Origin: Heterorhizobium halophytocola
Lineage (GTDB): Bacteria; Pseudomonadota; Alphaproteobacteria; Rhizobiales; Rhizobiaceae
Assembly: GCF_017873095.1 (NCBI RefSeq)
Contig: NZ_JAGGJU010000004.1
Coordinates: 248,001-312,000, forward strand
Direction: 5' to 3'
DNA length: 64,000 nucleotides
Part shown: one piece after another, positions 1-64,000 of the stretch
How positions within the stretch are numbered: position 1 is the first letter of the stretch
How the letters are laid out: each line of letters starts with the position of its first letter
The notes under the pieces: model-generated
Seen by the model: the letters and a program-made list of their open reading frames with translations, nothing else
What the model was told of the DNA's origin: nothing
Databases searched by the model: none
Program-made: the position numbers and the translations under genes

Positions 1-1
1 C

Positions 2-1531
2 AATGCCAAGCTGATCGGCCAGAGCGGCAAGGGCAAGACCGATGCAAATGGCTATGCCTATCGTGACGCGCTGGTGCAGCTTGGCCGTGCCGGCGGCGGT
101 TCGACCGAGTTCATAGGTCCCAAGCCCGGCCATGATCCCAACGACTACAGCTTTCCCAAGGCGGCCTATGCCAAGGCTTTCGAACCCTGGCAGATCGTCG
201 TGGTCACCGGCCTCTATACCGATGACCTGAAGGCCGACATCTGGGCTGCGACGCTGCGCACGATCGGCACGGCCCTTGTCATCGTCCTGTTTGCCGTGGG
301 CGCGGCCCTGCTTGTCATTCGCGGTATCACCAGGCCGCTGAAGAACATCCACAAGGCCCTCGAAGCCGTCGCCGACGAAGATGTCGACATGGCCATTCCG
401 CATACCGACATGGGCAATGAAGTCGGCATGATGGCCAAGGCGACGATGGCGCTGCAGCAGAAGGTGCGCGAGCGCCACGCCATGGCCGATCGCCAGAAGG
501 ACCAGCAGAAGCAGATCGACAACGAGCGCCAGCAGAATGTCGACATGCAGCGCGCGGAAGCAGAAACCCAGGCGCATGTGGTCTCCACCATCGGCAATGC
601 GCTGGTGGAACTGGCCAAGGGCGACCTGACGGTACGCTGCGCCGATCTCGGCCCGAAATATGCCGGCCTGCGCCAGAATTTCGACGAGGCCATGGAGCGC
701 CTGGAACAGGCCATGGGCCGGGTTCGCCTGAAGGGCAACGATATCGGCACGAGCAAGGAAGAAATCCGCCGCGCCTCGAACGAACTGGCCCAGCGCACCG
801 AGCGCCAGGCTGCCAACCTGGAAGAGACATCCGCCGCTCTCGACGAGCTGTCGGTGGCCGTGCGCCAGACGGCGGAAGGCGCCCGGGAAGCCGCAAGCCG
901 GGTCACCTCCGTGCGCAGCGAAGCCCAGAAGAGCGACAGCATCGTCGCCCAGGCGATCCTCGCCATGACCGGGATCGAGCAATCCTCCAGCGACATCACC
1001 AAGATCATCAGCGTGATCGACGAAATCGCCTTCCAGACCAATCTTCTGGCGCTCAATGCCGGCGTCGAGGCGGCCCGCGCCGGGGAAAGCGGCAAGGGCT
1101 TTGCCGTCGTTGCCCAGGAAGTGCGCGAACTTGCCCAGCGCTCGGGCAATGCGGCCAAGGAGATCCGCGAAAAGATCTCCCAGTCGTCGGCACAGGTGGA
1201 TTCCGGCGTTCACATGGTGACCGAGGCCGGCGAGGCACTGAAGCGCATCTCCAACCAGATCGACAGCGCCAATTCGGTCGTGTCGCAAATCGCCCACCGG
1301 GCCGAGGAACAGGACACGACGCTGCGCTCGATCACCACATCGATCAACCAGCTGGACACCGCCACGCAGCAGAACGCCGCGATGGCCGAAGAGACGACCG
1401 CTTCGGCGGAAGTGCTGGCCAACGACACCGGCGACCTGCTGGACCTGATCCAGACCTTCAAGGTGAATACCGCCAAGGCCAGAAGCCCGATGGCCGGTTA
1501 TCGGGCCGACCCGATGCGCAAGGCTGGCTGA
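2..1531 (+). CDS. Methyl-accepting chemotaxis protein, 5'-truncated by window edge
   Basis: This is a transmembrane chemoreceptor that senses a ligand outside the cell and signals to CheA/CheW. The frame is already open at base 2, so the start lies upstream of the window. The visible part begins in the end of a Cache-type sensor domain, followed by a hydrophobic segment at about 265-320, a HAMP domain with the phrase [11 protein letters not shown], a long linker, and the signalling domain with the conserved tip [18 protein letters not shown]. It ends in RKAG without a CheR-tethering pentapeptide. It is a close paralogue of the next gene, from which it is separated by a strong terminator. The family call is sure; the ligand is unknown. 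Confidence 0.95.
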
Positions 1532-1550
1532 TCAGCACCGACATCTGCCG

Positions 1551-1595
1551 AAACGACAATGGCCGCCGCGGTTTCCGCGGCGGCCATTGTCGTTT
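1551..1595 (+). terminator. Perfect 21-bp hairpin terminator after the first chemoreceptor
   Basis: A perfect inverted repeat has arms at 1551-1571 and 1575-1595 with a 3-nt loop (ttt). The left arm starts with AAA and the right arm ends in TTT. It lies 20 bp after the stop codon of the first chemoreceptor and probably ends its transcript. Confidence 0.85.
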
Positions 1596-1832
1596 GGCGT
1601 GTTGCGCCTCGGCAGCGTCGTGCATCAAGGTCCGCCGAAGGCATCAATAGTTACCTTATTGTATGCAATATTATCAATTTGTTCGTCATTGATACGTACC
1701 GTTTGCAATATTCTGAGGATCGCTGAGGGCAATGAGCAGCCGGAGGCCCCACGCATGTCATGGAACTGCGCCCGATGATCGGCCGCATCTCCCTCCTCCG
1801 GACCCTTTCGTTTTGCCACCGAGGCCTCCACG
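1596..1832 (+). other. Intergenic region between the two chemoreceptors
   Basis: This gap holds no convincing gene. The part around 1640-1730 is clearly more AT-rich than its surroundings and probably carries the promoter of the second chemoreceptor, but I cannot place -35 and -10 boxes with confidence. A GAGG Shine-Dalgarno motif lies 8 nt before the ATG at 1833. Confidence 0.5.
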
Positions 1833-3665
1833 ATGAAAAATTTGAAGATTTCCCGCCAGCTGTTCATGCTGGTGACCGGGCTGGTGATCGCCGCTGCGGG
1901 CATCATCTATTACCAGATCCACGTTTCCACCAATGCGATCTATGCCGAGCGCTATGCCATGCTGCGACAGCAGGTCGAGGCGGCCACCTCCATCATGCAG
2001 ACCTTCTACGACCGCCAGACGTCGGGCGAACTTACCGAGGAGGAAGCCAAGGCGCGGGCCTTCGACACGATCACACGGATCCGCTTCGGGCAGGACAATT
2101 ACCTCTTTGCCTATGACTACGATGTTATCATGCGCATCAATCCCAATCCCAAGAAGCTGGGAACGAGCGGCAAGGGCAAGCCCGACGATGTCGGGCACAT
2201 GTTCCGCGACGAGCTCGTTTCCGTCGGCAGGTCCGGCGGTGGCATCGTCAACTATTACAGCTCGGTCAAGCCGAACGAACCGGATGGCGCCTATCTGAAG
2301 AGCTCCTATGCCAAGGCCTTCGAGCCCTGGGGACTGGTTCTGTCGACCGGTGTCTATATCGACGATCTCCAGGCCCAGATCCGCGGCATGTTCCTGAGCG
2401 CGATCGGCATAGGTGCCGTTGTCCTCATGGCAGCGCTGGCGTCTGCCTGGTTCGTCATCCGCGGCATCACGCAGCCGCTGAAGAACATCCACGATTCGCT
2501 CGAGGCCGTGGCCGATGAGAATGTCGACATCACCATCCCGCATACCGACATGAGCAACGAAGTCGGGATGATGGCCAAGGCGACCCAGGCGCTGCAGGAG
2601 AAAGTGCGCGAGCGCCAGACGATGGCGCAGCAGCAGAAGCAGCAACAGCGACAGCTTGACGACGAGCGCCAGCACAGCGCCGATATCCAGCGCACGGAAG
2701 CCGAGACCCAGGCCCATGTCGTGGCCACCATCGGCAACGCGCTCGAAAGTCTTGCCGACGGCAATCTCAGCATCCGCTGCGCCGATCTCGGCAGTCAGTA
2801 TGCGGGCCTGCGCGACAACTTCAACGAGGCCATGGATCGGCTGGAAGCCGCCATGGGGCGGGTCAAGGCCAAGGGTGGCGATATCGGCGCCTCGAAGGAC
2901 GAGATCCGCCGCGTTGCCGCCGATCTGTCGGAACGCACCGAACGCCAGGCGGCAAGCCTGGAGGAAACCTCGGCGGCCCTCGACGAACTGGCCGTCGCGG
3001 TTCGCCAGACCGCCGAAGGCGCCCAGGAAGCGGCCATAAAGGTCAACAGCGCCTCGTCGGAGGCCACCCGCTCCGACAGTGTCGTGGCCGAAGCCATGGC
3101 CGCAATGAGCGGCATCGAGCAGTCTTCGCAGCAGATTGCCAGCATCATCGACGTGATCGAGGACATCGCCTTCCAGACCAATCTTCTGGCGCTCAATGCC
3201 GGGGTGGAAGCGGCCCGCGCCGGCGAAAGCGGCAAGGGTTTTGCCGTGGTCGCCCAGGAGGTGCGTGAACTCGCCCAGCGTTCGGCCAATGCCGCCAAGG
3301 AGATCAAGGACAAGATCTCGCAGTCCTCGCTGCAGGTCGGCAATGGCGTCGGCCTGGTCGGCCAGGCAGGTGATGCGCTGAAGAAGATCTCCGAGCAGAT
3401 CAAGCAGGCCAACGAATACGTCAACAAGATCGCGCATTCGGCCGTCGAGCAGGACACCACGCTCCGCGCGATCGCCTCCTCCGTCAACCAGCTGGATTCG
3501 GCGACCCAGCAGAATGCGGCGATGGCCGAGGAAAGCACGGCGGCCGCCGAAACGCTGGCAGCCGATACCGAACAGCTGCTCGACCTGATCCGCGGCTTCA
3601 ACCTCTCCGACGATGACAGCGAAACGCTGCATGCCATGGCCGAGACGATGCGCAAGGCCGGCTGA
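1833..3665 (+). CDS. Methyl-accepting chemotaxis protein with single Cache sensor
   Basis: This is a full-length 610-residue chemoreceptor. An N-terminal membrane segment (about residues 10-30) is followed by a periplasmic single-Cache-like domain (about 35-185), a second membrane segment (about 188-212), HAMP, a glutamine-rich linker, and the cytoplasmic signalling domain with the tip [18 protein letters not shown]. The C terminus is RKAG, as in the upstream paralogue. The start is supported by a GAGG Shine-Dalgarno site. Large stretches are near-identical to the preceding gene, so the pair arose by tandem duplication. Each gene has its own terminator, so they may be expressed independently. 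The ligand cannot be inferred; Cache domains of this type often bind small organic acids. Confidence 0.95.
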   Translation: MKNLKISRQLFMLVTGLVIAAAGIIYYQIHVSTNAIYAERYAMLRQQVEAATSIMQTFYDRQTSGELTEEEAKARAFDTITRIRFGQDNYLFAYDYDVIMRINPNPKKLGTSGKGKPDDVGHMFRDELVSVGRSGGGIVNYYSSVKPNEPDGAYLKSSYAKAFEPWGLVLSTGVYIDDLQAQIRGMFLSAIGIGAVVLMAALASAWFVIRGITQPLKNIHDSLEAVADENVDITIPHTDMSNEVGMMAKATQALQEKVRERQTMAQQQKQQQRQLDDERQHSADIQRTEAETQAHVVATIGNALESLADGNLSIRCADLGSQYAGLRDNFNEAMDRLEAAMGRVKAKGGDIGASKDEIRRVAADLSERTERQAASLEETSAALDELAVAVRQTAEGAQEAAIKVNSASSEATRSDSVVAEAMAAMSGIEQSSQQIASIIDVIEDIAFQTNLLALNAGVEAARAGESGKGFAVVAQEVRELAQRSANAAKEIKDKISQSSLQVGNGVGLVGQAGDALKKISEQIKQANEYVNKIAHSAVEQDTTLRAIASSVNQLDSATQQNAAMAEESTAAAETLAADTEQLLDLIRGFNLSDDDSETLHAMAETMRKAG

Positions 3666-3689
3666 GACGGACTGCCGTTCGACCCATCG

Positions 3690-3715
3690 AAGGCCGCCGG
3701 TCACCCGGCGGCCTT
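3690..3715 (+). terminator. Intrinsic terminator after second chemoreceptor
   Basis: An 11-bp perfect stem (3690-3700 with 3705-3715) has a TCAC loop and is followed by TTGTCGTT. It starts 24 bp after the chemoreceptor stop and also faces the end of the minus-strand DUF523 gene. Confidence 0.8.
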
Positions 3716-3755
3716 TGTCGTTCAAGCGATCAGTGCAATTGCGCCGGCCTGTCTG

Positions 3756-4244
3756 TCATTGCGGCAGAAGCGCCTCGAGCTGCGCGATCTCGCGATCGGA
3801 AAAGACCGCGACGCCCGCCCGGCGCAGCAGCGCGGCGGTGACGCCCTCGCCTGCGTGTGTCCCGCCGGAAAAGCGGCCATCATAAAGGAAGCCGGATCCG
3901 CAGGAGAGACTGCCGTCGATCAGCAGCGCAAAGGGGCAGCCTTGCGCCTTGGCATAGGCAACGGCCTGCTCGGCGCCTGCGATGAATGCCGCGGTGACAT
4001 CGCCGCCGGTCACCTCGATCACCCGCCCACGCCCCGAAAGCACGTCCTCGCCGGACAGGCCACCCTCGATCTCGGCCGGCGGACGCGGCGTCGGCAGACC
4101 GCCGGCCTGTTCGGGACAGAAGCCGACCAGCCGCCCTTGCGCCTTCCACCTGGCAATCGCCGGATGGTCGAGCGGCTTGCCCTTGCCGTCATAGCGGACA
4201 GGGCGGCCGAGGAGACAGGCGCTGATCAGGATTTTTGCCGACAT
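3756..4244 (-). CDS. DUF523 (YbbK-like) protein
   Basis: This 162-residue soluble protein belongs to the DUF523 family. The family signature is visible at the N terminus, with ISACLLG followed by VRYDGKGKP. Conserved Cys and Gly residues follow (GFCPEQAGGLPTPRPPAEI, and SLSCGSGFLYDG in the second half). The length is typical for the stand-alone family. The function is not established; the conserved cysteines suggest metal or thiol chemistry, but that is inference. It points the same way as the downstream cupin, membrane protein and glyS genes. Confidence 0.85.
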   Translation of the reverse strand: MSAKILISACLLGRPVRYDGKGKPLDHPAIARWKAQGRLVGFCPEQAGGLPTPRPPAEIEGGLSGEDVLSGRGRVIEVTGGDVTAAFIAGAEQAVAYAKAQGCPFALLIDGSLSCGSGFLYDGRFSGGTHAGEGVTAALLRRAGVAVFSDREIAQLEALLPQ

Positions 4245-4286
4245 GGCCGCAGGATAGAACTGCGCCTGCCGCGAGGCAATCGCCGT

Positions 4287-4667
4287 TCAGATCCAGATGT
4301 CGTTCTCAGCGGTGCGCTCGCCGCCCTCCGCACCGGTATTCAGCGTGCCCTTGGGTTCGATCAGGATCATGCTGACGACGTCCTGCGTATGCGGCCTGTG
4401 GCGCACGCCTTTCGGCACGACATGCATTTCGCCCGGGCCGATCGTCACCGTGCCATCCGGCATGTCGATGAACAAGGTGCCCTCCAGCACGATAAAGGCT
4501 TCATCGGTCTCGGGATGGTCGTGCCAGATGAAGTCCCCTTCGATCTTGACGATCTTGAGCTGGTAATCATTGAGCTCGGCCATCACCCGCGGCTGCCAGC
4601 GATCGGTGATCTGCGACAGCTTGTCGGCAAAATTGATGGCGGTATGGGTGCGGGTCTGTTCGGTCAT
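4287..4667 (-). CDS. Cupin-domain protein
   Basis: This small single-domain cupin has 126 residues. The first cupin motif is visible as WHDHPETDEAFIVLEG, with the two His and the Glu that normally hold a metal. The second motif is GPGEMHVVPKGVRHRP. Such small cupins act as isomerases, dioxygenases or sugar-binding proteins, and nothing here points to a substrate. A GGAGGCC Shine-Dalgarno sequence precedes the start. It is separated by only 42 bp from the DUF523 gene and could be co-transcribed with it. Confidence 0.85.
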   Translation of the reverse strand: MTEQTRTHTAINFADKLSQITDRWQPRVMAELNDYQLKIVKIEGDFIWHDHPETDEAFIVLEGTLFIDMPDGTVTIGPGEMHVVPKGVRHRPHTQDVVSMILIEPKGTLNTGAEGGERTAENDIWI

Positions 4668-4743
4668 CAGGGCCTCCTAGGCTTATCGGGAACCTCCCTA
4701 TGACCCGCCTGCCCTTTCGTCTTGAACGTTCGTGAAACGCAAA

Positions 4744-4765
4744 GAGCCCGGACATGGCCGGGCTC
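4744..4765 (-). terminator. Intrinsic terminator for the glyS/membrane protein unit
   Basis: An 8-bp GC-rich stem (4744-4751 with 4758-4765) is followed on the minus strand by TTTGCGTTT. It lies just downstream of the small membrane protein gene that ends at 4809. Confidence 0.65.
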
Positions 4766-4808
4766 AGTTGTCATCGCCTAGCGCTTGCCGGCGAATCGGT
4801 CCCAGACT

Positions 4809-5225
4809 TCAGACGGTGGTGTCGACCGAAATATTATCGTGCCGTTGCAGCAAAGCCTTTCGCTCGGCCAACATCCAGATCCCGAAAATAACAGTCAAGC
4901 ATAGGAACAGCATCATGAGCCAGCCGTGAACCATGCCGGTTCGGCCGGAAAAATAGGACCCGAGGTCCTTCATCAGCAGGACATTCATGTCGTTTCTGCC
5001 CCGCGCGCTGCGATTATATTTGCCCCAGAAACCTTTATCCTCGGGCGTTTTTTCTTGTGCTTCGGTCAACGGATAGCGGAAATATCCCCATATAATCCTG
5101 ATGAACAAAGCCGCGAAGCTGCACCACAAACCGACAAACGATAAGAGGCAGAGGTGCCCGACGGGCGTCTCTATCGAAAACTTGCGGGCGCCTGAGACGA
5201 CGAGAACGATCCCGGGGCCGTCCAT
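4809..5225 (-). CDS. Small two-span membrane protein, unknown function
   Basis: I do not recognise a family. The 138-residue product has two clear hydrophobic segments, one at about residues 22-48 (HLCLLSFVGLWCSFAALFIR) and one at about 100-118 (WLMMLFLCLTVIFGIWMLA). They are joined by a charged loop that may face the cytoplasm. It starts 4 bp after the glyS stop codon and is followed by a terminator, so it is probably translated from the glyS transcript. Its base composition is somewhat less GC-rich than its neighbours. It may be an accessory gene or a lineage-specific membrane protein. Confidence 0.6.
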   Translation of the reverse strand: MDGPGIVLVVSGARKFSIETPVGHLCLLSFVGLWCSFAALFIRIIWGYFRYPLTEAQEKTPEDKGFWGKYNRSARGRNDMNVLLMKDLGSYFSGRTGMVHGWLMMLFLCLTVIFGIWMLAERKALLQRHDNISVDTTV

Positions 5226-5229
5226 ACCG

Positions 5230-7383
5230 CTACCCCGTGATCTTCGAGAAGTCGGCGACGGTGCCGGTCGCCTCGCGTATCGCCTTCAGCAGGGCCAAGC
5301 GGTTGGCCCGGACAGCGGCGTCCTCGTCGTTGACCAGAACGTCGTCAAAGAAGGTGTCGACCGGCGCGCGCAGGGTCGAGAGTGCCTGCATGGCCGAGCG
5401 GAAGTCCTCCGTGGCGACCGCGGCAGCGGCCGTTTCGCTGGCGGAGCGGATCGCGGCGGACAAGGCCTTTTCCGCATCGAGCTTCAGCAACTCCTCCGAC
5501 ACGCCGTCGGCGATGACCGTGCCCTTCTTTTCTTCCGCCGCCAGAAGCTGCGTGGCGCGCTTGGTGCCGGCCAGCAGGTTGAGGCCGTCCTCCGAGGTGA
5601 TGAAGGCGGTCAGGGCTTCCGCCTTGCGCGCGATCATCAGGAGATCGTCCGCCTCCGGCGTCAGCACCGCGTCGATGATGTCGTGACGGGCGCCCTGATC
5701 GCGCAGATAGACTTTCAGGCGGTCGTGGAAGAAGGAGAGGAGATCCAGGTCCTTGACGACCGTCAACAGCGGCAGGCGGATGCCTTTCTCCAGGATCATG
5801 CGGACAACGCCGAGCGCCGCCCGGCGCAGGGCATAGGGATCCTTCGAGCCGGTCGGCTTTTCGTCGATCGCCCAGAAGCCGACCAGCGTGTCGAGCTTGT
5901 CGGCGAGCGCGACCGTCAGACCGACGGCGTCTTCGGCTAAGCGGTCGGACGGGCCCTGCGGCTTGTAGTGATCCTCGATGGCTGCGGCGACCGAGGCATC
6001 CTCGCCCTGCAGGACGGCATATTTGCGGCCCATCAGGCCCTGCAGCTCGGGGAATTCGCCGACGGCTTCGGTGCGCAGGTCAGCCTTGGCCAGCACCACG
6101 GCGCGATCGACGAGCGTCGCATCGGCGCCGACGATCGGGGCAAGCGTGCCGGCGAGTTCGCGGATGCGGGCGACACGCGCACCCTGCGTGCCGAGCTTGG
6201 CATGGAAGGTGACATTCAGCGCGTCGAGCTTGGCCATGCGCTGGTCGAGCGGCTTTTTCAAGTCGAGACCGAATTTTTCGGCCGAGGCGGTGAGATCGCC
6301 GAGATCCGGCAGGTCGCCCTGGTCGCGCTTCCAGAAATGCAGGGCATCCGAAAGGCGGGCGCGCACGACCTTGCCGTTTCCGTGCATGATTTCCTTGCCG
6401 CCGTCCTTGGCCTCGATGTTGGAGACCAGGACGAAGTGGTTCGACAGCCTGTCGGGCTCGCCCTGCGGACGGGTGACGAAGCATTTCTGGTTGGTCTTGA
6501 TCGTCAGCCGGATGATCTCAGGCGGGATCGTCAGGAAGTCGGGCTCGAAGGTACCGAGCAGCACGTTCGGATATTCGACCAGGCCCGCGACCTCTTCCAG
6601 CAGGCCCTCATCCTCGACCAGATCGAGGCCATTGGCGAAAGCGAGGTTCTTGGCTTCCTGGTCGATGATCTGCTTGCGGCGGTCGGCATCGAGCACGACC
6701 TTCGCCTTTTCCAGGCTGTCGACATAGTCGTCGAAGCGGCGAACCTTGATCGCGTCCGGCGCGTGGAAGCGGTGGCCATAGGTGATGTTGGACGCGGTGA
6801 TGCCGTCGACCTCGAAGGGGATGACCTGGGTCTCGTCATGGTCGGTGCCGAAGGTGCAGACGATCGTCTGCAGCGGGCGCACCCAGCGCATCGCCTCGGT
6901 GCCGCGGCCCTCGATGCCGCCATAGCTGGAGCCCCTCGGCATGGAGGCGGCGCCCGAGCGCATCGACTTCGGCCAGGGGAAGGTGCGGATGATGCCGGGC
7001 ATCACGTCGGCAACGATCTGCTCGGCTGCGCGACCGGGCTTTTCGATCAGCGCAACGTAGAAGTCACCCTTTTTCGGATCGGTCTGGACGATGGCCTGCG
7101 AGATATCGGAGAGGCCGGCCCCGCGCAAAAAGCCCTCGATCGCCTTTTCCGGCGCGTCGGTGCGGGGTCCCTTGCGCTCTTCCTTGACGTCGGCCGAGCG
7201 GGCCGTCAGGCCGCGAATGTCGAGCGTCAGGCGGCGCGGCGTCCAGTATTCGCGCGCGCCCTCATAGGTCAGACCCGCGTCAACCAACGCATCGGTGACG
7301 AGCTTCTTCAGATCGCCGGCCGCCTTGCGCTGCATGCTGGCGGGAATTTCCTCGGAGCGGAGTTCGAGCAGAAGATCGGGCAT
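5230..7383 (-). CDS. glyS: Glycine--tRNA ligase beta subunit
   Basis: This is the beta subunit of the bacterial alpha2-beta2 glycyl-tRNA synthetase. It is needed for tRNA binding and glycine charging in the cytoplasm. The 717-residue product opens with the family signature [16 protein letters not shown]. It contains the typical stretches [13 protein letters not shown] and [20 protein letters not shown], and ends in the anticodon-binding DALR-like region ([20 protein letters not shown]). The frame remains open for 20 more codons upstream, but the family begins at this ATG. The partner gene glyQ is not adjacent; it lies about 7.7 kb away at 15119-16075 on the same strand. Confidence 0.97.
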
Positions 7384-7647
7384 GGGACACGCACACTTTT
7401 CAAGGGGATTGATCAGGTGTCGCGGACTTAGCAAGCCCGGCACAAAAAGTCATCCGTTGATCCGCGCAAAAAAGCCATGACGTTTGCCGGCATTCGCTGG
7501 CGTTTTGGTCGATATTCTCCTCGCAGACAGGGATGGGCTAGCCATATCGGGCCACCAGCCTCCCCCCTTTTCCGCCACGGCCGCCCTCCTGATGAGGCGT
7601 CGGTTTCCCGATGCGGCGGACTTTTCATTATCCGATCTTGCTGATAT

Positions 7648-7662
7648 GTTCGCCTTACGTTC
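7648..7662 (+). promoter_or_regulatory. LexA (SOS) box of dinB
   Basis: The sequence GTTC at 7648-7651 is followed after exactly seven bases by GTTC at 7659-7662. This is the direct-repeat SOS box GTTC-N7-GTTC known for alphaproteobacterial LexA. It lies 50 bp before the dinB ATG at 7712. The rest of the 7384-7711 gap between glyS and dinB shows no convincing gene. The box is directly visible; LexA control is inferred. Confidence 0.8.
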
Positions 7663-7711
7663 CGCACATCGACGGGACGAAGCACGCATAAGCGGGACTG
7701 ACGCATTGACC

Positions 7712-8839
7712 ATGACTGCGATGAGTACGGGCGAACGAGAACATGCAGTCGACATTCCGCCTGCAGCCGCCCGCGTTCGCAAGATCATCCATGTGGACAT
7801 GGATGCCTTTTATGCCTCCGTTGAGCAGCGTGACGATCCATCCCTCAGGGGCAAGCCGCTCGCCGTCGGCGGATCGGCGGCGCGCGGCGTAGTGGCGGCC
7901 GCAAGCTACGAGGCGCGCGCCTTCGGCGTCTACTCCGCCATGCCCTCGGTGACGGCCAAGCGCAAATGTCCGGACCTGATCTTCGTCAAGCCGCGCTTCG
8001 AGGTCTACCGCGCGGTCTCGCAGCAGATCCGCGAGATCTTTGCCGAATATACCGCGATGATCGAACCGCTGTCGCTCGACGAGGCCTATCTCGACGTCAC
8101 CGAAAACTTCAAGCAGATGGAGATCGCCACCGAAATCGCGCTGGAGATCCGGGCAAAGATCAAGCAGGTGACCGGCCTCAATGCGTCGGCGGGCATTTCC
8201 TACAACAAGTTCCTGGCCAAGATGGCGAGCGACCTCAACAAGCCGAACGGCCAAGCCGTGATCACGCCGAAGAACGGGCCGGGCTTTGTCGAGGGCCTGG
8301 CGGTGAAGAAGTTTCACGGCGTCGGGCCGGCCACCGCCGAACGGATGAAGCGGCACGGCATCGAGACGGGGCTGGACCTCAAGCAGAAATCGCTGGCCTT
8401 CCTGCAGCAGCATTTCGGCAAGTCGGGTCCCTATTTCTACGGCATTGCCCGCGGCATCGACGAGCGGCAGGTGCGGCCGGACCGGATCCGCAAATCGGTC
8501 GGCGCCGAGGACACCTTCGCCAGCGATATCGATGATCTGGCGCTTGCCACCGCCGAATTGCGGCCGCTGGCCGACAAGGTGTGGCGCTACTGCGAGGCCA
8601 ATGACATCAGCGGCAAGACGGTGACCGTGAAGATCAAATATTCGGATTTCACCCAGGCCACCCGAAGCCGGACGATGGCAGCCGTGTTTTCCAGCGCCGA
8701 GGAGCTGCTCGACATCGCCACGCTTCTGCTCGCCGGCGTCCATCCCTTCCGGCGTTCCGTGCGGCTGCTTGGCGTGACGCTCTCATCGCTGACCCGCGAG
8801 ACGGAGCAGGACAGCTCGCAACTCGACCTGCGGCTTTGA
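7712..8839 (+). CDS. dinB: DNA polymerase IV (Y-family)
   Basis: This is an error-prone Y-family polymerase for translesion synthesis. The 375-residue product shows the first catalytic motif HVDMDAFYASVEQRD, then SLDEAYLDVT with the second acidic pair, the HhH-type region KKFHGVGPATAERMKRHG, and the little-finger domain. The frame is open from 7484, but that extension covers the LexA box at 7648-7662 and has no similarity to the family, so I place the start at 7712 (the ATG at 7721 is an alternative). The LexA box suggests induction by DNA damage. It is transcribed away from glyS. Confidence 0.95.
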   Translation: MTAMSTGEREHAVDIPPAAARVRKIIHVDMDAFYASVEQRDDPSLRGKPLAVGGSAARGVVAAASYEARAFGVYSAMPSVTAKRKCPDLIFVKPRFEVYRAVSQQIREIFAEYTAMIEPLSLDEAYLDVTENFKQMEIATEIALEIRAKIKQVTGLNASAGISYNKFLAKMASDLNKPNGQAVITPKNGPGFVEGLAVKKFHGVGPATAERMKRHGIETGLDLKQKSLAFLQQHFGKSGPYFYGIARGIDERQVRPDRIRKSVGAEDTFASDIDDLALATAELRPLADKVWRYCEANDISGKTVTVKIKYSDFTQATRSRTMAAVFSSAEELLDIATLLLAGVHPFRRSVRLLGVTLSSLTRETEQDSSQLDLRL

Positions 8840-8917
8840 GTGGCCGAGGGCTGTGATCGGCATGACAGCCATGCACTCAGCGCCTGGCTGACTGAGCATT
8901 CGAGTGGGATGTAGAAA

Positions 8918-8954
8918 CGCGAAACGCCCGCTTCGAGGAAGCGGGCGTTTCGCG
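8918..8954. terminator. Bidirectional terminator between dinB and the DUF1127 gene
   Basis: A perfect 17-bp inverted repeat (8918-8934 with 8938-8954, loop GAG) lies between two convergent genes and could stop transcription from both sides. Confidence 0.8.
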
Positions 8955-8977
8955 GAAATTCAGCGTTTTGCGAGCGA

Positions 8978-9124
8978 TCAGAAATTGGTCGCGGCGCGGG
9001 CGACGCGCTCGATTTCGGACCGGTCGATACCGAGATCGCCGAGCGCGCGGTTGCTCATGCGGCCCAGTTCGTTCACGGTCTGCCGGTATTTGCGCCAGTT
9101 GTTCAGGGTACGTGCGACGTTCAT
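8978..9124 (-). CDS. DUF1127 micro-protein
   Basis: This 48-residue protein runs from MNVARTLNNWRKYRQT to ERVARAATNF. The pattern of a basic N-terminal helix followed by ELGRMSNRALGDLGIDRSEI is the DUF1127 signature (arginine-rich small proteins, related to YjiS). Members in Agrobacterium have been linked to RNA binding and to phosphate and carbon metabolism; which role applies here is unknown. A good Shine-Dalgarno site (AGGGGA, 7 nt spacing) precedes the ATG. The gene is followed by a strong terminator and is clearly monocistronic. Confidence 0.9.
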   Translation of the reverse strand: MNVARTLNNWRKYRQTVNELGRMSNRALGDLGIDRSEIERVARAATNF

Positions 9125-9301
9125 GATGATCCCCTTTCTGAGGTTCCGTTTGACGTCAGCAGCCTTGCTCGGCCCCGGCGTCGTTTGATGAGGGCAACCT
9201 ACGCCTCCCGACCGCGTGGCAAAAGCGCCAATGCCTCAGGCCAGTCATGCGCTGGGCGCAAAGGTGGGGCATTCGCACGCCAAAATTTGGGCACATGCGG
9301 C

Positions 9302-11227
9302 TCACCAGCCGCCGCCGCCGCCTCCACCGCCGCCGCCCCCGGAAAAGCCACCGCTGGAACCCGAGCTCGATTTGGGTGTCGGGATGGTGGAGGAAATGGT
9401 CGAGGCCATGGAGGAGGAAATATTGCCGATATTGCCGGCGACGCCGCCGATAGAGTTGCCGTGATACCAGACGGGCGCATAGGCGGTGGCAGCGGCTGCA
9501 CCGGCAGCGGCCGTTGCAAGCCAGGCGTTGAAGGCATTCGACCACGGTTCCTCGACGCCGAGCGCCACCGCATAGGGCAGCAGTGTCTCGAAATGCTGCG
9601 GCGACATCGTCGGCGCGCCGGCCGTGTTCATCCGGTCCTTTTCCGCCAGCGTCAGATAGGTGCGCAGGCCCTCTATGCCGTCCATCAGCTTGCGGCCGAG
9701 CGGCGTCGGCGCCCCCATCAGGAAGAAGAACAGGATGTTGAGCACCAGGATGCCGCCGACTGCAACCGCGACGATCAGCTCGTTCGAGCTGACGAGTTCA
9801 CTGACCAGCGAGACCCCGAGACCGCCGAAGGTGGTCAGGAAGACGAAACCGAAAAACACGATGCCGATCACCGACATCAGCCGCGATATCAGGGACTTGC
9901 TGCGCAGGATCCCACGGCCGACCTTGATGCCCAGCATGGCAAAGACAAAGGAGAAGAAGGCAGGCGCGATCATCAGCGGCACGGCTTCGGCCGGAATCGC
10001 ACCGAAGATCAGCAGTGCCAGCAGCACCGCAAGGCTCAAGGCCACGCCGCCCACGACATAACCCCAGTTGCTCTTGTAGTATTTGCCCCGATGCTCCTTC
10101 TCGATCGCCGAACGGAAGCGGTTTCCGGCGGACTGCACGGCGGCGCCATGGGCCTTGTCGATGTCGAATTCGGAACCCGGACCACCCACCTGGTCCAGCA
10201 GAACCTTCTGGCCGGCCGAGAGCTTGTCCCTGACCGGCTTGTCGGTCCTGCGGATCACCAGTTTCTCCCGCAGGTCGTCCAGTTCGACATAGCCCTTGAC
10301 CGCGAGGTCGATGGCGGTGGCGGAAAATGCGGTCCAGCCGCCACCGGAAAAACCCTTGTTGTCGACATAGTTGACCAGTGCCGGCGACAGCCCGTCCGGT
10401 GCATCCCAGCGCGGCACGATGACGCCCGGCTGCGGGTCGCGGCCAACCGCGATCCAGGATTTCATGTAATAGGCAAAGACGAGCAGCAGCCCGATGCCGC
10501 CGATCAGCAGGCCGGCATAGTCGCGCAGGAAATAGCGCCATGCCTCGGTCTCGCTCGGCGCGGCCAGCACGCCCTTGGGAATCCCGACAAGAATGGTCAG
10601 CCCTTCCTGCGGATCGAGCGGTCGGGTGGTCTGAAAATCGGCATCGCTGCCGCTGACGCTGCCCAGCGCATCCTTGCTTTCCTCGCCATAGCCGCCGGTA
10701 AATACCGCCGTCTCCGTCGGCCGGGCATCGCCGGGCAGATGCACGCTTGCCGAGGCCTTCAGGATCGGGAACTGCCAGCCATTGCCGGTCACGTTCCAGT
10801 AGAGCTCGTCCTGCGTCGGATAGCGCAGGATCCAGCGGCGGGTATTATAGGTGATCTTGTAGGTGTAGTTGCCGGGCGACAGATAGGTATCGGCATCGCC
10901 GGCATAGATGCGGATGCCGCCGGAGACGCTTTCGGTATGATAGGCTTCCGGCTGACCGTCGCGTTCGACCGACACCAGATCGAAATCGACCTTGATCCGG
11001 AGTCCCACCTGATCCTTGGCATAGAGCGGAAAATCGCGGAAAATCCCCCGTCGGATATCGCGACCCTCGGCACGAACGGCGATTGTCTCGACCACGGTCA
11101 GCGACGCGTCGGGATGTACGGTGATGTCGGAATGATAGGAGTTGATGACTTCGCGGGCCGCGGCCGGCAATGTCTGAAACCAGATGGCGGCCACCAGCAG
11201 AGCGAGGCCGAAAATCAATCTTCTCAT
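9302..11227 (-). CDS. DUF2207 predicted membrane protein with poly-glycine tail
   Basis: The 641-residue product starts with a signal-like helix (MRRLIFGLALLVAAIW). An extracytoplasmic DUF2207 domain follows (NSYHSDITVHPDASLTVVET, with IRRGIFRDFP), then several membrane helices between about residues 240 and 520. The C-terminal tail is low-complexity, very rich in Gly and Ser, and ends with eleven glycines and a Trp. DUF2207 proteins are commonly encoded beside LemA, and lemA is indeed three genes upstream on the same strand. The function is unknown. Start chosen at MRRL because the hydrophobic leader begins there; the 24 codons upstream do not look like protein. Confidence 0.9.
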   Translation of the reverse strand: MRRLIFGLALLVAAIWFQTLPAAAREVINSYHSDITVHPDASLTVVETIAVRAEGRDIRRGIFRDFPLYAKDQVGLRIKVDFDLVSVERDGQPEAYHTESVSGGIRIYAGDADTYLSPGNYTYKITYNTRRWILRYPTQDELYWNVTGNGWQFPILKASASVHLPGDARPTETAVFTGGYGEESKDALGSVSGSDADFQTTRPLDPQEGLTILVGIPKGVLAAPSETEAWRYFLRDYAGLLIGGIGLLLVFAYYMKSWIAVGRDPQPGVIVPRWDAPDGLSPALVNYVDNKGFSGGGWTAFSATAIDLAVKGYVELDDLREKLVIRRTDKPVRDKLSAGQKVLLDQVGGPGSEFDIDKAHGAAVQSAGNRFRSAIEKEHRGKYYKSNWGYVVGGVALSLAVLLALLIFGAIPAEAVPLMIAPAFFSFVFAMLGIKVGRGILRSKSLISRLMSVIGIVFFGFVFLTTFGGLGVSLVSELVSSNELIVAVAVGGILVLNILFFFLMGAPTPLGRKLMDGIEGLRTYLTLAEKDRMNTAGAPTMSPQHFETLLPYAVALGVEEPWSNAFNAWLATAAAGAAAATAYAPVWYHGNSIGGVAGNIGNISSSMASTISSTIPTPKSSSGSSGGFSGGGGGGGGGGGW

Positions 11228-11294
11228 CTGTCGTCCCCGTTTGCAGGCTCCGGGGCGGTTATAGCGGCAGACGGGGGATAATGAAAAGCCGTTC

Positions 11295-11344
11295 GGCACT
11301 TCGATTGCGCGGCGCTCCTTGGTTCGCGCGACAACCGAAGTGCC
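11295..11344 (-). terminator. Hairpin between the 49-aa gene and the DUF2207 gene
   Basis: A 9-bp perfect inverted repeat, GGCACTTCG at 11295-11303 and CGAAGTGCC at 11336-11344, lies just after the stop codon of the small gene. The inner part can pair further (TTGCGCG with CGCGCG). There is no clear T-run, so it may only partly terminate or may stabilise the upstream mRNA. Confidence 0.4.
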
Positions 11345-11353
11345 TGATCGCGA

Positions 11354-11503
11354 TTATTTCTTCTCGATGGCGAGGCCATCCTTGCCGATGCTCAATTCGA
11401 CGCCCTCCGGCTTCTGCTTCTCGTGGTAGACATAGGCCCCGAGGCCGATGACGACCACAACCAGGGCACCGATGACGAGATAAAGACCGTTGGTACGGTT
11501 CAT
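11354..11503 (-). CDS. Small single-span membrane protein (49 aa)
   Basis: The product begins MNRTNGLYLVIGALVVVVIG, a single N-terminal transmembrane helix, and continues with a charged C-terminal part (VYHEKQKPEGVEL and DGLAIEKK). The start is set by a GAGAGG Shine-Dalgarno sequence about 7 nt upstream. I recognise no characterised family; similar short proteins are common in Rhizobiaceae. It lies on the same strand between aroA (105 bp upstream) and the DUF2207 gene, so it may share their transcript. Confidence 0.75.
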   Translation of the reverse strand: MNRTNGLYLVIGALVVVVIGLGAYVYHEKQKPEGVELSIGKDGLAIEKK

Positions 11504-11608
11504 GAAATATCCTCTCAAATAAACTGAGCGCGGGCTGCGCCAATCGCTCCACAATGCGAAACACGGCAAAAGGTTCCGATCACGATCGCGAGACCGGAAA
11601 ATATCGTC

Positions 11609-12898
11609 TCAGGCGGCGTTCGGTGCCACGGTCTGAACGCCAAGGCTGCCAAGCGCATCCCAGTAGCCCGGGTAGGTCTTGGCCACGCAGCCGGGATCGA
11701 GAATGGTGATCCCCCCGATCTTCAAGCCGGCGAGCGCAAAGCTCATGGCGATGCGGTGATCGGCAAAGGTGTCGATCTCGGCCGGGAGCAGCTGCCCGGC
11801 CAGGGCCGGATCGGCATTGACCACGAGGTCGTCGCCTTCCTCGACCGCGAGCCCGTCGCGAATGGCGTTCAGCCCGGTCGACAGCGCCCGGATGCGGTCG
11901 CATTCCTTGACCCGCAGATTGGCGATGCCGACAAAACGCACCGGCTGATTGTTGAAGGCGGCGAGCACCGCGATTGTCGGAATCGCGTCCTGCATCTGGC
12001 TGCCGTCGATCACGGCCGGCATGTCGGGAAAAGCCGCGATCACGTCATAAGCCTTGGCGTCGGGCTGGGTAAACGCGGTCGCTGCCGTGCCGATGTCGAT
12101 GGTGCCGCCGGTCAGTACTTCGGCGCCCCAGAGATAGGTAGCAGCAGAGGCATCCGGTTCGATGTGGAAATCGGCAGCCCTGTAGCCGGTCGGCTCGACC
12201 GTCCAGGTGCCGAGATCGGTTTCCTCGACCCGGGCGCCGAAGGCGCGCATGGCATCCAGCGTCAGATCGACATAGCCGCGGGCACCGATCTCGATGCCGG
12301 TGAGCGCCACGGTCACCGGCGCGTTCGAACCCGCGGGCGCCAGCGGTGCGGCCATCAACAGGGCCGAGACATACTGGCTCGACAGTCCGGCATCAATCTC
12401 CACCCGGCCGCTGCCGAAATGACCCCGACCGTCGACGGTGACTGGCGGGCATCCGGTCGGCGCCTTTGCCGAAATGCCGAGCGAGGCCAAGGCGGCGACC
12501 AGCGGGCCGATCGGCCGCTTGCGCATGTGCTCGTCGCCATCGACGATCACCTGGCCGTTGACGCTTGCGACGGCGGCGGTCAGGAAGCGCGTGGCCGTGC
12601 CCGCATTGCCGAGAAAGAGCGGCGCGGACGGGGCTTTCCATTCGCCCGTGGAGGTCACGACGAAGGTGGTTTCGTCCGGTTCCTCGACCGACACACCCAT
12701 CGCCCGCAAGGCCTCCGCCATATAGCGGGTGTCATCGCTCTTCAGTGCGCCGGTGAGCCTGCTCGTACCCTTTGCAAGGCCGGCCAGAAGCAGCACGCGA
12801 TTGGTGATCGACTTGGAGCCGGGCGGGCTGACATGGCCGGAAAGCGGATGGCCGGGCGGAAGAATGGTGAGCTTGTCGGTGGTCATCGGGTCCGTCAT
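11609..12898 (-). CDS. aroA: 3-phosphoshikimate 1-carboxyvinyltransferase (EPSP synthase)
   Basis: This enzyme transfers the enolpyruvyl group of PEP to shikimate-3-phosphate in aromatic amino acid synthesis. The 429-residue product has PPGSKSITNR near the N terminus, LFLGNAGTATRF, RPIGPLV, SSQYVSALLMAAPLA, RVKECDRI and FADHRIAMSFALAGL, all as in class I EPSP synthases. In the glyphosate-contact loop GNAGTATRF the Gly and Thr are kept (G100, T101), but the usual Pro is Phe (F105, position 101 in E. coli). Rhizobia usually carry another aroA elsewhere, so this may be a second paralogue; that is inference. It lies 46 bp downstream of lemA on the same strand. Confidence 0.93.
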   Translation of the reverse strand: MTDPMTTDKLTILPPGHPLSGHVSPPGSKSITNRVLLLAGLAKGTSRLTGALKSDDTRYMAEALRAMGVSVEEPDETTFVVTSTGEWKAPSAPLFLGNAGTATRFLTAAVASVNGQVIVDGDEHMRKRPIGPLVAALASLGISAKAPTGCPPVTVDGRGHFGSGRVEIDAGLSSQYVSALLMAAPLAPAGSNAPVTVALTGIEIGARGYVDLTLDAMRAFGARVEETDLGTWTVEPTGYRAADFHIEPDASAATYLWGAEVLTGGTIDIGTAATAFTQPDAKAYDVIAAFPDMPAVIDGSQMQDAIPTIAVLAAFNNQPVRFVGIANLRVKECDRIRALSTGLNAIRDGLAVEEGDDLVVNADPALAGQLLPAEIDTFADHRIAMSFALAGLKIGGITILDPGCVAKTYPGYWDALGSLGVQTVAPNAA

Positions 12899-12944
12899 TT
12901 CAAGGTCTGGTCAAGGTCTGGTCGTGCCGAGAGCGTCGCGGTCT

Positions 12945-13505
12945 TCAGAATTTGACCGTCGGTACAGCACGGTCGGCTTCGTTGGCAATCTCGAAATAGG
13001 GCTTTTTCGAAAAGCCGAACTGACCGGCGACGAGGTTGGACGGGAAGCTTTCGACGCGGACATTCAGATCGCGGGCAGCGCCGTTGTAATAACGGCGCGC
13101 CATCTGGATCTCGCCCTCGATCGTTTCGAGCGAGGTCTGCAGTTCCAGATAGTTCTGGTTGGCCTTGAGATCCGGATAGGCCTCCGCCAGGGCAAACAGC
13201 CGGCCGAGCGCCTGGGTCAGCTGTCCTTCGGCCGCAGCCCGCCCCTCGACATCGCCCGTCGGCACCGACTGGGCCTTGTTGCGCAGCGCGACGACCTCTT
13301 CCAGGGTCGTCTTTTCGTGTGCGGCATAGCCCTTCACCGTCTCGACCAGGTTGGGGATTAGGTCGGCGCGACGCTTCAGTTGCACATCGATGCCGGACCA
13401 GGCCTCCTCGGCCATCTGCCGCGCCTTGACGAGGCCGTTGTAGATCGTGACGGCATAAAGACCGACGAGCACGACAAGCGCAATGATGACGAGAATGGTG
13501 GACAT
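12945..13505 (-). CDS. lemA: LemA family protein
   Basis: The 186-residue product has one N-terminal transmembrane helix (MSTILVIIALVVLVGLYAVT) followed by the helical LemA domain (YNGLVKARQMAEEAWSGIDV, QLKRRADLIPNLVETVKGYA, ENYLEL-like QNYLELQTSLETIE, and RYYNGAARDLNV). The start is supported by a GGAGAGG Shine-Dalgarno site. LemA is an inner-membrane protein of unknown biochemical role, often paired with DUF2207 or TPM-domain proteins. It is the first gene of the likely unit lemA-aroA-small protein-DUF2207. Confidence 0.93.
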   Translation of the reverse strand: MSTILVIIALVVLVGLYAVTIYNGLVKARQMAEEAWSGIDVQLKRRADLIPNLVETVKGYAAHEKTTLEEVVALRNKAQSVPTGDVEGRAAAEGQLTQALGRLFALAEAYPDLKANQNYLELQTSLETIEGEIQMARRYYNGAARDLNVRVESFPSNLVAGQFGFSKKPYFEIANEADRAVPTVKF

Positions 13506-14369
13506 CAGCCTCTCCGGATTTGGCAGCCGCGGTTCTTCCGCGGGCGGCGGATTGAACCATAGGCACTTGGTTTGACAAGCACAACGCCGGATCAGCGGTC
13601 CTGCAGGGCCGATCGCATGCACCGCGCGCGCAGACCGTGCCCCGGACTACGGCGATTGCGCAACCATGCTCTTGCGGGACCCGGCCATGGCCGCCCGTCA
13701 GCCGACTTTCCACCGATGGGGGGACCGGTCTCCGCCGTGATGACGCAGCAGGTACCAAATTTGTCCCGGCCGGTGTCACGCCCTCCGGACCTGCGCTTAA
13801 CCGTTGACCTGACTGGGAAAAGCCGTCGTCGCACGCTGTCGGCAAATCGCCACAACCACCCCCGGCAACTCCAAAGATCTTGCTAAGCAGAACTGGTTAG
13901 CAAGTTCATCGAATATCCAGAGATGCCGGATGCCGATACCTTTCAATCATTCGCTGATGCAGGTCAAAGAAACGAGGCGGCAGGCAGAAGCGTCCCCCGG
14001 CAGGCGGGTCGGGGCAGGTTGGAGTAAAGCCGGTTGGCGGACCGGTAAAACTCAAGGCTTGGCCGGTTGGCGGACCGGTCAAGCCGAGCCTACCTGGTTG
14101 GCGGACCAGGCGGACAGTGAGCGGTTTACGAGGCGTTCCACGAAACCAATTCGGAAGTCCGAACCAATGTGTACGGTCATCAAAGCGATCAATGTCGTGG
14201 CGTTCATGGCATTGTTCTTCGACTACGGGGTCGCGATGCGTCCCCCGGAAAGCGGCGGAACCCGGCGCCTTCTGCAGATGTGTGCAAAGCAATTGCCGAC
14301 CGGAGCCGTGGCTGGCTTCCACTGGCTACCCGAACCGGACTACGCCGACCCACCAGGGTTTGGATCAGC
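13506..14369. other. 864-bp region without a convincing gene
   Basis: This stretch lies between lemA and the membrane gene ending at 14370. Open frames exist on both strands (for example 13930-14373 plus, 13906-14322 minus) but they lack recognisable domains and good ribosome sites, and they run through a repeat array. Part of it, about 13840-13960, is less GC-rich. The only structure I can describe is the hairpin array at 13995-14110. The lemA promoter should lie near 13510-13600. Confidence 0.5.
13995..14110. repeat. Array of four spaced hairpins with conserved loop
   Basis: Four short inverted repeats follow each other every 30-35 bp. Three share the loop TGGCGG: CCGGT/ACCGG at 14030-14045, the same at 14063-14078, and CCTGGT/ACCAGG at 14093-14110. 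A more diverged unit has arms CCCCG/CGGGG at 13995-13999 and 14010-14014 around a loop that includes GGCGGG. The third unit changes both arms in a compensatory way, so pairing rather than sequence seems to be kept. Confidence 0.7.
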
Positions 14370-15122
14370 CTAGTCCGACATGCCTTCCTTTGACTTCTCC
14401 TCCCTCAACTCAGGCGCCGGTTCCGACCGGCGCCCTTTTTCTTTGGCAAGCGCACGCGCCTGTCCGCGGCCGACCGAAAGCATGAAGGCATCGCACAGGA
14501 TCAGCAGCATGAAAGCAGCAATGTCGGCAATAGACGACATCTGCATGGCGTGCTGGGCCGCATTCGGATCGGAGAACACGTCGATCGGAATGCCGGCGAC
14601 CGCGCGGGAGAATTGCAGCGCGATAAACAGCGACAGGGTGATGGCAGCCGGCAGCACCGGGTTCAGCGGGCGGCGCTGCGTCTCGCCCCTCCGTGCGGCA
14701 CGGGCGATATCGTTCATCGCCTGGATCTGGATCCAGAAACTGGCGACCGGCACGAAAAAGCCGGTAACCGTTGCCAGCGGCGACAGGCGCCGCAGGCCGG
14801 GCGCGATGCGGTCGGTGAGAAGCAGCGAGAGCCAGATATAGCGCAGCCAGGCAAGCAGGCTCATCAGCTCGGCCAGATAGAGCAGCAGCATGTAGAAGCC
14901 GTCGATCGAGACGATGACCTGCGTCACGCCGCTGCCGGCGCCGGTGTTGCGCGTCGTGCCGGTGTGCTGCAGCACGTAGCTGATAAAGGCGAAATAGAGC
15001 TGATAGGCAACCGATCCGGTCAGAAGCAGTCCGGTGAGCGGCGCCAGGGTCCACCAGACCCGGCGCGCATGCGCCAGCCGCCGGCCGAGGACCTCGGCCG
15101 GTGCTTTATGGCTCGCTGTCAC
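14370..15122 (-). CDS. Multi-pass membrane protein, possibly DUF4328
   Basis: The 250-residue product has about five to six hydrophobic segments, for example [20 protein letters not shown], a middle segment [20 protein letters not shown], and [20 protein letters not shown] near the C terminus. It ends in a charged cytoplasmic tail. The arrangement resembles the DUF4328 family, but I am not certain. Translation probably starts at the GTG at 15122, whose sequence GTGA overlaps the TGA stop of glyQ, which implies translational coupling. Function unknown. Confidence 0.75.
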
Positions 15123-16075
15123 GCGGCCTTGCCGAGATTGGCACCACCGGCGTCGGTGAGCAGGAAGGCTTCGCCGCAGGCCTTGGCGAGCGTGCGCACC
15201 CTGAGAATGTAACTCTGACGCTCGGTGACCGAGATCACGCCGCGCGCATCCAGCAGGTTGAAGACGTGGCTTGCCTTGATGCACTGGTCATAGGCCGGAA
15301 AGACACATTTGTGCAGGCGCTGGTTGTCGCTGTCGCCAGGCGCCCCGGCGGCGAGCAGCGCCTGGCACTCCTTCTCCGCATCGGTGAAGTGGCGCAACAG
15401 CATCTCGGTATTGGCATATTCGAAATTATGCCTGGAATATTCCTGCTCGGCCTGCAGGAAGACGTCGCCATAGGAGATCTTTTCATCGCCTTCGCGGCCG
15501 TTGAAGTTCAGGTCGTAGACATTGTCGACGCCCTGCACATACATCGCCAGGCGCTCGAGACCATAGGTCAGTTCGCCGGCCACCGGCGCGCATTCGATGC
15601 CGCAGACCTGCTGGAAATAGGTGAACTGCGAGACTTCCATGCCGTCGCACCAGCATTCCCAGCCAAGCCCCCAGGCGCCGAGCGTCGGACTTTCCCAGTC
15701 GTCCTCGACGAAGCGGATGTCGTGCAGCAGCGGGTCGAGACCGATCGCTTCCAGCGAGCCGAGATAGAGCTCCTGCAGGTTGGACGGGTTGGGCTTCAGG
15801 ATCACCTGGTACTGGTAGTAATGCTGCAGGCGGTTCGGGTTTTCGCCGTAGCGACCGTCGGTGGGGCGACGCGACGGCTGCACATAGGCGGCCCGCCAGG
15901 GCTTGGGACCCAGCGCGCGCAGCGTGGTCGCCGGATGGAAGGTGCCGGCACCGACTTCCATGTCGTAGGGCTGCAGCACCGCGCACCCCTTGTCCGCCCA
16001 GTAGTTGTGGAGCGTCAGGATCAGCGCCTGGAAGGAGCGCTTCGGATCCATATGGGGGGCGAGCGTGGTGGTCAT
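15119..16075 (-). CDS. glyQ: Glycine--tRNA ligase alpha subunit
   Basis: This is the catalytic alpha subunit of the alpha2-beta2 glycyl-tRNA synthetase. The 318-residue product has the hallmark sequences [59 protein letters not shown] and [20 protein letters not shown] start it at the ATG at 16075; the ATG 8 codons further in is a possible alternative. The frame is open far upstream but only because it lies antisense to the thioredoxin gene. Its partner glyS is about 7.7 kb downstream on the same strand. Confidence 0.97.
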
Positions 16076-16276
16076 GACGGATGTCCGGTTTCGCGAAAGA
16101 TGTCTTTGGCGTCTGGTGCCACGGTGCAGCGGCAGGGTCAAGTCTGCGACCACCTCACGCGGCGAACACGCAAATGTGTAGGAGAGCCCTGTAACCGCCA
16201 TGCCCGCCAACTCGAATTGCGTCATGATGCCACCGGGAGGGTGGCGCCCATGCCAACCCGAGGAAGGACAATCCAG

Positions 16277-16687
16277 ATGACGCTCAGAACGACAATGCTC
16301 ACCGGCCTTGCGGCCGCCGCTTTTTCGATCATCGCCGCTTCCGCCGCGCTTGCGGGCGAGATCAAGCCCTACAGCCAGCAGACCTTCGAAACGGCACAGA
16401 AGGCGGGCGCGCCGGTCGTCGTCGACATCACCGCCAGCTGGTGTCCGACCTGCAAGGCGCAGAAGCCGATCATCGACGAACTCGCCGCCTCCGAGGCGCT
16501 CGGTCCGGTCACCGTCTTCCAGGTCGATTTCGACGACCAGAAGGATGTCGTGCGGGCCTTCGGCGCCAATATGCAGTCGACGCTGATCGCCTTCAACGGG
16601 ACGACCGAAACGGCCCGATCGGTCGGCGACACCAAGCCCGAGACGATCAAGGCCCTGTTCACGTCCTCGCTTGCAAAGACCCAATGA
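16277..16687 (+). CDS. Periplasmic thioredoxin-fold protein
   Basis: The 136-residue product has a signal peptide ([20 protein letters not shown], with an AxA-like cleavage region ASAALAGE) and one thioredoxin domain with the redox motif SWCPTCKAQ. The domain resembles the C-terminal thioredoxin domain of DsbD. The stop codon overlaps the start of the next gene (ATGA), which encodes the matching CcdA-like membrane partner. Together they probably form a two-gene version of DsbD that carries electrons across the inner membrane to reduce periplasmic disulfides. An AGGAAGG Shine-Dalgarno site precedes the ATG. Confidence 0.9.
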
Positions 16688-17403
16688 TCACGACGATCCT
16701 CCTTGCAGCGCTTGCCGGCGTTCTGTCGATCCTGTCACCCTGCGTGCTGCCGCTGGTGCCGATCGTGCTGGCGACGGCGGCCGGCAAGCATCGCTTTGGG
16801 CCGGTCGCCCTTGCGGTCGGGCTTGCCGTCTCCTTCGTGGCCGTCGGTCTGTTCGTCGCGCTGATCGGCTTTGGCCTCGGCCTCGATCTCGGTGTGTTCC
16901 GCTCGGTCGGGGCGGTGATCATGATCGGGCTCGGCGCCGTGCTGCTCGTGCCCGCCATGCAGACGCGGCTTGCGACCGCCGCCGGGCCGCTCGGCAACTG
17001 GAGCGAACGGCATTTCGGCGGCGGTACCGGCGATGGCTGGCAGGGCCAGTTTGGCATCGGCCTTCTGCTCGGCATGGTCTGGAGCCCTTGCGTCGGACCG
17101 ACACTGGGTGCCGCCTCGCTGATGGCCGCCCGCGGGGAGAATCTCGCGGCGGTCGGATCGACCATGCTCGCCTTCGGCATCGGCGCCGCCTTGCCGCTGC
17201 TGCTTCTCGGCGTGCTGTCCCGCGACGTGTTCAACCGGATGCGCGATCGCATGCTGAATGCCGGCAAGCTGCTGAAGGGCATTTTCGGCGTCGTGCTGGT
17301 GCTGCTCGGCGTGCTGATCCTGAGCGGCGCCGACAAGCAGCTGGAAGCCGCCCTCGTCGCAGCGTCGCCCGACTGGCTGACGCAACTGACCACCCGCTTC
17401 TGA
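16684..17403 (+). CDS. CcdA/DsbD-beta family transmembrane electron carrier
   Basis: The 239-residue integral membrane protein belongs to the cytochrome c biogenesis/DsbD transmembrane family. The two redox-active Cys are visible in [10 protein letters not shown] (helix 1) and [10 protein letters not shown] (helix 4). About six helices are predicted. It takes electrons from cytoplasmic thioredoxin and passes them to a periplasmic partner, here most likely the thioredoxin-fold protein encoded just upstream with a 4-bp overlap. Confidence 0.92.
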
Positions 17404-17440
17404 GAGAAAGGCGGGCTCCGACCCATGGGGTCCGCGGCGC

Positions 17441-18025
17441 TCAGCCGCTGCGGGCCCTGCCCTCGATCATGCAAAGCAGCGCCTGGGCACACTCGACAAG
17501 CCCCTCCGTCTCACCCATCTGCGCCCGCACGATCGCCCCTTCGATGACGATCATTGCCGCGGCGGCCACTCCTTGCGGGCTGTCGAGACCAAGGCTTTCG
17601 GCCAATTCCTCGACATAGTGCGCCAGATCCTGCTTGTGGGCGATCGCCTGCGGAAAATCCCGGTCGAATTCGGAAACGGTGTTGATGAAGGCGCAGCCGC
17701 GAAAGTCGGGTTCCGCGAACCATTCACCGAGCGCCAGCGCGATCGCGGCAAGCCCTTGCGCTTCGACATGGGGCTGCACCCGGCTGCGAAACATCGCCAT
17801 CCACATCTCGTGGCGCGCCACCAGGAAGGCGCGCACCAGATCGTCCTTGGACGGAAAGTGATTGTAGAACGACATCTTGGCGACGCCCGCCTCGGCGATG
17901 ATCCGGTCGATGCCGGTGGCGCGGATCCCCTGCGCATAGAACAGCCGGGCAGCGGTCGCCAGGATGCGGTCGCGGGCCGGAGCGGCTTTGGCAGGCGTGT
18001 CGGACTGTGTCGATATTTTGCGCAT
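17441..18025 (-). CDS. TetR/AcrR family repressor
   Basis: The 194-residue product has an N-terminal helix-turn-helix typical of TetR (RILATAARLFYAQGIRATGI, then IIAEAGVAKMSFYNHFPSKD) and an all-helical C-terminal ligand domain. It is divergent from a DUF1348 gene. The 69-bp gap holds an 18-bp perfect palindrome and a weaker copy, both likely operators. The simplest reading is autoregulation plus repression of the DUF1348 gene until a small ligand binds. The ligand is unknown. Confidence 0.93.
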   Translation of the reverse strand: MRKISTQSDTPAKAAPARDRILATAARLFYAQGIRATGIDRIIAEAGVAKMSFYNHFPSKDDLVRAFLVARHEMWMAMFRSRVQPHVEAQGLAAIALALGEWFAEPDFRGCAFINTVSEFDRDFPQAIAHKQDLAHYVEELAESLGLDSPQGVAAAAMIVIEGAIVRAQMGETEGLVECAQALLCMIEGRARSG

Positions 18026-18040
18026 GCCCCTGATTGACAG

Positions 18041-18050
18041 ACAGATCTGT
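18041..18050. promoter_or_regulatory. Secondary TetR half-operator
   Basis: ACAGATCTGT is a 10-bp perfect palindrome with the same core as the 18-bp operator at 18064-18081. The two centres are 27 bp apart. It lies 16 bp before the tetR start. Confidence 0.6.
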
Positions 18051-18063
18051 ATAGGTCAACTGT

Positions 18064-18081
18064 ATAGACAGATCTGTCTAT
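18064..18081. promoter_or_regulatory. Primary TetR-type operator
   Basis: ATAGACAGATCTGTCTAT is an 18-bp perfect palindrome 13 bp before the DUF1348 start and 38 bp before the divergent tetR start. Size and placement fit a TetR-family operator that controls both genes. Confidence 0.75.
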
Positions 18082-18094
18082 CGAGGAAAACGCC

Positions 18095-18565
18095 ATGTCC
18101 GGCCAGCGACCGCCCCTGCCCCCGTTCACCGAGGAAACCGCGCGCCAGAAGGCACGCGCTGCCGAAGATGCCTGGAACAGCCGCGATCCGGAGCGCGTGT
18201 CGCTCGCCTATAGCGCCGACAGCCGCTGGCGCAACCGCGATGCATTTCTCACGGGCCGGCCGCAAATCGTTGCCTTCCTGACGGCCAAATGGGCGCGCGA
18301 ACTGGAATATCGGTTGATCAAGGAGGTCTGGGCCTACACGGGAAATCGCATCGCCGTGCGCTTTGCCTATGAATGGCACGATGCCGACGGCCAGTGGTTC
18401 CGCTCCTACGGCAACGAGAACTGGGAGTTCGACGGGGATGGCCTGATGACGAGACGGCATGCGTCGATCAACGATCTGAGGATCGGTAACGAAGAGCGCC
18501 TGTTCCTGTGGCCGCAGGGCCGCCGTCCCGATGACCACAAGTCGCTGAGCGAACTGGGGCTTTAG
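18095..18565 (+). CDS. DUF1348 (NTF2-like) protein
   Basis: The 156-residue soluble protein matches the DUF1348 branch of the NTF2/SnoaL-like fold. Typical parts are [47 protein letters not shown], and [20 protein letters not shown]. The catalytic or binding function of the family is not established. It is controlled from the divergent TetR promoter region, which suggests expression in response to a small molecule. Confidence 0.9.
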
Positions 18566-18594
18566 CCGACGGAGGCGAAGGGATGCCGCGGCGT

Positions 18595-18786
18595 CTACTC
18601 GTCGTCGCGGCGCAGGCGGTATTCGCCGGTCTTTTCGTCCTTGATCAGCGTGCCGCTGGCGCCTGTTTCACGCTCCTTCTCATCGACGCGCGACCGGCCG
18701 GCCAGATGCTGGGCATCGGAGACGAAGCGTCTGTAGAGCCAGAGACCGGCACCGACGAACAGGAGAAGAAGGATAATCTGCGGCAT
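18595..18786 (-). CDS. Small membrane protein (63 aa)
   Basis: The product has one N-terminal helix (PQIILLLLFVGAGLWLYRRF) and a charged C-terminal tail (SRVDEKERETGASGTL, RLRRDDE). It lies 80 bp downstream of the S49 peptidase gene on the same strand, so the two are probably co-transcribed. I know no function for it; rhizobial genomes often carry such a short gene beside this peptidase. Confidence 0.75.
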   Translation of the reverse strand: MPQIILLLLFVGAGLWLYRRFVSDAQHLAGRSRVDEKERETGASGTLIKDEKTGEYRLRRDDE

Positions 18787-18866
18787 CGCCCCTCACTGGG
18801 CTTCTTGAACTTGCTGGCTTTGCATGACGGCTACGCGCTTGCGCAGGCGTGGCCCGTGCGAGGACC

Positions 18867-19733
18867 TTAAAGGCCGTAACGCCCCCATAATGCCTTTTCC
18901 TCGACGGTTTCGGCAAGACCGCTGACGGCGGCCGCGGCGATATGATCGACATTGCCGAACATGCCGCCAACACTCGGCAGCTTGCGGCCGAAGAAGTCAC
19001 GCGCCGCGCCGACCAGTTCCAGCTTGACGTCCTTGCCGTAGCGGCCGCGCAGCACTTCGCGCATATGGCCGAGACCATCGACGAGACCGAGTTCCAGGCC
19101 GCGACGGCCGGTCCAGAACAGGCCGGAGAACAGATCGGGGTGATCGGAAAGCCGGATTCCGCGGCGCGCCTTCACCATGTCGATGAAGATCTCGTGGACC
19201 TCGGCCTGCAGCGACTTCAGATAGTCGATATCGCTTTCCTTCTCCGGCTGGAAGGGATCGAGGATCACCTTGTTTTCACCGGAGGTATAGACACGGCGCT
19301 CGACGCCGACCTTCTTCAACAGTTCGGGAAAGCCGAAACCGCCGGAGACGACGCCGATCGAGCCGACAATCGACGTCGGGTCGGCAAAGATCTCATCGCC
19401 GGCAAGTGCGATCATATAGCCGCCGGAGGCCGCCACGTCCTCGACGAAGACCAGCACGGGTTTGTTCTTTTCCTCTGCCAGCGCCCGGATGCGCTCGAAG
19501 ATCAGCCGCGACTGGACCGGCGAACCGCCCGGCGAATTGATCGAGATGGCCACCGCCGGCGCATCCTTCTTGGCGAAGGCCTTGTCCAGCGCTGCCGCGA
19601 TATTGGCGAGATTGAGCGATGGCTTGAACTTGCTGCCGCCCGACATGATCGCGCCCTGCATGCGCACCACGGGAATGATCGTCTTCTTCTTGCGAAAACG
19701 ACCCGGGACGAGGCGAGCGAGATAGTTCGGCAT
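18867..19733 (-). CDS. S49 family serine peptidase (SppA/SohB type)
   Basis: The 288-residue product is a short signal-peptide-peptidase-A-like protein. The nucleophile region is VEDVAASGGYMIALAGDEI, with Ser103 the likely nucleophile, and SGENKVILDPF contains the likely general base Lys155. Other family blocks are SINSPGGSPVQS and ADPTSIVGSIGVV. There is no obvious long N-terminal membrane helix, so it is either cytoplasmic or peripherally attached. Such enzymes degrade cleaved signal peptides or membrane protein fragments. Confidence 0.93.
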   Translation of the reverse strand: MPNYLARLVPGRFRKKKTIIPVVRMQGAIMSGGSKFKPSLNLANIAAALDKAFAKKDAPAVAISINSPGGSPVQSRLIFERIRALAEEKNKPVLVFVEDVAASGGYMIALAGDEIFADPTSIVGSIGVVSGGFGFPELLKKVGVERRVYTSGENKVILDPFQPEKESDIDYLKSLQAEVHEIFIDMVKARRGIRLSDHPDLFSGLFWTGRRGLELGLVDGLGHMREVLRGRYGKDVKLELVGAARDFFGRKLPSVGGMFGNVDHIAAAAVSGLAETVEEKALWGRYGL

Positions 19734-19939
19734 TCCTGATCAATTCCTTCGGCTGCGGTGGCGGTTGCGTTGGCGGTTCTGCATTGCTCTTTGCGTTTGC
19801 ATGTATGTCTTCTTCGGCAAAACACAATGGGCCGGGGCGCCAGGACGGCTATCCTTCCCGCAACCCTTCAGGCGTTGAACCGTTCCACCCTGGCGGACGT
19901 ATAAAGTCATCAGCTCCGTTTCGCCTCCTCTCTTGCAAT

Positions 19940-19954
19940 TGCGAACGGTTCGCA
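19940..19954. promoter_or_regulatory. Inverted repeat upstream of mntH (site 1)
   Basis: TGCGAACGGTTCGCA is a perfect 7-1-7 palindrome 52 bp before the mntH start. Position and TGC/GCA ends fit an operator for a metalloregulator; in rhizobia mntH is usually under the Fur-like manganese regulator Mur. The regulator assignment is inference. Confidence 0.55.
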
Positions 19955-19962
19955 CTAGCTTC

Positions 19963-19979
19963 TTGCGAATTAGTCGCAA
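19963..19979. promoter_or_regulatory. Inverted repeat upstream of mntH (site 2)
   Basis: TTGCGA-ATTAG-TCGCAA is a perfect 6-5-6 inverted repeat that shares the TTGCGAA half-site with site 1. It lies 27 bp before the mntH start, in the 5' untranslated or core promoter region. Confidence 0.55.
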
Positions 19980-20006
19980 TTTAATCCATAGAAAGCCCAT
20001 CATCGG

Positions 20007-21353
20007 ATGACCGATACAGTCCTCGACAAGACCGAGAGCGACGCCTGGCGCACCGATCGCGGAGAACCCGCCCTTTCGGATATCCATGGCAGTATCGACG
20101 TCCGGTCGAGCCGGCCCTACTGGCAGCGCATTCTGGCCTTTCTCGGCCCCGGCTACCTGGTCGCGGTCGGCTATATGGACCCCGGCAACTGGGCGACCTC
20201 CCTCGCCGGTGGCTCGAAATACGGCTACACGCTGCTCGTCGTCGTGATGATCTCCAATCTGATGGCGATGCTGCTGCAGTCGCTGGCAGCCCGGCTTGCC
20301 ATCGCATCCGGCCGCGACCTGGCGCAGGCCTGCCGCGACGCCTATTCGCGGCCGGTCTCGGTCGCGCTCTGGGCCCTGGCGGAGCTGGCGATCGTCGCCA
20401 CCGACATCGCCGAGGTGATCGGCACCGCGATCGGCCTGCAGCTGCTGTTCGGCATCCCGCTCAATCTCGGCATCCTGATCACCGCCGTCGATGTCTTCCT
20501 GATCCTGATGCTGCAACGCCTCGGCTTCCGCTGGATCGAGGCCTTCGTCATCGCGCTGACCCTGGTGATCGGCGGCTGCTTTGCCGCCCAGCTCTTCCTT
20601 GCGGGTCCCGAATGGAGTGCCGTCGCCGCCGGTTTCATGCCGTCAACGGACATCCTCACCAATCCCGACATGCTCTACATCGCCATCGGGATTCTCGGCG
20701 CCACCGTGATGCCGCACAATCTCTATCTGCATTCCGGCATCATCCAGACCCGCAAGCTCGGCAAGAGCAATGCGGAGAAGCGCGAGGCGCTGACCTTCGC
20801 CACCATCGACAGCACGGTCGCGCTGTTCTTCGCGCTGCTGATCAATGCCTCGATCCTGATCCTGGCGGCGGCCGCCTTCCATGCCACCGGCTACGGCGAA
20901 GTGGCCGAGCTCGGGGACGCCCATGCGCTGCTGTCGCCGCTGCTCGGCGCAGCCATCGCCCCGGTCCTCTTCGGCATTGCGCTTCTCTGCTCCGGGCTGA
21001 ACTCGACCGCGACGGCAACCCTTGCAGGCCAGATCGTCATGGAAGGGTTTCTGCGGATGCGGATCAATCCGTGGATCCGGCGTCTGTTCACCCGTTGCCT
21101 GGCGATCATCCCGGCCGCCATCGTCTCCTTCTGGTACGGCCAGCAGGGCACCGCCGAGCTGCTGATCCTGAGCCAGGTCGTGCTCAGCCTGCAGCTGCCT
21201 TTCGCGGTCTTCCCGCTGGTGCTGTTCACCGCAAGCAAGAGCAAGATGGGCGCCCTCGTCTCGCCCCGCTGGCTGACCGCGATCACACTGATGATCGCGG
21301 TGATCATCACCGCCCTCAACGTGAAGCTGGTTCTCGACTTCGTGGTCGGCTGA
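20007..21353 (+). CDS. mntH: Nramp family manganese/divalent metal transporter
   Basis: This proton-coupled importer for Mn(II) and related metals has 448 residues and about eleven membrane helices. The metal-binding motif in helix 1 is visible as [15 protein letters not shown], and the helix 6 motif as [13 protein letters not shown]. The upstream region has two related inverted repeats that may bind the manganese regulator. It ends 18 bp from the convergent methyltransferase gene. Confidence 0.95.
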
Positions 21354-21370
21354 ACGGTCTGGAACAAGGC

Positions 21371-22174
21371 CTATTTGCCGGTGCGCAGCCGCGAATAGGC
21401 GGTCCGCCCGTTGTTGAGATCGTCGACTGCGCTGGAAAAAGCATGGCTTTGCGGGTCGTCATGCATGGTGAGCGGGCTTCGCAGCTGCAGGCGGGCCCGC
21501 GATCCCTTGATGCCGGTCACCAGGATCCGGACAGCGCTCTCGCCCGGCCTGGGATGCAGTGCGGTGATTTCCAGCCCACCGAAGCGGCCGCCGCAGGCCG
21601 CGATGATCTCGGCGATCGACTGCGGGCGCGCGATCAGCGACAATTGTCCGCCCGGCTTCGCGATCGCGCATGCCGTGCGGATCCAGGCCTCGAACAGATC
21701 CTCCGTCATCGCATGCGCTTCCGCCTTCAACAGGTCCGGTGCCTTGCGGTCGCTGGCATCGTTGAAGGGCGGGTTCATGATCACATGGTCGAAGACATCG
21801 TCCTCGAGACCGGCCGCGCGACGGGCACGCCCCGTCAGCGTAACGTCCGCCTGCAGGGACTGCGCACGCGCTGCAAGCCCTGCATTCTCCGGCAATGCCA
21901 GCGTGCGACGGCAAAAGGAGACCATTTCGTCGGAGCGCTCGACCAGCGTCACCTCCGCCTCGGTCAAGCGGGCTGCGGCGGCAAGACCGGCCGCCCCCGC
22001 GCCGGCGCCAAGATCGGCGATGCGGACATGGCCCGCGCCGGTCACCAGCGACGCCAGCAGCATGGCATCCATGCCGGCGCGGTGGCCCCTGCCCTTGGGC
22101 TGAAGAAGAAAAAACCGTCCCCGGTGGAAGGCATCCACGGTTTCCACCGATGATGCCTGGCGTTCGCTGGTCAC
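21371..22174 (-). CDS. TrmN6-like N6-adenine methyltransferase
   Basis: The 267-residue product is a Rossmann-type S-adenosylmethionine methyltransferase. The SAM-binding motif is IADLGAGAGAAGLAAAARL, and the N6-adenine motif NPPF is in HVIMNPPFNDASD. These match the COG4123 family, which includes the tRNA1(Val) A37 methyltransferase TrmN6. I start it at a GTG at 22174, which overlaps the stop of the DUF2007 gene (GTGA), because similarity begins there. RNA substrate is inferred from the family. Confidence 0.85.
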   Translation of the reverse strand: MTSERQASSVETVDAFHRGRFFLLQPKGRGHRAGMDAMLLASLVTGAGHVRIADLGAGAGAAGLAAAARLTEAEVTLVERSDEMVSFCRRTLALPENAGLAARAQSLQADVTLTGRARRAAGLEDDVFDHVIMNPPFNDASDRKAPDLLKAEAHAMTEDLFEAWIRTACAIAKPGGQLSLIARPQSIAEIIAACGGRFGGLEITALHPRPGESAVRILVTGIKGSRARLQLRSPLTMHDDPQSHAFSSAVDDLNNGRTAYSRLRTGK

Positions 22175-22404
22175 CCGCGATCCTCGTCGCGCAATTCGTC
22201 GGCAAGCCCCGCGTCGACCAGGATATTGCGCGCCTCCCCCGAGCGATCCCCCTCGACCAGGAAGCGGCGCGGCAGCATGCCGAGCGACCCTTCGATCAGA
22301 CTGGTGGCCTGATCGGCCACCATGCAATGGATGCCGGCATCGCGCATCAGGCTCTCCGCGAAGCTCAACACGACCGGATCATTGGTCCGGATCAGCTCTT
22401 TCAT
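22171..22404 (-). CDS. DUF2007 (putative signal-transducing) small protein
   Basis: The 77-residue product (MKELIRTNDPVVLSFAESLM and RRFLVEGDRSGEARNILVDA) fits the DUF2007 family, which has a ferredoxin-like fold resembling PII proteins. Function is unknown. It is translationally coupled to the downstream TrmN6-like gene by a 4-bp overlap, and it is divergent from the polyprenyl synthetase gene, with a shared promoter region at 22405-22510. Confidence 0.85.
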   Translation of the reverse strand: MKELIRTNDPVVLSFAESLMRDAGIHCMVADQATSLIEGSLGMLPRRFLVEGDRSGEARNILVDAGLADELRDEDRG

Positions 22405-22510
22405 TACAGAATTACTCCCCTAATTCGGTGAAGCGAGGCAATTCGCCTCTTGCCGGACAAGTGGCCCGTTTACTATTGTCTGCGCAACAAATGAACAGGA
22501 GTACGGTCCG

Positions 22511-23527
22511 GTGGGTGTAGTCATACCGCTTGGTGAAAACAAGAACAAACAGGCCTCGGTGAAGCCGCTCGTGGATCTGACCAGTTCGGGTATGGACCGC
22601 GTCAACCAGTTGATCCTGTCGAAGGCCGGTTCCGACGTGCAGATGATCCCGGAGGTCGCCAATCACCTGATCTCGTCCGGCGGCAAGCGTTTGCGCCCGA
22701 TGCTGACCCTCGCCTCCGCCGCGATGTTCGGCTACCAGGGCGACAGCGATGTGAAGCTCGCGACCTCGGTCGAGTTCATGCACACGGCGACGCTGCTGCA
22801 CGACGACGTCGTCGACGAGAGCGATCTGCGCCGCGGCAAGTCGACCGCCCGGATCATCTGGGGCAACCAGGCAAGCGTGCTCGTCGGGGACTTCCTGCTC
22901 GGCCAGGCCTTCAAGATGATGGTCGAGGTCGGCTCGCTCGATGCACTCGACGTTCTGGCGACCGCCGCCTCGGTGATCGCCGAAGGCGAGGTGCTGCAGC
23001 TCTCCGTCGCCAAGAACATGGAAACCACGGAAGACGACTATCTGCAGGTCATCCGGGCCAAGACCGCGGCCCTGTTTGCAGCCGCCTCCGAAGTCGGGCC
23101 GATCATCGCCAATGCCGACCGGGCCGGACGCAATGCGCTGAAGTCCTATGGCATGAATCTGGGTCTCGCCTTCCAGCTGGTCGACGATGTGCTCGACTAT
23201 GGCGGCAAGGCAGCCGATCTCGGCAAGAATGTCGGCGACGACTTCCGCGAGGGCAAGATCACCCTTCCGGTCATCCTTGCCTATCGCCGCGGCACGCAGG
23301 AGGAACGCCAGTTCTGGCGCGATGCGATCGAGGGCGGCGAGACCGACGCGGCGCAGCTGGAAAAGGCGCTCGGCCTGATATCCAAATACGGCAGCCTGGG
23401 CGACACCATCCAGCGCGCCTTGCATTACGGCACGATTGCCAGGGACGCGCTCGCGCCGCTGCCGGAAAGTGCCTGGAAAGACGCCCTTCTGGAGGTCATC
23501 GATTTCTGCGTCGCGCGGATCAATTGA
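22511..23527 (+). CDS. Polyprenyl (octaprenyl/decaprenyl) diphosphate synthase
   Basis: This enzyme makes the isoprenoid side chain of ubiquinone by repeated addition of isopentenyl diphosphate. The 338-residue product has GGKRLRPML, the first Asp-rich motif LLHDDVVDESDLRRG, and the second FQLVDDVLDYGG. Translation most likely starts with GTG at 22511. Alphaproteobacteria usually make ubiquinone-10, so the product may be decaprenyl diphosphate, but chain length cannot be read from the sequence with certainty (ispB or ddsA would be possible names). Confidence 0.93.
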   Translation: MGVVIPLGENKNKQASVKPLVDLTSSGMDRVNQLILSKAGSDVQMIPEVANHLISSGGKRLRPMLTLASAAMFGYQGDSDVKLATSVEFMHTATLLHDDVVDESDLRRGKSTARIIWGNQASVLVGDFLLGQAFKMMVEVGSLDALDVLATAASVIAEGEVLQLSVAKNMETTEDDYLQVIRAKTAALFAAASEVGPIIANADRAGRNALKSYGMNLGLAFQLVDDVLDYGGKAADLGKNVGDDFREGKITLPVILAYRRGTQEERQFWRDAIEGGETDAAQLEKALGLISKYGSLGDTIQRALHYGTIARDALAPLPESAWKDALLEVIDFCVARIN

Positions 23528-23655
23528 GGCTTATTTTTGCTCTTGCTTGCGACCCCGCTTCAAAAAAGCCATTGTGTTCGGGAATCGTTTTGACGGTCGA
23601 AAAGTCCGTCGGCGCCCGACGCGATTCGACCCTTGCTTGTTGAAAGGTTCAATTT

Positions 23656-25482
23656 ATGCGGCAGACCCTTGCCAATCGTTTCCTCTCCGGCGCCGCGCTC
23701 GCCACATTGCTGATGGCAGGCGTCCATTCGACAGCCCTTGCCGCCACCTCTGCCGAGGATAGCAAGGCACACGTCGAAAAACCCTTCGACATGTCTACCA
23801 TCGACACGTTTTCCGGTGCCTTTCTGGCCGCCCGCACGGCGGACGGCGACCGTGACTTTCCCAACGCGATCGGCTTCTACAAGAAGGCCCTCGCCTTCGA
23901 GCCAGGCCGTGTGGATGTGCGCGAACGCCTGATGCTGGCGCTGTTCATGAACGGCGACTTCGACGAGGGCGTGCGTTATGCCAAGGACCTGAAGAACGAC
24001 AAGGCCGTCGAGCGCGTCACCGGGGTCGCCCGTGGCCTGGCTGCGATCCGCGACCGGGAATACAATGCCGCCGACAAGGCGCTGGATTACAAGGGTCCGA
24101 ACGATCTGGACCGGCTGATGAACGCCCTGCTCAGCGCCTGGGCCGAGCTCGGTGCCAGCAAGGGCAAACAGGCCGTCGCCAGGATGGCCGGCCTGAAGGG
24201 TCCGCCCTGGTACGACATCTTCAAGAATTACAATGCCGGCGTCGCCGCCAACCTGATCGGCGATACGGACGGGGCGCGCAAATATCTGGCCGATGCGATC
24301 ACCGATCGTGATGGCGCTGCGACCGCCACCGATCTCTTCGTCCGCTCGGTCATGGCGCTGGCCACGCTCGAATCCAACCAGGGCAACAAGCAGAAGGCGC
24401 TCGACGCGTTGTCGGTCGGCGAGAACGCGCTCAACAATTATGCGCCGTTCAAGGCCATGCGCACCAGCATCAATGCCGGCGAAAAGCTGCCGCCGCTGAT
24501 CACGACGGCCGCAGAAGGCGCAGCCGGCGTGCTCTTCGGCGTCGGCGGGGCGCTGAACCGCCCCGGCGCCGAAGACACCGTCATGCTCTATCTGCAGTTT
24601 GCCCGCGCGCTCGATCCGAAAAGCGCCGACATGCTGATCCTGCTTGGCGGCATCGCCGAAAATGTCGGCCAGGAAGACAAGGCGGTTACCTATTACCGCG
24701 ACGTTCCGAAGACCTCGCCGATGTCGCGGCTTTCGGAGATGCAGCTTGGCCTGACGCTTGCCAAGGGCGGCAATCTGGACGAGGCGCGCCAGCACCTGAA
24801 GGCGCTGGTGGAGGCGGATCCCACCGACCTTCGCAGCTATCTTGCCTATGGCAGCGTGCTGTCGGACGCCAAGGACTATCCGGCCATGGCGAAGAACTAC
24901 GACGACGCCGTGACCTCGATCAAGCAGCCGACCCGCTCGCAATGGTCGATCTATTTCCAGCGCGGCATCGCCTATGAGCGACTGAAGGACTGGCCCAAGG
25001 CCGAGCCGAATTTCCGCAAGGCGCTGGAGCTTTCGCCCGACCAGCCGCAGGTGCTCAACTATCTCGGCTATTCCTGGGTCGACATGAACCGGAACCTGAA
25101 AGAGGGTCTGGACATGATCAAGAAGGCGGTCGAGCTGAAGCCCGATGACGGCTATATCGTCGACTCGCTCGGCTGGGCCTATTACCGCCTCGGCCGCTTC
25201 GACGATGCGGTGACAGAACTGGAACGGGCCGCCGAACTGAAGGCCGGCGATCCGACGATCAACGACCATCTGGGCGACACCTACTGGCGTGTCGGACGGA
25301 CGCTGGAGGCCGTCTACCAGTGGAAGCGCGCGCTCGGCGACGAGCCCGAGGCTGCCGAAATCCCGAAGATCGAGGACAAGATCGCCAACGGCCTGCCGCC
25401 GCTCGACAAGGCCGGCGAGACAGCCGAAAAGCCGGATGACAGAATAGCGCCCGCCGGACAGGAGGGCGACAAGAAGTCCTGA
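23656..25482 (+). CDS. Secreted/lipid-anchored-type TPR repeat protein
   Basis: The 608-residue product has a signal peptide (LSGAALATLLMAGVHSTALA, then ATSAED) and is otherwise almost entirely tetratricopeptide repeats. The clearest units lie between about residues 410 and 590 (for example YFQRGIAYERLKDWPKAEP, YIVDSLGWAYYRLGRFDDAV and INDHLGDTYWRVGRTLEAVY). It probably acts in the periplasm as a protein-interaction scaffold. It lies 2 bp upstream of ispE and is likely co-transcribed with ispE and moaB; the reason for this linkage is not known. Confidence 0.88.
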   Translation: MRQTLANRFLSGAALATLLMAGVHSTALAATSAEDSKAHVEKPFDMSTIDTFSGAFLAARTADGDRDFPNAIGFYKKALAFEPGRVDVRERLMLALFMNGDFDEGVRYAKDLKNDKAVERVTGVARGLAAIRDREYNAADKALDYKGPNDLDRLMNALLSAWAELGASKGKQAVARMAGLKGPPWYDIFKNYNAGVAANLIGDTDGARKYLADAITDRDGAATATDLFVRSVMALATLESNQGNKQKALDALSVGENALNNYAPFKAMRTSINAGEKLPPLITTAAEGAAGVLFGVGGALNRPGAEDTVMLYLQFARALDPKSADMLILLGGIAENVGQEDKAVTYYRDVPKTSPMSRLSEMQLGLTLAKGGNLDEARQHLKALVEADPTDLRSYLAYGSVLSDAKDYPAMAKNYDDAVTSIKQPTRSQWSIYFQRGIAYERLKDWPKAEPNFRKALELSPDQPQVLNYLGYSWVDMNRNLKEGLDMIKKAVELKPDDGYIVDSLGWAYYRLGRFDDAVTELERAAELKAGDPTINDHLGDTYWRVGRTLEAVYQWKRALGDEPEAAEIPKIEDKIANGLPPLDKAGETAEKPDDRIAPAGQEGDKKS

Positions 25483-25484
25483 CC

Positions 25485-26408
25485 ATGGCAGGACTTGAGT
25501 CGCCCCTCTCGGCCGGTGCCATCCTCGAGGTCGCACCGGCCAAGGTCAATCTGGCGCTGCATGTCACCGGCCTGCGCTCGGACGGTTATCATCTGCTCGA
25601 CAGCATCGTGACCTTTACCCGCCAGGGCGATCGCCTGGGCTGCAGCACGTCCAATGCAGACAGCTTCACCGTCTGCGGCCGCTTTGCCGCGCTGCTGGTC
25701 ACCGGCGGCGAGGCACCGGCCGACAATCTGGTGACCAAGGCGCGCGACCGGCTGCGCCGCTATCTGGAAAGTCGTGGCCAGTCCGCGCCGCCCGTCGCCA
25801 TCACGCTGGAAAAGAACCTGCCCGTGGCCGCCGGCATCGGCGGCGGGTCGGCCGATGCGGCCGCGACCCTGCGCCTGCTGCAGAAGGTGTGGAATGCGAC
25901 TTTGCCGGCCGCCGACCTGTCGATGATCGCACTTGCCCTCGGCGCCGACGTGCCCATGTGCCTCGCCTCGCTGCCGCTGCGCGCGCTTGGCGTCGGCGAG
26001 ACGCTGGCGCCACTGGAGAGCATGCCTCGCTTTGCCATCCTGCTTGCCAATCCGTTGAAGGCGGTCTCCACCCCGGACATCTTTCGCCAATTGACGTCGA
26101 AGACCAATCCGCCGATCAGCCCGGCACCGAAAAGCTCGGCGCATGGCGACTGGCTCGACTTTCTGGGTGAACTGCGCAACGATCTGGAAACACCTGCCCG
26201 CACGGTATTGCCCGAAATCGCCGTGCTTGCCGACATGCTTGGCGAGAGCGGCGCAGAGCTGGTGCGCATGTCCGGCTCCGGCGCCACCTGTTTCGGCATC
26301 TATGCCGACCTGGCATCGGCCAAGACGGCGGCGAGAGCCATGGAAGAGCAGATGCCGGACTGGTATTTCCAGCCGGCCGAAACGTTGCAAGGAGAGCGTC
26401 CGACATGA
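25485..26408 (+). CDS. ispE: 4-diphosphocytidyl-2-C-methyl-D-erythritol kinase
   Basis: This GHMP-family kinase phosphorylates CDP-methylerythritol in the non-mevalonate isoprenoid pathway. The 307-residue product shows APAKVNLALHVTGLRSDGYH (N-terminal motif), the ATP-binding loop LPVAAGIGGGSADAAA, and the third GHMP motif MSGSGATCFGIY. It starts 2 bp after the TPR gene and overlaps moaB by 4 bp (ATGA), so the three genes form one translationally coupled unit. Isoprenoid units made here also feed the polyprenyl synthase encoded 2 kb upstream. Confidence 0.96.
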   Translation: MAGLESPLSAGAILEVAPAKVNLALHVTGLRSDGYHLLDSIVTFTRQGDRLGCSTSNADSFTVCGRFAALLVTGGEAPADNLVTKARDRLRRYLESRGQSAPPVAITLEKNLPVAAGIGGGSADAAATLRLLQKVWNATLPAADLSMIALALGADVPMCLASLPLRALGVGETLAPLESMPRFAILLANPLKAVSTPDIFRQLTSKTNPPISPAPKSSAHGDWLDFLGELRNDLETPARTVLPEIAVLADMLGESGAELVRMSGSGATCFGIYADLASAKTAARAMEEQMPDWYFQPAETLQGERPT

Positions 26409-26953
26409 CCAGGCTAGACGAAAGCCGTCCCTTCGTGCCGGTCGGCATCGCGGTGCTCACCGTTTCGGACAGCCGCACCGCAGACACCGACAAATCCGGC
26501 GACACGCTGGCGGCCCGCATTGCCGAGGCCGGCCACAAGCTTGTCGATCGGGCAATCGTCACCGACGACCGCGATGCGATCCGCGGCAAGGTCGAGGGCT
26601 GGACCAAACACCCGGAGATCGACGTGGTGATCACCACCGGCGGCACGGGCTTTACCGGCCGCGACGTCACGCCGGAGGCGCTGGAGCCGCTGTTCGAGAA
26701 GCGCATGGACGGGTTTTCGGAGGTTTTCCACCGGATTTCCTACGACAAGATCGGCACATCGACGATCCAGTCGCGGGCAACCGGCGGGGTGGCCAATGCC
26801 ACCTTCATCTTCGTGCTGCCCGGCTCGCCCGGCGCCTGCAAGGACGCCTGGGACGGCATCCTGAAACTGCAGCTCGACTATCGCCACATGCCGTGCAATT
26901 TCGTCGAGATCATGCCACGGCTGGACGAGCACCTGAAGCGCAATACCGGTTGA
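26405..26953 (+). CDS. moaB: Molybdenum cofactor biosynthesis protein B
   Basis: The 182-residue product is of the MoaB/MogA fold that adenylates molybdopterin. Typical motifs are VLTVSDSRTADTDKSGDTLA, DVVITTGGTGFTGRDVTPEA and LPGSPGACKDAWDGIL. It overlaps ispE by 4 bp. Molybdenum cofactor is needed by the nitrate reductase encoded at 42.6-45.3 kb, a functional but not physical link. Confidence 0.93.
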   Translation: MTRLDESRPFVPVGIAVLTVSDSRTADTDKSGDTLAARIAEAGHKLVDRAIVTDDRDAIRGKVEGWTKHPEIDVVITTGGTGFTGRDVTPEALEPLFEKRMDGFSEVFHRISYDKIGTSTIQSRATGGVANATFIFVLPGSPGACKDAWDGILKLQLDYRHMPCNFVEIMPRLDEHLKRNTG

Positions 26954-27061
26954 CGCTATCGGGCACGTGCCGGCCAACGGGAAGGCCGCCTTCATTTTCT
27001 TGCGCAAGAATGGCGGCCAAAGGCCGTTCCGGCCCGCAACCGGCAGCGCAGCCTGCAGCCG

Positions 27062-27613
27062 TCAGGCGTGCGCCTGTCCGGCCTCGAGACTGTGCATCCG
27101 GCCTTCCCGCGCCACCCAGGACGGAATGACCTGGCTCATCAGCTTGCGCGGCTTCTGCCCACGGGCAAAGCCGGCGAGATCGGTGTCCGCACGGGCAAGC
27201 GACAATGCCTGGCGTTTCGGCAAAAGCAGCCCCTGCTCCAGCGGCGGCGCCCGCCGGACAAACCGCCGGAAGAAAGATCGCCTGTGACCGCGTGAGGTCG
27301 AAAACCGCGCCGGGACCTTGTTGAAGGCGACATATTCCGCCACCTCTTCGATCCAGCCGGGCAGGACACGCGCGCCGGGCTCCAGCAGCAGCAGCCAGTC
27401 GCCGCGCGCCGCCTGGACGATGTCGGCCATGTTCCAGGTCAGGTGATAGCGGCAGCCGGCGGCCTCGGCCACCCGTGCCGTGCCGTCGCTCGATCCGTGA
27501 TCCAGCACCACCACATCGCTGACCAGGCCTTCCACCGCGCCGCACACCAGCCCGGCGAGCGTCTGCGCCAGTTCAGGCTCCTGATCTCGGCATTCCATTA
27601 TGACTGTCAGCAT
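27062..27613 (-). CDS. Family 2 glycosyltransferase-like protein
   Basis: The 183-residue product has the first half of a GT2 (GT-A) domain: LTVIMECRDQEPELAQTLAG, then VVVLDHGSSDGTARVAEAAG with the nucleotide-binding Asp, and GDWLLLLEPGARVLPGWIEE in place of the usual DxD region. The C-terminal part is short and basic. Compared with GT2 enzymes of about 230-300 residues it is short, so it may be a specialised or reduced member. It is convergent with moaB and divergent from the radical SAM gene. Confidence 0.75.
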   Translation of the reverse strand: MLTVIMECRDQEPELAQTLAGLVCGAVEGLVSDVVVLDHGSSDGTARVAEAAGCRYHLTWNMADIVQAARGDWLLLLEPGARVLPGWIEEVAEYVAFNKVPARFSTSRGHRRSFFRRFVRRAPPLEQGLLLPKRQALSLARADTDLAGFARGQKPRKLMSQVIPSWVAREGRMHSLEAGQAHA

Positions 27614-27743
27614 GGGACATCTCTACCCCATTGCCGCCATAATTGCTATTGCCAGATTTTCAATTTTGTTCTTGCATTGTTCTCATTCCAGCGCTAGGAA
27701 TAAAGTCACTGAGGGGGACATGAGTCCCTACGGAGTATCTAAG

Positions 27744-28901
27744 ATGAGCGAGCTGTCCATACTGACGCAGGCTGCCTTCCAGCCGGCGAATACGGCAGAT
27801 ATTGCCGATGCCCTGGTCAACGGATCCGGCCTCAGGATCGATGTCGGGAGGCGGCGGGGCCGCGGGGCCGGGCTCAACCCGTCCGGCCGGTTCGAATCGT
27901 CCGAGCGGGTTGCTTTCGATGATGGCTGGCAGTCGCTGGAAGATCTGCCGGCGCTGAAGACCGAGGTCCAGGTCGAACGTCCGCGCTCGGTGATCACCCG
28001 CAATGAATCGCCGGATATCCCCTTCGATCGCTCGATCAATCCCTATAGGGGATGCGAGCACGGTTGCATCTACTGCTTTGCCCGACCGAGCCATGCCTAT
28101 ATGGGCCTCTCGGCCGGCCTCGATTTCGAGACGCGACTGTTTGCCAAGCCGGATGCGGCTAAGCTGCTGGAGCGGGAGCTCGCCAAGCCCGGCTACAAGC
28201 CGCGGACAATCGCGATCGGCACCAATACGGATCCCTATCAGCCGATCGAGCGGGAATGGCGGATCATGCGCCAGATCCTCGAAGTGCTGGACCGGGCCAA
28301 TCATCCGGTTGCGATCGTGACCAAGTCGGCGCTCGTCATGCGCGACATCGACATCCTGTCGTCGATGGCGCAACGGGGACTGGCGAAAGTCGGGATTTCG
28401 GTGACGACGCTCGACCGCAAGCTGGCCCGCTCGATGGAGCCGCGCACCTCGACGCCGACCAAGCGGCTGGAGGCGATCAAGGCGCTGTCGGAGGCCGGCA
28501 TTCCGGTGGCGGTGATGGTGGCGCCGGTGATCCCCGGACTCAACGATCACGAGATCGAGCGGATCATGGATTCGGCCAAGGCCGCCGGCGCCAGCGAGGC
28601 GAGCTATGTGCTGCTGCGCCTGCCGCTGGAGGTCAGCCCGCTGTTTCGCGACTGGCTGCTGCAGAACTATCCCGACCGCTACCGGCATGTGATGTCGCTG
28701 GTGCGTTCGATGCGCGGTGGCAAGGATTACGACGCCGAATTCGGCAAGAGGATGAAGGGCGCCGGTCCCTATGCCTGGCAGATCAGCCGCCGCTTCGAGA
28801 TGACGGCCAAGCGGCTCGGACTGGCACGGCGCGGCATCCAGATGCGCGACGACCTGTTCGTGCCGCCGAATGGCAGCGGAGTCCAGCTGTCACTGCTCTG
28901 A
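27744..28901 (+). CDS. PA0069 family radical SAM protein
   Basis: The 385-residue product has the radical SAM cluster motif YRGCEHGCIYCFARPS (C104, C108, C111, CxxxCxxC), preceded by FDRSINP. It belongs to the SplB-related group often annotated as PA0069 or Rv2578c. The reaction is not known; spore photoproduct lyase itself is unlikely in a non-sporeformer. I start at the ATG at 27744, which has a GGAG site 8 nt upstream; an ATG at 27720 with GAGGGGG very close is an alternative. Confidence 0.9.
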   Translation: MSELSILTQAAFQPANTADIADALVNGSGLRIDVGRRRGRGAGLNPSGRFESSERVAFDDGWQSLEDLPALKTEVQVERPRSVITRNESPDIPFDRSINPYRGCEHGCIYCFARPSHAYMGLSAGLDFETRLFAKPDAAKLLERELAKPGYKPRTIAIGTNTDPYQPIEREWRIMRQILEVLDRANHPVAIVTKSALVMRDIDILSSMAQRGLAKVGISVTTLDRKLARSMEPRTSTPTKRLEAIKALSEAGIPVAVMVAPVIPGLNDHEIERIMDSAKAAGASEASYVLLRLPLEVSPLFRDWLLQNYPDRYRHVMSLVRSMRGGKDYDAEFGKRMKGAGPYAWQISRRFEMTAKRLGLARRGIQMRDDLFVPPNGSGVQLSLL

Positions 28902-29078
28902 CGCAGGTCGTGCCGTAGGATGGACGCTGTCGTCACGATGGCGCCTGTCAGAATCTTGTGACCGTTTTGCCCGCTAAGGGGTGGGGCGTGTCGAGAATTG
29001 CAGTTTGACGGGTCGTCCGCCGCCTGGGCGGCTCGTCGCCCCTCTTCCGGTACGCTGTCCGCCTCGTACCGGTTGATA

Positions 29079-29137
29079 CCCCCGGGAGCCGCCTCGCCGA
29101 ATGTTTCCATTCCCTGGGCATTCGGCGAACCGGGGGG
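29079..29137. repeat. Nested hairpin between radical SAM and rnhB genes
   Basis: An outer inverted repeat (CCCCCGG at 29079-29085 with CCGGGGG at 29130-29136) encloses an inner one (CGCCGAATG at 29095-29103 with CATTCGGCG at 29119-29127). The 28902-29174 gap holds no other clear feature. No T-run follows, so a terminator role is uncertain. Confidence 0.5.
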
Positions 29138-29174
29138 CTTGCGGGAAATCGGGCCGGTGTGCGACTTCTGCCGC

Positions 29175-29828
29175 ATGAAGCACCGCTCACCGCCCGATTC
29201 TCCCGCCCTTTTTTCCGCGCTGCCGGAAGGACCGGACTTTTCGACAGAACTGCGTTTGCGCAAGCGCGGCCTCTGGCCGGTCGCGGGAACCGACGAGGCC
29301 GGCCGCGGGCCACTCGCAGGTCCGGTCGTCGCCGCCGCCGTGATCCTCGATCCCAAAAGGATCCCGGATGGGCTCGATGATTCCAAGAAGCTGTCCGCGA
29401 CGCGGCGTGAAAGCCTGTTCGAAGAGATCCTGAAGACCGCAAGCGTTTCGATTGCCAGTTCCAGTGCGGCCCTGATCGACCGGATCGATATCCGCAAGGC
29501 AAGCCTCGATGCCATGCGCCGGGCCGTGGCCGGCTTGCCGCAGACCGCGGCCTATGTGCTGGTCGATGGCCGCGATGTACCGCCCGGCTTTGGCTGCCCG
29601 GCCGATGCTTTGATCAAGGGGGACGGCCGCTCGCTTTCGATCGCCGCCGCGTCGATCATCGCCAAGGTCATGCGCGATCGGATGATGACCCGAGCGGCCC
29701 TCGAATTCCCGGCCTATGGCTTCGAGATGCATGCCGGCTATGGTACTGCCCATCACCGCGAGGCCATTATCCGCCACGGCCCCTGCCCCCTGCACCGGAT
29801 GAGCTTTCGGCCCTTGCGCCAGGATTGA
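29175..29828 (+). CDS. rnhB: Ribonuclease HII
   Basis: This enzyme removes ribonucleotides from DNA and cleaves RNA in RNA-DNA hybrids. The 217-residue product has the catalytic start [20 protein letters not shown] (D40, E41), the motif [12 protein letters not shown], and [15 protein letters not shown]. The start is placed at [10 protein letters not shown]; the frame stays open about 59 codons further upstream but that part has no family similarity. It is convergent with the atp operon, and the terminator of that operon lies between them. Confidence 0.95.
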
Positions 29829-29867
29829 CCGACCGCGCGCAAGAGCGACGCCTCAAGATGCAAGACA

Positions 29868-29894
29868 GAAAAAAGCCGGGACAGAGCCCGGCTT
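29868..29894 (-). terminator. Terminator of the ATP synthase Fo operon
   Basis: An 8-bp stem AAGCCGGG/CCCGGCTT (29873-29880 with 29887-29894) is followed on the minus strand by a run of T. It lies 25 bp after the atpF stop codon. Confidence 0.85.
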
Positions 29895-29918
29895 CTTTGA
29901 TGGAATGGTAAAGGTGGC

Positions 29919-30404
29919 TCAGTTGAGCCGAGTCTTGACCTCGCCGACCGCCTGTTCGAACAGCTTCTGCTGCACGGCCTCGTCGGTCTTGCGCTCGAGA
30001 ACCTTTTCCGCCGCGCTGATCGCCAGATCGACCGCGGCGCTGCGCACGGCGTTGACCGCATCGATCTCGGCTTGCTTGATCTTCTGCTCGGACAGTGCCG
30101 TGCGGCGGGCGACGAATTCCTCGGTCTTCTGCTTGGCTTCGGCGGCAAGCGCGGCAGCCTCGCGTTCTGCAGAGGCGATGATGTTTGCAGCCTCGGCTTC
30201 GGCTTCCTTGCGCTTGCGCTGGTATTCGGCCAGCACGTGCTGGGCCTCTTCGCGCAGGCGCTTGGCTTCGGCCAGATCTTCGCGGATCTTGTCCGAGCGC
30301 TCGTCCAGAGCCTTGGTCATCATGCCCGGCACCTTCAGGTACACCATCAGGGCAAGGAAGATGACGAGGCCGACAAGCGCGAAGAATGTTGCGTCAAATG
30401 CCAT
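29919..30404 (-). CDS. atpF: ATP synthase Fo subunit b
   Basis: The 161-residue product has one N-terminal membrane helix (FFALVGLVIFLALMVYLKV) followed by a long charged coiled coil rich in Glu, Lys and Ala, the stator stalk that links Fo to F1. The sequence KVPGMMTKALDERSDKIREDL is typical. It is the last gene of the Fo operon, 3 bp after the b' subunit gene. Photosynthetic and alphaproteobacterial enzymes use a b/b' heterodimer, as here. Confidence 0.95.
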   Translation of the reverse strand: MAFDATFFALVGLVIFLALMVYLKVPGMMTKALDERSDKIREDLAEAKRLREEAQHVLAEYQRKRKEAEAEAANIIASAEREAAALAAEAKQKTEEFVARRTALSEQKIKQAEIDAVNAVRSAAVDLAISAAEKVLERKTDEAVQQKLFEQAVGEVKTRLN

Positions 30405-30407
30405 CGA

Positions 30408-30998
30408 TCAGGCCTCCTTGGCAGATGCGGTCAGGGCCGACTTGATATCGGTCTTGGTCACCTTGGCGCCGATCAGCTGATTGACGACGGCACCCACGGC
30501 TTCGCTGGCGATTTCGTCGACATCGGCAAAGGCCTTTGCCTTGATCTCGGCGATATGCGCTTCGGCAGCCTCGATCTTCCGCATCAGCTCGGCTTCGACC
30601 TTCTGGCGTTCCACCTCGGCCTTGGCCTTGGCTTCGTCGCGCGCCTTGCCGGCAATGTCCTGGCCCTTGGCCCGGGCTGCCGCCAGCTCTTTTTCATAGG
30701 TTTCGATCGCGGCATCGGCCTCCGACTTCAGCCGTGCGGCCTCGTCGAGGTCCTGGGCGATCCGGTCGTGCCGGTTCTCCAGAATGCCGCCGACGCGCGG
30801 TACGATGACCTTCTGCATCAGCAGGTAGAAAAGACCGAACGTGATCACGAGCCAAAGAAGCTGCGACGCGTAAGTCGATGTGTCGAACGGCGGGAAAGCG
30901 CCGCTGTGGCCCGTTTCGTGGGCGACACCCGTTTCCGTGTGTAGCTGGTCTTCCGCGCCAGTGTCCTGGGCGAAGGCGGGGGTCACGAACATGCTCAT
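30408..30998 (-). CDS. atpF2: ATP synthase Fo subunit b'
   Basis: The 196-residue product is the second stator subunit. An Ala/Gln-rich and His-containing N-terminal extension (about 40 residues) comes before the membrane helix [20 protein letters not shown], followed by [20 protein letters not shown] and a long coiled coil. It pairs with the b subunit encoded immediately downstream. The frame could start at either of two nearby Met codons; I use the outermost one. Confidence 0.94.
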
Positions 30999-31080
30999 CT
31001 CCAGAGATCCTCCGAATGCGAAGGATCACGACAGGCGTCTTTGAAAAAGCGCCTGCCGTGATCCAAAACTTAGCCGAAAA

Positions 31081-31308
31081 TCAAACGGCGAAGAGCAGGA
31101 GAAGAGCGATGAGCAGCGAGAAGATGCCCAGAGCTTCCGTCACGGCGAAGCCGAAGATGAGGCGGCCGAACTGGCCGTCAGCAGCCGACGGGTTGCGCAG
31201 GGCGCCCGACAGGTAGTTGCCGAAAATCGTGCCGAGGCCAACGCCTGCGCCACCCATGCCGAGGCATGCGATACCGGCGCCGATGTACTTTGCTGCTTCC
31301 GCTTCCAT
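31081..31308 (-). CDS. atpE: ATP synthase Fo subunit c
   Basis: The 75-residue proteolipid makes the rotating ring. It has two hydrophobic helices joined by a polar loop ([13 protein letters not shown]). The proton-carrying acidic residue is the Glu in [13 protein letters not shown] in helix 2. Length and pattern match rhizobial subunit c. Confidence 0.96.
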
Positions 31309-31378
31309 GTATGAAACTCCTTCGAAATGGTTGTTGCGGCGAAGACTGACGTCAGATGGACGCCAAAACGTTTATCCC

Positions 31379-32131
31379 TTAGTGCCCGCCCGGGTGTATT
31401 GCGTCGTTGAGGTACATGCAAGTGAGCACCGCAAAGACATAGGCCTGCAGGAAGGCGACGAGGAATTCGAGGCCGGTCAGACCGACGGTCATGGCCAGCG
31501 GCAGGATGGCAGTGCCGATCCCGAGGGCGCCAAGGGCTCCAAGCGAGCTGACAAAGCCCGCGAACACCTTGAGCGTGATATGGCCCGCCAGCATGTTGGC
31601 GAAGAGACGAACCGAGAGCGAAACCGGCCGGGAGAGGAAGGACAGAACCTCGATGAAGATGACGAGCGGCAACAGCACGCCCGGCACGCCTTCCGGCACG
31701 AACAGATTGAGGAAGCCGAGCCCGTGCTTGTAGAAGCCGTAGAACAGCACGGTGCCGATGACGAACAGCGACAGCGCGAAGGTGACGATGATCTGGCTCG
31801 TCACGGTATAGAAATACGGAAACATGCCCAGCAGGTTCGCGGTCAGCACGAACATGAACAGCGAGAACACCATCGGGAAGAACTTCATCCCCCCGCTGCC
31901 GGCGCCTTCGCGCAGCATGGATGCGATGAACTCGTAGGACATTTCGGCCATCGACTGCCACCGGCTGGGGATCAGCCCACGGTTGGCGGTCGAGAAATAC
32001 AGGAAGGCCGAGGCGCAGCCGACGCTGGCAACCATGAACAACGATGCCGTGTTGAACGAGAAATCGATGCCGCCAATCTCGATGGGAACGATCTTGGCGA
32101 CCGAAAACTGGTGGATAGGATCGTTTGACAC
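31379..32131 (-). CDS. atpB: ATP synthase Fo subunit a
   Basis: The 250-residue membrane protein carries the proton half-channels. The essential Arg is in [14 protein letters not shown], and the C-terminal helix region [24 protein letters not shown] contains the conserved Gln. The N terminus has [20 protein letters not shown]. It lies 70 bp upstream of atpE and 60 bp downstream of atpI. Confidence 0.96.
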
Positions 32132-32191
32132 CGTCTTGATCTCTCTCGTCTGGCCACCGAAGCGGCATTCTCGGTCATTTCAAGGAGGATA

Positions 32192-32563
32192 TCAGACGCT
32201 GTCGCGCCGATTGTCGTCCTTGGGCTGTTCCATCATGCGGTCTGCCGGATGTGGCGATGAAACAACGCCGGCGGACCGCAAGACATTCAATATTCCGGCG
32301 CAAAACCCCAGAAGCAGAAGCAATATCATGCCCCAGGGCGATGTACCGACCAAACGGTCGAACAGATAGCCAAGAAGTGCGCCGACGACGATTGCGGAGA
32401 TGAATTCACTTGAAAGCTTCATAGCCAGGGCAAAACCTTTACGGCTCTGCTCTGCATGCTCTTCCCTCGATGCTTCTTCCCTCGCCTCGCCACGAACCTC
32501 AGCCAGTTCGGCTCCCAGTCGTGTGCGTCGCTCTTCCAGACTCTCTTCCCGGTTTCCAGCCAT
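32192..32563 (-). CDS. atpI: ATP synthase assembly protein I
   Basis: The 123-residue product starts with a very charged N-terminal half (repeated Glu and Arg) followed by two membrane helices (EFISAIVVGALLGYLFDRLV and MILLLLLGFCAGILNVLRSA), the AtpI/AtpZ pattern. It helps assemble the c-ring. It is the first gene of the Fo operon, preceded by an AGGGGG ribosome site and a clear promoter. Confidence 0.92.
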   Translation of the reverse strand: MAGNREESLEERRTRLGAELAEVRGEAREEASREEHAEQSRKGFALAMKLSSEFISAIVVGALLGYLFDRLVGTSPWGMILLLLLGFCAGILNVLRSAGVVSSPHPADRMMEQPKDDNRRDSV

Positions 32564-32665
32564 CCGATCCCCCTGCTTCTGCTCGTCGTCGCCTTACACT
32601 AAGTCGATCGTAGAGTTTCATACAGCTCGGATTTAACGCGGCCCGGCCCGTTTTGAAGTCGGGGC

Positions 32666-32694
32666 ACCATAATTTTGCGCACCCGCATAGTCAA
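32666..32694 (-). promoter_or_regulatory. Vegetative promoter of the atpIBEF operon
   Basis: On the minus strand TTGACT (32694-32689) is followed after 17 bp by TATGGT (32671-32666), a good sigma-70-type arrangement. Transcription would start near 32659, giving a leader of about 95 nt before atpI. The rest of the 32564-32878 gap holds no gene that I can support. Confidence 0.6.
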
Positions 32695-32878
32695 GCTATA
32701 CGAATTGCCAATTCATGACAATTATTTAAAGGAAAAACATGCACTTACGCGTCACCACCGAAAACAGGCGGCCCCGGCGCGACAAAGTTTAGCAGCAAGT
32801 GATGATTTTACGCCAGAGAATCTCCACGCTGCCTGTGGAGAATTCGCCGGCAGTGCCCGACATGACGGGCGAATACGG

Positions 32879-34045
32879 TCAGCCCCAGCCGCCATCATAG
32901 GTGCGATAGAACACATGCAGCCCGATGCGCCCGACCTTTTCCATCGAGCGTGCCCAGCGCGGGCGCACATAGACGGCGTGGTAGTGGGTGGCGGATCCGA
33001 CTTCCTTCAGCCAGATCTTGCCGGCCGTCACCGCCATCGCGACCTCGCGGGCGATTTTCCAATGGTCCTTGGAGTTTACCCGGTCCCGGATATTGTCGCA
33101 GGCGAAGGAAAACTGGCAGCGGTTGCGCCAGTCCTTGTTCTGGTAGACGACACCGCAGATGGTGTCCGGATAGGCCGGATTGCGCACCCGGTTGAGAATC
33201 ACCTGGGCGACCGCCGCCTGTCCCTTGACCGATTCGCCGCGCGCCTCGAAATACACGCCCGACGACAGGCATTGCTGCTCGCTTGCCGAAAACACCTCCG
33301 GCGGCAGGATGCTGGCAGCCCAGGCATGGTCTTCCGGATTGATCGGCGGCACGAAACGGCCGGCCTCCGGTTGCTTCAGGATGGCCGCAAACGGCGAACT
33401 GCGGGAGAAATCGGGCGCTGGCGGGGCATAGGCCGTGGCCAGCACGTCGGCGTGCGGATTGGTCACAAGATTGGCCAGCAAGGTCGGCACGCCGTGACTG
33501 ATCTGCGGCTCCTCCTTGCGGAAATAGAAGCTCGCGACCTGCACGTCGGCCGGCTTGGCCTTGACGAAGCCATCCTGGTCCTGGCGCGCCTTGGAGGGTT
33601 CGAACAGCATGCTGGTGCGTTGCAGGATGGAGCCTGCGGAAAACGCCCTGGGCGGCAGCATCGGCTCGACCGCGACGACGCGGCCGCGCTTGTCACCGCG
33701 GTTGACGCGGTCCTCGTCCGGCGTATCCACCGGCGCCTTGACCGTTTCGGCAAAGGCGATCTTGCGGCCGTCGGGCAGCGTCACGCCGGCATCCGCCGGG
33801 ATCGGCGCTGCCGCGTTTTCGCCGCCAAAGGCAAGCTCCGCCGTATGGATCGAGCCGGCGGGCGATTTCGTCAGCACCATGCGCCAGTTGTCGCCGCGTC
33901 CGTCGAGGCCCGCCAGCAGGCCGGCGAGGTCCGCATGGCTGGCGGCGGCGGGGAAGCCGAGCCAGCAGGCCAGACCAAATAGCAAAGGTGAGGCCCAGTC
34001 TCCGCGACGGCGGAAAACAACGGGCGGGCGGCGCTTGAACAGCAA
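32879..34045 (-). CDS. SleB-type cell wall hydrolase
   Basis: The 388-residue product has an N-terminal hydrophobic segment (LLFGLACWLGFPAAASHA) that acts as signal peptide or anchor, a middle region of low conservation, and a C-terminal hydrolase_2 (SleB) domain. Signature parts are LSSGVYFEARGESVKGQAAV with the catalytic Glu, CQFSFACD and SATHYHAVYVRPRWA. It should cleave peptidoglycan in the periplasm, here for wall remodelling rather than spore germination. Confidence 0.93.
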   Translation of the reverse strand: MLFKRRPPVVFRRRGDWASPLLFGLACWLGFPAAASHADLAGLLAGLDGRGDNWRMVLTKSPAGSIHTAELAFGGENAAAPIPADAGVTLPDGRKIAFAETVKAPVDTPDEDRVNRGDKRGRVVAVEPMLPPRAFSAGSILQRTSMLFEPSKARQDQDGFVKAKPADVQVASFYFRKEEPQISHGVPTLLANLVTNPHADVLATAYAPPAPDFSRSSPFAAILKQPEAGRFVPPINPEDHAWAASILPPEVFSASEQQCLSSGVYFEARGESVKGQAAVAQVILNRVRNPAYPDTICGVVYQNKDWRNRCQFSFACDNIRDRVNSKDHWKIAREVAMAVTAGKIWLKEVGSATHYHAVYVRPRWARSMEKVGRIGLHVFYRTYDGGWG

Positions 34046-34173
34046 AACCGGAACTCCCTACAAGACATCGGTTAGTTGCCCGAAAATGCCTTATTAACCT
34101 TAGCGATCAGTTAACGCTAATGGGTGCGGAAGACCCTGCTGTGCCAGCGTGGGGCGAAGGTCGCCCCCGCCGC

Positions 34174-36084
34174 TCAGATGATGACCTGCGACCCCAGTTC
34201 GACGACGCGATTGGCCGGCAGGTGGAAATAGTCGCTCGGGTCGGCGGCAGCATTGGCCAGCACGATGAACAGGTGGTCCTGCCAGATCGGCATGCCGGAC
34301 TTGGCATCCGGCACCAGCTTGCGTCGGCCGAGATAGAAGGAGGTCGACATGATGTCGAATTTCAAACCGCCGCGCCGCAGGCTCGCCAGCGCCTTCGACA
34401 CGTTCTGGCTTTCCATGAAGCCGAAGCGGATCTCCACCCGACTGAAGTGATCCGACACCTTCTCGACCTTGAAGCGCTCTTCGATCGAGGCGCGCGGATG
34501 GCCGACGGTGCGGATCGTCAGGATGATATTGCGCTCGTGCAGCACGTGATTGTGCTTGAGATTGTGTAGCAGCGCCGCCGGCGCCGTTTCCGGATCGCTG
34601 GTCAGGAAGATCGCGGTCCCCTGCACCATCACGGGGGAATGCTCGCCCTTGCGCTCGATTGCGTCGATGAACGAGCCCAGCGGCACATCGGCATGCCGGG
34701 TCTTGGACGACAGGAGGTCTGTGCCGGTCCGCCAGGTCCACATAATCAGGGTGAAGGCGATGGCAAAGAGCACAGGGATATAGCCGCCGTCGAAGATCTT
34801 CAGCATGTTGGCGCCAAGGAAGATCAGCTCGACCACCAGCAGCGGCGCCAGCACGACCGTGGCGGCCGGCACGGACCAGTGCCAGCGCTCCCGCAGGAAC
34901 TGGAAGGCCATGATCGTGGTGACCACCATGGCGCCGGTCACCGAGATGCCGTAGGCCGTCGCCAGCGCTTCGGAGCTGCCGAAGGAGAACACCAGCGCAA
35001 GCACGCCGATCAGCAGCACCGTGTTGACCGCCGGCAGATAGATCTGGCCGGTGTGGGTCTCGGAGGTGAAGAGGATCTGCAGGCGCGGCAGGAGGCCGAG
35101 ATGGATTGCCTGGCGCACCAGCGAAAAGGCGCCGGTAATCACCGCCTGGCTGGCGATGATCGTCGCAGCCGTCGCCAGGATGACGATCGGCAGGCGCGAC
35201 CAGTCCGGGAACATCAGGAAGAAGGGATCGGTAGCCGCTTCCGGATGCTTCAGCACCAGCGCGCCCTGGCCCAGATAGTTCAGCACAAGCGCCGGAAAGA
35301 CCAGCGCGAACCAGGCAAGCTGGATCGGCTTGCGGCCGAAATGGCCGAGATCGGCATAAAGCGCTTCGGCACCGGTGACCGTCAGGAAGACGGCGCCGAG
35401 CACGACGACGCCGATGAAGCGCTCCGATACCAGGAAGGCCACGGCGTGATAGGGATTGAAGGCGGCGAAGATCGACAGGTCGTCGCTGATATGGATGATG
35501 CCGCCAAGCGCCATGATCACGAACCAGAGTGCGGTGATCGGTCCGAAGAAGCGGGCGACCGCCTCGGTGCCGCGCGACTGGATGGCAAAGAGCCCGACCA
35601 GAATGCCGGCCGAGATCGGCAGGATATAGGTGTAGAGCTGCGGCGCGACGAGCTTCAGACCCTCGACGGCCGACAGCACCGACAGGGCCGGCGTGATCAT
35701 CGAATCGCCGAGAAAGAGCGCCGCACCGATCAGGCCGAGCACCACCAGAAAGCCTGTCTTGCTGGTCTTGTGCGGTCCCTTGCGGGCGAGAAGGGCCAGC
35801 AGCGACAGGGTGCCGCCTTCGCCTTCATTGTCGGCCCGCAGCAGGAAGAGAACGTATTTCAGCGTCACGATGATCGTCAGCGACCAGATCATCAGCGAGA
35901 TGACCCCGACCACCTCGAAATGGGTGACGCCGTCGACGCTGATCGGTTTCAGCGCCTCGCGGAAGGCATAGAGCGGGCTCGTGCCGATATCGCCGTAGAC
36001 GACGCCGACCGATCCGAGCGCCAGGGGCAACAGGCCCTTGGGCGGCGGGGCGGCTTCGGAGGTGGCGGAATGTTCTTGGACCAT
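34174..36084 (-). CDS. kup: Kup low-affinity potassium uptake protein
   Basis: The 636-residue product is a Kup/HAK/KT proton-coupled potassium importer. The family signature [20 protein letters not shown] lies at the N terminus, about twelve membrane helices follow, and a cytoplasmic C-terminal domain of about 180 residues ends the protein. It is the third of three ion-transport genes in a row (TerC, CorA, Kup), separated from corA by only 14 bp, so probably in one operon. Confidence 0.95.
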
Positions 36085-36098
36085 GCGGTGTCAGGCCT

Positions 36099-37076
36099 CT
36101 AGAGCCAGCCCTTCCAGCGGAAAAACAGAAATGGAACGACGGCCGAGACGATCATTGCCGCGATGGCGTAGAGATAGCCGAAGCTCCAGGACAATTCAGG
36201 CATGAAATGGAAGTTCATCCCATAAATGGAGGCCACCAGAGTGGGTGGCAGGAAGACGACCGAGGCGATCGAGAAGATCTTGATAATGGCATTCTGCTCG
36301 ACATTGATGAGGCCGAGCGTGGCGTCTAGCATAAAGGTGATGTTGTTCGCAATGAAGGCTGCATGCTCAGCCAAGGATTGGACATCCCGTGCTACGATTT
36401 TCAGCAGGGAATTGGCTTCGCTGTCCTTGCGCAGCTCGGGAAGCGAGCGGACGAAGCTAACAAGCCGCGACAGCGACACGAGGCTGTCGCGCGCCTTGCT
36501 GACCAGCCGGTGGTGACTGGCGATGTCGAGCAGCTTGTCCTCGAGAAAGCCCGGCGGGCGACGGGATGCCGCCTTGCGGTCAACGAAGACATGAACCGAG
36601 AGATCGTCGACCTTGGCAACGCCGAATTCCAGGATCTCCGCCGTGCGATCGACAACGGTCTCCAGCAGGCGGGCCAGAAGCTCGCGGCCCTCGCGACACT
36701 TGCTGTGCTGACGCTTCAGCGAGGCGGCGAACAGATCGAAGGAGCGCGGCTCGGCGTAGCGGATCGTCACCAGCCGGTTGCCGATCAGGATGAAGGCGAT
36801 GTCGGCCAGTTGCGGCGTGGCACTCTCGGCCTTCCACAACAGCGACGCCGTCATGAAGGCGGCACCGTCCTCGACATAGAGGCGGCTGGAGGGCTCGATG
36901 TCCTTCAACTCCTCCCTGGTCGGCAGGTCGATGCCGAGCAGCCGCTCCGCAAGCGCCTCCTCTTCCTTCGACGGATGGACGAGGTCGAGCCAGATAAGGC
37001 CGGAGCTCAGGGCTTCCGGCGGCTCCGAAACCTTCAGTTCGCCGCCCCCGTTCTCCAGGCAATAGGTCTTGATCAT
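36099..37076 (-). CDS. CorA-family magnesium/divalent cation channel
   Basis: The 325-residue product has a large N-terminal cytoplasmic domain with a long helix, and two C-terminal membrane helices. The selectivity motif GMN is visible in ASIYGMNFHFMPELSW between the two helices, and the protein ends in a basic tail (FRWKGWL). It may import Mg(II) or, in the ZntB branch, export Zn(II); the sequence alone does not decide. It sits between terC and kup on one strand. Confidence 0.93.
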   Translation of the reverse strand: MIKTYCLENGGGELKVSEPPEALSSGLIWLDLVHPSKEEEALAERLLGIDLPTREELKDIEPSSRLYVEDGAAFMTASLLWKAESATPQLADIAFILIGNRLVTIRYAEPRSFDLFAASLKRQHSKCREGRELLARLLETVVDRTAEILEFGVAKVDDLSVHVFVDRKAASRRPPGFLEDKLLDIASHHRLVSKARDSLVSLSRLVSFVRSLPELRKDSEANSLLKIVARDVQSLAEHAAFIANNITFMLDATLGLINVEQNAIIKIFSIASVVFLPPTLVASIYGMNFHFMPELSWSFGYLYAIAAMIVSAVVPFLFFRWKGWL

Positions 37077-37100
37077 GGGGCGTTCTCCTCGACGTCTCGT

Positions 37101-38102
37101 TCAGTGCTTGCGTGTCAGGACCAGCGAGCCGATGACGCCGCTGGCCAGAATGACCACCGTGATCGCCAGCGACCACAGGGGCGGCAGATCGCCCATGCCG
37201 AGCATTTCACCGATCAGGATCTTGCCGCCGATGAAGATCAGCACTGCCGAGAGCGCGTATTTCAGCAGCGAGAACCGTTCCAGCATGGCCGACAGGGCAA
37301 AATAGAGCGCGCGCAATCCAAGTATGGCGGAAATGTTCGAGGTAAAGACGATGTAGGGATCCGTCGTGATCGAGAAGATCGCCGGCACGCTGTCGACGGC
37401 GAAGACCACATCGGCAAATTCCACCATGACAAGCGCGACGAACAGCGGGGTGGCGAAGAATTTGCGCCGGCCGGGCCGGTCGACGCTTTCCCTGCCGAGC
37501 GCCTCGAGCTCGGTCTCGCAGACGAAGAACTTGTCGCCGTGCAGATCGCGGGTGAGCGGCAGGTTGCGGTGGAGGAACTTGTAGAGCCGGTTTTCGGAAA
37601 CGTCGAACTGCTCGTCGCCGTTAAACAGCATGCGAATGCCGGTGAAGATCAGGAAGGCGGCGAAGAGGTACAGCACCCAGTGGAACTGGGAGACGATCGC
37701 CGAACCGGCCGCGACCATGGCGCCACGCAGGATGATGACGCCGATGATGCCGAACACCAGCGCCCGGTGCTGATGGCGCCGGGGAATGCTGAAATAGCCG
37801 AAGATCAGGGCAATGACGAAGATGTTGTCGAGCGACAGGCTTTTCTCGATCACATAGCCGGTGAGATAGAGGACGGCGGCATCGCTGTCGATCCGCCACC
37901 AGACGAAGCCGGCAAAGGCAACCCCCATGGCGATGTAGAACGCCGAGAGCTTGAGGCTCGCGGAGACCGAGATCTCCTTGTCGCGCCTGCTGAGCACGCC
38001 GAGATCGAAAACGAGGAGCACCGTCACGAAGACGAGATAGGCGAGCCACATCCACAACGGCTGGCCGAGGAAGTCGAACTGCAAGATTGGCATTTGGGAC
38101 AC
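37101..38102 (-). CDS. TerC family integral membrane protein
   Basis: The 333-residue product has about eight to nine membrane helices. Family motifs are visible as EKSLSLDNIFVIALIF and ADVVFAVDSVPAIFSITTD, each with conserved Asp residues in the membrane. TerC proteins such as Alx/MeeY are implicated in manganese export or metal loading of secreted enzymes. I looked for a yybP-ykoY manganese riboswitch upstream (38103-38300) and saw no recognisable consensus. Confidence 0.93.
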   Translation of the reverse strand: MSQMPILQFDFLGQPLWMWLAYLVFVTVLLVFDLGVLSRRDKEISVSASLKLSAFYIAMGVAFAGFVWWRIDSDAAVLYLTGYVIEKSLSLDNIFVIALIFGYFSIPRRHQHRALVFGIIGVIILRGAMVAAGSAIVSQFHWVLYLFAAFLIFTGIRMLFNGDEQFDVSENRLYKFLHRNLPLTRDLHGDKFFVCETELEALGRESVDRPGRRKFFATPLFVALVMVEFADVVFAVDSVPAIFSITTDPYIVFTSNISAILGLRALYFALSAMLERFSLLKYALSAVLIFIGGKILIGEMLGMGDLPPLWSLAITVVILASGVIGSLVLTRKH

Positions 38103-38307
38103 ACTGTGCGCCGGCGGTGTTTACACCATCAACTCCGACATCACGGGAAAGCCGAATTCTCCCGCCAGAGGGGCCCGCAGTTGCGCGTCTTCTGAACGCT
38201 CACTGGCATATCGCGCACTTCCCGCCACATTTCAAGATCGATGCCGGGCGACCGTCGCCTGCAGACCGGATTTTCACCCGGATGCGGGAGTTGCCTGAGC
38301 CCGTCCG

Positions 38308-39477
38308 CTATTCGAAGACGATCGAAGGGGCAGCCCTGCTGCCGCCGGCGCTGGCCTGTTCCCAGACATTGATGGCGATCTGGCGATAGGTTTCGGCCTG
38401 GGGTCCATCCGGCTCGGAGACGGTAACCGGGGTGCCGGCATCGGAATGCTCGCGGATCGACATGGTCAGCGGTACTTCGCCAAGGAAGGGCACGCCGATC
38501 GCATCGGCCTCGGCCCGCGCGCCGCCATGACCGAAGATGTCATAGCGATTGCCGGTGTCGGGCGCGATGAAATAGCTCATGTTCTCGACGATGCCGAGAA
38601 CGGGGACTTCGACCTTGTTGAACATGGCGATCCCCTTGCGGGCATCGATCAGTGCCAGATCCTGCGGCGTCGAGACGATCACGGCGCCGGTCAGCGGCAC
38701 CTGCTGGGCCATGGTCAGCTGGGCGTCGCCGGTGCCGGGCGGCATGTCGACGACCAGCACGTCGAGCTCGCCCCAGGCAACCTCGCGCATCATCTGCATC
38801 AGCGCCGACTGGACCATCGGCCCGCGCCAGATCATCGCCGTGCCCTCGTCGACCAGGAAGCCGATCGACATGGCCTTCAGCCCATGATTTTCCATCGGCA
38901 CGATCATGCGGCCGTCGATCTGCTTCGGCCGGCCGGAAATGCCGAGCAGCCGTGGCATCGACGGACCGTAGACATCGGCATCGAGAATGCCGACCTTCAG
39001 GCCGTTCGCCACCAGACCGAGCGCCAGGTTGACGGCAGTGGTCGACTTGCCCACCCCGCCCTTGCCCGAGGCGACGGCGATGATGGTCTTGATGCCGGGA
39101 ATGCCGGCCTTGGCCGGGCGCTGCGCACCGCCTGCCGGGGCGCCATGGCCATGTCCGGCGCCGTGCGAATGGCCGTGGCCGGCTGCTTGACGGGTCGGCT
39201 CGGGACGGGGGCTGGGAGCACCGGCCTTCTTCTCCGCCGTCAATGTCACCAGCGCACCCTTCAGACCCGCAATCGCGGTCACGGCGCGTTCGGCAGCCAT
39301 CCGCAACGGCTCCAGTTCACGCGCCCGCTCGGCCGGCACGCTGATCGAGAAATAGGCCTTCGCATCAGAAATGAAGATGTCCGACACCATGCCGAGATCG
39401 ACGATATTGCCCTCAAGATCCGGCCCCTTGATGGTCTTCAGGGTCTCGAGAATTGTCTCCTTCGTCACGTCACTCAT
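38308..39477 (-). CDS. Mrp/ApbC P-loop iron-sulfur carrier protein
   Basis: The 389-residue product has an N-terminal DUF59/MIP18 domain (LKTIKGPDLEGNIVDLGMVS), a His/Gly-rich linker (GHGHSHGAGHGHG), and a ParA-like NTPase domain with the deviant Walker A AVASGKGGVGKSTTAVNLA. The further motifs DADVYGPSMPRLLG, VVDMPPGTGDAQLT and ENMSYF follow. It carries or transfers Fe-S clusters. The His-rich linker could bind metal but may be just flexible. The start is set at MSDVTKE. Confidence 0.95.
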   Translation of the reverse strand: MSDVTKETILETLKTIKGPDLEGNIVDLGMVSDIFISDAKAYFSISVPAERARELEPLRMAAERAVTAIAGLKGALVTLTAEKKAGAPSPRPEPTRQAAGHGHSHGAGHGHGAPAGGAQRPAKAGIPGIKTIIAVASGKGGVGKSTTAVNLALGLVANGLKVGILDADVYGPSMPRLLGISGRPKQIDGRMIVPMENHGLKAMSIGFLVDEGTAMIWRGPMVQSALMQMMREVAWGELDVLVVDMPPGTGDAQLTMAQQVPLTGAVIVSTPQDLALIDARKGIAMFNKVEVPVLGIVENMSYFIAPDTGNRYDIFGHGGARAEADAIGVPFLGEVPLTMSIREHSDAGTPVTVSEPDGPQAETYRQIAINVWEQASAGGSRAAPSIVFE

Positions 39478-39622
39478 ATTTAAATCCTGTGATGCGATGT
39501 GTCGTCCGGGCAAAGCCTACGCGTGTGCTTACCAAATCCGAACCTTTTGGGTGATAGTTCTGACATAGGCTCTTCAATATCAAAACGGAAGAGCCGAGTT
39601 GGCGAGGATGAGGGAGTAAGCG

Positions 39623-40672
39623 ATGACGGATGTGACAGCCACCCCGCCGGAGGCACGCCGAACCGGCAGTCATTCCTTTACCAAGCGCTTTTTGCGATGG
39701 CTTTCGCCACTGTCCGACCTCGCCGCGCCCTTGCCGATATGCGCGATGGCTTATGTCTCAGTTGCATTTCTTGCCTATCACGAGACCTTCACCGGCCTAC
39801 TTGCAATCTACATCAGCAAGTTCGCGATTGCGCTACCGCTGTGTATCCTGATCATTCTGGCGGTTTTGGCCGTCACGGCCCTGACACCATCGCCGATCAA
39901 GTTCATGATCGGGATTGGTCGTGAACGCGCACCTCGGCTGACAGCGACGGTCGTGCTCACCATTCTGGTCATCACCGCGTTCACCACATTGAAATCCAAT
40001 ATACCCAATCTTGTGCCATTCTATGCCGACCCCTGGATCGCGCGGGCCGGCCTTTGGCTGCACGGAAACCAGCCATGGAAGATCGCACATCGCCTGCCGG
40101 ATATAACCGGCCTGCTGATCGACATCGTCTATTCACGGGTGTGGTTCGGACTGGTGCTGGGTACACTGATGGTCGCCGCGGTAATCGAGCCGTCGAAACG
40201 ATTTCGTCGCCTCTGTAGCGCCTTCCTTGCCACCCTGATTATCAACGGCACCATTCTTGCGATCGCCTTGTCGTCGGTCGGTCCAATTTTCTATCATGAC
40301 TTCTATTCAGGACAGGAGTTCAACGGCCTCAACGCGGCGATTGCCAGCAACCCGTATATCAACGATGTCCCGCTATATGCCGACTACCTGCTGGAAAGCT
40401 ACCGAAGCGGCATGGCGCTTCTGGGCTCCGGCATATCGGCAATGCCGAGTGTTCATGTCTCGCTGGCAGTATTGACGGCTTGGTATCTGACAAGTTTCGG
40501 TCCCGTTCGAGGCACAATCGGCTGGCTCCTGGCGGCCCTCATTCTGCTCGGCTCGGTCTATACCGGCTGGCACTACGCGCTGGACGGATATCTGGCGATC
40601 CTGTCCACCAGCCTGATTTGGCTGGCCGTCAGCAAATTCTATCGGCTTCCGCTCGGCCGGGCTACTCCTTAG
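39623..40672 (+). CDS. PAP2-superfamily membrane phosphatase/transferase
   Basis: The 349-residue membrane protein has about six helices. The PAP2 active-site motifs are SAMPSVHVSLAVL and YTGWHYALDGYLA, with the two catalytic His and the Asp. The arrangement is closer to the inositolphosphotransferase (Aur1/Ipt1-like) type of PAP2 domain than to small PgpB proteins. The substrate is likely a lipid or isoprenoid phosphate. Its stop codon overlaps the stop of the convergent cysG by four bases (TTAG). Confidence 0.85.
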   Translation: MTDVTATPPEARRTGSHSFTKRFLRWLSPLSDLAAPLPICAMAYVSVAFLAYHETFTGLLAIYISKFAIALPLCILIILAVLAVTALTPSPIKFMIGIGRERAPRLTATVVLTILVITAFTTLKSNIPNLVPFYADPWIARAGLWLHGNQPWKIAHRLPDITGLLIDIVYSRVWFGLVLGTLMVAAVIEPSKRFRRLCSAFLATLIINGTILAIALSSVGPIFYHDFYSGQEFNGLNAAIASNPYINDVPLYADYLLESYRSGMALLGSGISAMPSVHVSLAVLTAWYLTSFGPVRGTIGWLLAALILLGSVYTGWHYALDGYLAILSTSLIWLAVSKFYRLPLGRATP

Positions 40673-42675
40673 ATCGCGACCGAAAACGCGTCACCCGACA
40701 GGTGGACCACCCCCTGAGACGACGCCTTCAAAAACGCATTTCCGACGCCGATCAGGATCGGTTCGTCGACGCCGATTGCGGCAACGGCGTCGCTCAGGTC
40801 CAAAAGCGGTCCGCTCCAGCGGCGTTCGTTGTCGCGGGAGACGGAGGTCATGATCGCGACGGGTGTGGTCGTCGGCATGCCGGCGGCGATCAGGGCTGCC
40901 TGGATTTTCGGCGCGGTGCGGCCGCCCATGTAGAAGACGGTGGTGACGGCCGGATCGGACAGCCCGTTCCAGTCGATAGTATCAGGCAGGTCGCCATGCC
41001 GCGAATGGCCGGTGACGAAGCGCACCGACTGCGCATGGTCGCGGTGGGTGAGCGAGATGCCGAGCCGCGCGGCCATGGCCGAGGCCGAGGTGATGCCGGG
41101 CACGACATCGACCGGAATACCTTCCGCCTCGAGACGCGCGATCTCCTCGCCGGCGCGTCCGAAGATCATCGGATCGCCGGATTTCAGCCGCACGACACGC
41201 TTGCCGGCTTTGGCAAAACCTACCATTATCGCGTTGATGTCTTCCTGGCGGCAGCTCGTGCGACCGCCGCGCTTGCCGACCAGCATGCGCTTGGCCTCGC
41301 GCCGCGCCAGTTCCAGCACCTCGGCCGAGACGAGATCGTCGAACAGGATGACGTCTGCCGCCTGCAGCGCACGCACGGCCTTCAGCGTCAGCAGTTCCGC
41401 GTCCCCGGGGCCCGCCCCGACCAGTGTGACGCGACCGGTCCGCGCAGCAGCCGAGATCCGGCCGGCATCGGCCAGCAGCCGCTCCGCCGCGTCTTCCCCG
41501 GGTTCCCGGTTTCCGGCAAACGTATGATCGACAAAGCGCTCCCAGAAATTGCGGCGCTCGCTGCCGGGCGCCAGCAGGGCGTTCACCCGGTCGCGCAGCG
41601 CATGGGCAAGTTCGGCCCAGCCTTTCAGTGCCGGCGGCAGCAGCGTCTCGATCCGGCGGCGGATGGCCTGGCCGAGGATCGGTGCCGCGCCATCGGTCGA
41701 GATCGACACGACCACCGGCGAGCGATTGACGATCGAACCGAACTGGAACTGGCAGAAAGCCGGCTTGTCGATGACATTGACCGGCACGCCGGCTTCGACC
41801 GCGGCGTCGTGAAACGCCAGCGCTTCCAGGTCGGTCTCGCAGTCTGCCAGCGCCAGGGATGCGCCGGCGAAGCTTGCGGGAGACCAGGGCGCGTCGTGGT
41901 GATGGAGGGTGCCGCGTCTGGCCGTGGTGGATTCATGCCGCTGTCCTTGCGTGAGGACACCCTCCGCTGCCCTGCCGGGCATCTCTCCCTCAGGCAGGGA
42001 GATCGGCTGGCGGCCGGCCGATCGGTCGACGGCCGGCGCAGCAAGGTTGGGCTGAACCTTCGTTGACTGCGCCTTAGCGGCAGATCGGCCGAGATCGTGT
42101 GCCCTCTCCGGTGGATCATTGATTGCGAGCAAACGTGATGCAGTCGCCCCTATGGCTTTGCTTTCCAGCCTGCCCCGGAGCCCTGCAGACGCCACCTCAT
42201 CCTCAACGCCGACGATAGCACGAGCGGCAGCGGCGGGGTCGATCTCCCCCCTGGAGGGGGAGATGTCCGGCAGGACAGAGGGGGGTAAGCTGCCGCCAGC
42301 ATCGCCTTTGCCCTCGATCTCCATGCCGAGAGAAGCAAGAGGTTCTATGTGCCTTGGTTCACCTTCAACAACTTCGACCCGCGGAGAGGCCCGCACGGCG
42401 AGAGGTGAATCCGCGCCATGCCGCTCAGTGATCAGCGTGCGGAATGTCTCGCCGAGTTCTGCCGCAGGGCACCAGACATGGACATCGGCACCGCAGGCCA
42501 TCAGCAGTTCGGCCTTCCAGGCGGCGCCCTCGGTTCCGCCGGCAAGCAGAACGGGCTTTCCTTCCAGCGACCAGAACACCGGCAGCTTGGCGAGCGGGGC
42601 CATGCGCTCCAGCGCCCGACGGTCGGATCTGCCGGGGCGCGTGGCTTCATTCGGCTGCGAGTGGATGGCAGGCAT
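40669..42675 (-). CDS. cysG: Siroheme synthase with large in-frame repeat insertion
   Basis: This fused enzyme makes siroheme for nitrite reductase. The C-terminal uroporphyrinogen-III methyltransferase part looks complete (GRVTLVGAGPGDAELLTLKA, VVRLKSGDPMIFGRAGEE). The N-terminal precorrin-2 dehydrogenase/ferrochelatase part (LPVFWSLEGKPVLLAGGTEG ... VPVNVIDKPAFCQFQFGSIV) is split by about 160 extra residues (about 90-255) that come from mosaic repeats. The reading frame stays open throughout, giving 668 residues against about 480 expected. The start at 42675 has an AGGGGG site and overlaps nasA by 29 bp; an ATG at 42603 is an alternative. Whether the dehydrogenase part still works is unknown. 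Confidence 0.88.
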   Translation of the reverse strand: MPAIHSQPNEATRPGRSDRRALERMAPLAKLPVFWSLEGKPVLLAGGTEGAAWKAELLMACGADVHVWCPAAELGETFRTLITERHGADSPLAVRASPRVEVVEGEPRHIEPLASLGMEIEGKGDAGGSLPPSVLPDISPSRGEIDPAAAARAIVGVEDEVASAGLRGRLESKAIGATASRLLAINDPPERAHDLGRSAAKAQSTKVQPNLAAPAVDRSAGRQPISLPEGEMPGRAAEGVLTQGQRHESTTARRGTLHHHDAPWSPASFAGASLALADCETDLEALAFHDAAVEAGVPVNVIDKPAFCQFQFGSIVNRSPVVVSISTDGAAPILGQAIRRRIETLLPPALKGWAELAHALRDRVNALLAPGSERRNFWERFVDHTFAGNREPGEDAAERLLADAGRISAAARTGRVTLVGAGPGDAELLTLKAVRALQAADVILFDDLVSAEVLELARREAKRMLVGKRGGRTSCRQEDINAIMVGFAKAGKRVVRLKSGDPMIFGRAGEEIARLEAEGIPVDVVPGITSASAMAARLGISLTHRDHAQSVRFVTGHSRHGDLPDTIDWNGLSDPAVTTVFYMGGRTAPKIQAALIAAGMPTTTPVAIMTSVSRDNERRWSGPLLDLSDAVAAIGVDEPILIGVGNAFLKASSQGVVHLSGDAFSVAI
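41956..42004 (-). repeat. RIME-like palindromic repeat, copy B, inside cysG
   Basis: Read on the minus strand this unit begins with GATCTCCC, contains GAGAGATGCCCGGCAGGGCA and ends with GGAGGGTGTC. It folds into two small hairpins, the second being GCCC-GGCA-GGGC. It is an inverted copy of the unit at 42241-42287. Such units, known as rhizobial intergenic mosaic elements, normally sit between genes. Confidence 0.7.
42241..42287 (+). repeat. RIME-like palindromic repeat, copy A, inside cysG
   Basis: The unit has a first hairpin with 9-bp arms ATCTCCCCC and GGGGGAGAT, a second hairpin GTCC-GGCA-GGAC, and ends in GAGGGGGGTA. Compared with copy B the second stem differs at both arms in a compensating way. 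Together with copy B it bounds a 236-bp segment. Confidence 0.75.
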
Positions 42676-45301
42676 GGATGATCCCCCTGATTTCGGCGCG
42701 GCAGGAGCCGCAATTGGTGCCGGCCGAGAGCTTTTGCCCGACGGCCTCGACGGTGTGGCAGCCGGCAGAGACGGCGGCCGTAATCTGGTTGATGCCGACG
42801 GAAAAGCACGAGCAGACGGTGGCCCCCGGATCGGGCCGCCCTGCCCCCGGCCGTCCGGCAGTGACGCTGTAGCGGGTGCGGGCGTCGGCATGCTCCTGCA
42901 ACAACTGCGTCACCGCCCAGCTGCGCGAGACGGCAACCGGTTGCCGGGCGATGAACAGCGCCAGCAGCAGGCGTGACCCGGCGAAGAAGGCGAGACGCAG
43001 ATCCCCGGTCATGGCATCGGCATAGCCGATGCTCTCGGCTCCGACCGGCAGGTCGAACCGGGTCCGGCACCAGTCCTCCCAGTCGCCCGGCCGCGTGTCG
43101 AAGGCGAGTTCCAGGCGCCAGCCGCCGGTGGCCCGCGCAATCGCCCAATAGGATATGTCGAGAGCCTTCGGGCCTTGCGCCGAGACGATGAAGCCATACG
43201 CATCCGCCGGATGACGGCTGGCGCGCACGGCCACATGCTTGGACGCCGGCTGGCCGGAATGCGGGTCGGTGACCGGCGCCACCAGCGCATCGATGCGGCC
43301 GGCATTGGAGAACTCGCCCGTCCAGTGCATCGGTGCAAACAGCGATCCGCGCTGCTGGCGGTTTGTCACCAGCGCGCGCAGCACCGCTCTACCCCAGGGG
43401 CTTTCCAGCGCCACGAGATCGGCGTCGCGGATCTCCAGCTTGGCGGCATCGTCCGGATGGATCTCGACAAAGGGTTCGGCCATATGCGCCGACAGCCGGG
43501 CGCTCTTGCCGGTGCGCGTCATCGTGTGCCACTGGTCGCGAATGCGTCCGGTGTTGAGGATCAGCGGATAATCGCTGCTGGTGCGTGCGGGCACGGGGGC
43601 ACTGACCGGCACCAGCCGTGCCTTTCCGTCGGCATGATAAAAGCCGCCATTGGCAAAGAAACGGCTTTCCGTCTGCGGCGTGCCTTCGCGCTGCGGCCAC
43701 TGAAATGGGCCGAGCGCGTCATAGGTCGCCGCGTCTATCGTGGCATGGGCGCCGATGTCGAAATCGCGGGTGCCGTCGTTCTCGAAGGCGGAGAGCGCCG
43801 CATGTTCGGCGAAGATCTCAGCCGGCGCGGTGAAGTCGAAGCCGTCGAAGCCCATCCGCCGACCGATCTGGGCCAGCTGCCACCAGTCGGGGCGTGCCGC
43901 GCCCGGTGTCGCGATGAAGGGGCGCTGGCGCGAAATGCGCCGTTCGGAATTGGTCACCGTGCCGCTCTTTTCGCCCCAGCCGGTGGCCGGCAGCAGCACG
44001 TCCGCCAGTCTTGCCGTGTCGGTATCGGCCTGGATGTCGGAGACGACGACGAAGGGACAGGCCTCGATCGCCGCCCGCACCCTGTCGGCATCGGGCATCG
44101 ACACCACCGGATTGGTGGACATGATCCACAGCGCCTTGATCCGGCCATCGGCGACGGCATCGAACATGTCGACCGCCTTCAGCCCGGGCTTGCTGGCCAC
44201 GGTCGCAGATCCCCAGAAGCGCTGGACCCGGTCACGGTCTTCGGCGCTTTCCAGCGCCATATGCGCCGCCAGCATGTTGGCCAGACCACCGACCTCGCGT
44301 CCGCCCATGGCGTTCGGCTGGCCGGTCAGTGAAAACGGACCCATGCCGGGACGACCGATGCGGCCCGTTGCCAGATGGCAGTTGAGGATGGCATTGACCT
44401 TGTCGGTGCCGATCGACGACTGGTTGACGCCCTGGCTGTAGCAGGTGACGACCTTCTGGGTGGCGGCGAAGAGATCATAGAAGGCAGCAATCTCGGGGCG
44501 GCGCAGGCCGGTCGCGTTCGCAACGCCATCGGGAGACAGGCCACGGGCCGCCTCCAGGGCCTGCGGGAACCCGCTCGTGTGGTTTGCCACATATTCGCAG
44601 TGAACCGCGCCGACATCGGCGAGATGCGCCAGCAATCCATTGAACAGTGCCAGATCGCCATCGGGACGCAGCGCCAGATGCAGGTCGGCGATATCGCAGG
44701 TCGCGGTCCGGCGCGGATCGATGACGACGACCTTCATCTCGGGCCGCCTTTCCTTTGCCGCGACGATCCGCTGGTAGATCACCGGATGGCACCAGGCGAG
44801 ATTGGAACCGGTCAGGATCACCAGATCCGCCAGCTCGAGATCCTCGTAGGTGCCGGGCACGGTGTCGGCACCGAAGGCGCGGCGATGACCGGCCACCGAC
44901 GACGACATGCAGAGCCTGGAATTGGTATCGATATTGGCCGAGCCGATGAAGCCCTTCATCAGCTTGTTGGCGACGTAGTAGTCTTCGGTCAGCAACTGGC
45001 CGGAAACATAGAAGGCGACAGCGTCTGGACCATGGGTGGCGATGGTCTCGGAAAATCTCGCGGCAACGAGATCGAGCGCCTCGTCCCAATCCGTGGACCG
45101 ATCGCCGATCTGCGGATGAAGCGCCCTGCCCTCCAGGCCCAGCGTCTCGGCGAGCGCCGACCCTTTGGAGCAGAGGCGTCCGAAATTGGCCGGATGGTCG
45201 AGATCGCCCTTGACGCTGACGGCACCGTCCTCCGCCACCGTCGCAATCACCCCGCAGCCGACGCCGCAATAGGGACAGGTGGTCCTGGTTTCAGTGGGCA
45301 T
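42647..45301 (-). CDS. nasA: Assimilatory nitrate reductase catalytic subunit
   Basis: This cytoplasmic molybdopterin enzyme reduces nitrate to nitrite. The 884-residue product has the N-terminal 4Fe-4S motif TTCPYCGVGCGVIA (C9, C12, C16), molybdopterin oxidoreductase domains (SNLAWCHPVIYQR, VNQSSIGTDKVNAI, GRIGRPGMGPFSLTGQPNAM) and a molydopterin-dinucleotide binding domain. A C-terminal BFD-like 2Fe-2S domain follows (VCSCFSVGINQITAAV, GTNCGSCRAEI). This is the usual NasA/NarB layout for NADH- or ferredoxin-linked assimilation. A GGGGGAGG ribosome site fixes the start. It overlaps cysG downstream and is separated from nirD by the oppositely oriented hicAB genes. Confidence 0.96.
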   Translation of the reverse strand: MPTETRTTCPYCGVGCGVIATVAEDGAVSVKGDLDHPANFGRLCSKGSALAETLGLEGRALHPQIGDRSTDWDEALDLVAARFSETIATHGPDAVAFYVSGQLLTEDYYVANKLMKGFIGSANIDTNSRLCMSSSVAGHRRAFGADTVPGTYEDLELADLVILTGSNLAWCHPVIYQRIVAAKERRPEMKVVVIDPRRTATCDIADLHLALRPDGDLALFNGLLAHLADVGAVHCEYVANHTSGFPQALEAARGLSPDGVANATGLRRPEIAAFYDLFAATQKVVTCYSQGVNQSSIGTDKVNAILNCHLATGRIGRPGMGPFSLTGQPNAMGGREVGGLANMLAAHMALESAEDRDRVQRFWGSATVASKPGLKAVDMFDAVADGRIKALWIMSTNPVVSMPDADRVRAAIEACPFVVVSDIQADTDTARLADVLLPATGWGEKSGTVTNSERRISRQRPFIATPGAARPDWWQLAQIGRRMGFDGFDFTAPAEIFAEHAALSAFENDGTRDFDIGAHATIDAATYDALGPFQWPQREGTPQTESRFFANGGFYHADGKARLVPVSAPVPARTSSDYPLILNTGRIRDQWHTMTRTGKSARLSAHMAEPFVEIHPDDAAKLEIRDADLVALESPWGRAVLRALVTNRQQRGSLFAPMHWTGEFSNAGRIDALVAPVTDPHSGQPASKHVAVRASRHPADAYGFIVSAQGPKALDISYWAIARATGGWRLELAFDTRPGDWEDWCRTRFDLPVGAESIGYADAMTGDLRLAFFAGSRLLLALFIARQPVAVSRSWAVTQLLQEHADARTRYSVTAGRPGAGRPDPGATVCSCFSVGINQITAAVSAGCHTVEAVGQKLSAGTNCGSCRAEIRGIIHACHPLAAE

Positions 45302-45399
45302 GGAAGAGCCTCCCCCATGTTCGCGCGCTGCGACGTTGTTGAATGGCCAAACAGAAATGTGTATATAAATGCGCACCGATACTGCGGAGCGACGGGTAC

Positions 45400-45594
45400 A
45401 TGGAATGCGATAGCCGCATGATCATCCAGCGCCTGAAAGCGGATGGCTTCGAACTGATTGCGGTTCGCGGCTCGCACCACAAGTTTCGCAAGAACGGGAA
45501 AACGGTGATCGTTCCCCACCCGAAGAAGGATTTACCGATCGGCACCGCCCGCGCAATCGCGGCCCAGGCTGGTTGGCTACCCAAGGAAGAATGA
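45400..45594 (+). CDS. hicA: HicA-type mRNA interferase toxin
   Basis: The 64-residue product has the HicA double-stranded-RNA-binding-like fold: IIQRLKADGFELIAVRGSHH with the catalytic His, then KFRKNGKTVIVPHPKKDLPI and GTARAIAAQAGW. I start it at the ATG at 45400 because the family begins there; the frame is open from 45343. An AT-rich box (TATATAAA) lies about 30-40 bp upstream and may be the -10. It overlaps hicB by 4 bp (ATGA). The toxin would cleave mRNA unless bound by HicB. Confidence 0.92.
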   Translation: MECDSRMIIQRLKADGFELIAVRGSHHKFRKNGKTVIVPHPKKDLPIGTARAIAAQAGWLPKEE

Positions 45595-45995
45595 CCATGC
45601 GCCACTATATCGCCCTGGTACACAAGGATGCCGAGAGTGCCTTCGGCGTGAGTTTTCCGGATCTGCCCGGCGTATTTTCGGCCGCAGATGAGGAAGGCGA
45701 CCTGATCGGAAATGCGATCGAGGCCCTGCGCCTGTGGGCCGAAGACGCGCCGTTGCCGGCCCCGAACCCGATCGAGGCGATCGTCGAGCGGCAGGATATC
45801 CGTCACGCGCTGGCTGGTGGCGCATTTCTCGTTCGGGTTCCGCTGATCGAGGACGATGTCCGCGTCGTGCGGGCAAACGTCACCTTCGAAGCTGGCACGC
45901 TGAAAGCGATCGACGAGGCTGCAGCGAAGCGCGGCCTCACCCGCTCCGCCTTCCTTGCCAGTTGTGCCCGCAAGGAAATAGAAGCGGTTGGCTGA
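45591..45995 (+). CDS. hicB: HicB-type antitoxin with RHH DNA-binding domain
   Basis: The 134-residue product starts with the HicB domain (HYIALVHKDAESAFGVSFPD, LPGVFSAADEEGDLIGNAIE) and ends in a ribbon-helix-helix-like part (NVTFEAGTLKAIDEAAAKRG, LTRSAFLASCARKEIE). It neutralises HicA and probably represses the hicAB promoter. The pair is inserted in opposite orientation between nirD and nasA, which normally follow each other in rhizobial nitrate clusters. Confidence 0.92.
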   Translation: MTMRHYIALVHKDAESAFGVSFPDLPGVFSAADEEGDLIGNAIEALRLWAEDAPLPAPNPIEAIVERQDIRHALAGGAFLVRVPLIEDDVRVVRANVTFEAGTLKAIDEAAAKRGLTRSAFLASCARKEIEAVG

Positions 45996-46018
45996 TCGTC
46001 GCTTCGCCCCCATAGACC

Positions 46019-46351
46019 CTACTCCGCCGCCACAAGCGCGGCCTCACCCAGCGCGATGGACAATTCGCCATCGACATTGCGCACCGGAATGGTCTTCACC
46101 TGCCCCTCGTCGGCGCCGAGCGCCTTGCCGGTTTCGAGCGAGATGACGAAATTGTGCAGCGGGCAGGTCACCGAGGCATCGTGGACGATGCCCTGCGACA
46201 GTGGTCCACCCTTGTGCGGGCAGTGATCCTCGATCGCGAAGACCTGGTCTTCGGCCGTGCGGAACACGGCGATCTTGCCGTCCGGCGTCTTGACGCAACG
46301 TGCGCCCCGGCGGGGAATCTCGTTGATGTGGCCGATGGAAATCCAGTTCAT
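46019..46351 (-). CDS. nirD: Nitrite reductase small subunit (Rieske-type)
   Basis: The 110-residue product is the NirD subunit of NADH-nitrite reductase. Rieske-like ligands are present in IEDHCPHKGGPLSQGI and VTCPLHNFVISLETG (C-x-H and C-x-x-H). It supports NirB in reducing nitrite to ammonium. It is separated from nirB by 145 bp that are mostly filled by a palindromic repeat, unusual for a tightly coupled subunit pair. Confidence 0.95.
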   Translation of the reverse strand: MNWISIGHINEIPRRGARCVKTPDGKIAVFRTAEDQVFAIEDHCPHKGGPLSQGIVHDASVTCPLHNFVISLETGKALGADEGQVKTIPVRNVDGELSIALGEAALVAAE

Positions 46352-46374
46352 GGGTTCGTTCCTTAAAAATGAAG

Positions 46375-46490
46375 ACCCCTCCCCGCCACCTCGCCACAAG
46401 GGGGAGGGACTTGCCGGCCGAGACCTGTCGCCACACTGGCGGCTCGGGTCTCTCCCCGCGACGCGGCGCCGGCAGGCCAGAGGGGGGCCG
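46375..46490. repeat. Palindromic mosaic repeat between nirB and nirD
   Basis: The element has outer arms CCCCTC (46376-46381) and GAGGGG, inner arms GCCGGC on both sides, and a central imperfect stem GAGACC/GGTCTC. It also contains a segment like CTCGCCACAAGGGGGAGGGA that is common in rhizobial intergenic repeats. It lies between nirB stop and nirD start, so it is transcribed and would form a long hairpin in the mRNA. Confidence 0.65.
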
Positions 46491-46496
46491 GTTTCC

Positions 46497-48944
46497 TTAC
46501 TCAGCTGCCTGCGAATAGCCGATCGTCGCCATCGGCTTGAACTCGTGCTTGTCCTTGCCCGAGACGCGCTCGGACCAGGGGTCGACCTGGGCGAATTTCT
46601 GGGAAAAGACGAAGCGGTCGTAGAAGACCTTTCGCTTGACCTCGTCTTCCATGATCTGGCGGCGGATCTCGGCATAGCCGATGCGTTTCGCCCATTTGTA
46701 GATACGCTCGAGATAGCGGGCGTTCTCGCGGTACATCTGGGTCAGCGCCACGATATGCTCGAGCGCCTCTTCCTCCGTGCGGACAAGGCCGAGTACCTCG
46801 GTACCCTTGATGTCGAGACCGGCGGCACCGGCAAAATGGATCTCGTATCCACTGTCGACGCAGATCACGCCGATATCCTTGCAGGTCGCCTCGGCGCAGT
46901 TGCGCGGGCAGCCGGATACCGCAAGCTTGACCTTGGCCGGCGTCCAGGATCCCCACATGAATTTTTCCAGCTTGATGCCGAGGCCGGTCGAATCCTGCGT
47001 GCCGAAACGGCACCAGTCGGAGCCGACGCAGGTCTTCACCGTGCGAAGCCCCTTGGCATAGGCCTGGCCCGAAACGAAGCCGGCCTTGCCGAGATCGGCC
47101 CAGACGGCGGGCAGGTCCTCCTTCTGAATGCCCAGCATGTCGATGCGCTGGCCGCCGGTGACCTTGACCATGGGGATCTCGAACTTGTCGACCACGTCGG
47201 CAATCGCCCGAAGCTCGGCGGAAGAGGTAACCCCGCCCCACATGCGCGGCACCACCGAATAGGTGCCGTCCTTCTGGATGTTGGCATGGACACGCTCGTT
47301 GATGAAGCGCGACTGGTAGTCGTCGGCATATTCATCCGGCCAGTCGCAGACAAGGTAGTAGTTGAGCGCCGGACGGCACTTGGCGCAGCCGCAGGAGGTC
47401 TTCCACTCCAGCTCCTGCATGACGGCTGGAATGGATTTCAGGCTCTTTGCCTTGATCAGGTGGCGCACGTCGTCATGGCCGAGATGGGTACAGCCGCACA
47501 TCGGGGTGACGGCCGCCGGGTTATAGGCATCGCCGAGCGTCACCACCATCAGCTGCTCGACGAGCCCGGTGCAGGAGCCGCAGGAGGCGGACGCCTTGGT
47601 ATGAGCCCGCACGTCGTCGAGCGAGGTCAGTCCCTTGCCCGTGATCGCGCCGACGATCTTGGATTTGCATACGCCGTTACAGCCACAGATTTCCGCATCA
47701 TCCGGCAAGGCTGCAACGGCCGCCGTAGGGTCCAGCGGGGAGCCTCCCTGATAGGCCTGGCCGAAGATCAGGGTGTCGCGCATCTCCGAGATATCGGTGC
47801 CGCGCTTCAGCATGTCGAAGAACCACGAGCCGTCGGCGGTCTCGCCGTAGAGCACCGCGCCGATGATCCGGTTGTCCTTCAGGATCAGGCGCTTGTAGAT
47901 GCCGGCATTGGCATCGCGCAGCACGATCTCCTCGCGGTCCGGCCCCTCGCCGAAATCGCCGGCGGAAAACAGGTTGATGCCGGTGACCTTGAGCTTGGTG
48001 TTGACCACCGAGCCCTTGTATTCCTCGCTGCCGCCCACCAGACGATCGGCGAGCACCCGGGCGCTTTCGTAAAGCGGGGCGACCAGGCCGTAGCAAATGC
48101 CGCGATGCTCGGCGCATTCGCCGAGCGCAAAGATCGAGGCATCGGAGGTCTGCATCCCGTCGTCGACGACGATGCCGCGGTTGACCGCAAGACCGGCTTC
48201 CCTGGCGAGCTGCGCGGAGGGGCGGATGCCGACCGCCATGACCACCAGATGGGCCGGAATGATCCGGCCGTCTTCCAGCTCGACCCCCTCGACCTTCTCG
48301 GTCCCGAGGATCTGCCTTGTGTTGGCCTTGGTGATGATGTCGATGCCGCGCTCGGTCAGCGCCTTTTCCAGCAGATAGGCCGCCGGCGGGTCGAGCTGGC
48401 GTTCCATGATGGTGTCGCTCAGATGGATCACGGTGACATCCATGCCCTGGCGCTTCAGGCCGTAGGCGGCCTCGAGTCCCAGGATGCCGCCGCCGATCAC
48501 CACGGCCGGGCCGCCGGTACGACAGGCCGTCAGCATGGTCTCGACATCGTCGAGATCGCGATACGCCAGCACGCCGGGCAGCGTGTGGCCGGGAACCGGG
48601 ATGATGAAGGGATTGGAGCCGGTGGCAATCACCAGCTTGTCATAGGCGACAGTAACGCCGGCCGCGGATGTGACCGTCTTGTTCGCCCGGTCGATTCCGG
48701 TGACGCGCGCGCCCTTGTGCAGGGTCACGCCATGGGTCTCGTACCAGTCGTCGCCATGGATGACGATGTCCTCATAGGCCTTTTCGCCCGACAGCACCGG
48801 AGACAGCATGATGCGGTCGTAATTGACCCTTGGCTCGGCGTTGAAGATCGTCACGTCGTAAAGGCCGGGCGCCTTTTCGAACAGTTCCTCGAGCATGCGG
48901 CCCGGCGCCATGCCGTTGCCGATGATGACCAGTTTTTCCGTCAT
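46497..48944 (-). CDS. nirB: NADH-dependent assimilatory nitrite reductase large subunit
   Basis: This siroheme enzyme reduces nitrite to ammonium in the cytoplasm. The 815-residue product has an N-terminal FAD/NADH domain (LVIIGNGMAPGRMLEEL, VVIGGGILGLEAAYGL), a BFD-like 2Fe-2S domain (EICGCNGVCKSKIV, SCGSCTGLVEQ), and the C-terminal sulfite/nitrite reductase domain with siroheme/4Fe-4S ligands in TCVGSDWCRFGTQDS and SGCPRNCAEATC. It is 9 bp downstream of the transporter ATPase gene, so in the same operon. It needs the siroheme made by CysG encoded at the end of the cluster. Confidence 0.96.
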   Translation of the reverse strand: MTEKLVIIGNGMAPGRMLEELFEKAPGLYDVTIFNAEPRVNYDRIMLSPVLSGEKAYEDIVIHGDDWYETHGVTLHKGARVTGIDRANKTVTSAAGVTVAYDKLVIATGSNPFIIPVPGHTLPGVLAYRDLDDVETMLTACRTGGPAVVIGGGILGLEAAYGLKRQGMDVTVIHLSDTIMERQLDPPAAYLLEKALTERGIDIITKANTRQILGTEKVEGVELEDGRIIPAHLVVMAVGIRPSAQLAREAGLAVNRGIVVDDGMQTSDASIFALGECAEHRGICYGLVAPLYESARVLADRLVGGSEEYKGSVVNTKLKVTGINLFSAGDFGEGPDREEIVLRDANAGIYKRLILKDNRIIGAVLYGETADGSWFFDMLKRGTDISEMRDTLIFGQAYQGGSPLDPTAAVAALPDDAEICGCNGVCKSKIVGAITGKGLTSLDDVRAHTKASASCGSCTGLVEQLMVVTLGDAYNPAAVTPMCGCTHLGHDDVRHLIKAKSLKSIPAVMQELEWKTSCGCAKCRPALNYYLVCDWPDEYADDYQSRFINERVHANIQKDGTYSVVPRMWGGVTSSAELRAIADVVDKFEIPMVKVTGGQRIDMLGIQKEDLPAVWADLGKAGFVSGQAYAKGLRTVKTCVGSDWCRFGTQDSTGLGIKLEKFMWGSWTPAKVKLAVSGCPRNCAEATCKDIGVICVDSGYEIHFAGAAGLDIKGTEVLGLVRTEEEALEHIVALTQMYRENARYLERIYKWAKRIGYAEIRRQIMEDEVKRKVFYDRFVFSQKFAQVDPWSERVSGKDKHEFKPMATIGYSQAAE

Positions 48945-48953
48945 GGCTCTCTC

Positions 48954-50714
48954 CTATTCCGCGGCTTCAGTACGGGCGGCGCGCTGGCGCTTCATGCGGG
49001 CGGCGCATTTTTCTTCGATGGATGCGAGTTGCTCGGCGCTCGGGTTGGCGCCGCCTTCATAGGCCTCGAGAAATTCCAGCAATTCCTCGCGATAGGCATA
49101 GTAGTCGGGATGGGCGAGCAGGCCCTTGCGGCTGCGCGGACGCGGCAGGTCGACCTCCATGATGTTGCCGATGCGGGCGTTCGGGCCGTTCGACATCATC
49201 ACCACCCGGTCGGCGAGCAGAATGGCTTCATCGACGTCGTGGGTGACGCAGATCGCGGTCACCTGGGTGCGCTTCCACACATCCATCAGGACTTCCTGCA
49301 GTTCCCAGCGGGTCAGGCTGTCGAGCATGCCGAAGGGTTCATCCAGCAGCAGCAGCTTCGGCGACAGCGCAAAGGCGCGGGCAATGCCGACGCGCTGTTT
49401 CATGCCGTTCGACAGGTCGGCCGCCATGCGATGCATGCTGTCGCCGAGACCGACCTTGGACAGGTAATATTCGACGACGTCGCGGCGTTCGCCAGGCGTG
49501 GCGTCGGGATAGACCTTGTCGACGCCTAGCGCGACGTTTTCGCGCGCCGTCAGCCAGGGCATCAGCGACGGCGCCTGGAACACCACGGCCCGGTCCGGAC
49601 CCGCGCCGGCCACTTCGCGGCCGTCGAGGATGATGCCGCCACCGGAGATCGGATTGAGACCGGCGACCATGGAGAGCACGGTCGACTTGCCGCAGCCGGA
49701 ATGGCCGATGATCGAAATGAACTCGCCCTGGCGCATTTTCAGGTCGAAGCCATCCACCACGGTCAGCGGCCCCTTCGGCGTCGGATAGACCTTCTTTACC
49801 TCGAAGAACTCGACATAGCCCTTGTCGATGGCCGAGCGGGACCTGGCGGCATAGGCGGCGGGAAGCTTTTCCGCCTGCGGCTTCTGCGTGATCGGCGTGA
49901 CATTCGGCAGCGCGATCTCGGTTTCCAGATCTTGGCTGCGGGCCTTGCCCAGATCCATCAGATACTCGGTCACCTGCGCGCGGATGCGCACGAACTCCTC
50001 GTCGGAATTCATGTCGGCCCGGTCACGCGGCCGGGCAAGCTTGACGTCGAAGCTTCTGCCGAGGGTCGCCTTGGGGCCCGGTGTCAAGGGGATGATCCGG
50101 TCGGCCAGGAGAATGGCCTCGTCGACGTCATTGGTGACGAGAACGATGGTCTTCTTTTCCTGCTCGCAGATCGCCGCGAACTCGTCCTGCAGCTTGCCGC
50201 GCGTCAGCGCGTCGAGCGCCGACAGCGGCTCGTCGAGCAGCAGGACCTCCGGCTGGGTTGCCAGCGCGCGGGCGACCGACACCCGCTGGCGCATGCCACC
50301 GGACAATTCGGCCGGCTTGCGGTCCGCGGCGTGGGCGAGGCCGACCATCGCGATATAGCGCTCGCCCAGCTCCGCCCGTTCAGTCCGGGTCTTGCCCATG
50401 TGGACGGCATCGACGGCCAGCGCCACATTGGCGCGAACCGAGAGCCACGGCATCAGCGAATAGTTCTGGAAGACGACGCCGCGGGCACTGTCGGGGCCGG
50501 TGATCTCGCTTCCCTTGAAGGTGACGCTTCCTGCGTCCGGCTGTGTCAGCCCCGTCAGCAGCGAGATCAGCGTCGACTTGCCCGAGCCGGAAAAGCCGAC
50601 AATGGCAATGAACTCGCCCTCGGCGACCTCCAGGTTGACATCGGTCAGCACGTCATTGCGGGCTTTGCCGTCGCCAAAACCCTTCGAAACGTCCTTGAGC
50701 TGGAGAATAGCCAT
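48954..50714 (-). CDS. nrtCD: Nitrate ABC transporter, fused twin ATPase
   Basis: Two complete ABC ATPase domains lie in one 586-residue chain. Domain 1 (about 1-230) has Walker [10 protein letters not shown] (40-48), signature LSGGM (137-141), Walker B VLLLDEP, and Asn195 where the H-loop His should be (VTNDVDEA). Domain 2 (about 300-530) has Walker [10 protein letters not shown], signature LSNGM (434-438), Walker B LLLLDEP and the normal His492 (VTHDVDEA). A linker of about 70 residues joins them. It powers the NrtAB transporter. I start at the second of two adjacent Met codons, which has a better spaced GGAGG. Confidence 0.93.
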
Positions 50715-50724
50715 CATCCCCTCC

Positions 50725-51810
50725 TCAGCGGTTGGTCGAGAAGGTGAAGGCCGACTGCAGCGCATACATGATGCGGTCGAGCACAAAACCGATGATGCCG
50801 ATGGTGATGACAGCGACCATGATGCGGGCAAGCGAGGTGGACGATCCGTTCTGGAACTCGTCCCAGACGAACTTGCCGAGCCCCGGGTTCTGCGCCAGCA
50901 TTTCAGCCGCGATCAGCACCATCCAGCCCACGCCCAGCGACAGTCGCAGGCCGGTGAAGATCAGCGGCAGGGCCGAGGGCAGGACCAGCTTGCGGATCGT
51001 CGTACCGGTCGACAGCTGCAGAACCTTGCCGACATTGACCAGATCCTTGTCGATCGAGGCGACGCCGACGGCGGTATTGATCAGCGTCGGCCAGAGCGAA
51101 CAGAGTGTGACGGTGATGGCCGAGATGACCATCGACTTCGGCAGCCAGTCCATCGGATCGACATAGAGGGCCGAGACGATCATGGTGACGATCGGCAACC
51201 AGGCGAGCGGCGAGACCGGCTTGAAGATCTGGATCAGCGGGTTGATGGCGCCATTGAAGGTTTTCGACAGGCCGGAGGCAATGCCGACCGGCACCGCGAT
51301 CAGCGTGCCGATGATGAAACCGAGCCCCACCGTCAGAAGCGAGGTGCCGATCTGGTCGAGATAGGTCGGACGGCCGGTATAGGCGCGCTCCTTGACCCGG
51401 TCCGGATGCCCTTCAGCCACCAGCTTGGCATTGCGCTCGTCCTGGCGGACATAGAAGGCCCTAGCCTTGGCCCGCTCGTCGAGATAGTCCTGCCAGAGGG
51501 CGCCGGCCTGCTGCGACACCTCGACCGGACCCGGGATGGCACCGAGCGAGGTCTGAACCTTCGGGGCCAGCACGCCCCAGGCGAGGATGAAGACGACAAT
51601 GCCGATCAGCGGAATGATCAGCACCCGCTTCAGTTCGGACAACTGCTCCGACAGGCTGTCGCCGGCGGCGATCCTGAGGATCGGCGTCAACCAGGCAAGG
51701 CCCAGGGCATCGAGCCAGCGCGAGGCGCGGTTGATGCGCTGGAACATGCGTTCGCGGCGTGCGGCTTTCTCGGCGGCGACTGCGCTGAAGGTTTCGGTCG
51801 CATCGGTCAT
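50725..51810 (-). CDS. nrtB: Nitrate ABC transporter permease
   Basis: The 361-residue product has a cytoplasmic N-terminal stretch of about 50 residues, a first membrane segment ([20 protein letters not shown]), a periplasmic loop of about 70 residues, and then the core BPD permease domain with about five helices. The coupling helix/EAA-like region is [20 protein letters not shown]. It is an inner-membrane partner of NrtA and NrtCD. It lies 10 bp upstream of nrtCD. Confidence 0.94.
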
Positions 51811-51923
51811 GATCTGATCCTTGATCCCTGGCGAATGAGGCGAGTGGAGGCGAGTGAATGTGAAAAATGCGGCTTGGCGGCAGGGAGAAGGCGTTGTGCA
51901 ACACCCTCCCCCGGCAATTGCCA

Positions 51924-53303
51924 TCAACCGCCGACGATCTGCGAGCCGTTGATCTTCTCGGTACCCTTCAGGCCGATCGACAGGCTGTCGATGTAGGCAT
52001 TTGGCGTCTTGCCGTCATAGGAAATGCCGTCGATGAAATCGGCAGTCGCCGGCTTGTAGCCGTCGGTGTCGAAGGGGAAATCTTCCTTGCTGGCATTGCC
52101 TTCGTCGATCAGCATCTGGGCTGCCTTCATGTAGATGTCCGGCTTGTAGACCGACTTGGCGGTCGCGTCGTACCAGGCATCGTCGTGGCTTTCCGGGATC
52201 TGGCCCCAGCGGCGCATCTGGGTCAGGTACCAGACGGCATCGGAATAGAAGGGATAGGTCGCGTTGTAGCGGAAGAAGACGTTGAAATCGGGCACGTCGC
52301 GCTTGTCACCCTTTTCGTATTCGAAGGTGCCGGTCATCGAATTGGCGATCACTTCTGCGTCCGCCCCGACATATTCGGACTTGGACAGGATCTTCACCGC
52401 TTCGGCGCGATTGGCATTGTTGTTCTCGTCCAGCCACTCGGCGGCGCGGATCAGCGCCTTGGTCAGCGCCAGCGTCGTGTTCGGATATTTCTCGGTGAAC
52501 TCCTCGGTCAGGCCGAAGACCTTTTCCGGATTGTTCTTCCAGATCTCGTAGTCTGTGATGACGGGAACGCCGATGCCCTTGAACACGGCCGCCTGGTTCC
52601 ACGGCTCGCCGACGCAATAGCCTTCGATGGTTCCGGCCTCGAGCGTGGCCGGCATCTGCGGCGGCGGGGTGACGGAGAGCAGCGCGTCGGCCTTGATCTG
52701 GCCGGAGACGTCGCTTGGCGAATAATAGCCCGGATTGATGCCACCGGAGGCGAGCCAGTAGCGCAGCTCGTAATTATGGGTGGAGACCGGAAAGACCATG
52801 CCCATGTTGAACGGCTTGCCACTGGCCTTGTAGCTGTCGATCACCGGCTTCAGCGCGTCGGCCTTGATCGGATGCTGCGGCTTGCCGTCGGCACCGACGG
52901 GCACGTTCTTCTTCATCGCCTCCCAGACCGAATTGGAAACGGTGATGCCATTGCCGTTGAGATCCATCGAGAACGGCGTGACGATGTGGGCCTTGGTGCC
53001 GAAGCCGATGGTGGCGGCCAGCGGCTGGCCGGCCAGCATGTGGGCGCCGTCGAGTTCGCCGGTGATCACCCGGTCGAGCAGCACCTTCCAGTTGGCCTGC
53101 GGCTCCAGCGTGACATAGAGGCCCTCGTCCTCGAAGAAGCCCTTTTCCTTGGCAATGGCGAGCGGCGCCATGTCGGTGAGCTTGATGAAGCCGAATTTCA
53201 GCTCGTCCTTCTCGACATCGAGCATCTCGGCATGGGCGGCGAGCGCGCTCGAACCGAGCAGCACGGCCATCAACATCGAACGGCGTAAGAAAGTGGCGGT
53301 CAT
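51924..53303 (-). CDS. nrtA: Nitrate ABC transporter substrate-binding protein
   Basis: The 459-residue product has a signal peptide ([20 protein letters not shown]) and the NrtA/CmpA-type binding domain. Typical parts are [53 protein letters not shown] and [11 protein letters not shown]. It captures nitrate (possibly nitrite) in the periplasm. An AGGGAA site precedes the ATG. It is the first structural gene after the regulated leader at 53304-53493. Confidence 0.95.
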
Positions 53304-53493
53304 CGTCAGTTCCCTGTTTTCCCGAACGGCCGGTTCACCGGCCGAATTGCGATTGAAAATGGGACGCTCAAAAACAAAAAAAGCCGCCAAACCCTGAGAC
53401 CCAATTGCACATACGGCACTTGGTACGGGTTTGGCGGCTTCGCCTTGAGCGTCCTTCATTGGACGCATTTATGGTCAGTCCCCTCTGGACTTG
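53304..53493 (-). promoter_or_regulatory. NasT-responsive (ANTAR) leader of the nrt-nir-nas operon
   Basis: Read on the minus strand the leader starts with two hairpins: HP1 at 53491-53477 (AGTCC/GGACT, 5-nt loop AGAGG) and HP2 at 53466-53449 (GCGTCC/GGACGC, 6-nt loop AATGAA). Both loops have A at position 1 and G at position 4, the hallmark of ANTAR-protein targets. An intrinsic terminator follows (53440-53376), then about 70 nt to the nrtA start. With NasS and NasT encoded just upstream, this fits nitrate-controlled antitermination. HP1 has a 5-nt loop rather than the usual six. Confidence 0.8.
53376..53440 (-). terminator. Leader terminator (attenuator) before nrtA
   Basis: A 14-bp perfect stem has AAGCCGCCAAACCC (53440-53427) as 5' arm and GGGTTTGGCGGCTT (53394-53381) as 3' arm on the minus strand. 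It is followed directly by a run of T, then G and more T. It lies inside the nrtA leader, between the two ANTAR-type hairpins and the ribosome site. Confidence 0.88.
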
Positions 53494-53503
53494 TGCATTA
53501 GCA

Positions 53504-53520
53504 TGCAGGAATCATGCCAG
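53504..53520 (-). promoter_or_regulatory. Sigma-54 promoter of the nrtA operon
   Basis: On the minus strand CTGGCATGATTCCTGCA matches YTGGCAYG-N4-YTGCA, with exactly ten bases between GG and GC. Transcription would start near 53493, only a few bases before HP1, so the hairpin begins the transcript. This points to RpoN/NtrC control by nitrogen status. I could not identify a full NtrC site upstream. Confidence 0.72.
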
Positions 53521-53648
53521 TTTGCAAGATAAAAAATTAATGCATGATTTTCAGATGGTTGACCGAATGTCGCAGAGCTTCAGGGCAAAAACAGCGTCGA
53601 AAGTGCTGCTCAAAATTTGGGCCGCACCTTGACCTGCATGCAAACATA

Positions 53649-54887
53649 TCACGCAGTTGCGAAACCGGGCATCTGGCTGGCGATGTATTCCTCGAGCCTG
53701 TCGGGATCGAAAATCTTGCCGTCGAAGAAGCCATCGGGGCCGAGCGTCAGGCGACCGGCGGTCGTGCCGACATCCTGCTCGACGGTCAAGGCACCCTCGA
53801 CCTTCAGGTTGGCGGCCGGCATGGCGGCGAAGATCGGCTTCAGCGCCTGGCGGAATATATCCGGCCGGTAGGAATTTCGGGCTATCTCGGCGTTCTCGGC
53901 GCTGTGCCGGCAGTCACCCCAGCGCACCATCTGGCTGTAGAACCACAGCGCATGGCTCTGCCACGGAAAGGTCGCGGCGCGACGGCTGAGCACGAGAAAA
54001 TCCTCGACCGGGACGGTGACGCCCGGCGCCGGATTGATCCGGCCGGTAAGCTCCGGCAGCAGCAGGCGACCCTCGACCCCGAGATGCTGGGGCGCGGCCA
54101 TGATGCCGGCCAGTTCCTCGATGTTCTCAGGATTGCCGCACCATTGCGCGGCGCGGTAGCAGGCACGCAGAAGCGCGTCGAGCAGATCGCGGTTGTCGTC
54201 GGCCCAAGGCTTGGACACACCCAGCACTTTTTCCGGACTGTTGCGCCAGATGCGCGCCTTGACGGCGACGATCCGGCCGATGTCGCGGTCGACGGAAATG
54301 GTGTTCCACGGCTCGCCGACACAGTAGCCGTCGATACGGCCGAGTTCCAGCGCATCCGGCATCAGCGACGGCGGCACGGCAACGATCTCGACATCGCTGT
54401 CGGGCGAGATGCCGCAGGCCGACAGCCAGTAGCGCAGTTCGTAATTGTGCCCGGAATGAAAATGCACGACTGCAAAGCGCAGGGCCGGCCTGCCCTCGGC
54501 ACGGCGCGCCGCGATGGTGGCCTTGAGTGCCCGCCCCGCTCCATGCGGCTCCAGGTCATCGACATGACCATTGGCGAGCATGCCGGCATGCAGATCCTTC
54601 GACACGGTGATCGCATTGCCGCCAAGGTTCAGCGCCATCGGGCAGATCATCGGGGCAGCCATCGGATGCAGGCCGAGATTGGCGGCAATTGGCATCGGAC
54701 CGAGCATATGCGCCGCCTGGAAGTGGCCGACCGCGATGCGGTCGCGGATGCTCGCCCAGGACGTCTCGCGCATCAGATGCAGATCGAGATTCTCGTCGCT
54801 TGCAAACCCCTTTTCGGCCGCTGCAATCAGAATGCAGCTGTCGAAGAGCGGCATGAAGCCTACAGTCATCTCGCGCGCATTCGCCAT
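53649..54887 (-). CDS. nasS: NasS nitrate/nitrite sensor of the NasST system
   Basis: The 412-residue product is related to NrtA ([42 protein letters not shown]) but has no signal peptide, as expected for a cytoplasmic nitrate sensor. In characterised NasS/NasT systems, NasS holds NasT in the absence of nitrate and releases it when nitrate binds. It lies 3 bp downstream of nasT, and its stop is about 155 bp before the promoter of the nrtA operon. Confidence 0.92.
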   Translation of the reverse strand: MANAREMTVGFMPLFDSCILIAAAEKGFASDENLDLHLMRETSWASIRDRIAVGHFQAAHMLGPMPIAANLGLHPMAAPMICPMALNLGGNAITVSKDLHAGMLANGHVDDLEPHGAGRALKATIAARRAEGRPALRFAVVHFHSGHNYELRYWLSACGISPDSDVEIVAVPPSLMPDALELGRIDGYCVGEPWNTISVDRDIGRIVAVKARIWRNSPEKVLGVSKPWADDNRDLLDALLRACYRAAQWCGNPENIEELAGIMAAPQHLGVEGRLLLPELTGRINPAPGVTVPVEDFLVLSRRAATFPWQSHALWFYSQMVRWGDCRHSAENAEIARNSYRPDIFRQALKPIFAAMPAANLKVEGALTVEQDVGTTAGRLTLGPDGFFDGKIFDPDRLEEYIASQMPGFATA

Positions 54888-54890
54888 CCT

Positions 54891-55493
54891 TCAGTCCCCT
54901 AGCAATCCCGCAGCCATGATAAGGCTCTGGGCAATTTCCGCCATTTTCCTGTTCTGCTTCATCGCCGTCGAACGCAACAGCTTGTAGGCCTCGTCTTCGG
55001 AAATACCCTTGGTCCGCATCAAGATGCCCTTGGCCCGATCGACCAGCTTGCGGTTTTCGAGTTCCGTGCGCGCCTCTTCCAGTTCCCGGGCCATGCGGGA
55101 GAAGGCGTTGAAGCGGCTGATTGCCATATCGAGGATCGGCTTGACGCGCTCCTGCCGCAGGCCGTCCACCACATAGGCCGAGACGCCCGCCTCGACGGCG
55201 GCCGAGATCATGCCGTCGTCGGAACGGTCGACGAACATGGCAATGGGCCGCTTGGCCGAGCGGGAGAGCTGGAACATGCTTTCCAGCATGTCACGGTTGG
55301 GATTTTCGAGCGAGATGACGATGACATCGGGTGCCAGCCGCTCGATCTCGCGCGCCACCCCCAACACTTCCCGCGTGATGGTGATCTGGCGATGGCCGGC
55401 CGCCAGCAGCCCCGCCTCGATGACCGAGGCCCGGATCGCGTTTTCATCGATGACCAGGATTGTCAGATCGGGATTGTGCATGGCAGCATTCAT
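54891..55493 (-). CDS. nasT: NasT ANTAR-domain antiterminator
   Basis: The 200-residue product has an N-terminal receiver-like domain (LTILVIDENAIRASVIEAGL) and a C-terminal ANTAR RNA-binding domain (ENRKLVDRAKGILMRTKGIS, EDEAYKLLRSTAMKQNRKMA). At the normal phospho-Asp position it reads VIVISLENP, so the Asp is Ser; the receiver is probably not phosphorylated and NasT is controlled by NasS binding. It should bind the paired hairpins in the nrtA leader and prevent termination. The ATG at 55481 is an alternative start. Confidence 0.93.
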   Translation of the reverse strand: MNAAMHNPDLTILVIDENAIRASVIEAGLLAAGHRQITITREVLGVAREIERLAPDVIVISLENPNRDMLESMFQLSRSAKRPIAMFVDRSDDGMISAAVEAGVSAYVVDGLRQERVKPILDMAISRFNAFSRMARELEEARTELENRKLVDRAKGILMRTKGISEDEAYKLLRSTAMKQNRKMAEIAQSLIMAAGLLGD

Positions 55494-55552
55494 GAGCGAA
55501 AAGCGACCGCCGGACAATCCTCTGCAGGCGATAATCCCGCCCCGGTGTCGAT

Positions 55553-56293
55553 TTACTTGATGAGCCCGATGCGCAAGGCCTTGGCCACCGCCTGGGTGCG
55601 GTTGACGGTATCGAGCTTGCGGGTGGCGCGGTTGAGATAGTGATTGATGGTGTGCTCGGAGAGGCCGAGGATCTCGGCAATCTCGACACTGGTCTTGCCG
55701 GCCGCCGTCCAGTTCAGGCAATCGATCTCGCGTTCCGTCAGCATTTCGGTGGCACGATTGTCGAGTTCGCGGATCTCCGCCAGCCGGTTGTAGACATGGG
55801 CTGAAAGATATGACAGCGCCATCATTTCCGGCAGGGAGAACGGCTCACGATCGCCGGAGAATACGACGATGCCGCGATTGTTGCTGGCGTCGTGCACCGG
55901 GAACATCGCCCCCCGCGGCATGCTGAACCGCGCAAACAGATCGCGTCGCACCAGTTGTGCGCCGGCCATTTCGCCATTCTCCGAGACATTGAAATCATAT
56001 TGCAGCGGGATGGTCGAGCTGCGCAGGATGTGAAGCGAAGAACTTTCCGCCAGCATGTGATGCTGGTCGTAATTGTTCAGAAGATCTGCCGGCCAGTTGG
56101 AGATGATCGAATTGCTGGCCAGATCCGGTGACGTCGATGCCGGCATATGACCGACAATAAACGCCCGCATGCCGGACAGCTCGGTCAAGCGCTTCATGAA
56201 CCTGAAGACATCGAACTGCGTCTTGAACTGATGCAACTCGTCTATGAGCGCCCCGACTGCACTCACTAAAGAAAGACTATCAACCGTGGACAT
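55553..56293 (-). CDS. LuxR-type regulator (solo, atypical ligand domain)
   Basis: The 246-residue product has an N-terminal domain related to autoinducer-binding domains and a C-terminal LuxR helix-turn-helix (LTEREIDCLNWTAAGKTSVE, IAEILGLSEHTINHYLNRAT). Several residues that bind acyl-homoserine lactones in TraR/LuxR are not seen (around WPADLLNNYDQHHMLAESSS the Trp and Asp-Pro of the pattern are replaced). No luxI gene is nearby. It lies 59 bp upstream of nasT on the same strand and may be the first gene of a luxR-nasT-nasS unit. Confidence 0.88.
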   Translation of the reverse strand: MSTVDSLSLVSAVGALIDELHQFKTQFDVFRFMKRLTELSGMRAFIVGHMPASTSPDLASNSIISNWPADLLNNYDQHHMLAESSSLHILRSSTIPLQYDFNVSENGEMAGAQLVRRDLFARFSMPRGAMFPVHDASNNRGIVVFSGDREPFSLPEMMALSYLSAHVYNRLAEIRELDNRATEMLTEREIDCLNWTAAGKTSVEIAEILGLSEHTINHYLNRATRKLDTVNRTQAVAKALRIGLIK

Positions 56294-56665
56294 ATATGGC
56301 TCTTTAATGCGCGCTAGGCAGTATTCACTTACCGCAACAGGTTACTATGGCCACAGAAAGACCCATACCGAAGATGAGTTTCAATGAACGGATCGTGCTC
56401 GGAATATCTGGAACGCAGAAAGGTTTGAAATAATAAGCATTCTTAACAATAAGATCCAGCCTTCGAAATATTAGACCACCCTGTTTTGATAGAGAATGGC
56501 CGCGGGCATCGCAAGGCATGAACAATCGCGAATCTCATCCTTTTCTTTCGCCGACCATAGCCGTACAAACAGCGCGCAGTCCAGTGTCCCGTGTAAAATT
56601 GTGACACACAACGATGCCGTTTGCGCGGCATGGACGGCACACCGCAATGTGGAGGAGTGGCGAAA
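56294..56665. other. Divergent promoter region, 372 bp
   Basis: This gap between the divergent LuxR-type and SMP-30 genes is distinctly AT-rich around 56290-56480. It should hold promoters for both sides, but I can place no boxes with confidence. No convincing small gene or RNA is visible. A strong GGAGGAG ribosome site at 56651-56657 belongs to the downstream gene. Confidence 0.5.
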
Positions 56666-57544
56666 ATGGTCGAAACTGTAGAATTCACCGGCACGATCCT
56701 GTGTGCGCAGCAGCTGACGCTGGGCGAAGGGCCGACCTATGATCCGACAACGGACACTGCCTGGTGGTTCAACATCAAGGGCCGCGAACTGCACCAGCTC
56801 CAGCTCTCCAGCGGCGAAAAGCAGGTTCACGCCCTCCCCTTCATGGCCAGCGTGCTTGCCCGGATCGACGGCCACCGCCAGCTGATGGCAACGGAGGACG
56901 GGCTTTTCCTGCGCGAGACCGACACCGGCGTGCTGACCTTTCTGACGGCGCTCGAGCCGGAAAAGCCCGGCAACCGGTCCAATGACGGACGGGTTCATCG
57001 CTCCGGCGCATTGTGGATCGGGACAATGGGCAAATCGGCGGAAGAGAAGGCCGGCGCCATCTACCATGTTGCCGGCGGCAAGGTGACGACGCTGTTTCCG
57101 CAGATCTCCATCCCGAATGCGATCTGCTTTTCGCCCGACGGGGCAACCGCTTATTATACCGACTCCAAGATCGGCCACCTGATGACGGTGAAGATAGACC
57201 CGCATACCGGCCTGCCGCTTGCCACACCGCAAGTGCTGATCGAGAACGACGGCGCACTAGGCGACTTCGACGGTGCCGTCTGCGATGCCGATGGCGACAT
57301 CATCAATGCGCGCTGGGGTGCCGGCGCGGTCGACCGCTACGATTCGTCCGGGCAGCATGTCGCACGCTATCTCGTGCCTGCCCGGCAACCCAGCTGCCCG
57401 GCCTTTATCGGACCCGCGCTCGACCGCCTTCTGGTGACGACGGCGCGCGACGGGCTCGGCGATGCCGCCACGCCTGCAGACGGGCAGACCTTTGAACTGG
57501 GCATCACCGTGAGGGGCCGCGCGGAACCCGATTACAGGCTTTAA
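56666..57544 (+). CDS. SMP-30/gluconolactonase/LRE family protein
   Basis: The 292-residue product is a six-bladed beta-propeller of the SMP-30 family. Typical metal-site blocks are TLGEGPTYDPTTDTAWWFNI (with the Glu ligand), NRSNDGRVHRSGALWIGTMG (Asn and Asp region), IPNAICFSPDGATAYYTDSK and GDFDGAVCDADGDIINARWG. Relatives hydrolyse sugar lactones such as gluconolactone or arabinonolactone. The substrate here is not known. The start is fixed by a GGAGGAG ribosome site. Confidence 0.93.
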   Translation: MVETVEFTGTILCAQQLTLGEGPTYDPTTDTAWWFNIKGRELHQLQLSSGEKQVHALPFMASVLARIDGHRQLMATEDGLFLRETDTGVLTFLTALEPEKPGNRSNDGRVHRSGALWIGTMGKSAEEKAGAIYHVAGGKVTTLFPQISIPNAICFSPDGATAYYTDSKIGHLMTVKIDPHTGLPLATPQVLIENDGALGDFDGAVCDADGDIINARWGAGAVDRYDSSGQHVARYLVPARQPSCPAFIGPALDRLLVTTARDGLGDAATPADGQTFELGITVRGRAEPDYRL

Positions 57545-57734
57545 GCACCTGAATTTGCGAGATTTCCTGGCGCGCCTTGACCTGCCCCCAGGGAGCGCCT
57601 GACGGCAATTTTATGCAAAACATCGGTATTTCTTTCGGAACCGACGCAGGCTCTGTGCATTTTCCTCTCGAACCGACGCGGTCGCCATAAACGGCCTCGT
57701 CATAAGACCAAGAGAGAGAGGAAAGGATACCCCT

Positions 57735-58346
57735 ATGAGGAAGACTCTGAAGCTTATCGCCGCCGCCACCCTGCTCGGCTCCACCGCCATGGCACCGCTT
57801 GCAATGGCTCAGGATGCGACCACCAAGGCTCCTGCCGCCGACACGTCCGCTCCGGCCGTTCAGACCCCGGATGCCGGTGCGACCGACGGCTCGATGTCGA
57901 AGGACAGCATGTCGACCGACGCCAACAGCGCCGTAAAGCCGATGGCCAAGAACGACGCTGCCACCAGCGGCACCTATCTGACCGAACAGTCGGAAACGCA
58001 GGTCAGCGCCAACGAATTCATCGGTTCGTCCGTTTATAACGGCAAGGATGAAAGCATCGGCGATATCAACGACCTGATCATCACCAAGGACGGCCAGGTT
58101 GCTGCCGCAGTGATCGGCGTTGGCGGTTTCCTCGGCATGGGTGAAAAGAACGTCGCCCTTCCGCTCGACAAGATCACCATTTCCCACGAAGATGGCGGTG
58201 ACGATGTCAAGCTGACCACGACGGAAACAGCCGATGCGCTGAAGTCTGCTCCGGAATTTAAGACTCTGGACCAGCAGCAGGCTCAGAAGGACACGACTGC
58301 CCAGCAGCCTGACGCGACGACCACTTCGTCGACGACCGGCAACTGA
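57735..58346 (+). CDS. Secreted PRC-barrel domain protein
   Basis: The 203-residue product has a signal peptide (LKLIAAATLLGSTAMAPLAM, then AQD), a low-complexity linker rich in Ala, Thr, Ser and Asp, and one PRC-barrel domain (NEFIGSSVYNGKDESIGDIN, DLIITKDGQVAAAVIGVGGF, then LPLDKITI). A Thr/Gln/Ser-rich tail ends it. PRC-barrel proteins of this exported type are common in rhizobia and are often stress-induced; no function is established. A terminator follows 31 bp after the stop. Confidence 0.9.
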   Translation: MRKTLKLIAAATLLGSTAMAPLAMAQDATTKAPAADTSAPAVQTPDAGATDGSMSKDSMSTDANSAVKPMAKNDAATSGTYLTEQSETQVSANEFIGSSVYNGKDESIGDINDLIITKDGQVAAAVIGVGGFLGMGEKNVALPLDKITISHEDGGDDVKLTTTETADALKSAPEFKTLDQQQAQKDTTAQQPDATTTSSTTGN

Positions 58347-58376
58347 TCAGCTGGCGGGATTACATCCCAAAAAAAG

Positions 58377-58402
58377 AGCGGTGCTTCGGCGCCGCTTTTT
58401 TT
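58377..58402 (+). terminator. Intrinsic terminator after the PRC-barrel gene
   Basis: An 8-bp stem (58377-58384 with 58389-58396) is closed by a TTCG tetraloop and followed by a run of seven T. It is a textbook rho-independent terminator. Confidence 0.92.
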
Positions 58403-58555
58403 ATGCATGAAGACAAGCCGTCCGCGGTGCCCGATGACCCGGCCGCAACTGCGCTTGCGGCGTGACAACATTATCCCTTGCCTTCCGCCCGACAACACGC
58501 AAAAGTAGCATTTCACGACGCGCCAACCTTTTTGGACGTCCGGGAGGATCCGGTC

Positions 58556-60319
58556 ATGCGCAGTTCCGAGAAGGCGGACGGCTTTTCCGTCCACGCGATT
58601 TCCGGCAGTCACGCGGTGCTGCTGGCGATGAATGCGACGCCGGAAGCGCGCCGCCATCTGGCAGGCTTCGCGATCGGCATGGTCGGCCCCGAGGGGCCGC
58701 GATGGCTGCGCGGGTTCAAGTTCTTCAAAAGCCGTGTCCCCGACCCGAAGCCCGGCGAGCGGCGGTCGACGCACGACCATCCGATCCAGTCCTTCCTCTG
58801 GGGTCACTATTCCGCCGAACCCGGCGAGCGCTACCACTATGTCATCCGCCCGATGTTCTTCCCGGCCGATGGCGACCCGGCCCACCTGCGGCCTGGCACG
58901 GATCTGACAATTGCGGTACGCACAGAGGAGAGCGAGACCGGCACCCATTCGGTGTTCTTCAATCGCGGGGCGATCGTCAGCCAGGCCTTTGCCGAGCGTT
59001 TCGGCAACCGCGCTCCGGCAAATCCGGACGATCCTGCCGATGAAGAGGTTCGCTGGCTGTCGCGCGGGCTTCTCGAGGCAGCGCTCGGCTTCATCGCCGA
59101 GGCCGGTGGCCCGTCCTTCGAGCTGCGCTGCTGTTTCTACGAGCTCACCTACAAGCCCGTTCTGGACGCCCTGAGGGCCGCCGCCATGGCCGGCGCCAAG
59201 GTGCAGGTGATCTTCGATGCCGGCCATGTGCTCGCCTCCGGCGAACTGGACATCGATGTGACCGCCAAAGCCAATCTGGAAACGGTCGCCCAATATGCCG
59301 ATGTCGCCGGCCTGACCTTCCACAAGCGCACCCGGCACATCTCCATTCCCCATAACAAGTTCATGATCCTGTTGAAGGACGGCGTGCCGCAGACGCTGTG
59401 GACCGGATCGACCAACATCACCCCCTCGGGCTTTCTCGGCCAGACCAATGTCGGGCACCTGGTCCGCGATCCGGTCGTCGCGTCGACCTACAACGACTAT
59501 TGGCAACAGCTGGCGACAGACCCGGACCGCAAGCAGCTGAAGGCCTGGGTCGACGCCAACAATCCCGAGCCCAAGGGGCCGCTGCCGGGGCATGGCACCT
59601 CGGTGGTGTTTTCTCCCCGCCCTTCGCAACGCATGCTCAAATGGTATGGCGAGCGGATCGATGCGGCGGAGCAGACGGTGATGCTGACGGCGGCCTTCGG
59701 CGTGACCCGCGAACTGGCCGCACATTTCGACAATGATCGCGACTACCTGCGCTTCCTGCTGATGGAGCGGGCCAATGCAAGCCCGGAAACCCAGGCCATG
59801 CTGGAGCGGGACCGCGACACGCGCATCGCGCTCGGCATGCCGCTCGGTCGCGACACCTTCGGGCGCAAGCTGCCGGGCTGGAAGCTCGACCAGTGGCTGC
59901 TGGAGGAAGACCATTTCCGCCACGAGGGCCATGTCTTCTACGTCCATACCAAGCTGATGGCGATCGATCCCCTGACGGCAAGCCCGCAGATCTTTTCCGG
60001 ATCGGCCAATTTCTCGCCCGCCTCCCTGTCGTCGAACGACGAGAACATGCTGCTGATCTCGGGCGACAGCCGGGTGGCCGACATCTACACGACGGAATTC
60101 TTTCGCCTGTTCAACCACTTCTATTTTCGCACCGTGGCGAATGCCGTGGCGGGACGCGGGCAAGCGCCGGGCCAGGGGCCGGACGCGGACGGCGGCCAGG
60201 GCGGCCAACTGGGCAAGGTGGTCTATCTCGATCCAACCGACCGCTGGACCAACAGCTATTTCCAGGAGGGAAGCTATCATTCCCGCCGTCGAACGCTGTT
60301 CGGGGTCAGTCCGTCTTGA
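58556..60319 (+). CDS. Phospholipase D-like protein
   Basis: The 587-residue product has two phospholipase-D-type half-sites. The second is a normal HxKxxxxD motif (YVHTKLMAIDPL, followed by SGSANFSPASL). The first is HNKFMILLKDG followed by TGSTNITPSGFL, where the Asp is not at the usual spacing. The N-terminal third (about 170 residues) has no PLD motif and may be a separate domain. No signal peptide is seen. Possible roles include phospholipid or nucleic-acid phosphodiester cleavage. A GGGAGGAT ribosome site supports the start. Confidence 0.85.
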   Translation: MRSSEKADGFSVHAISGSHAVLLAMNATPEARRHLAGFAIGMVGPEGPRWLRGFKFFKSRVPDPKPGERRSTHDHPIQSFLWGHYSAEPGERYHYVIRPMFFPADGDPAHLRPGTDLTIAVRTEESETGTHSVFFNRGAIVSQAFAERFGNRAPANPDDPADEEVRWLSRGLLEAALGFIAEAGGPSFELRCCFYELTYKPVLDALRAAAMAGAKVQVIFDAGHVLASGELDIDVTAKANLETVAQYADVAGLTFHKRTRHISIPHNKFMILLKDGVPQTLWTGSTNITPSGFLGQTNVGHLVRDPVVASTYNDYWQQLATDPDRKQLKAWVDANNPEPKGPLPGHGTSVVFSPRPSQRMLKWYGERIDAAEQTVMLTAAFGVTRELAAHFDNDRDYLRFLLMERANASPETQAMLERDRDTRIALGMPLGRDTFGRKLPGWKLDQWLLEEDHFRHEGHVFYVHTKLMAIDPLTASPQIFSGSANFSPASLSSNDENMLLISGDSRVADIYTTEFFRLFNHFYFRTVANAVAGRGQAPGQGPDADGGQGGQLGKVVYLDPTDRWTNSYFQEGSYHSRRRTLFGVSPS

Positions 60320-60349
60320 GGGCAGCTTGGCCCGCTCGTCGGCGAGCGC

Positions 60350-61702
60350 TCAGCTCCAGGAAGCGGCCCTGGGCAGACCGGCATTCTTGATATAGGCGAG
60401 CGTGGCTGCCGCATCGGCGGGCTTGCCGAAGAAATAGCCCTGCGCCATGCCGCAGCCGAGACTGCGTAGCGTCTCGCCCTCCTCGGGCGTTTCGATACCC
60501 TCGGCCACCGTCTTCAGGCCCAGCCCCTCGCACATGGCTACCACCGCCTTGACGATATGGGCGGCCGCGCGATCCTGGTCGATACCGGACACGAAAGCCC
60601 GGTCGATCTTCACCTTGTCGAAGATGAAATCGCGCAGGCGCCCGAGGCTCGACTGGCCCGTGCCGAAATCGTCGAGCGCGATGGCAATGCCGGCCGACCG
60701 CAATTCGGCGATGATCCGCCTTGCGGTGTCGGGCGACGTCATCACCGCCGTCTCGGTGATCTCGAGCTCGATGCGATAGGGATCGACACCGACGCTGTCG
60801 AGAATGGCCAGCGTGTTGACCGCCGTGCGTGGATCGGTCATCTGCGCCGACGACAGGTTGAATGACAGGAACAGTTCCGGCGGCCAGGCGAGCATCGATT
60901 CCGCCGCCTTGCGCAACAGCGCCTCCGACAGGGTGTCGATAAAGCCGCGCTCTTCGGCAAGCGGCACGAAGACCGCGGGCGAGACGAAACCGAGTTCCGG
61001 ATCGTTCCAGCGGGCCAGCGCCTCGAAACCGACCAGCCGCGTGTCCTTCAGCCGGACGATCGGCTGGAAATGCACGTCGATCACGTCGTTGATGATCGCA
61101 TTGCGCAGCGTCTGCTCCAGTTGCGTGGCGCGACGCATGTCCTCGGCAATCGTCGTCGAATAGACCGTAATCGCGCCACGCCCCTGGCGCTTGGAACGAT
61201 AAAGCGCGGTTTCCGCCGATTTGATCAGCGCATCGAATTCATCCCCTGCAAACGGATAGATGGCAAAGCCGAGCGAGGCGGAGAGCCGCACATTGCGATC
61301 GCCCAGGTCATAGGGGGCCGACAGCACGTCCTTGATCAGCTCGCCGAGCCGGATCGCCGTCTGCTCCTCGAAGACCAGCGGCAGGAGCAGCGCGAAACCA
61401 TCGCCGCGATCGCGCACCACCATCGCGCCCTCGGGTACGCAGGCCTTCAGCCGGTGCGCCACCTGGGAGAGGATTTCGTCGCCGCCGACCGTGCCGAAAA
61501 GATCATTGATCGGCCGGAAGCCATCAAGATTGACGAGGGCAATGGTGAACGGCGCCGGATCGGCGGCCCGCTCCGACACCAGCATGGCGACCTTGTCGCG
61601 CAGTCGATTGCGATTGCCCAGTCGCGTCAGCGGATCGGTGTAGGTGTCCGACGGCCGTTCACCGGCCGCATCCGGTCCTTGCTGGTCTTCTTGCGCACCC
61701 AC
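60350..61702 (-). CDS. Cytoplasmic GGDEF-EAL protein, probable c-di-GMP phosphodiesterase
   Basis: The 450-residue product has a GGDEF-fold domain (about 18-180) and an EAL domain (about 195-440), with no membrane helix or sensor domain. The active-site loop of the first is RGDGF (99-103) instead of GGDEF, so cyclase activity is unlikely. The EAL domain keeps FEALARW (EAL 227-229), LSFNLS, ELEITETAV, LDDFGTGQSS, KIDRAF and AEGIET, so it should hydrolyse cyclic di-GMP. It is convergent with the PLD gene and divergent from mutL. Confidence 0.93.
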   Translation of the reverse strand: MGAQEDQQGPDAAGERPSDTYTDPLTRLGNRNRLRDKVAMLVSERAADPAPFTIALVNLDGFRPINDLFGTVGGDEILSQVAHRLKACVPEGAMVVRDRGDGFALLLPLVFEEQTAIRLGELIKDVLSAPYDLGDRNVRLSASLGFAIYPFAGDEFDALIKSAETALYRSKRQGRGAITVYSTTIAEDMRRATQLEQTLRNAIINDVIDVHFQPIVRLKDTRLVGFEALARWNDPELGFVSPAVFVPLAEERGFIDTLSEALLRKAAESMLAWPPELFLSFNLSSAQMTDPRTAVNTLAILDSVGVDPYRIELEITETAVMTSPDTARRIIAELRSAGIAIALDDFGTGQSSLGRLRDFIFDKVKIDRAFVSGIDQDRAAAHIVKAVVAMCEGLGLKTVAEGIETPEEGETLRSLGCGMAQGYFFGKPADAAATLAYIKNAGLPRAASWS

Positions 61703-61824
61703 GCCGCGTCTCGTTCCGATTGAATTTTGCCACAGCTTGAAAACATACGCGCAAATCTCTTAAGAATCACGAGCCTTCTGATGCGCCCCCTTCCCTCCGA
61801 TCCGCGAATCCGCGAAAATGGATC

Positions 61825-63651
61825 ATGGCCATCCAGCAACTCTCAGAAACACTGATCAACCAGATAGCCGCCGGCGAGGTCATCGAACGTCCCGCAAGCG
61901 CTGCTAAGGAACTGATCGAGAATGCCATCGATGCCGGGGCGACCCGGATCGAAATCGCGACGGCCGGCGGCGGCAAGGCCCTGCTGCGGGTCACCGACAA
62001 CGGCTCTGGGATGAGCGCCGAGGATCTGGTGCTTGCCGTGCGACGGCATTGCACCTCGAAGATCAGCGGCGGCCTCGACGATATCCGCAGCCTCGGCTTT
62101 CGTGGCGAGGCATTGCCGTCGATCGGCTCGGTCGCCAGGCTTACGATTTCCAGCCGGTTGAAGGGCGGCGACGGTTTCGAGATCGCGATCGAAGGCGGCA
62201 AGGTGTCCGATGTGCGCCCGGCCGGTGCCAATCCCGGCACCGTCGTCGAGGTGCGCGACCTGTTCTTCGCCACGCCGGCGCGGCTGAAATTTCTAAAAAC
62301 CGAGCGGGCGGAAGCGGCCGCGATCACCGAAATGGTCAAGCGGCTGGCGATCGCCTTCCCCCAGGTGCGCTTTACCTTGTCGGGCTCGGACCGCTCGACG
62401 CTCGAACTCAACGCCACCGGCGAGGACCGCCTGGCCCGCATCGCGCAGATCCTCGGCGCGGACTTCCGCGAAAACGCCATCGAACTGGACGCGGCGCGCG
62501 AGGATGTGGGGCTGACGGGCTTTGCCGGCGTGCCGACCTTCAATCGCGGCAATTCCGCCCATCAATACGCCTTCGTCAACGGCCGCCCGGTGCAGGACAA
62601 GCTGATCCTGTCAGCCATTCGCGGTGCCTATGCCGAGACCATTCCGCAGGGCCGTTATCCAGTCGCCGTGCTGTCGCTGACGCTCGATCCCGCCATGGTC
62701 GACGTCAATGTCCATCCGGCAAAGTCGGATGTGCGCTTCCGCGATCCGCAACTGGTGCGCGGCCTGATCGTCGGTGCCGTTCGCGAGGCGCTGCACCGGG
62801 AGGGCGACCGCGCCTCGACCACCGGCGCAAGCGGCATGATGCGCGCCTTCCGGCCGGGGTTTTCGGCGCAGCCGGCACCTGCCGCCAACTGGAGCGCCTC
62901 GGGTTCGCCCAGCCGGCCTTTCGGCAGCCCCGCAAGCAGCTTTGGCGGAGCGTCCGGCTTTGGAGAGGCGCAACAGGCCCGTTTTGCCGACTTCCAGTCA
63001 CCCTCCGCGCGCAGCGAACCGGCCGAAATGGCGGCGGCGCGCCCGAATGGCGCAATCGAGATGCCCGCACAGCATCCGCTCGGCGCCGCCCGCGCGCAGG
63101 TGCACGAAAACTATATCGTCGCCCAGACCGGCGACGGGCTCGTCATCGTCGACCAGCATGCCGCCCATGAGCGACTCGTGTTCGAGAGCCTGCGCACGGC
63201 GCTGCGCGGCCGGCGCCTGCCCTCGCAGGGTTTGCTGATCCCCGAGATCATCGACCTGCCGGAAGAAGATTGCGACCGGCTGATCGCCCATGCCGAGGAA
63301 CTCGACAAGCTGGGCCTGGCGATCGAACGCTTCGGGCCGGGCGCCATTGCCGTGCGCGAAACGCCGGCCATGCTGGGCGAGGTGGATTCGCCGGCGCTGG
63401 TGCGCCAGCTGGCCGACGAGATCGCCGAATGGGACACCGCCGGCGGGCTTGCCGCCAAGCTCGAGCATGTCGCCGCCACCATGGCCTGTCACGGATCGGT
63501 GCGGTCGGGCCGCGTGCTGCGGGTCGAGGAGATGAACGCGCTGCTGCGGCAGATGGAAGTGACGCCGGGATCCGGCCAGTGCAATCATGGCCGGCCGACC
63601 TATGTCGAACTGAAGCTCAGCGATATCGAACGCCTGTTCGGTCGCAGTTGA
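61825..63651 (+). CDS. mutL: DNA mismatch repair protein MutL
   Basis: The 608-residue product has the N-terminal GHKL ATPase ([39 protein letters not shown]), an S5-like middle domain, a flexible Ser/Ala/Gly-rich linker at about 330-420, and the C-terminal dimerisation domain. The endonuclease motif [12 protein letters not shown] starts at residue 443 and is intact, as are ACHGS and QCNHGRPT. This fits an organism without MutH in which MutL nicks the strand. Confidence 0.97.
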
Positions 63652-63752
63652 CGCCGGTCGCGCTCGACATGGCCCGCGTCATCAAGTTTTTCTGGAAATC
63701 GCGCACGAGCCCGGTTATCTCAGGGTTACGCAGAGCACGAAAGGGCAAGGTC

Positions 63753-63986
63753 ATGTTGAACCGGTTCGACAACGGTGGAAACCGCGAAGCGCGGCTCAAA
63801 TATCTCGATGCCGACTTCCAGATCCTGTCGCCCGGCTCGCACGTCACCTGCGCCATGACCGGCAAGTCGATCCCGCTCGAGGAACTGCGCTACTGGAGCG
63901 TCAGCCGCCAAGAGCCTTATGTCGACTGCGCGGCATCGCTGGATGCGGAAAAGAGCGCCGGCGCGTTGCCGAACCAGAAGCGGTAA
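63753..63986 (+). CDS. DUF2093 protein
   Basis: The 77-residue product (MLNRFDNGGNREARLKYLDA, DFQILSPGSHVTCAMTGKSI, PLEELRYWSVSRQEPYVDC) matches the DUF2093 family of small alphaproteobacterial proteins with two conserved Cys. Function unknown; the Cys could bind metal. The start at 63753 fits the family; longer frames upstream do not. It follows mutL by 101 bp on the same strand. Confidence 0.88.
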   Translation: MLNRFDNGGNREARLKYLDADFQILSPGSHVTCAMTGKSIPLEELRYWSVSRQEPYVDCAASLDAEKSAGALPNQKR

Positions 63987-64000
63987 CGGCCAGCCGGGTT

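Follow-up and report, generated by a model that had tools for sequence, protein, structure and literature searches.

A probable NasT-controlled antitermination leader behind a sigma-54 promoter precedes nrtA in Heterorhizobium halophytocola

The window analysed here is a 64,000-nt stretch of a Heterorhizobium halophytocola contig; all positions refer to it, and all leader features are read on its minus strand. The leader, about 190 nt in length, lies on this strand between nasS and nrtA. The gene nrtA (51924..53303, minus strand, ATG at 53303) is the first of its operon and encodes the substrate-binding protein of a nitrate ABC transporter, which carries a signal peptide as judged by eye. It is followed on the same strand by nrtB (its best family match is ntrB, under the cut-off of that family), nrtCD, nirB and nirD and, further downstream, by two frames, 42647-45376 and 40669-42891, that on the basis of their translations only resemble a molybdenum nitrate reductase and a CysG-like siroheme enzyme, respectively. 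As proposed in the initial annotation, nasS and nasT are located directly upstream of the leader on the same strand. Specifically, nasS (53649..54887, minus strand) encodes an NrtA-like nitrate sensor (PF13379) with no signal peptide evident by eye from the translation, and nasT (54891..55478, minus strand, starting at either 55478 or 55466) encodes an antiterminator with a receiver-like and an ANTAR RNA-binding domain (PF03861, E 9.9e-22). Its matches among solved structures are 1s8n (7.4e-18), EutV 6wsh (2.1e-17), NasR 4akk (1.2e-9) and AmiR 1qo0 (2e-6). The arrangement of an ANTAR regulator and a sensor of this kind next to the putative target is that of a NasS-NasT system. Directly upstream of nasT, at 55553-56293 on the same strand, a LuxR-type regulator with an autoinducer-binding domain is encoded, and a short, perfect inverted repeat (CGGCCGGT/ACCGGCCG) is present at 53327-53344, just upstream of the ribosome-binding region of nrtA. 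In the two further genomes of the host's genus that were searched, nrtA was absent at the cut-off used.

At the head of the leader lies a putative promoter for sigma-54, which is also named NtrA. This sequence, TGGCATGATTCCTGCA (53504..53519, minus strand), carries a GG at 53518-53517 and a GC at 53506-53505, separated by a 10-nt spacer, and would direct a transcription start (+1) near 53493. It agrees with 10 of the 12 consensus letters, with the GG at -24 and the GC at -12. The first structure in the transcript is a stem-loop, P1 (AGTCC-AGAGG-GGACT, 53477..53491, minus strand), which begins at about +3. It is followed by P2 (GCGTCC-AATGAA-GGACGC, 53449..53466, minus strand), an ANTAR-type hairpin with A and G at positions 1 and 4 of its hexaloop (A1 and G4), and by an intrinsic terminator (53381..53440, minus strand) consisting of a 14-bp stem (5′ arm 53440-53427, 3′ arm 53394-53381) followed by a T7-G-T5 tract. 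These four elements had been placed at the same coordinates by the initial annotation. P1 had been presented there as a further ANTAR-type hairpin; its stem is indeed present, but its loop has five bases and not six. The list of hairpins did not include P3 (GGC-GAAGCC-GCC, 53433..53444, minus strand), the putative second hairpin of ANTAR type, with G1 and G4 in its loop. P3 overlaps the 5′ arm of the terminator and would serve as the antiterminator. The leader RNA as a whole folded with a z-score of -5.5, and none of 200 shuffled sequences was as low.

The two arms of the terminator are 100% complementary and enclose an apical region of 32 nt, with the first two T of the tract inside the stem. 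The predicted energy of the plain 14-bp stem is -25.5 kcal/mol and the minimum free energy of the region is -34.6 kcal/mol. A terminator scan restricted to loops of 3-8 nt overlooked this structure with its 32-nt loop. As the 3′ arm of P3 lies within the 5′ arm of the terminator, the two structures compete for one strand, and this was reflected in predicted folds of the growing RNA. In these lowest-energy folds, which do not describe kinetics, P1, P2 and P3 were present until the RNA reached 53388, and at 53381 P3 was replaced by all 14 pairs of the terminator with P2 retained.

For comparison, we collected the regions upstream of nrtA from three sources: 80 named relatives of NrtA, the window, and the rest of the family, where 45 other genomes had a strong NrtA match and 40 of these were used. 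Removal of one locus without upstream sequence and of four duplicates left 116 distinct regions. A terminator whose 5′ arm can alternatively form the hexaloop hairpin P3 was called in 96 of them, whereas 20 yielded no such call. Leaders of the Ciceribacter/Agrobacterium type (L001, L004, L006, L009 and L085) follow the same hexaloop-in-terminator plan with other sequences, an example being P3 GAC-ATCGAC-GTC with the terminator GACGTCGC. We then compared the strands of P3 with the terminator in 90 leaders, six doubtful calls being omitted; as a result of how they were selected, all 90 form three or more P3 pairs, so that the information lies in the variation of these pairs. At the second pair, the letters in the P3 5′ arm, the shared 3′ arm and the opposite terminator arm were G-C-G in 81 leaders, A-U-G in 6, A-U-A in 2 and G-U-G in 1. 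At the third pair they were G-C-G in 59, A-U-A in 10, A-U-G in 8 and G-U-G in 2; the fourth position is paired only in a minority. Thus, when the shared strand changes, both of its partners follow or wobble, which fits two mutually exclusive structures.

The loops of these hairpins identify the probable ANTAR pair. P3 had been selected regardless of its loop letters, and A1 and G4 were present in 86 of the 96 leaders. P2, defined on energy alone as the most favourable hexaloop hairpin immediately preceding P3, was found in 76 leaders, 63 of which carry A1 and G4; shuffled leaders gave about 25 hexaloops of the P2 type, with A1 and G4 in 1.85. Upstream of P2, a hexaloop hairpin at a distance of no more than 35 nt was found in 45 of these 76 leaders, and 17 of the 45 have A1 and G4 (0.3 in shuffles), in a search that extended beyond the transcript and that in the window took promoter sequence for P1. 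Relatives therefore keep A1 and G4 in the loop of P2 but mostly not in that of P1, so that the refuting condition set by the initial annotation speaks against P1 and in favour of P2. Since these letters are conserved in both P2 and P3, we conclude that the working ANTAR pair, as judged from the sequences, is most likely formed by P2 and the overlooked P3. P2 and P3 are separated by 4 nt in the window. This is the commonest linker among 70 leaders (17 of 70), of which 60 have 1-7 nt, but it lies below the 5-12 nt given for the eut leaders of E. faecalis, where linkers of 3 and 14 nt were harmful (available text of PMC3369931). In the same source, Ramesh et al. place the second mini-hairpin of eut, nasF and amiE at the foot of the terminator, on its 5′ side; in the present leader it is P3 that fills this place.

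Additional evidence was obtained by aligning the P2-P3 segments. The alignment comprised 56 of the 63 segments that have a P2 stem of at least 5 bp and a short linker; the 7 omitted were mostly from Rhodobacterales. The initial annotation had suggested that aligned nrtA leaders of relatives be searched for compensatory changes, and such changes were found: both stems together showed 39 double-sided changes, 38 of them in P2, versus a mean of 9.8 in shuffled alignments. Sliding the stem partners against each other abolished the pairing. Paired cells made up 99.6% of the alignment, a figure due partly to the selection of rows for having both stems.

In the initial annotation, P1 and P2 were regarded as the ANTAR pair, and NasT bound to these two hairpins was thought to prevent termination. 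The pentaloop of P1 (AGAGG) does have A at position 1 and G at position 4, its 10-nt distance to P2 is inside the known range, and among the P1 hexaloops with A1 and G4 there are 10 leaders in which all three hairpins carry these letters. However, the P1 loop of most leaders is not of the A1/G4 type; it is GGAGG in L002, and L137 and L142 have only 7-8 nt left, which is no room for P1. Moreover, P3 overlaps the terminator whereas P1 and P2 do not, so that binding of these two hairpins alone would offer no reason for antitermination. We therefore consider a P1-P2 pair very unlikely and retain P2 and P3 as the probable target of NasT.

To describe P1 itself, hairpins were also sought strictly inside the transcript of 56 leaders with a sigma-54 site, taking +1 as 12 nt after the C of the GC. 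In 46 of the 56, the hairpin at the transcript start was better than in the leader's own shuffles. A P1 hairpin was present in 49, and 39 of these begin at +1 to +4. Loops of more than 8 nt were disallowed in this search, and L143, L144, L149 and L150 were thus counted as lacking P1 although larger-looped hairpins can be drawn; L020 was excluded because it was mis-registered. An A1/G4 hexaloop is available in only 11 of the 49 P1 hairpins. P1 is thus a 5′-terminal stem-loop of which the stem is kept and the loop is mostly free and mostly not of the ANTAR type. That it protects the RNA 5′ end is our guess.

The leaders with three A1/G4 hexaloops raise the idea of a relay, in which NasT would be loaded on the emerging P1 and would move from there to P2 and P3, extending the two-step handover of EutV. 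The script counted 10 such leaders, named representatives coming from Rhodobacter, Roseibium, Cohaesibacter, Minwuia and Aquimixticola; one, L094, is doubtful, as the search inside the transcript gives another P1. Both this count and the excess of A1/G4 loops in P1 over shuffles fit the idea, as does the proposal by Walshe et al. (available text of PMC8934654) that the dimer engages the two hexaloops singly, the first before the second. An additional single hexaloop is also mentioned for EutX in the available part of PMC8934654, and our literature search brought no article to notice that deals with a third hexaloop in leaders of the NasT type. Against a general relay stand the scarcity of A1/G4 hexaloops in P1 inside the transcript and the pentaloop of P1 in the window, and we regard it as rather unlikely.

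A peculiarity of the window concerns P3, where loop position 1 is G and not A, as in 5 of the 90 leaders including the window. This G can form a pair with C6; the resulting tetraloop has -5.0 kcal/mol versus -2.8 kcal/mol for the hexaloop, so that this register is predicted to be 2.2 kcal/mol more stable. Since the tetraloop register is favoured in this calculation, NasT may recognise the P3 of the window differently.

The assignment of the promoter relies on comparison in a similar way. Taken by itself, the sigma-54 pattern is not significant, the 64-kb window containing 1 match with no more than one mismatch where 2.85 are expected. A site of this kind is, however, found upstream of P3 in 49 of the 96 leaders of relatives, as compared to a mean of 0.38 in shuffles, and it is this recurrence at the same place, rather than the motif alone, that lifts the sigma-54 site beyond chance. 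In addition, 17 of 20 leaders picked by an RNA model that itself excludes the promoter have such a site. A narrow, strict pattern matched 0 loci, and all counts rest instead on a 12-letter score, by which no sigma-54 site was present in some leaders, for example those of the Rhodobacterales L014, L017, L022 and L049. The proposal of a GG-N10-GC promoter with an RNA start at about 53493 is thus supported. Further upstream, a candidate NtrC site (53571..53587, plus strand) reads CGCAGAGCTTCAGGGCA on the plus strand and has one mismatch to YGCMNNNNTTNNTRGCA, the consensus as printed in the available text of PMC5424462. NtrC-like sites with at most one mismatch precede 7 of 27 sigma-54 leaders, where shuffles predict 0.5. 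Earlier reports predicted NtrC control for nrtABC of alpha- and betaproteobacteria (PMC5343134) and likewise predicted sigma-54 promoters before nasT (PMC12316311), as far as the accessible portions of these papers go.

The switch is furthermore linked to nasT. In the 78 named loci whose upstream sequence extends over 2.6 kb or more, nasT lies within 4 kb upstream in 55 of the 59 leaders with the switch versus 7 of the 19 without it (Fisher p 1.4e-6, uncorrected for kinship); the near-duplicate L063 has the switch yet was counted among the 19, and omitting it changes this proportion to 6 of 18. In 4 of the 59, nasT was not found within 4 kb upstream. NasS is encoded upstream in 54 of the 59.

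On these grounds we consider it highly probable that the leader is controlled by NasT-dependent antitermination under a sigma-54 promoter that is probably activated by NtrC. The same combination of ANTAR antitermination with an RpoN promoter had been put forward in the initial annotation and is supported here by the P2 covariation together with A1 and G4, by the recurrence of the sigma-54 site and by the linkage to nasT. By analogy with related systems, RNA polymerase would start near 53493 and produce P1, P2 and then P3. In the absence of nitrate, NasS would hold NasT and the terminator 3′ arm would invade P3, upon which the 14-bp terminator would form and transcription would stop before nrtA. 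In the presence of nitrate or nitrite, NasS would release NasT, which would bind the hexaloop of P2 and then that of P3. A P3 bound by NasT would not be dismantled, the terminator would not form and the nrt-nir-nas operon would be read. P1 would remain outside this core switch and would in some lineages provide a third hexaloop.

An attenuation mechanism based on a leader peptide or coupled to translation would start at an ATG at 53468, 55 codons upstream of nrtA and in its reading frame. The frame is open from 51924 to 53468 and a purine-rich stretch precedes this ATG. Yet there is no ATG at this place in L002 and L003, although the 3′ half of P1 is common to them and the window, and the candidate was rejected; the covariation of P2 and P3 is moreover explained without translation. 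We hold this mechanism to be extremely improbable, and NasT-dependent antitermination remains the preferred reading.

Just past the T tract, TTGAGCGTCC (53362..53371, minus strand) forms a perfect 10-bp complement to the P2 3′ arm and linker, GGACGCTCAA (53454-53445), so that the complementary pair flanks the terminator. Conceivably, this could reset the switch after readthrough: the P2 3′ arm would pair with 53371-53362, dismantling P2 and freeing NasT. Indeed, once the RNA reaches 53361, the 6 pairs of P2 give way in the predicted fold to the 10 pairs of the extended stem, and L003 and L089 carry 10- and 8-bp stems made of other letters. These two leaders and the window are also the only 3 of 76 that score at least 24, as opposed to 0.15 expected from swaps, and the leaders' own sequences reached 12.2 versus 11.65 for swapped ones, with 1 of 200 swaps as high. 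However, folding of all 76 leaders gave a mean of 5.1 pairs versus 5.9 in shuffled sequences, with 2 of 76 at the 0.05 level. As this reveals no general folding signal, the 10-bp stem is either specific to a lineage or due to chance, and we judge a reset function to be quite improbable. Combining both ideas, the NasT leaders of alphaproteobacteria would be three-station relays of a 5′-end hexaloop, P2 and P3, with a P2-stripping reset past the terminator in some rhizobia. This is a scheme that we find unlikely; if the three-station relay were true, P1 would have decayed to a plain 5′-end stem-loop in many rhizobial leaders, that of the window included.

The joint use of Ntr control and ANTAR-dependent antitermination has precedents, with NasR of Klebsiella and NasT of Paracoccus, Azotobacter and Bradyrhizobium as kin, and the present leader is a well-conserved case of this control with an anatomy slightly unlike the first description. 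Wang et al. reportedly found in 2012 that NasT acts as an antiterminator in the leader of nasAB, the assimilatory nitrate operon of Azotobacter vinelandii which, unlike the present host, is a gammaproteobacterium. In Paracoccus denitrificans, where NasS-NasT control nasABGHC (PMC3795266, PMC5424462), nasTS likewise lie beside the structural genes, hairpins are present in a leader region of some 200 bp, NasT binds the leader RNA and nitrate frees NasT from NasS (PMC3795266); growth on nitrate was lost in a hairpin I mutant (PMC3795266, PMC5424462). In contrast to the window, two hairpins (HI and HII) are named there, the operon starts with the transporter gene nasA and an NtrC site is reported before nasT, and the available text of both papers does not describe a sigma-54 leader promoter or P3. 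The nasF leader of Klebsiella also combines Ntr control of initiation (NtrA, NtrB, NtrC) with nitrate-dependent antitermination, but NasR itself senses nitrate and NasS-NasT are not involved (available text of PMC5424462 and PMC3369931). With the eutP, nasF and amiE antiterminators, as presented in the accessible parts of PMC3369931 and PMC8934654, the leader shares the plan of two hexaloop hairpins, of the A1/G4 type in P2 and putatively also in P3, with the second at the terminator 5′ base; it differs from them by the extra 5′-end hairpin, the 4-nt linker and the G at P3 loop position 1. Bradyrhizobium provides a rhizobial NasS-NasT system with nitrate-responsive leader hairpins at nosR, narK and nirA, but there the targets of NasT include denitrification genes (available text of PMC6759348 and PMC4724949), whereas the P2-P3 model strongly matches the genome of the window at one place. 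The comparison provides an aligned picture, supported by covariation, of the NasT target (P2, P3 and terminator) across alphaproteobacteria including rhizobia; for Sinorhizobium meliloti, the regulation of the nitrate assimilation genes was stated as not known in the available text of a 2019 paper (PMC6616083). For the planning of leader mutants it is relevant that P1, conspicuous as the first hairpin, is surpassed in conservation by other parts.

Finally, a model of the P2-P3 segment, R1, locates the element genome-wide, where Rfam release 15 gave two chance-level matches over 52000-55000 (best E 5.8), none of them in the leader. In the host genome, R1 had one strong match (E 2.4e-6), which is its own training sequence, followed by the next at 0.09; 11 of the 19 weaker matches were checked on both strands as further NasT targets and rejected, none having a terminator. 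Among 297 genomes of the order, R1 detected 59 places in 50 genomes. Twenty of these places were examined, three of which have leaders identical to training rows, and 19 lie by nitrate genes: 8 precede nrtA, 10 are situated less than 1.8 kb ahead of nirB and one follows nasS at a contig end. The weakest of the 20 is without a nitrate-gene neighbour. Two genomes each have two P2-P3 leaders about 4.6 kb apart (L143/L144 and L149/L150), one before nrtA and the other before nirB or the gene preceding nirB, and several more genomes have two R1 matches. At the L082 locus, a 196-aa frame at 1465-2055 encodes a second ANTAR-domain protein of the same genome, scoring 40.1 bits and thus above the Pfam cut-off.
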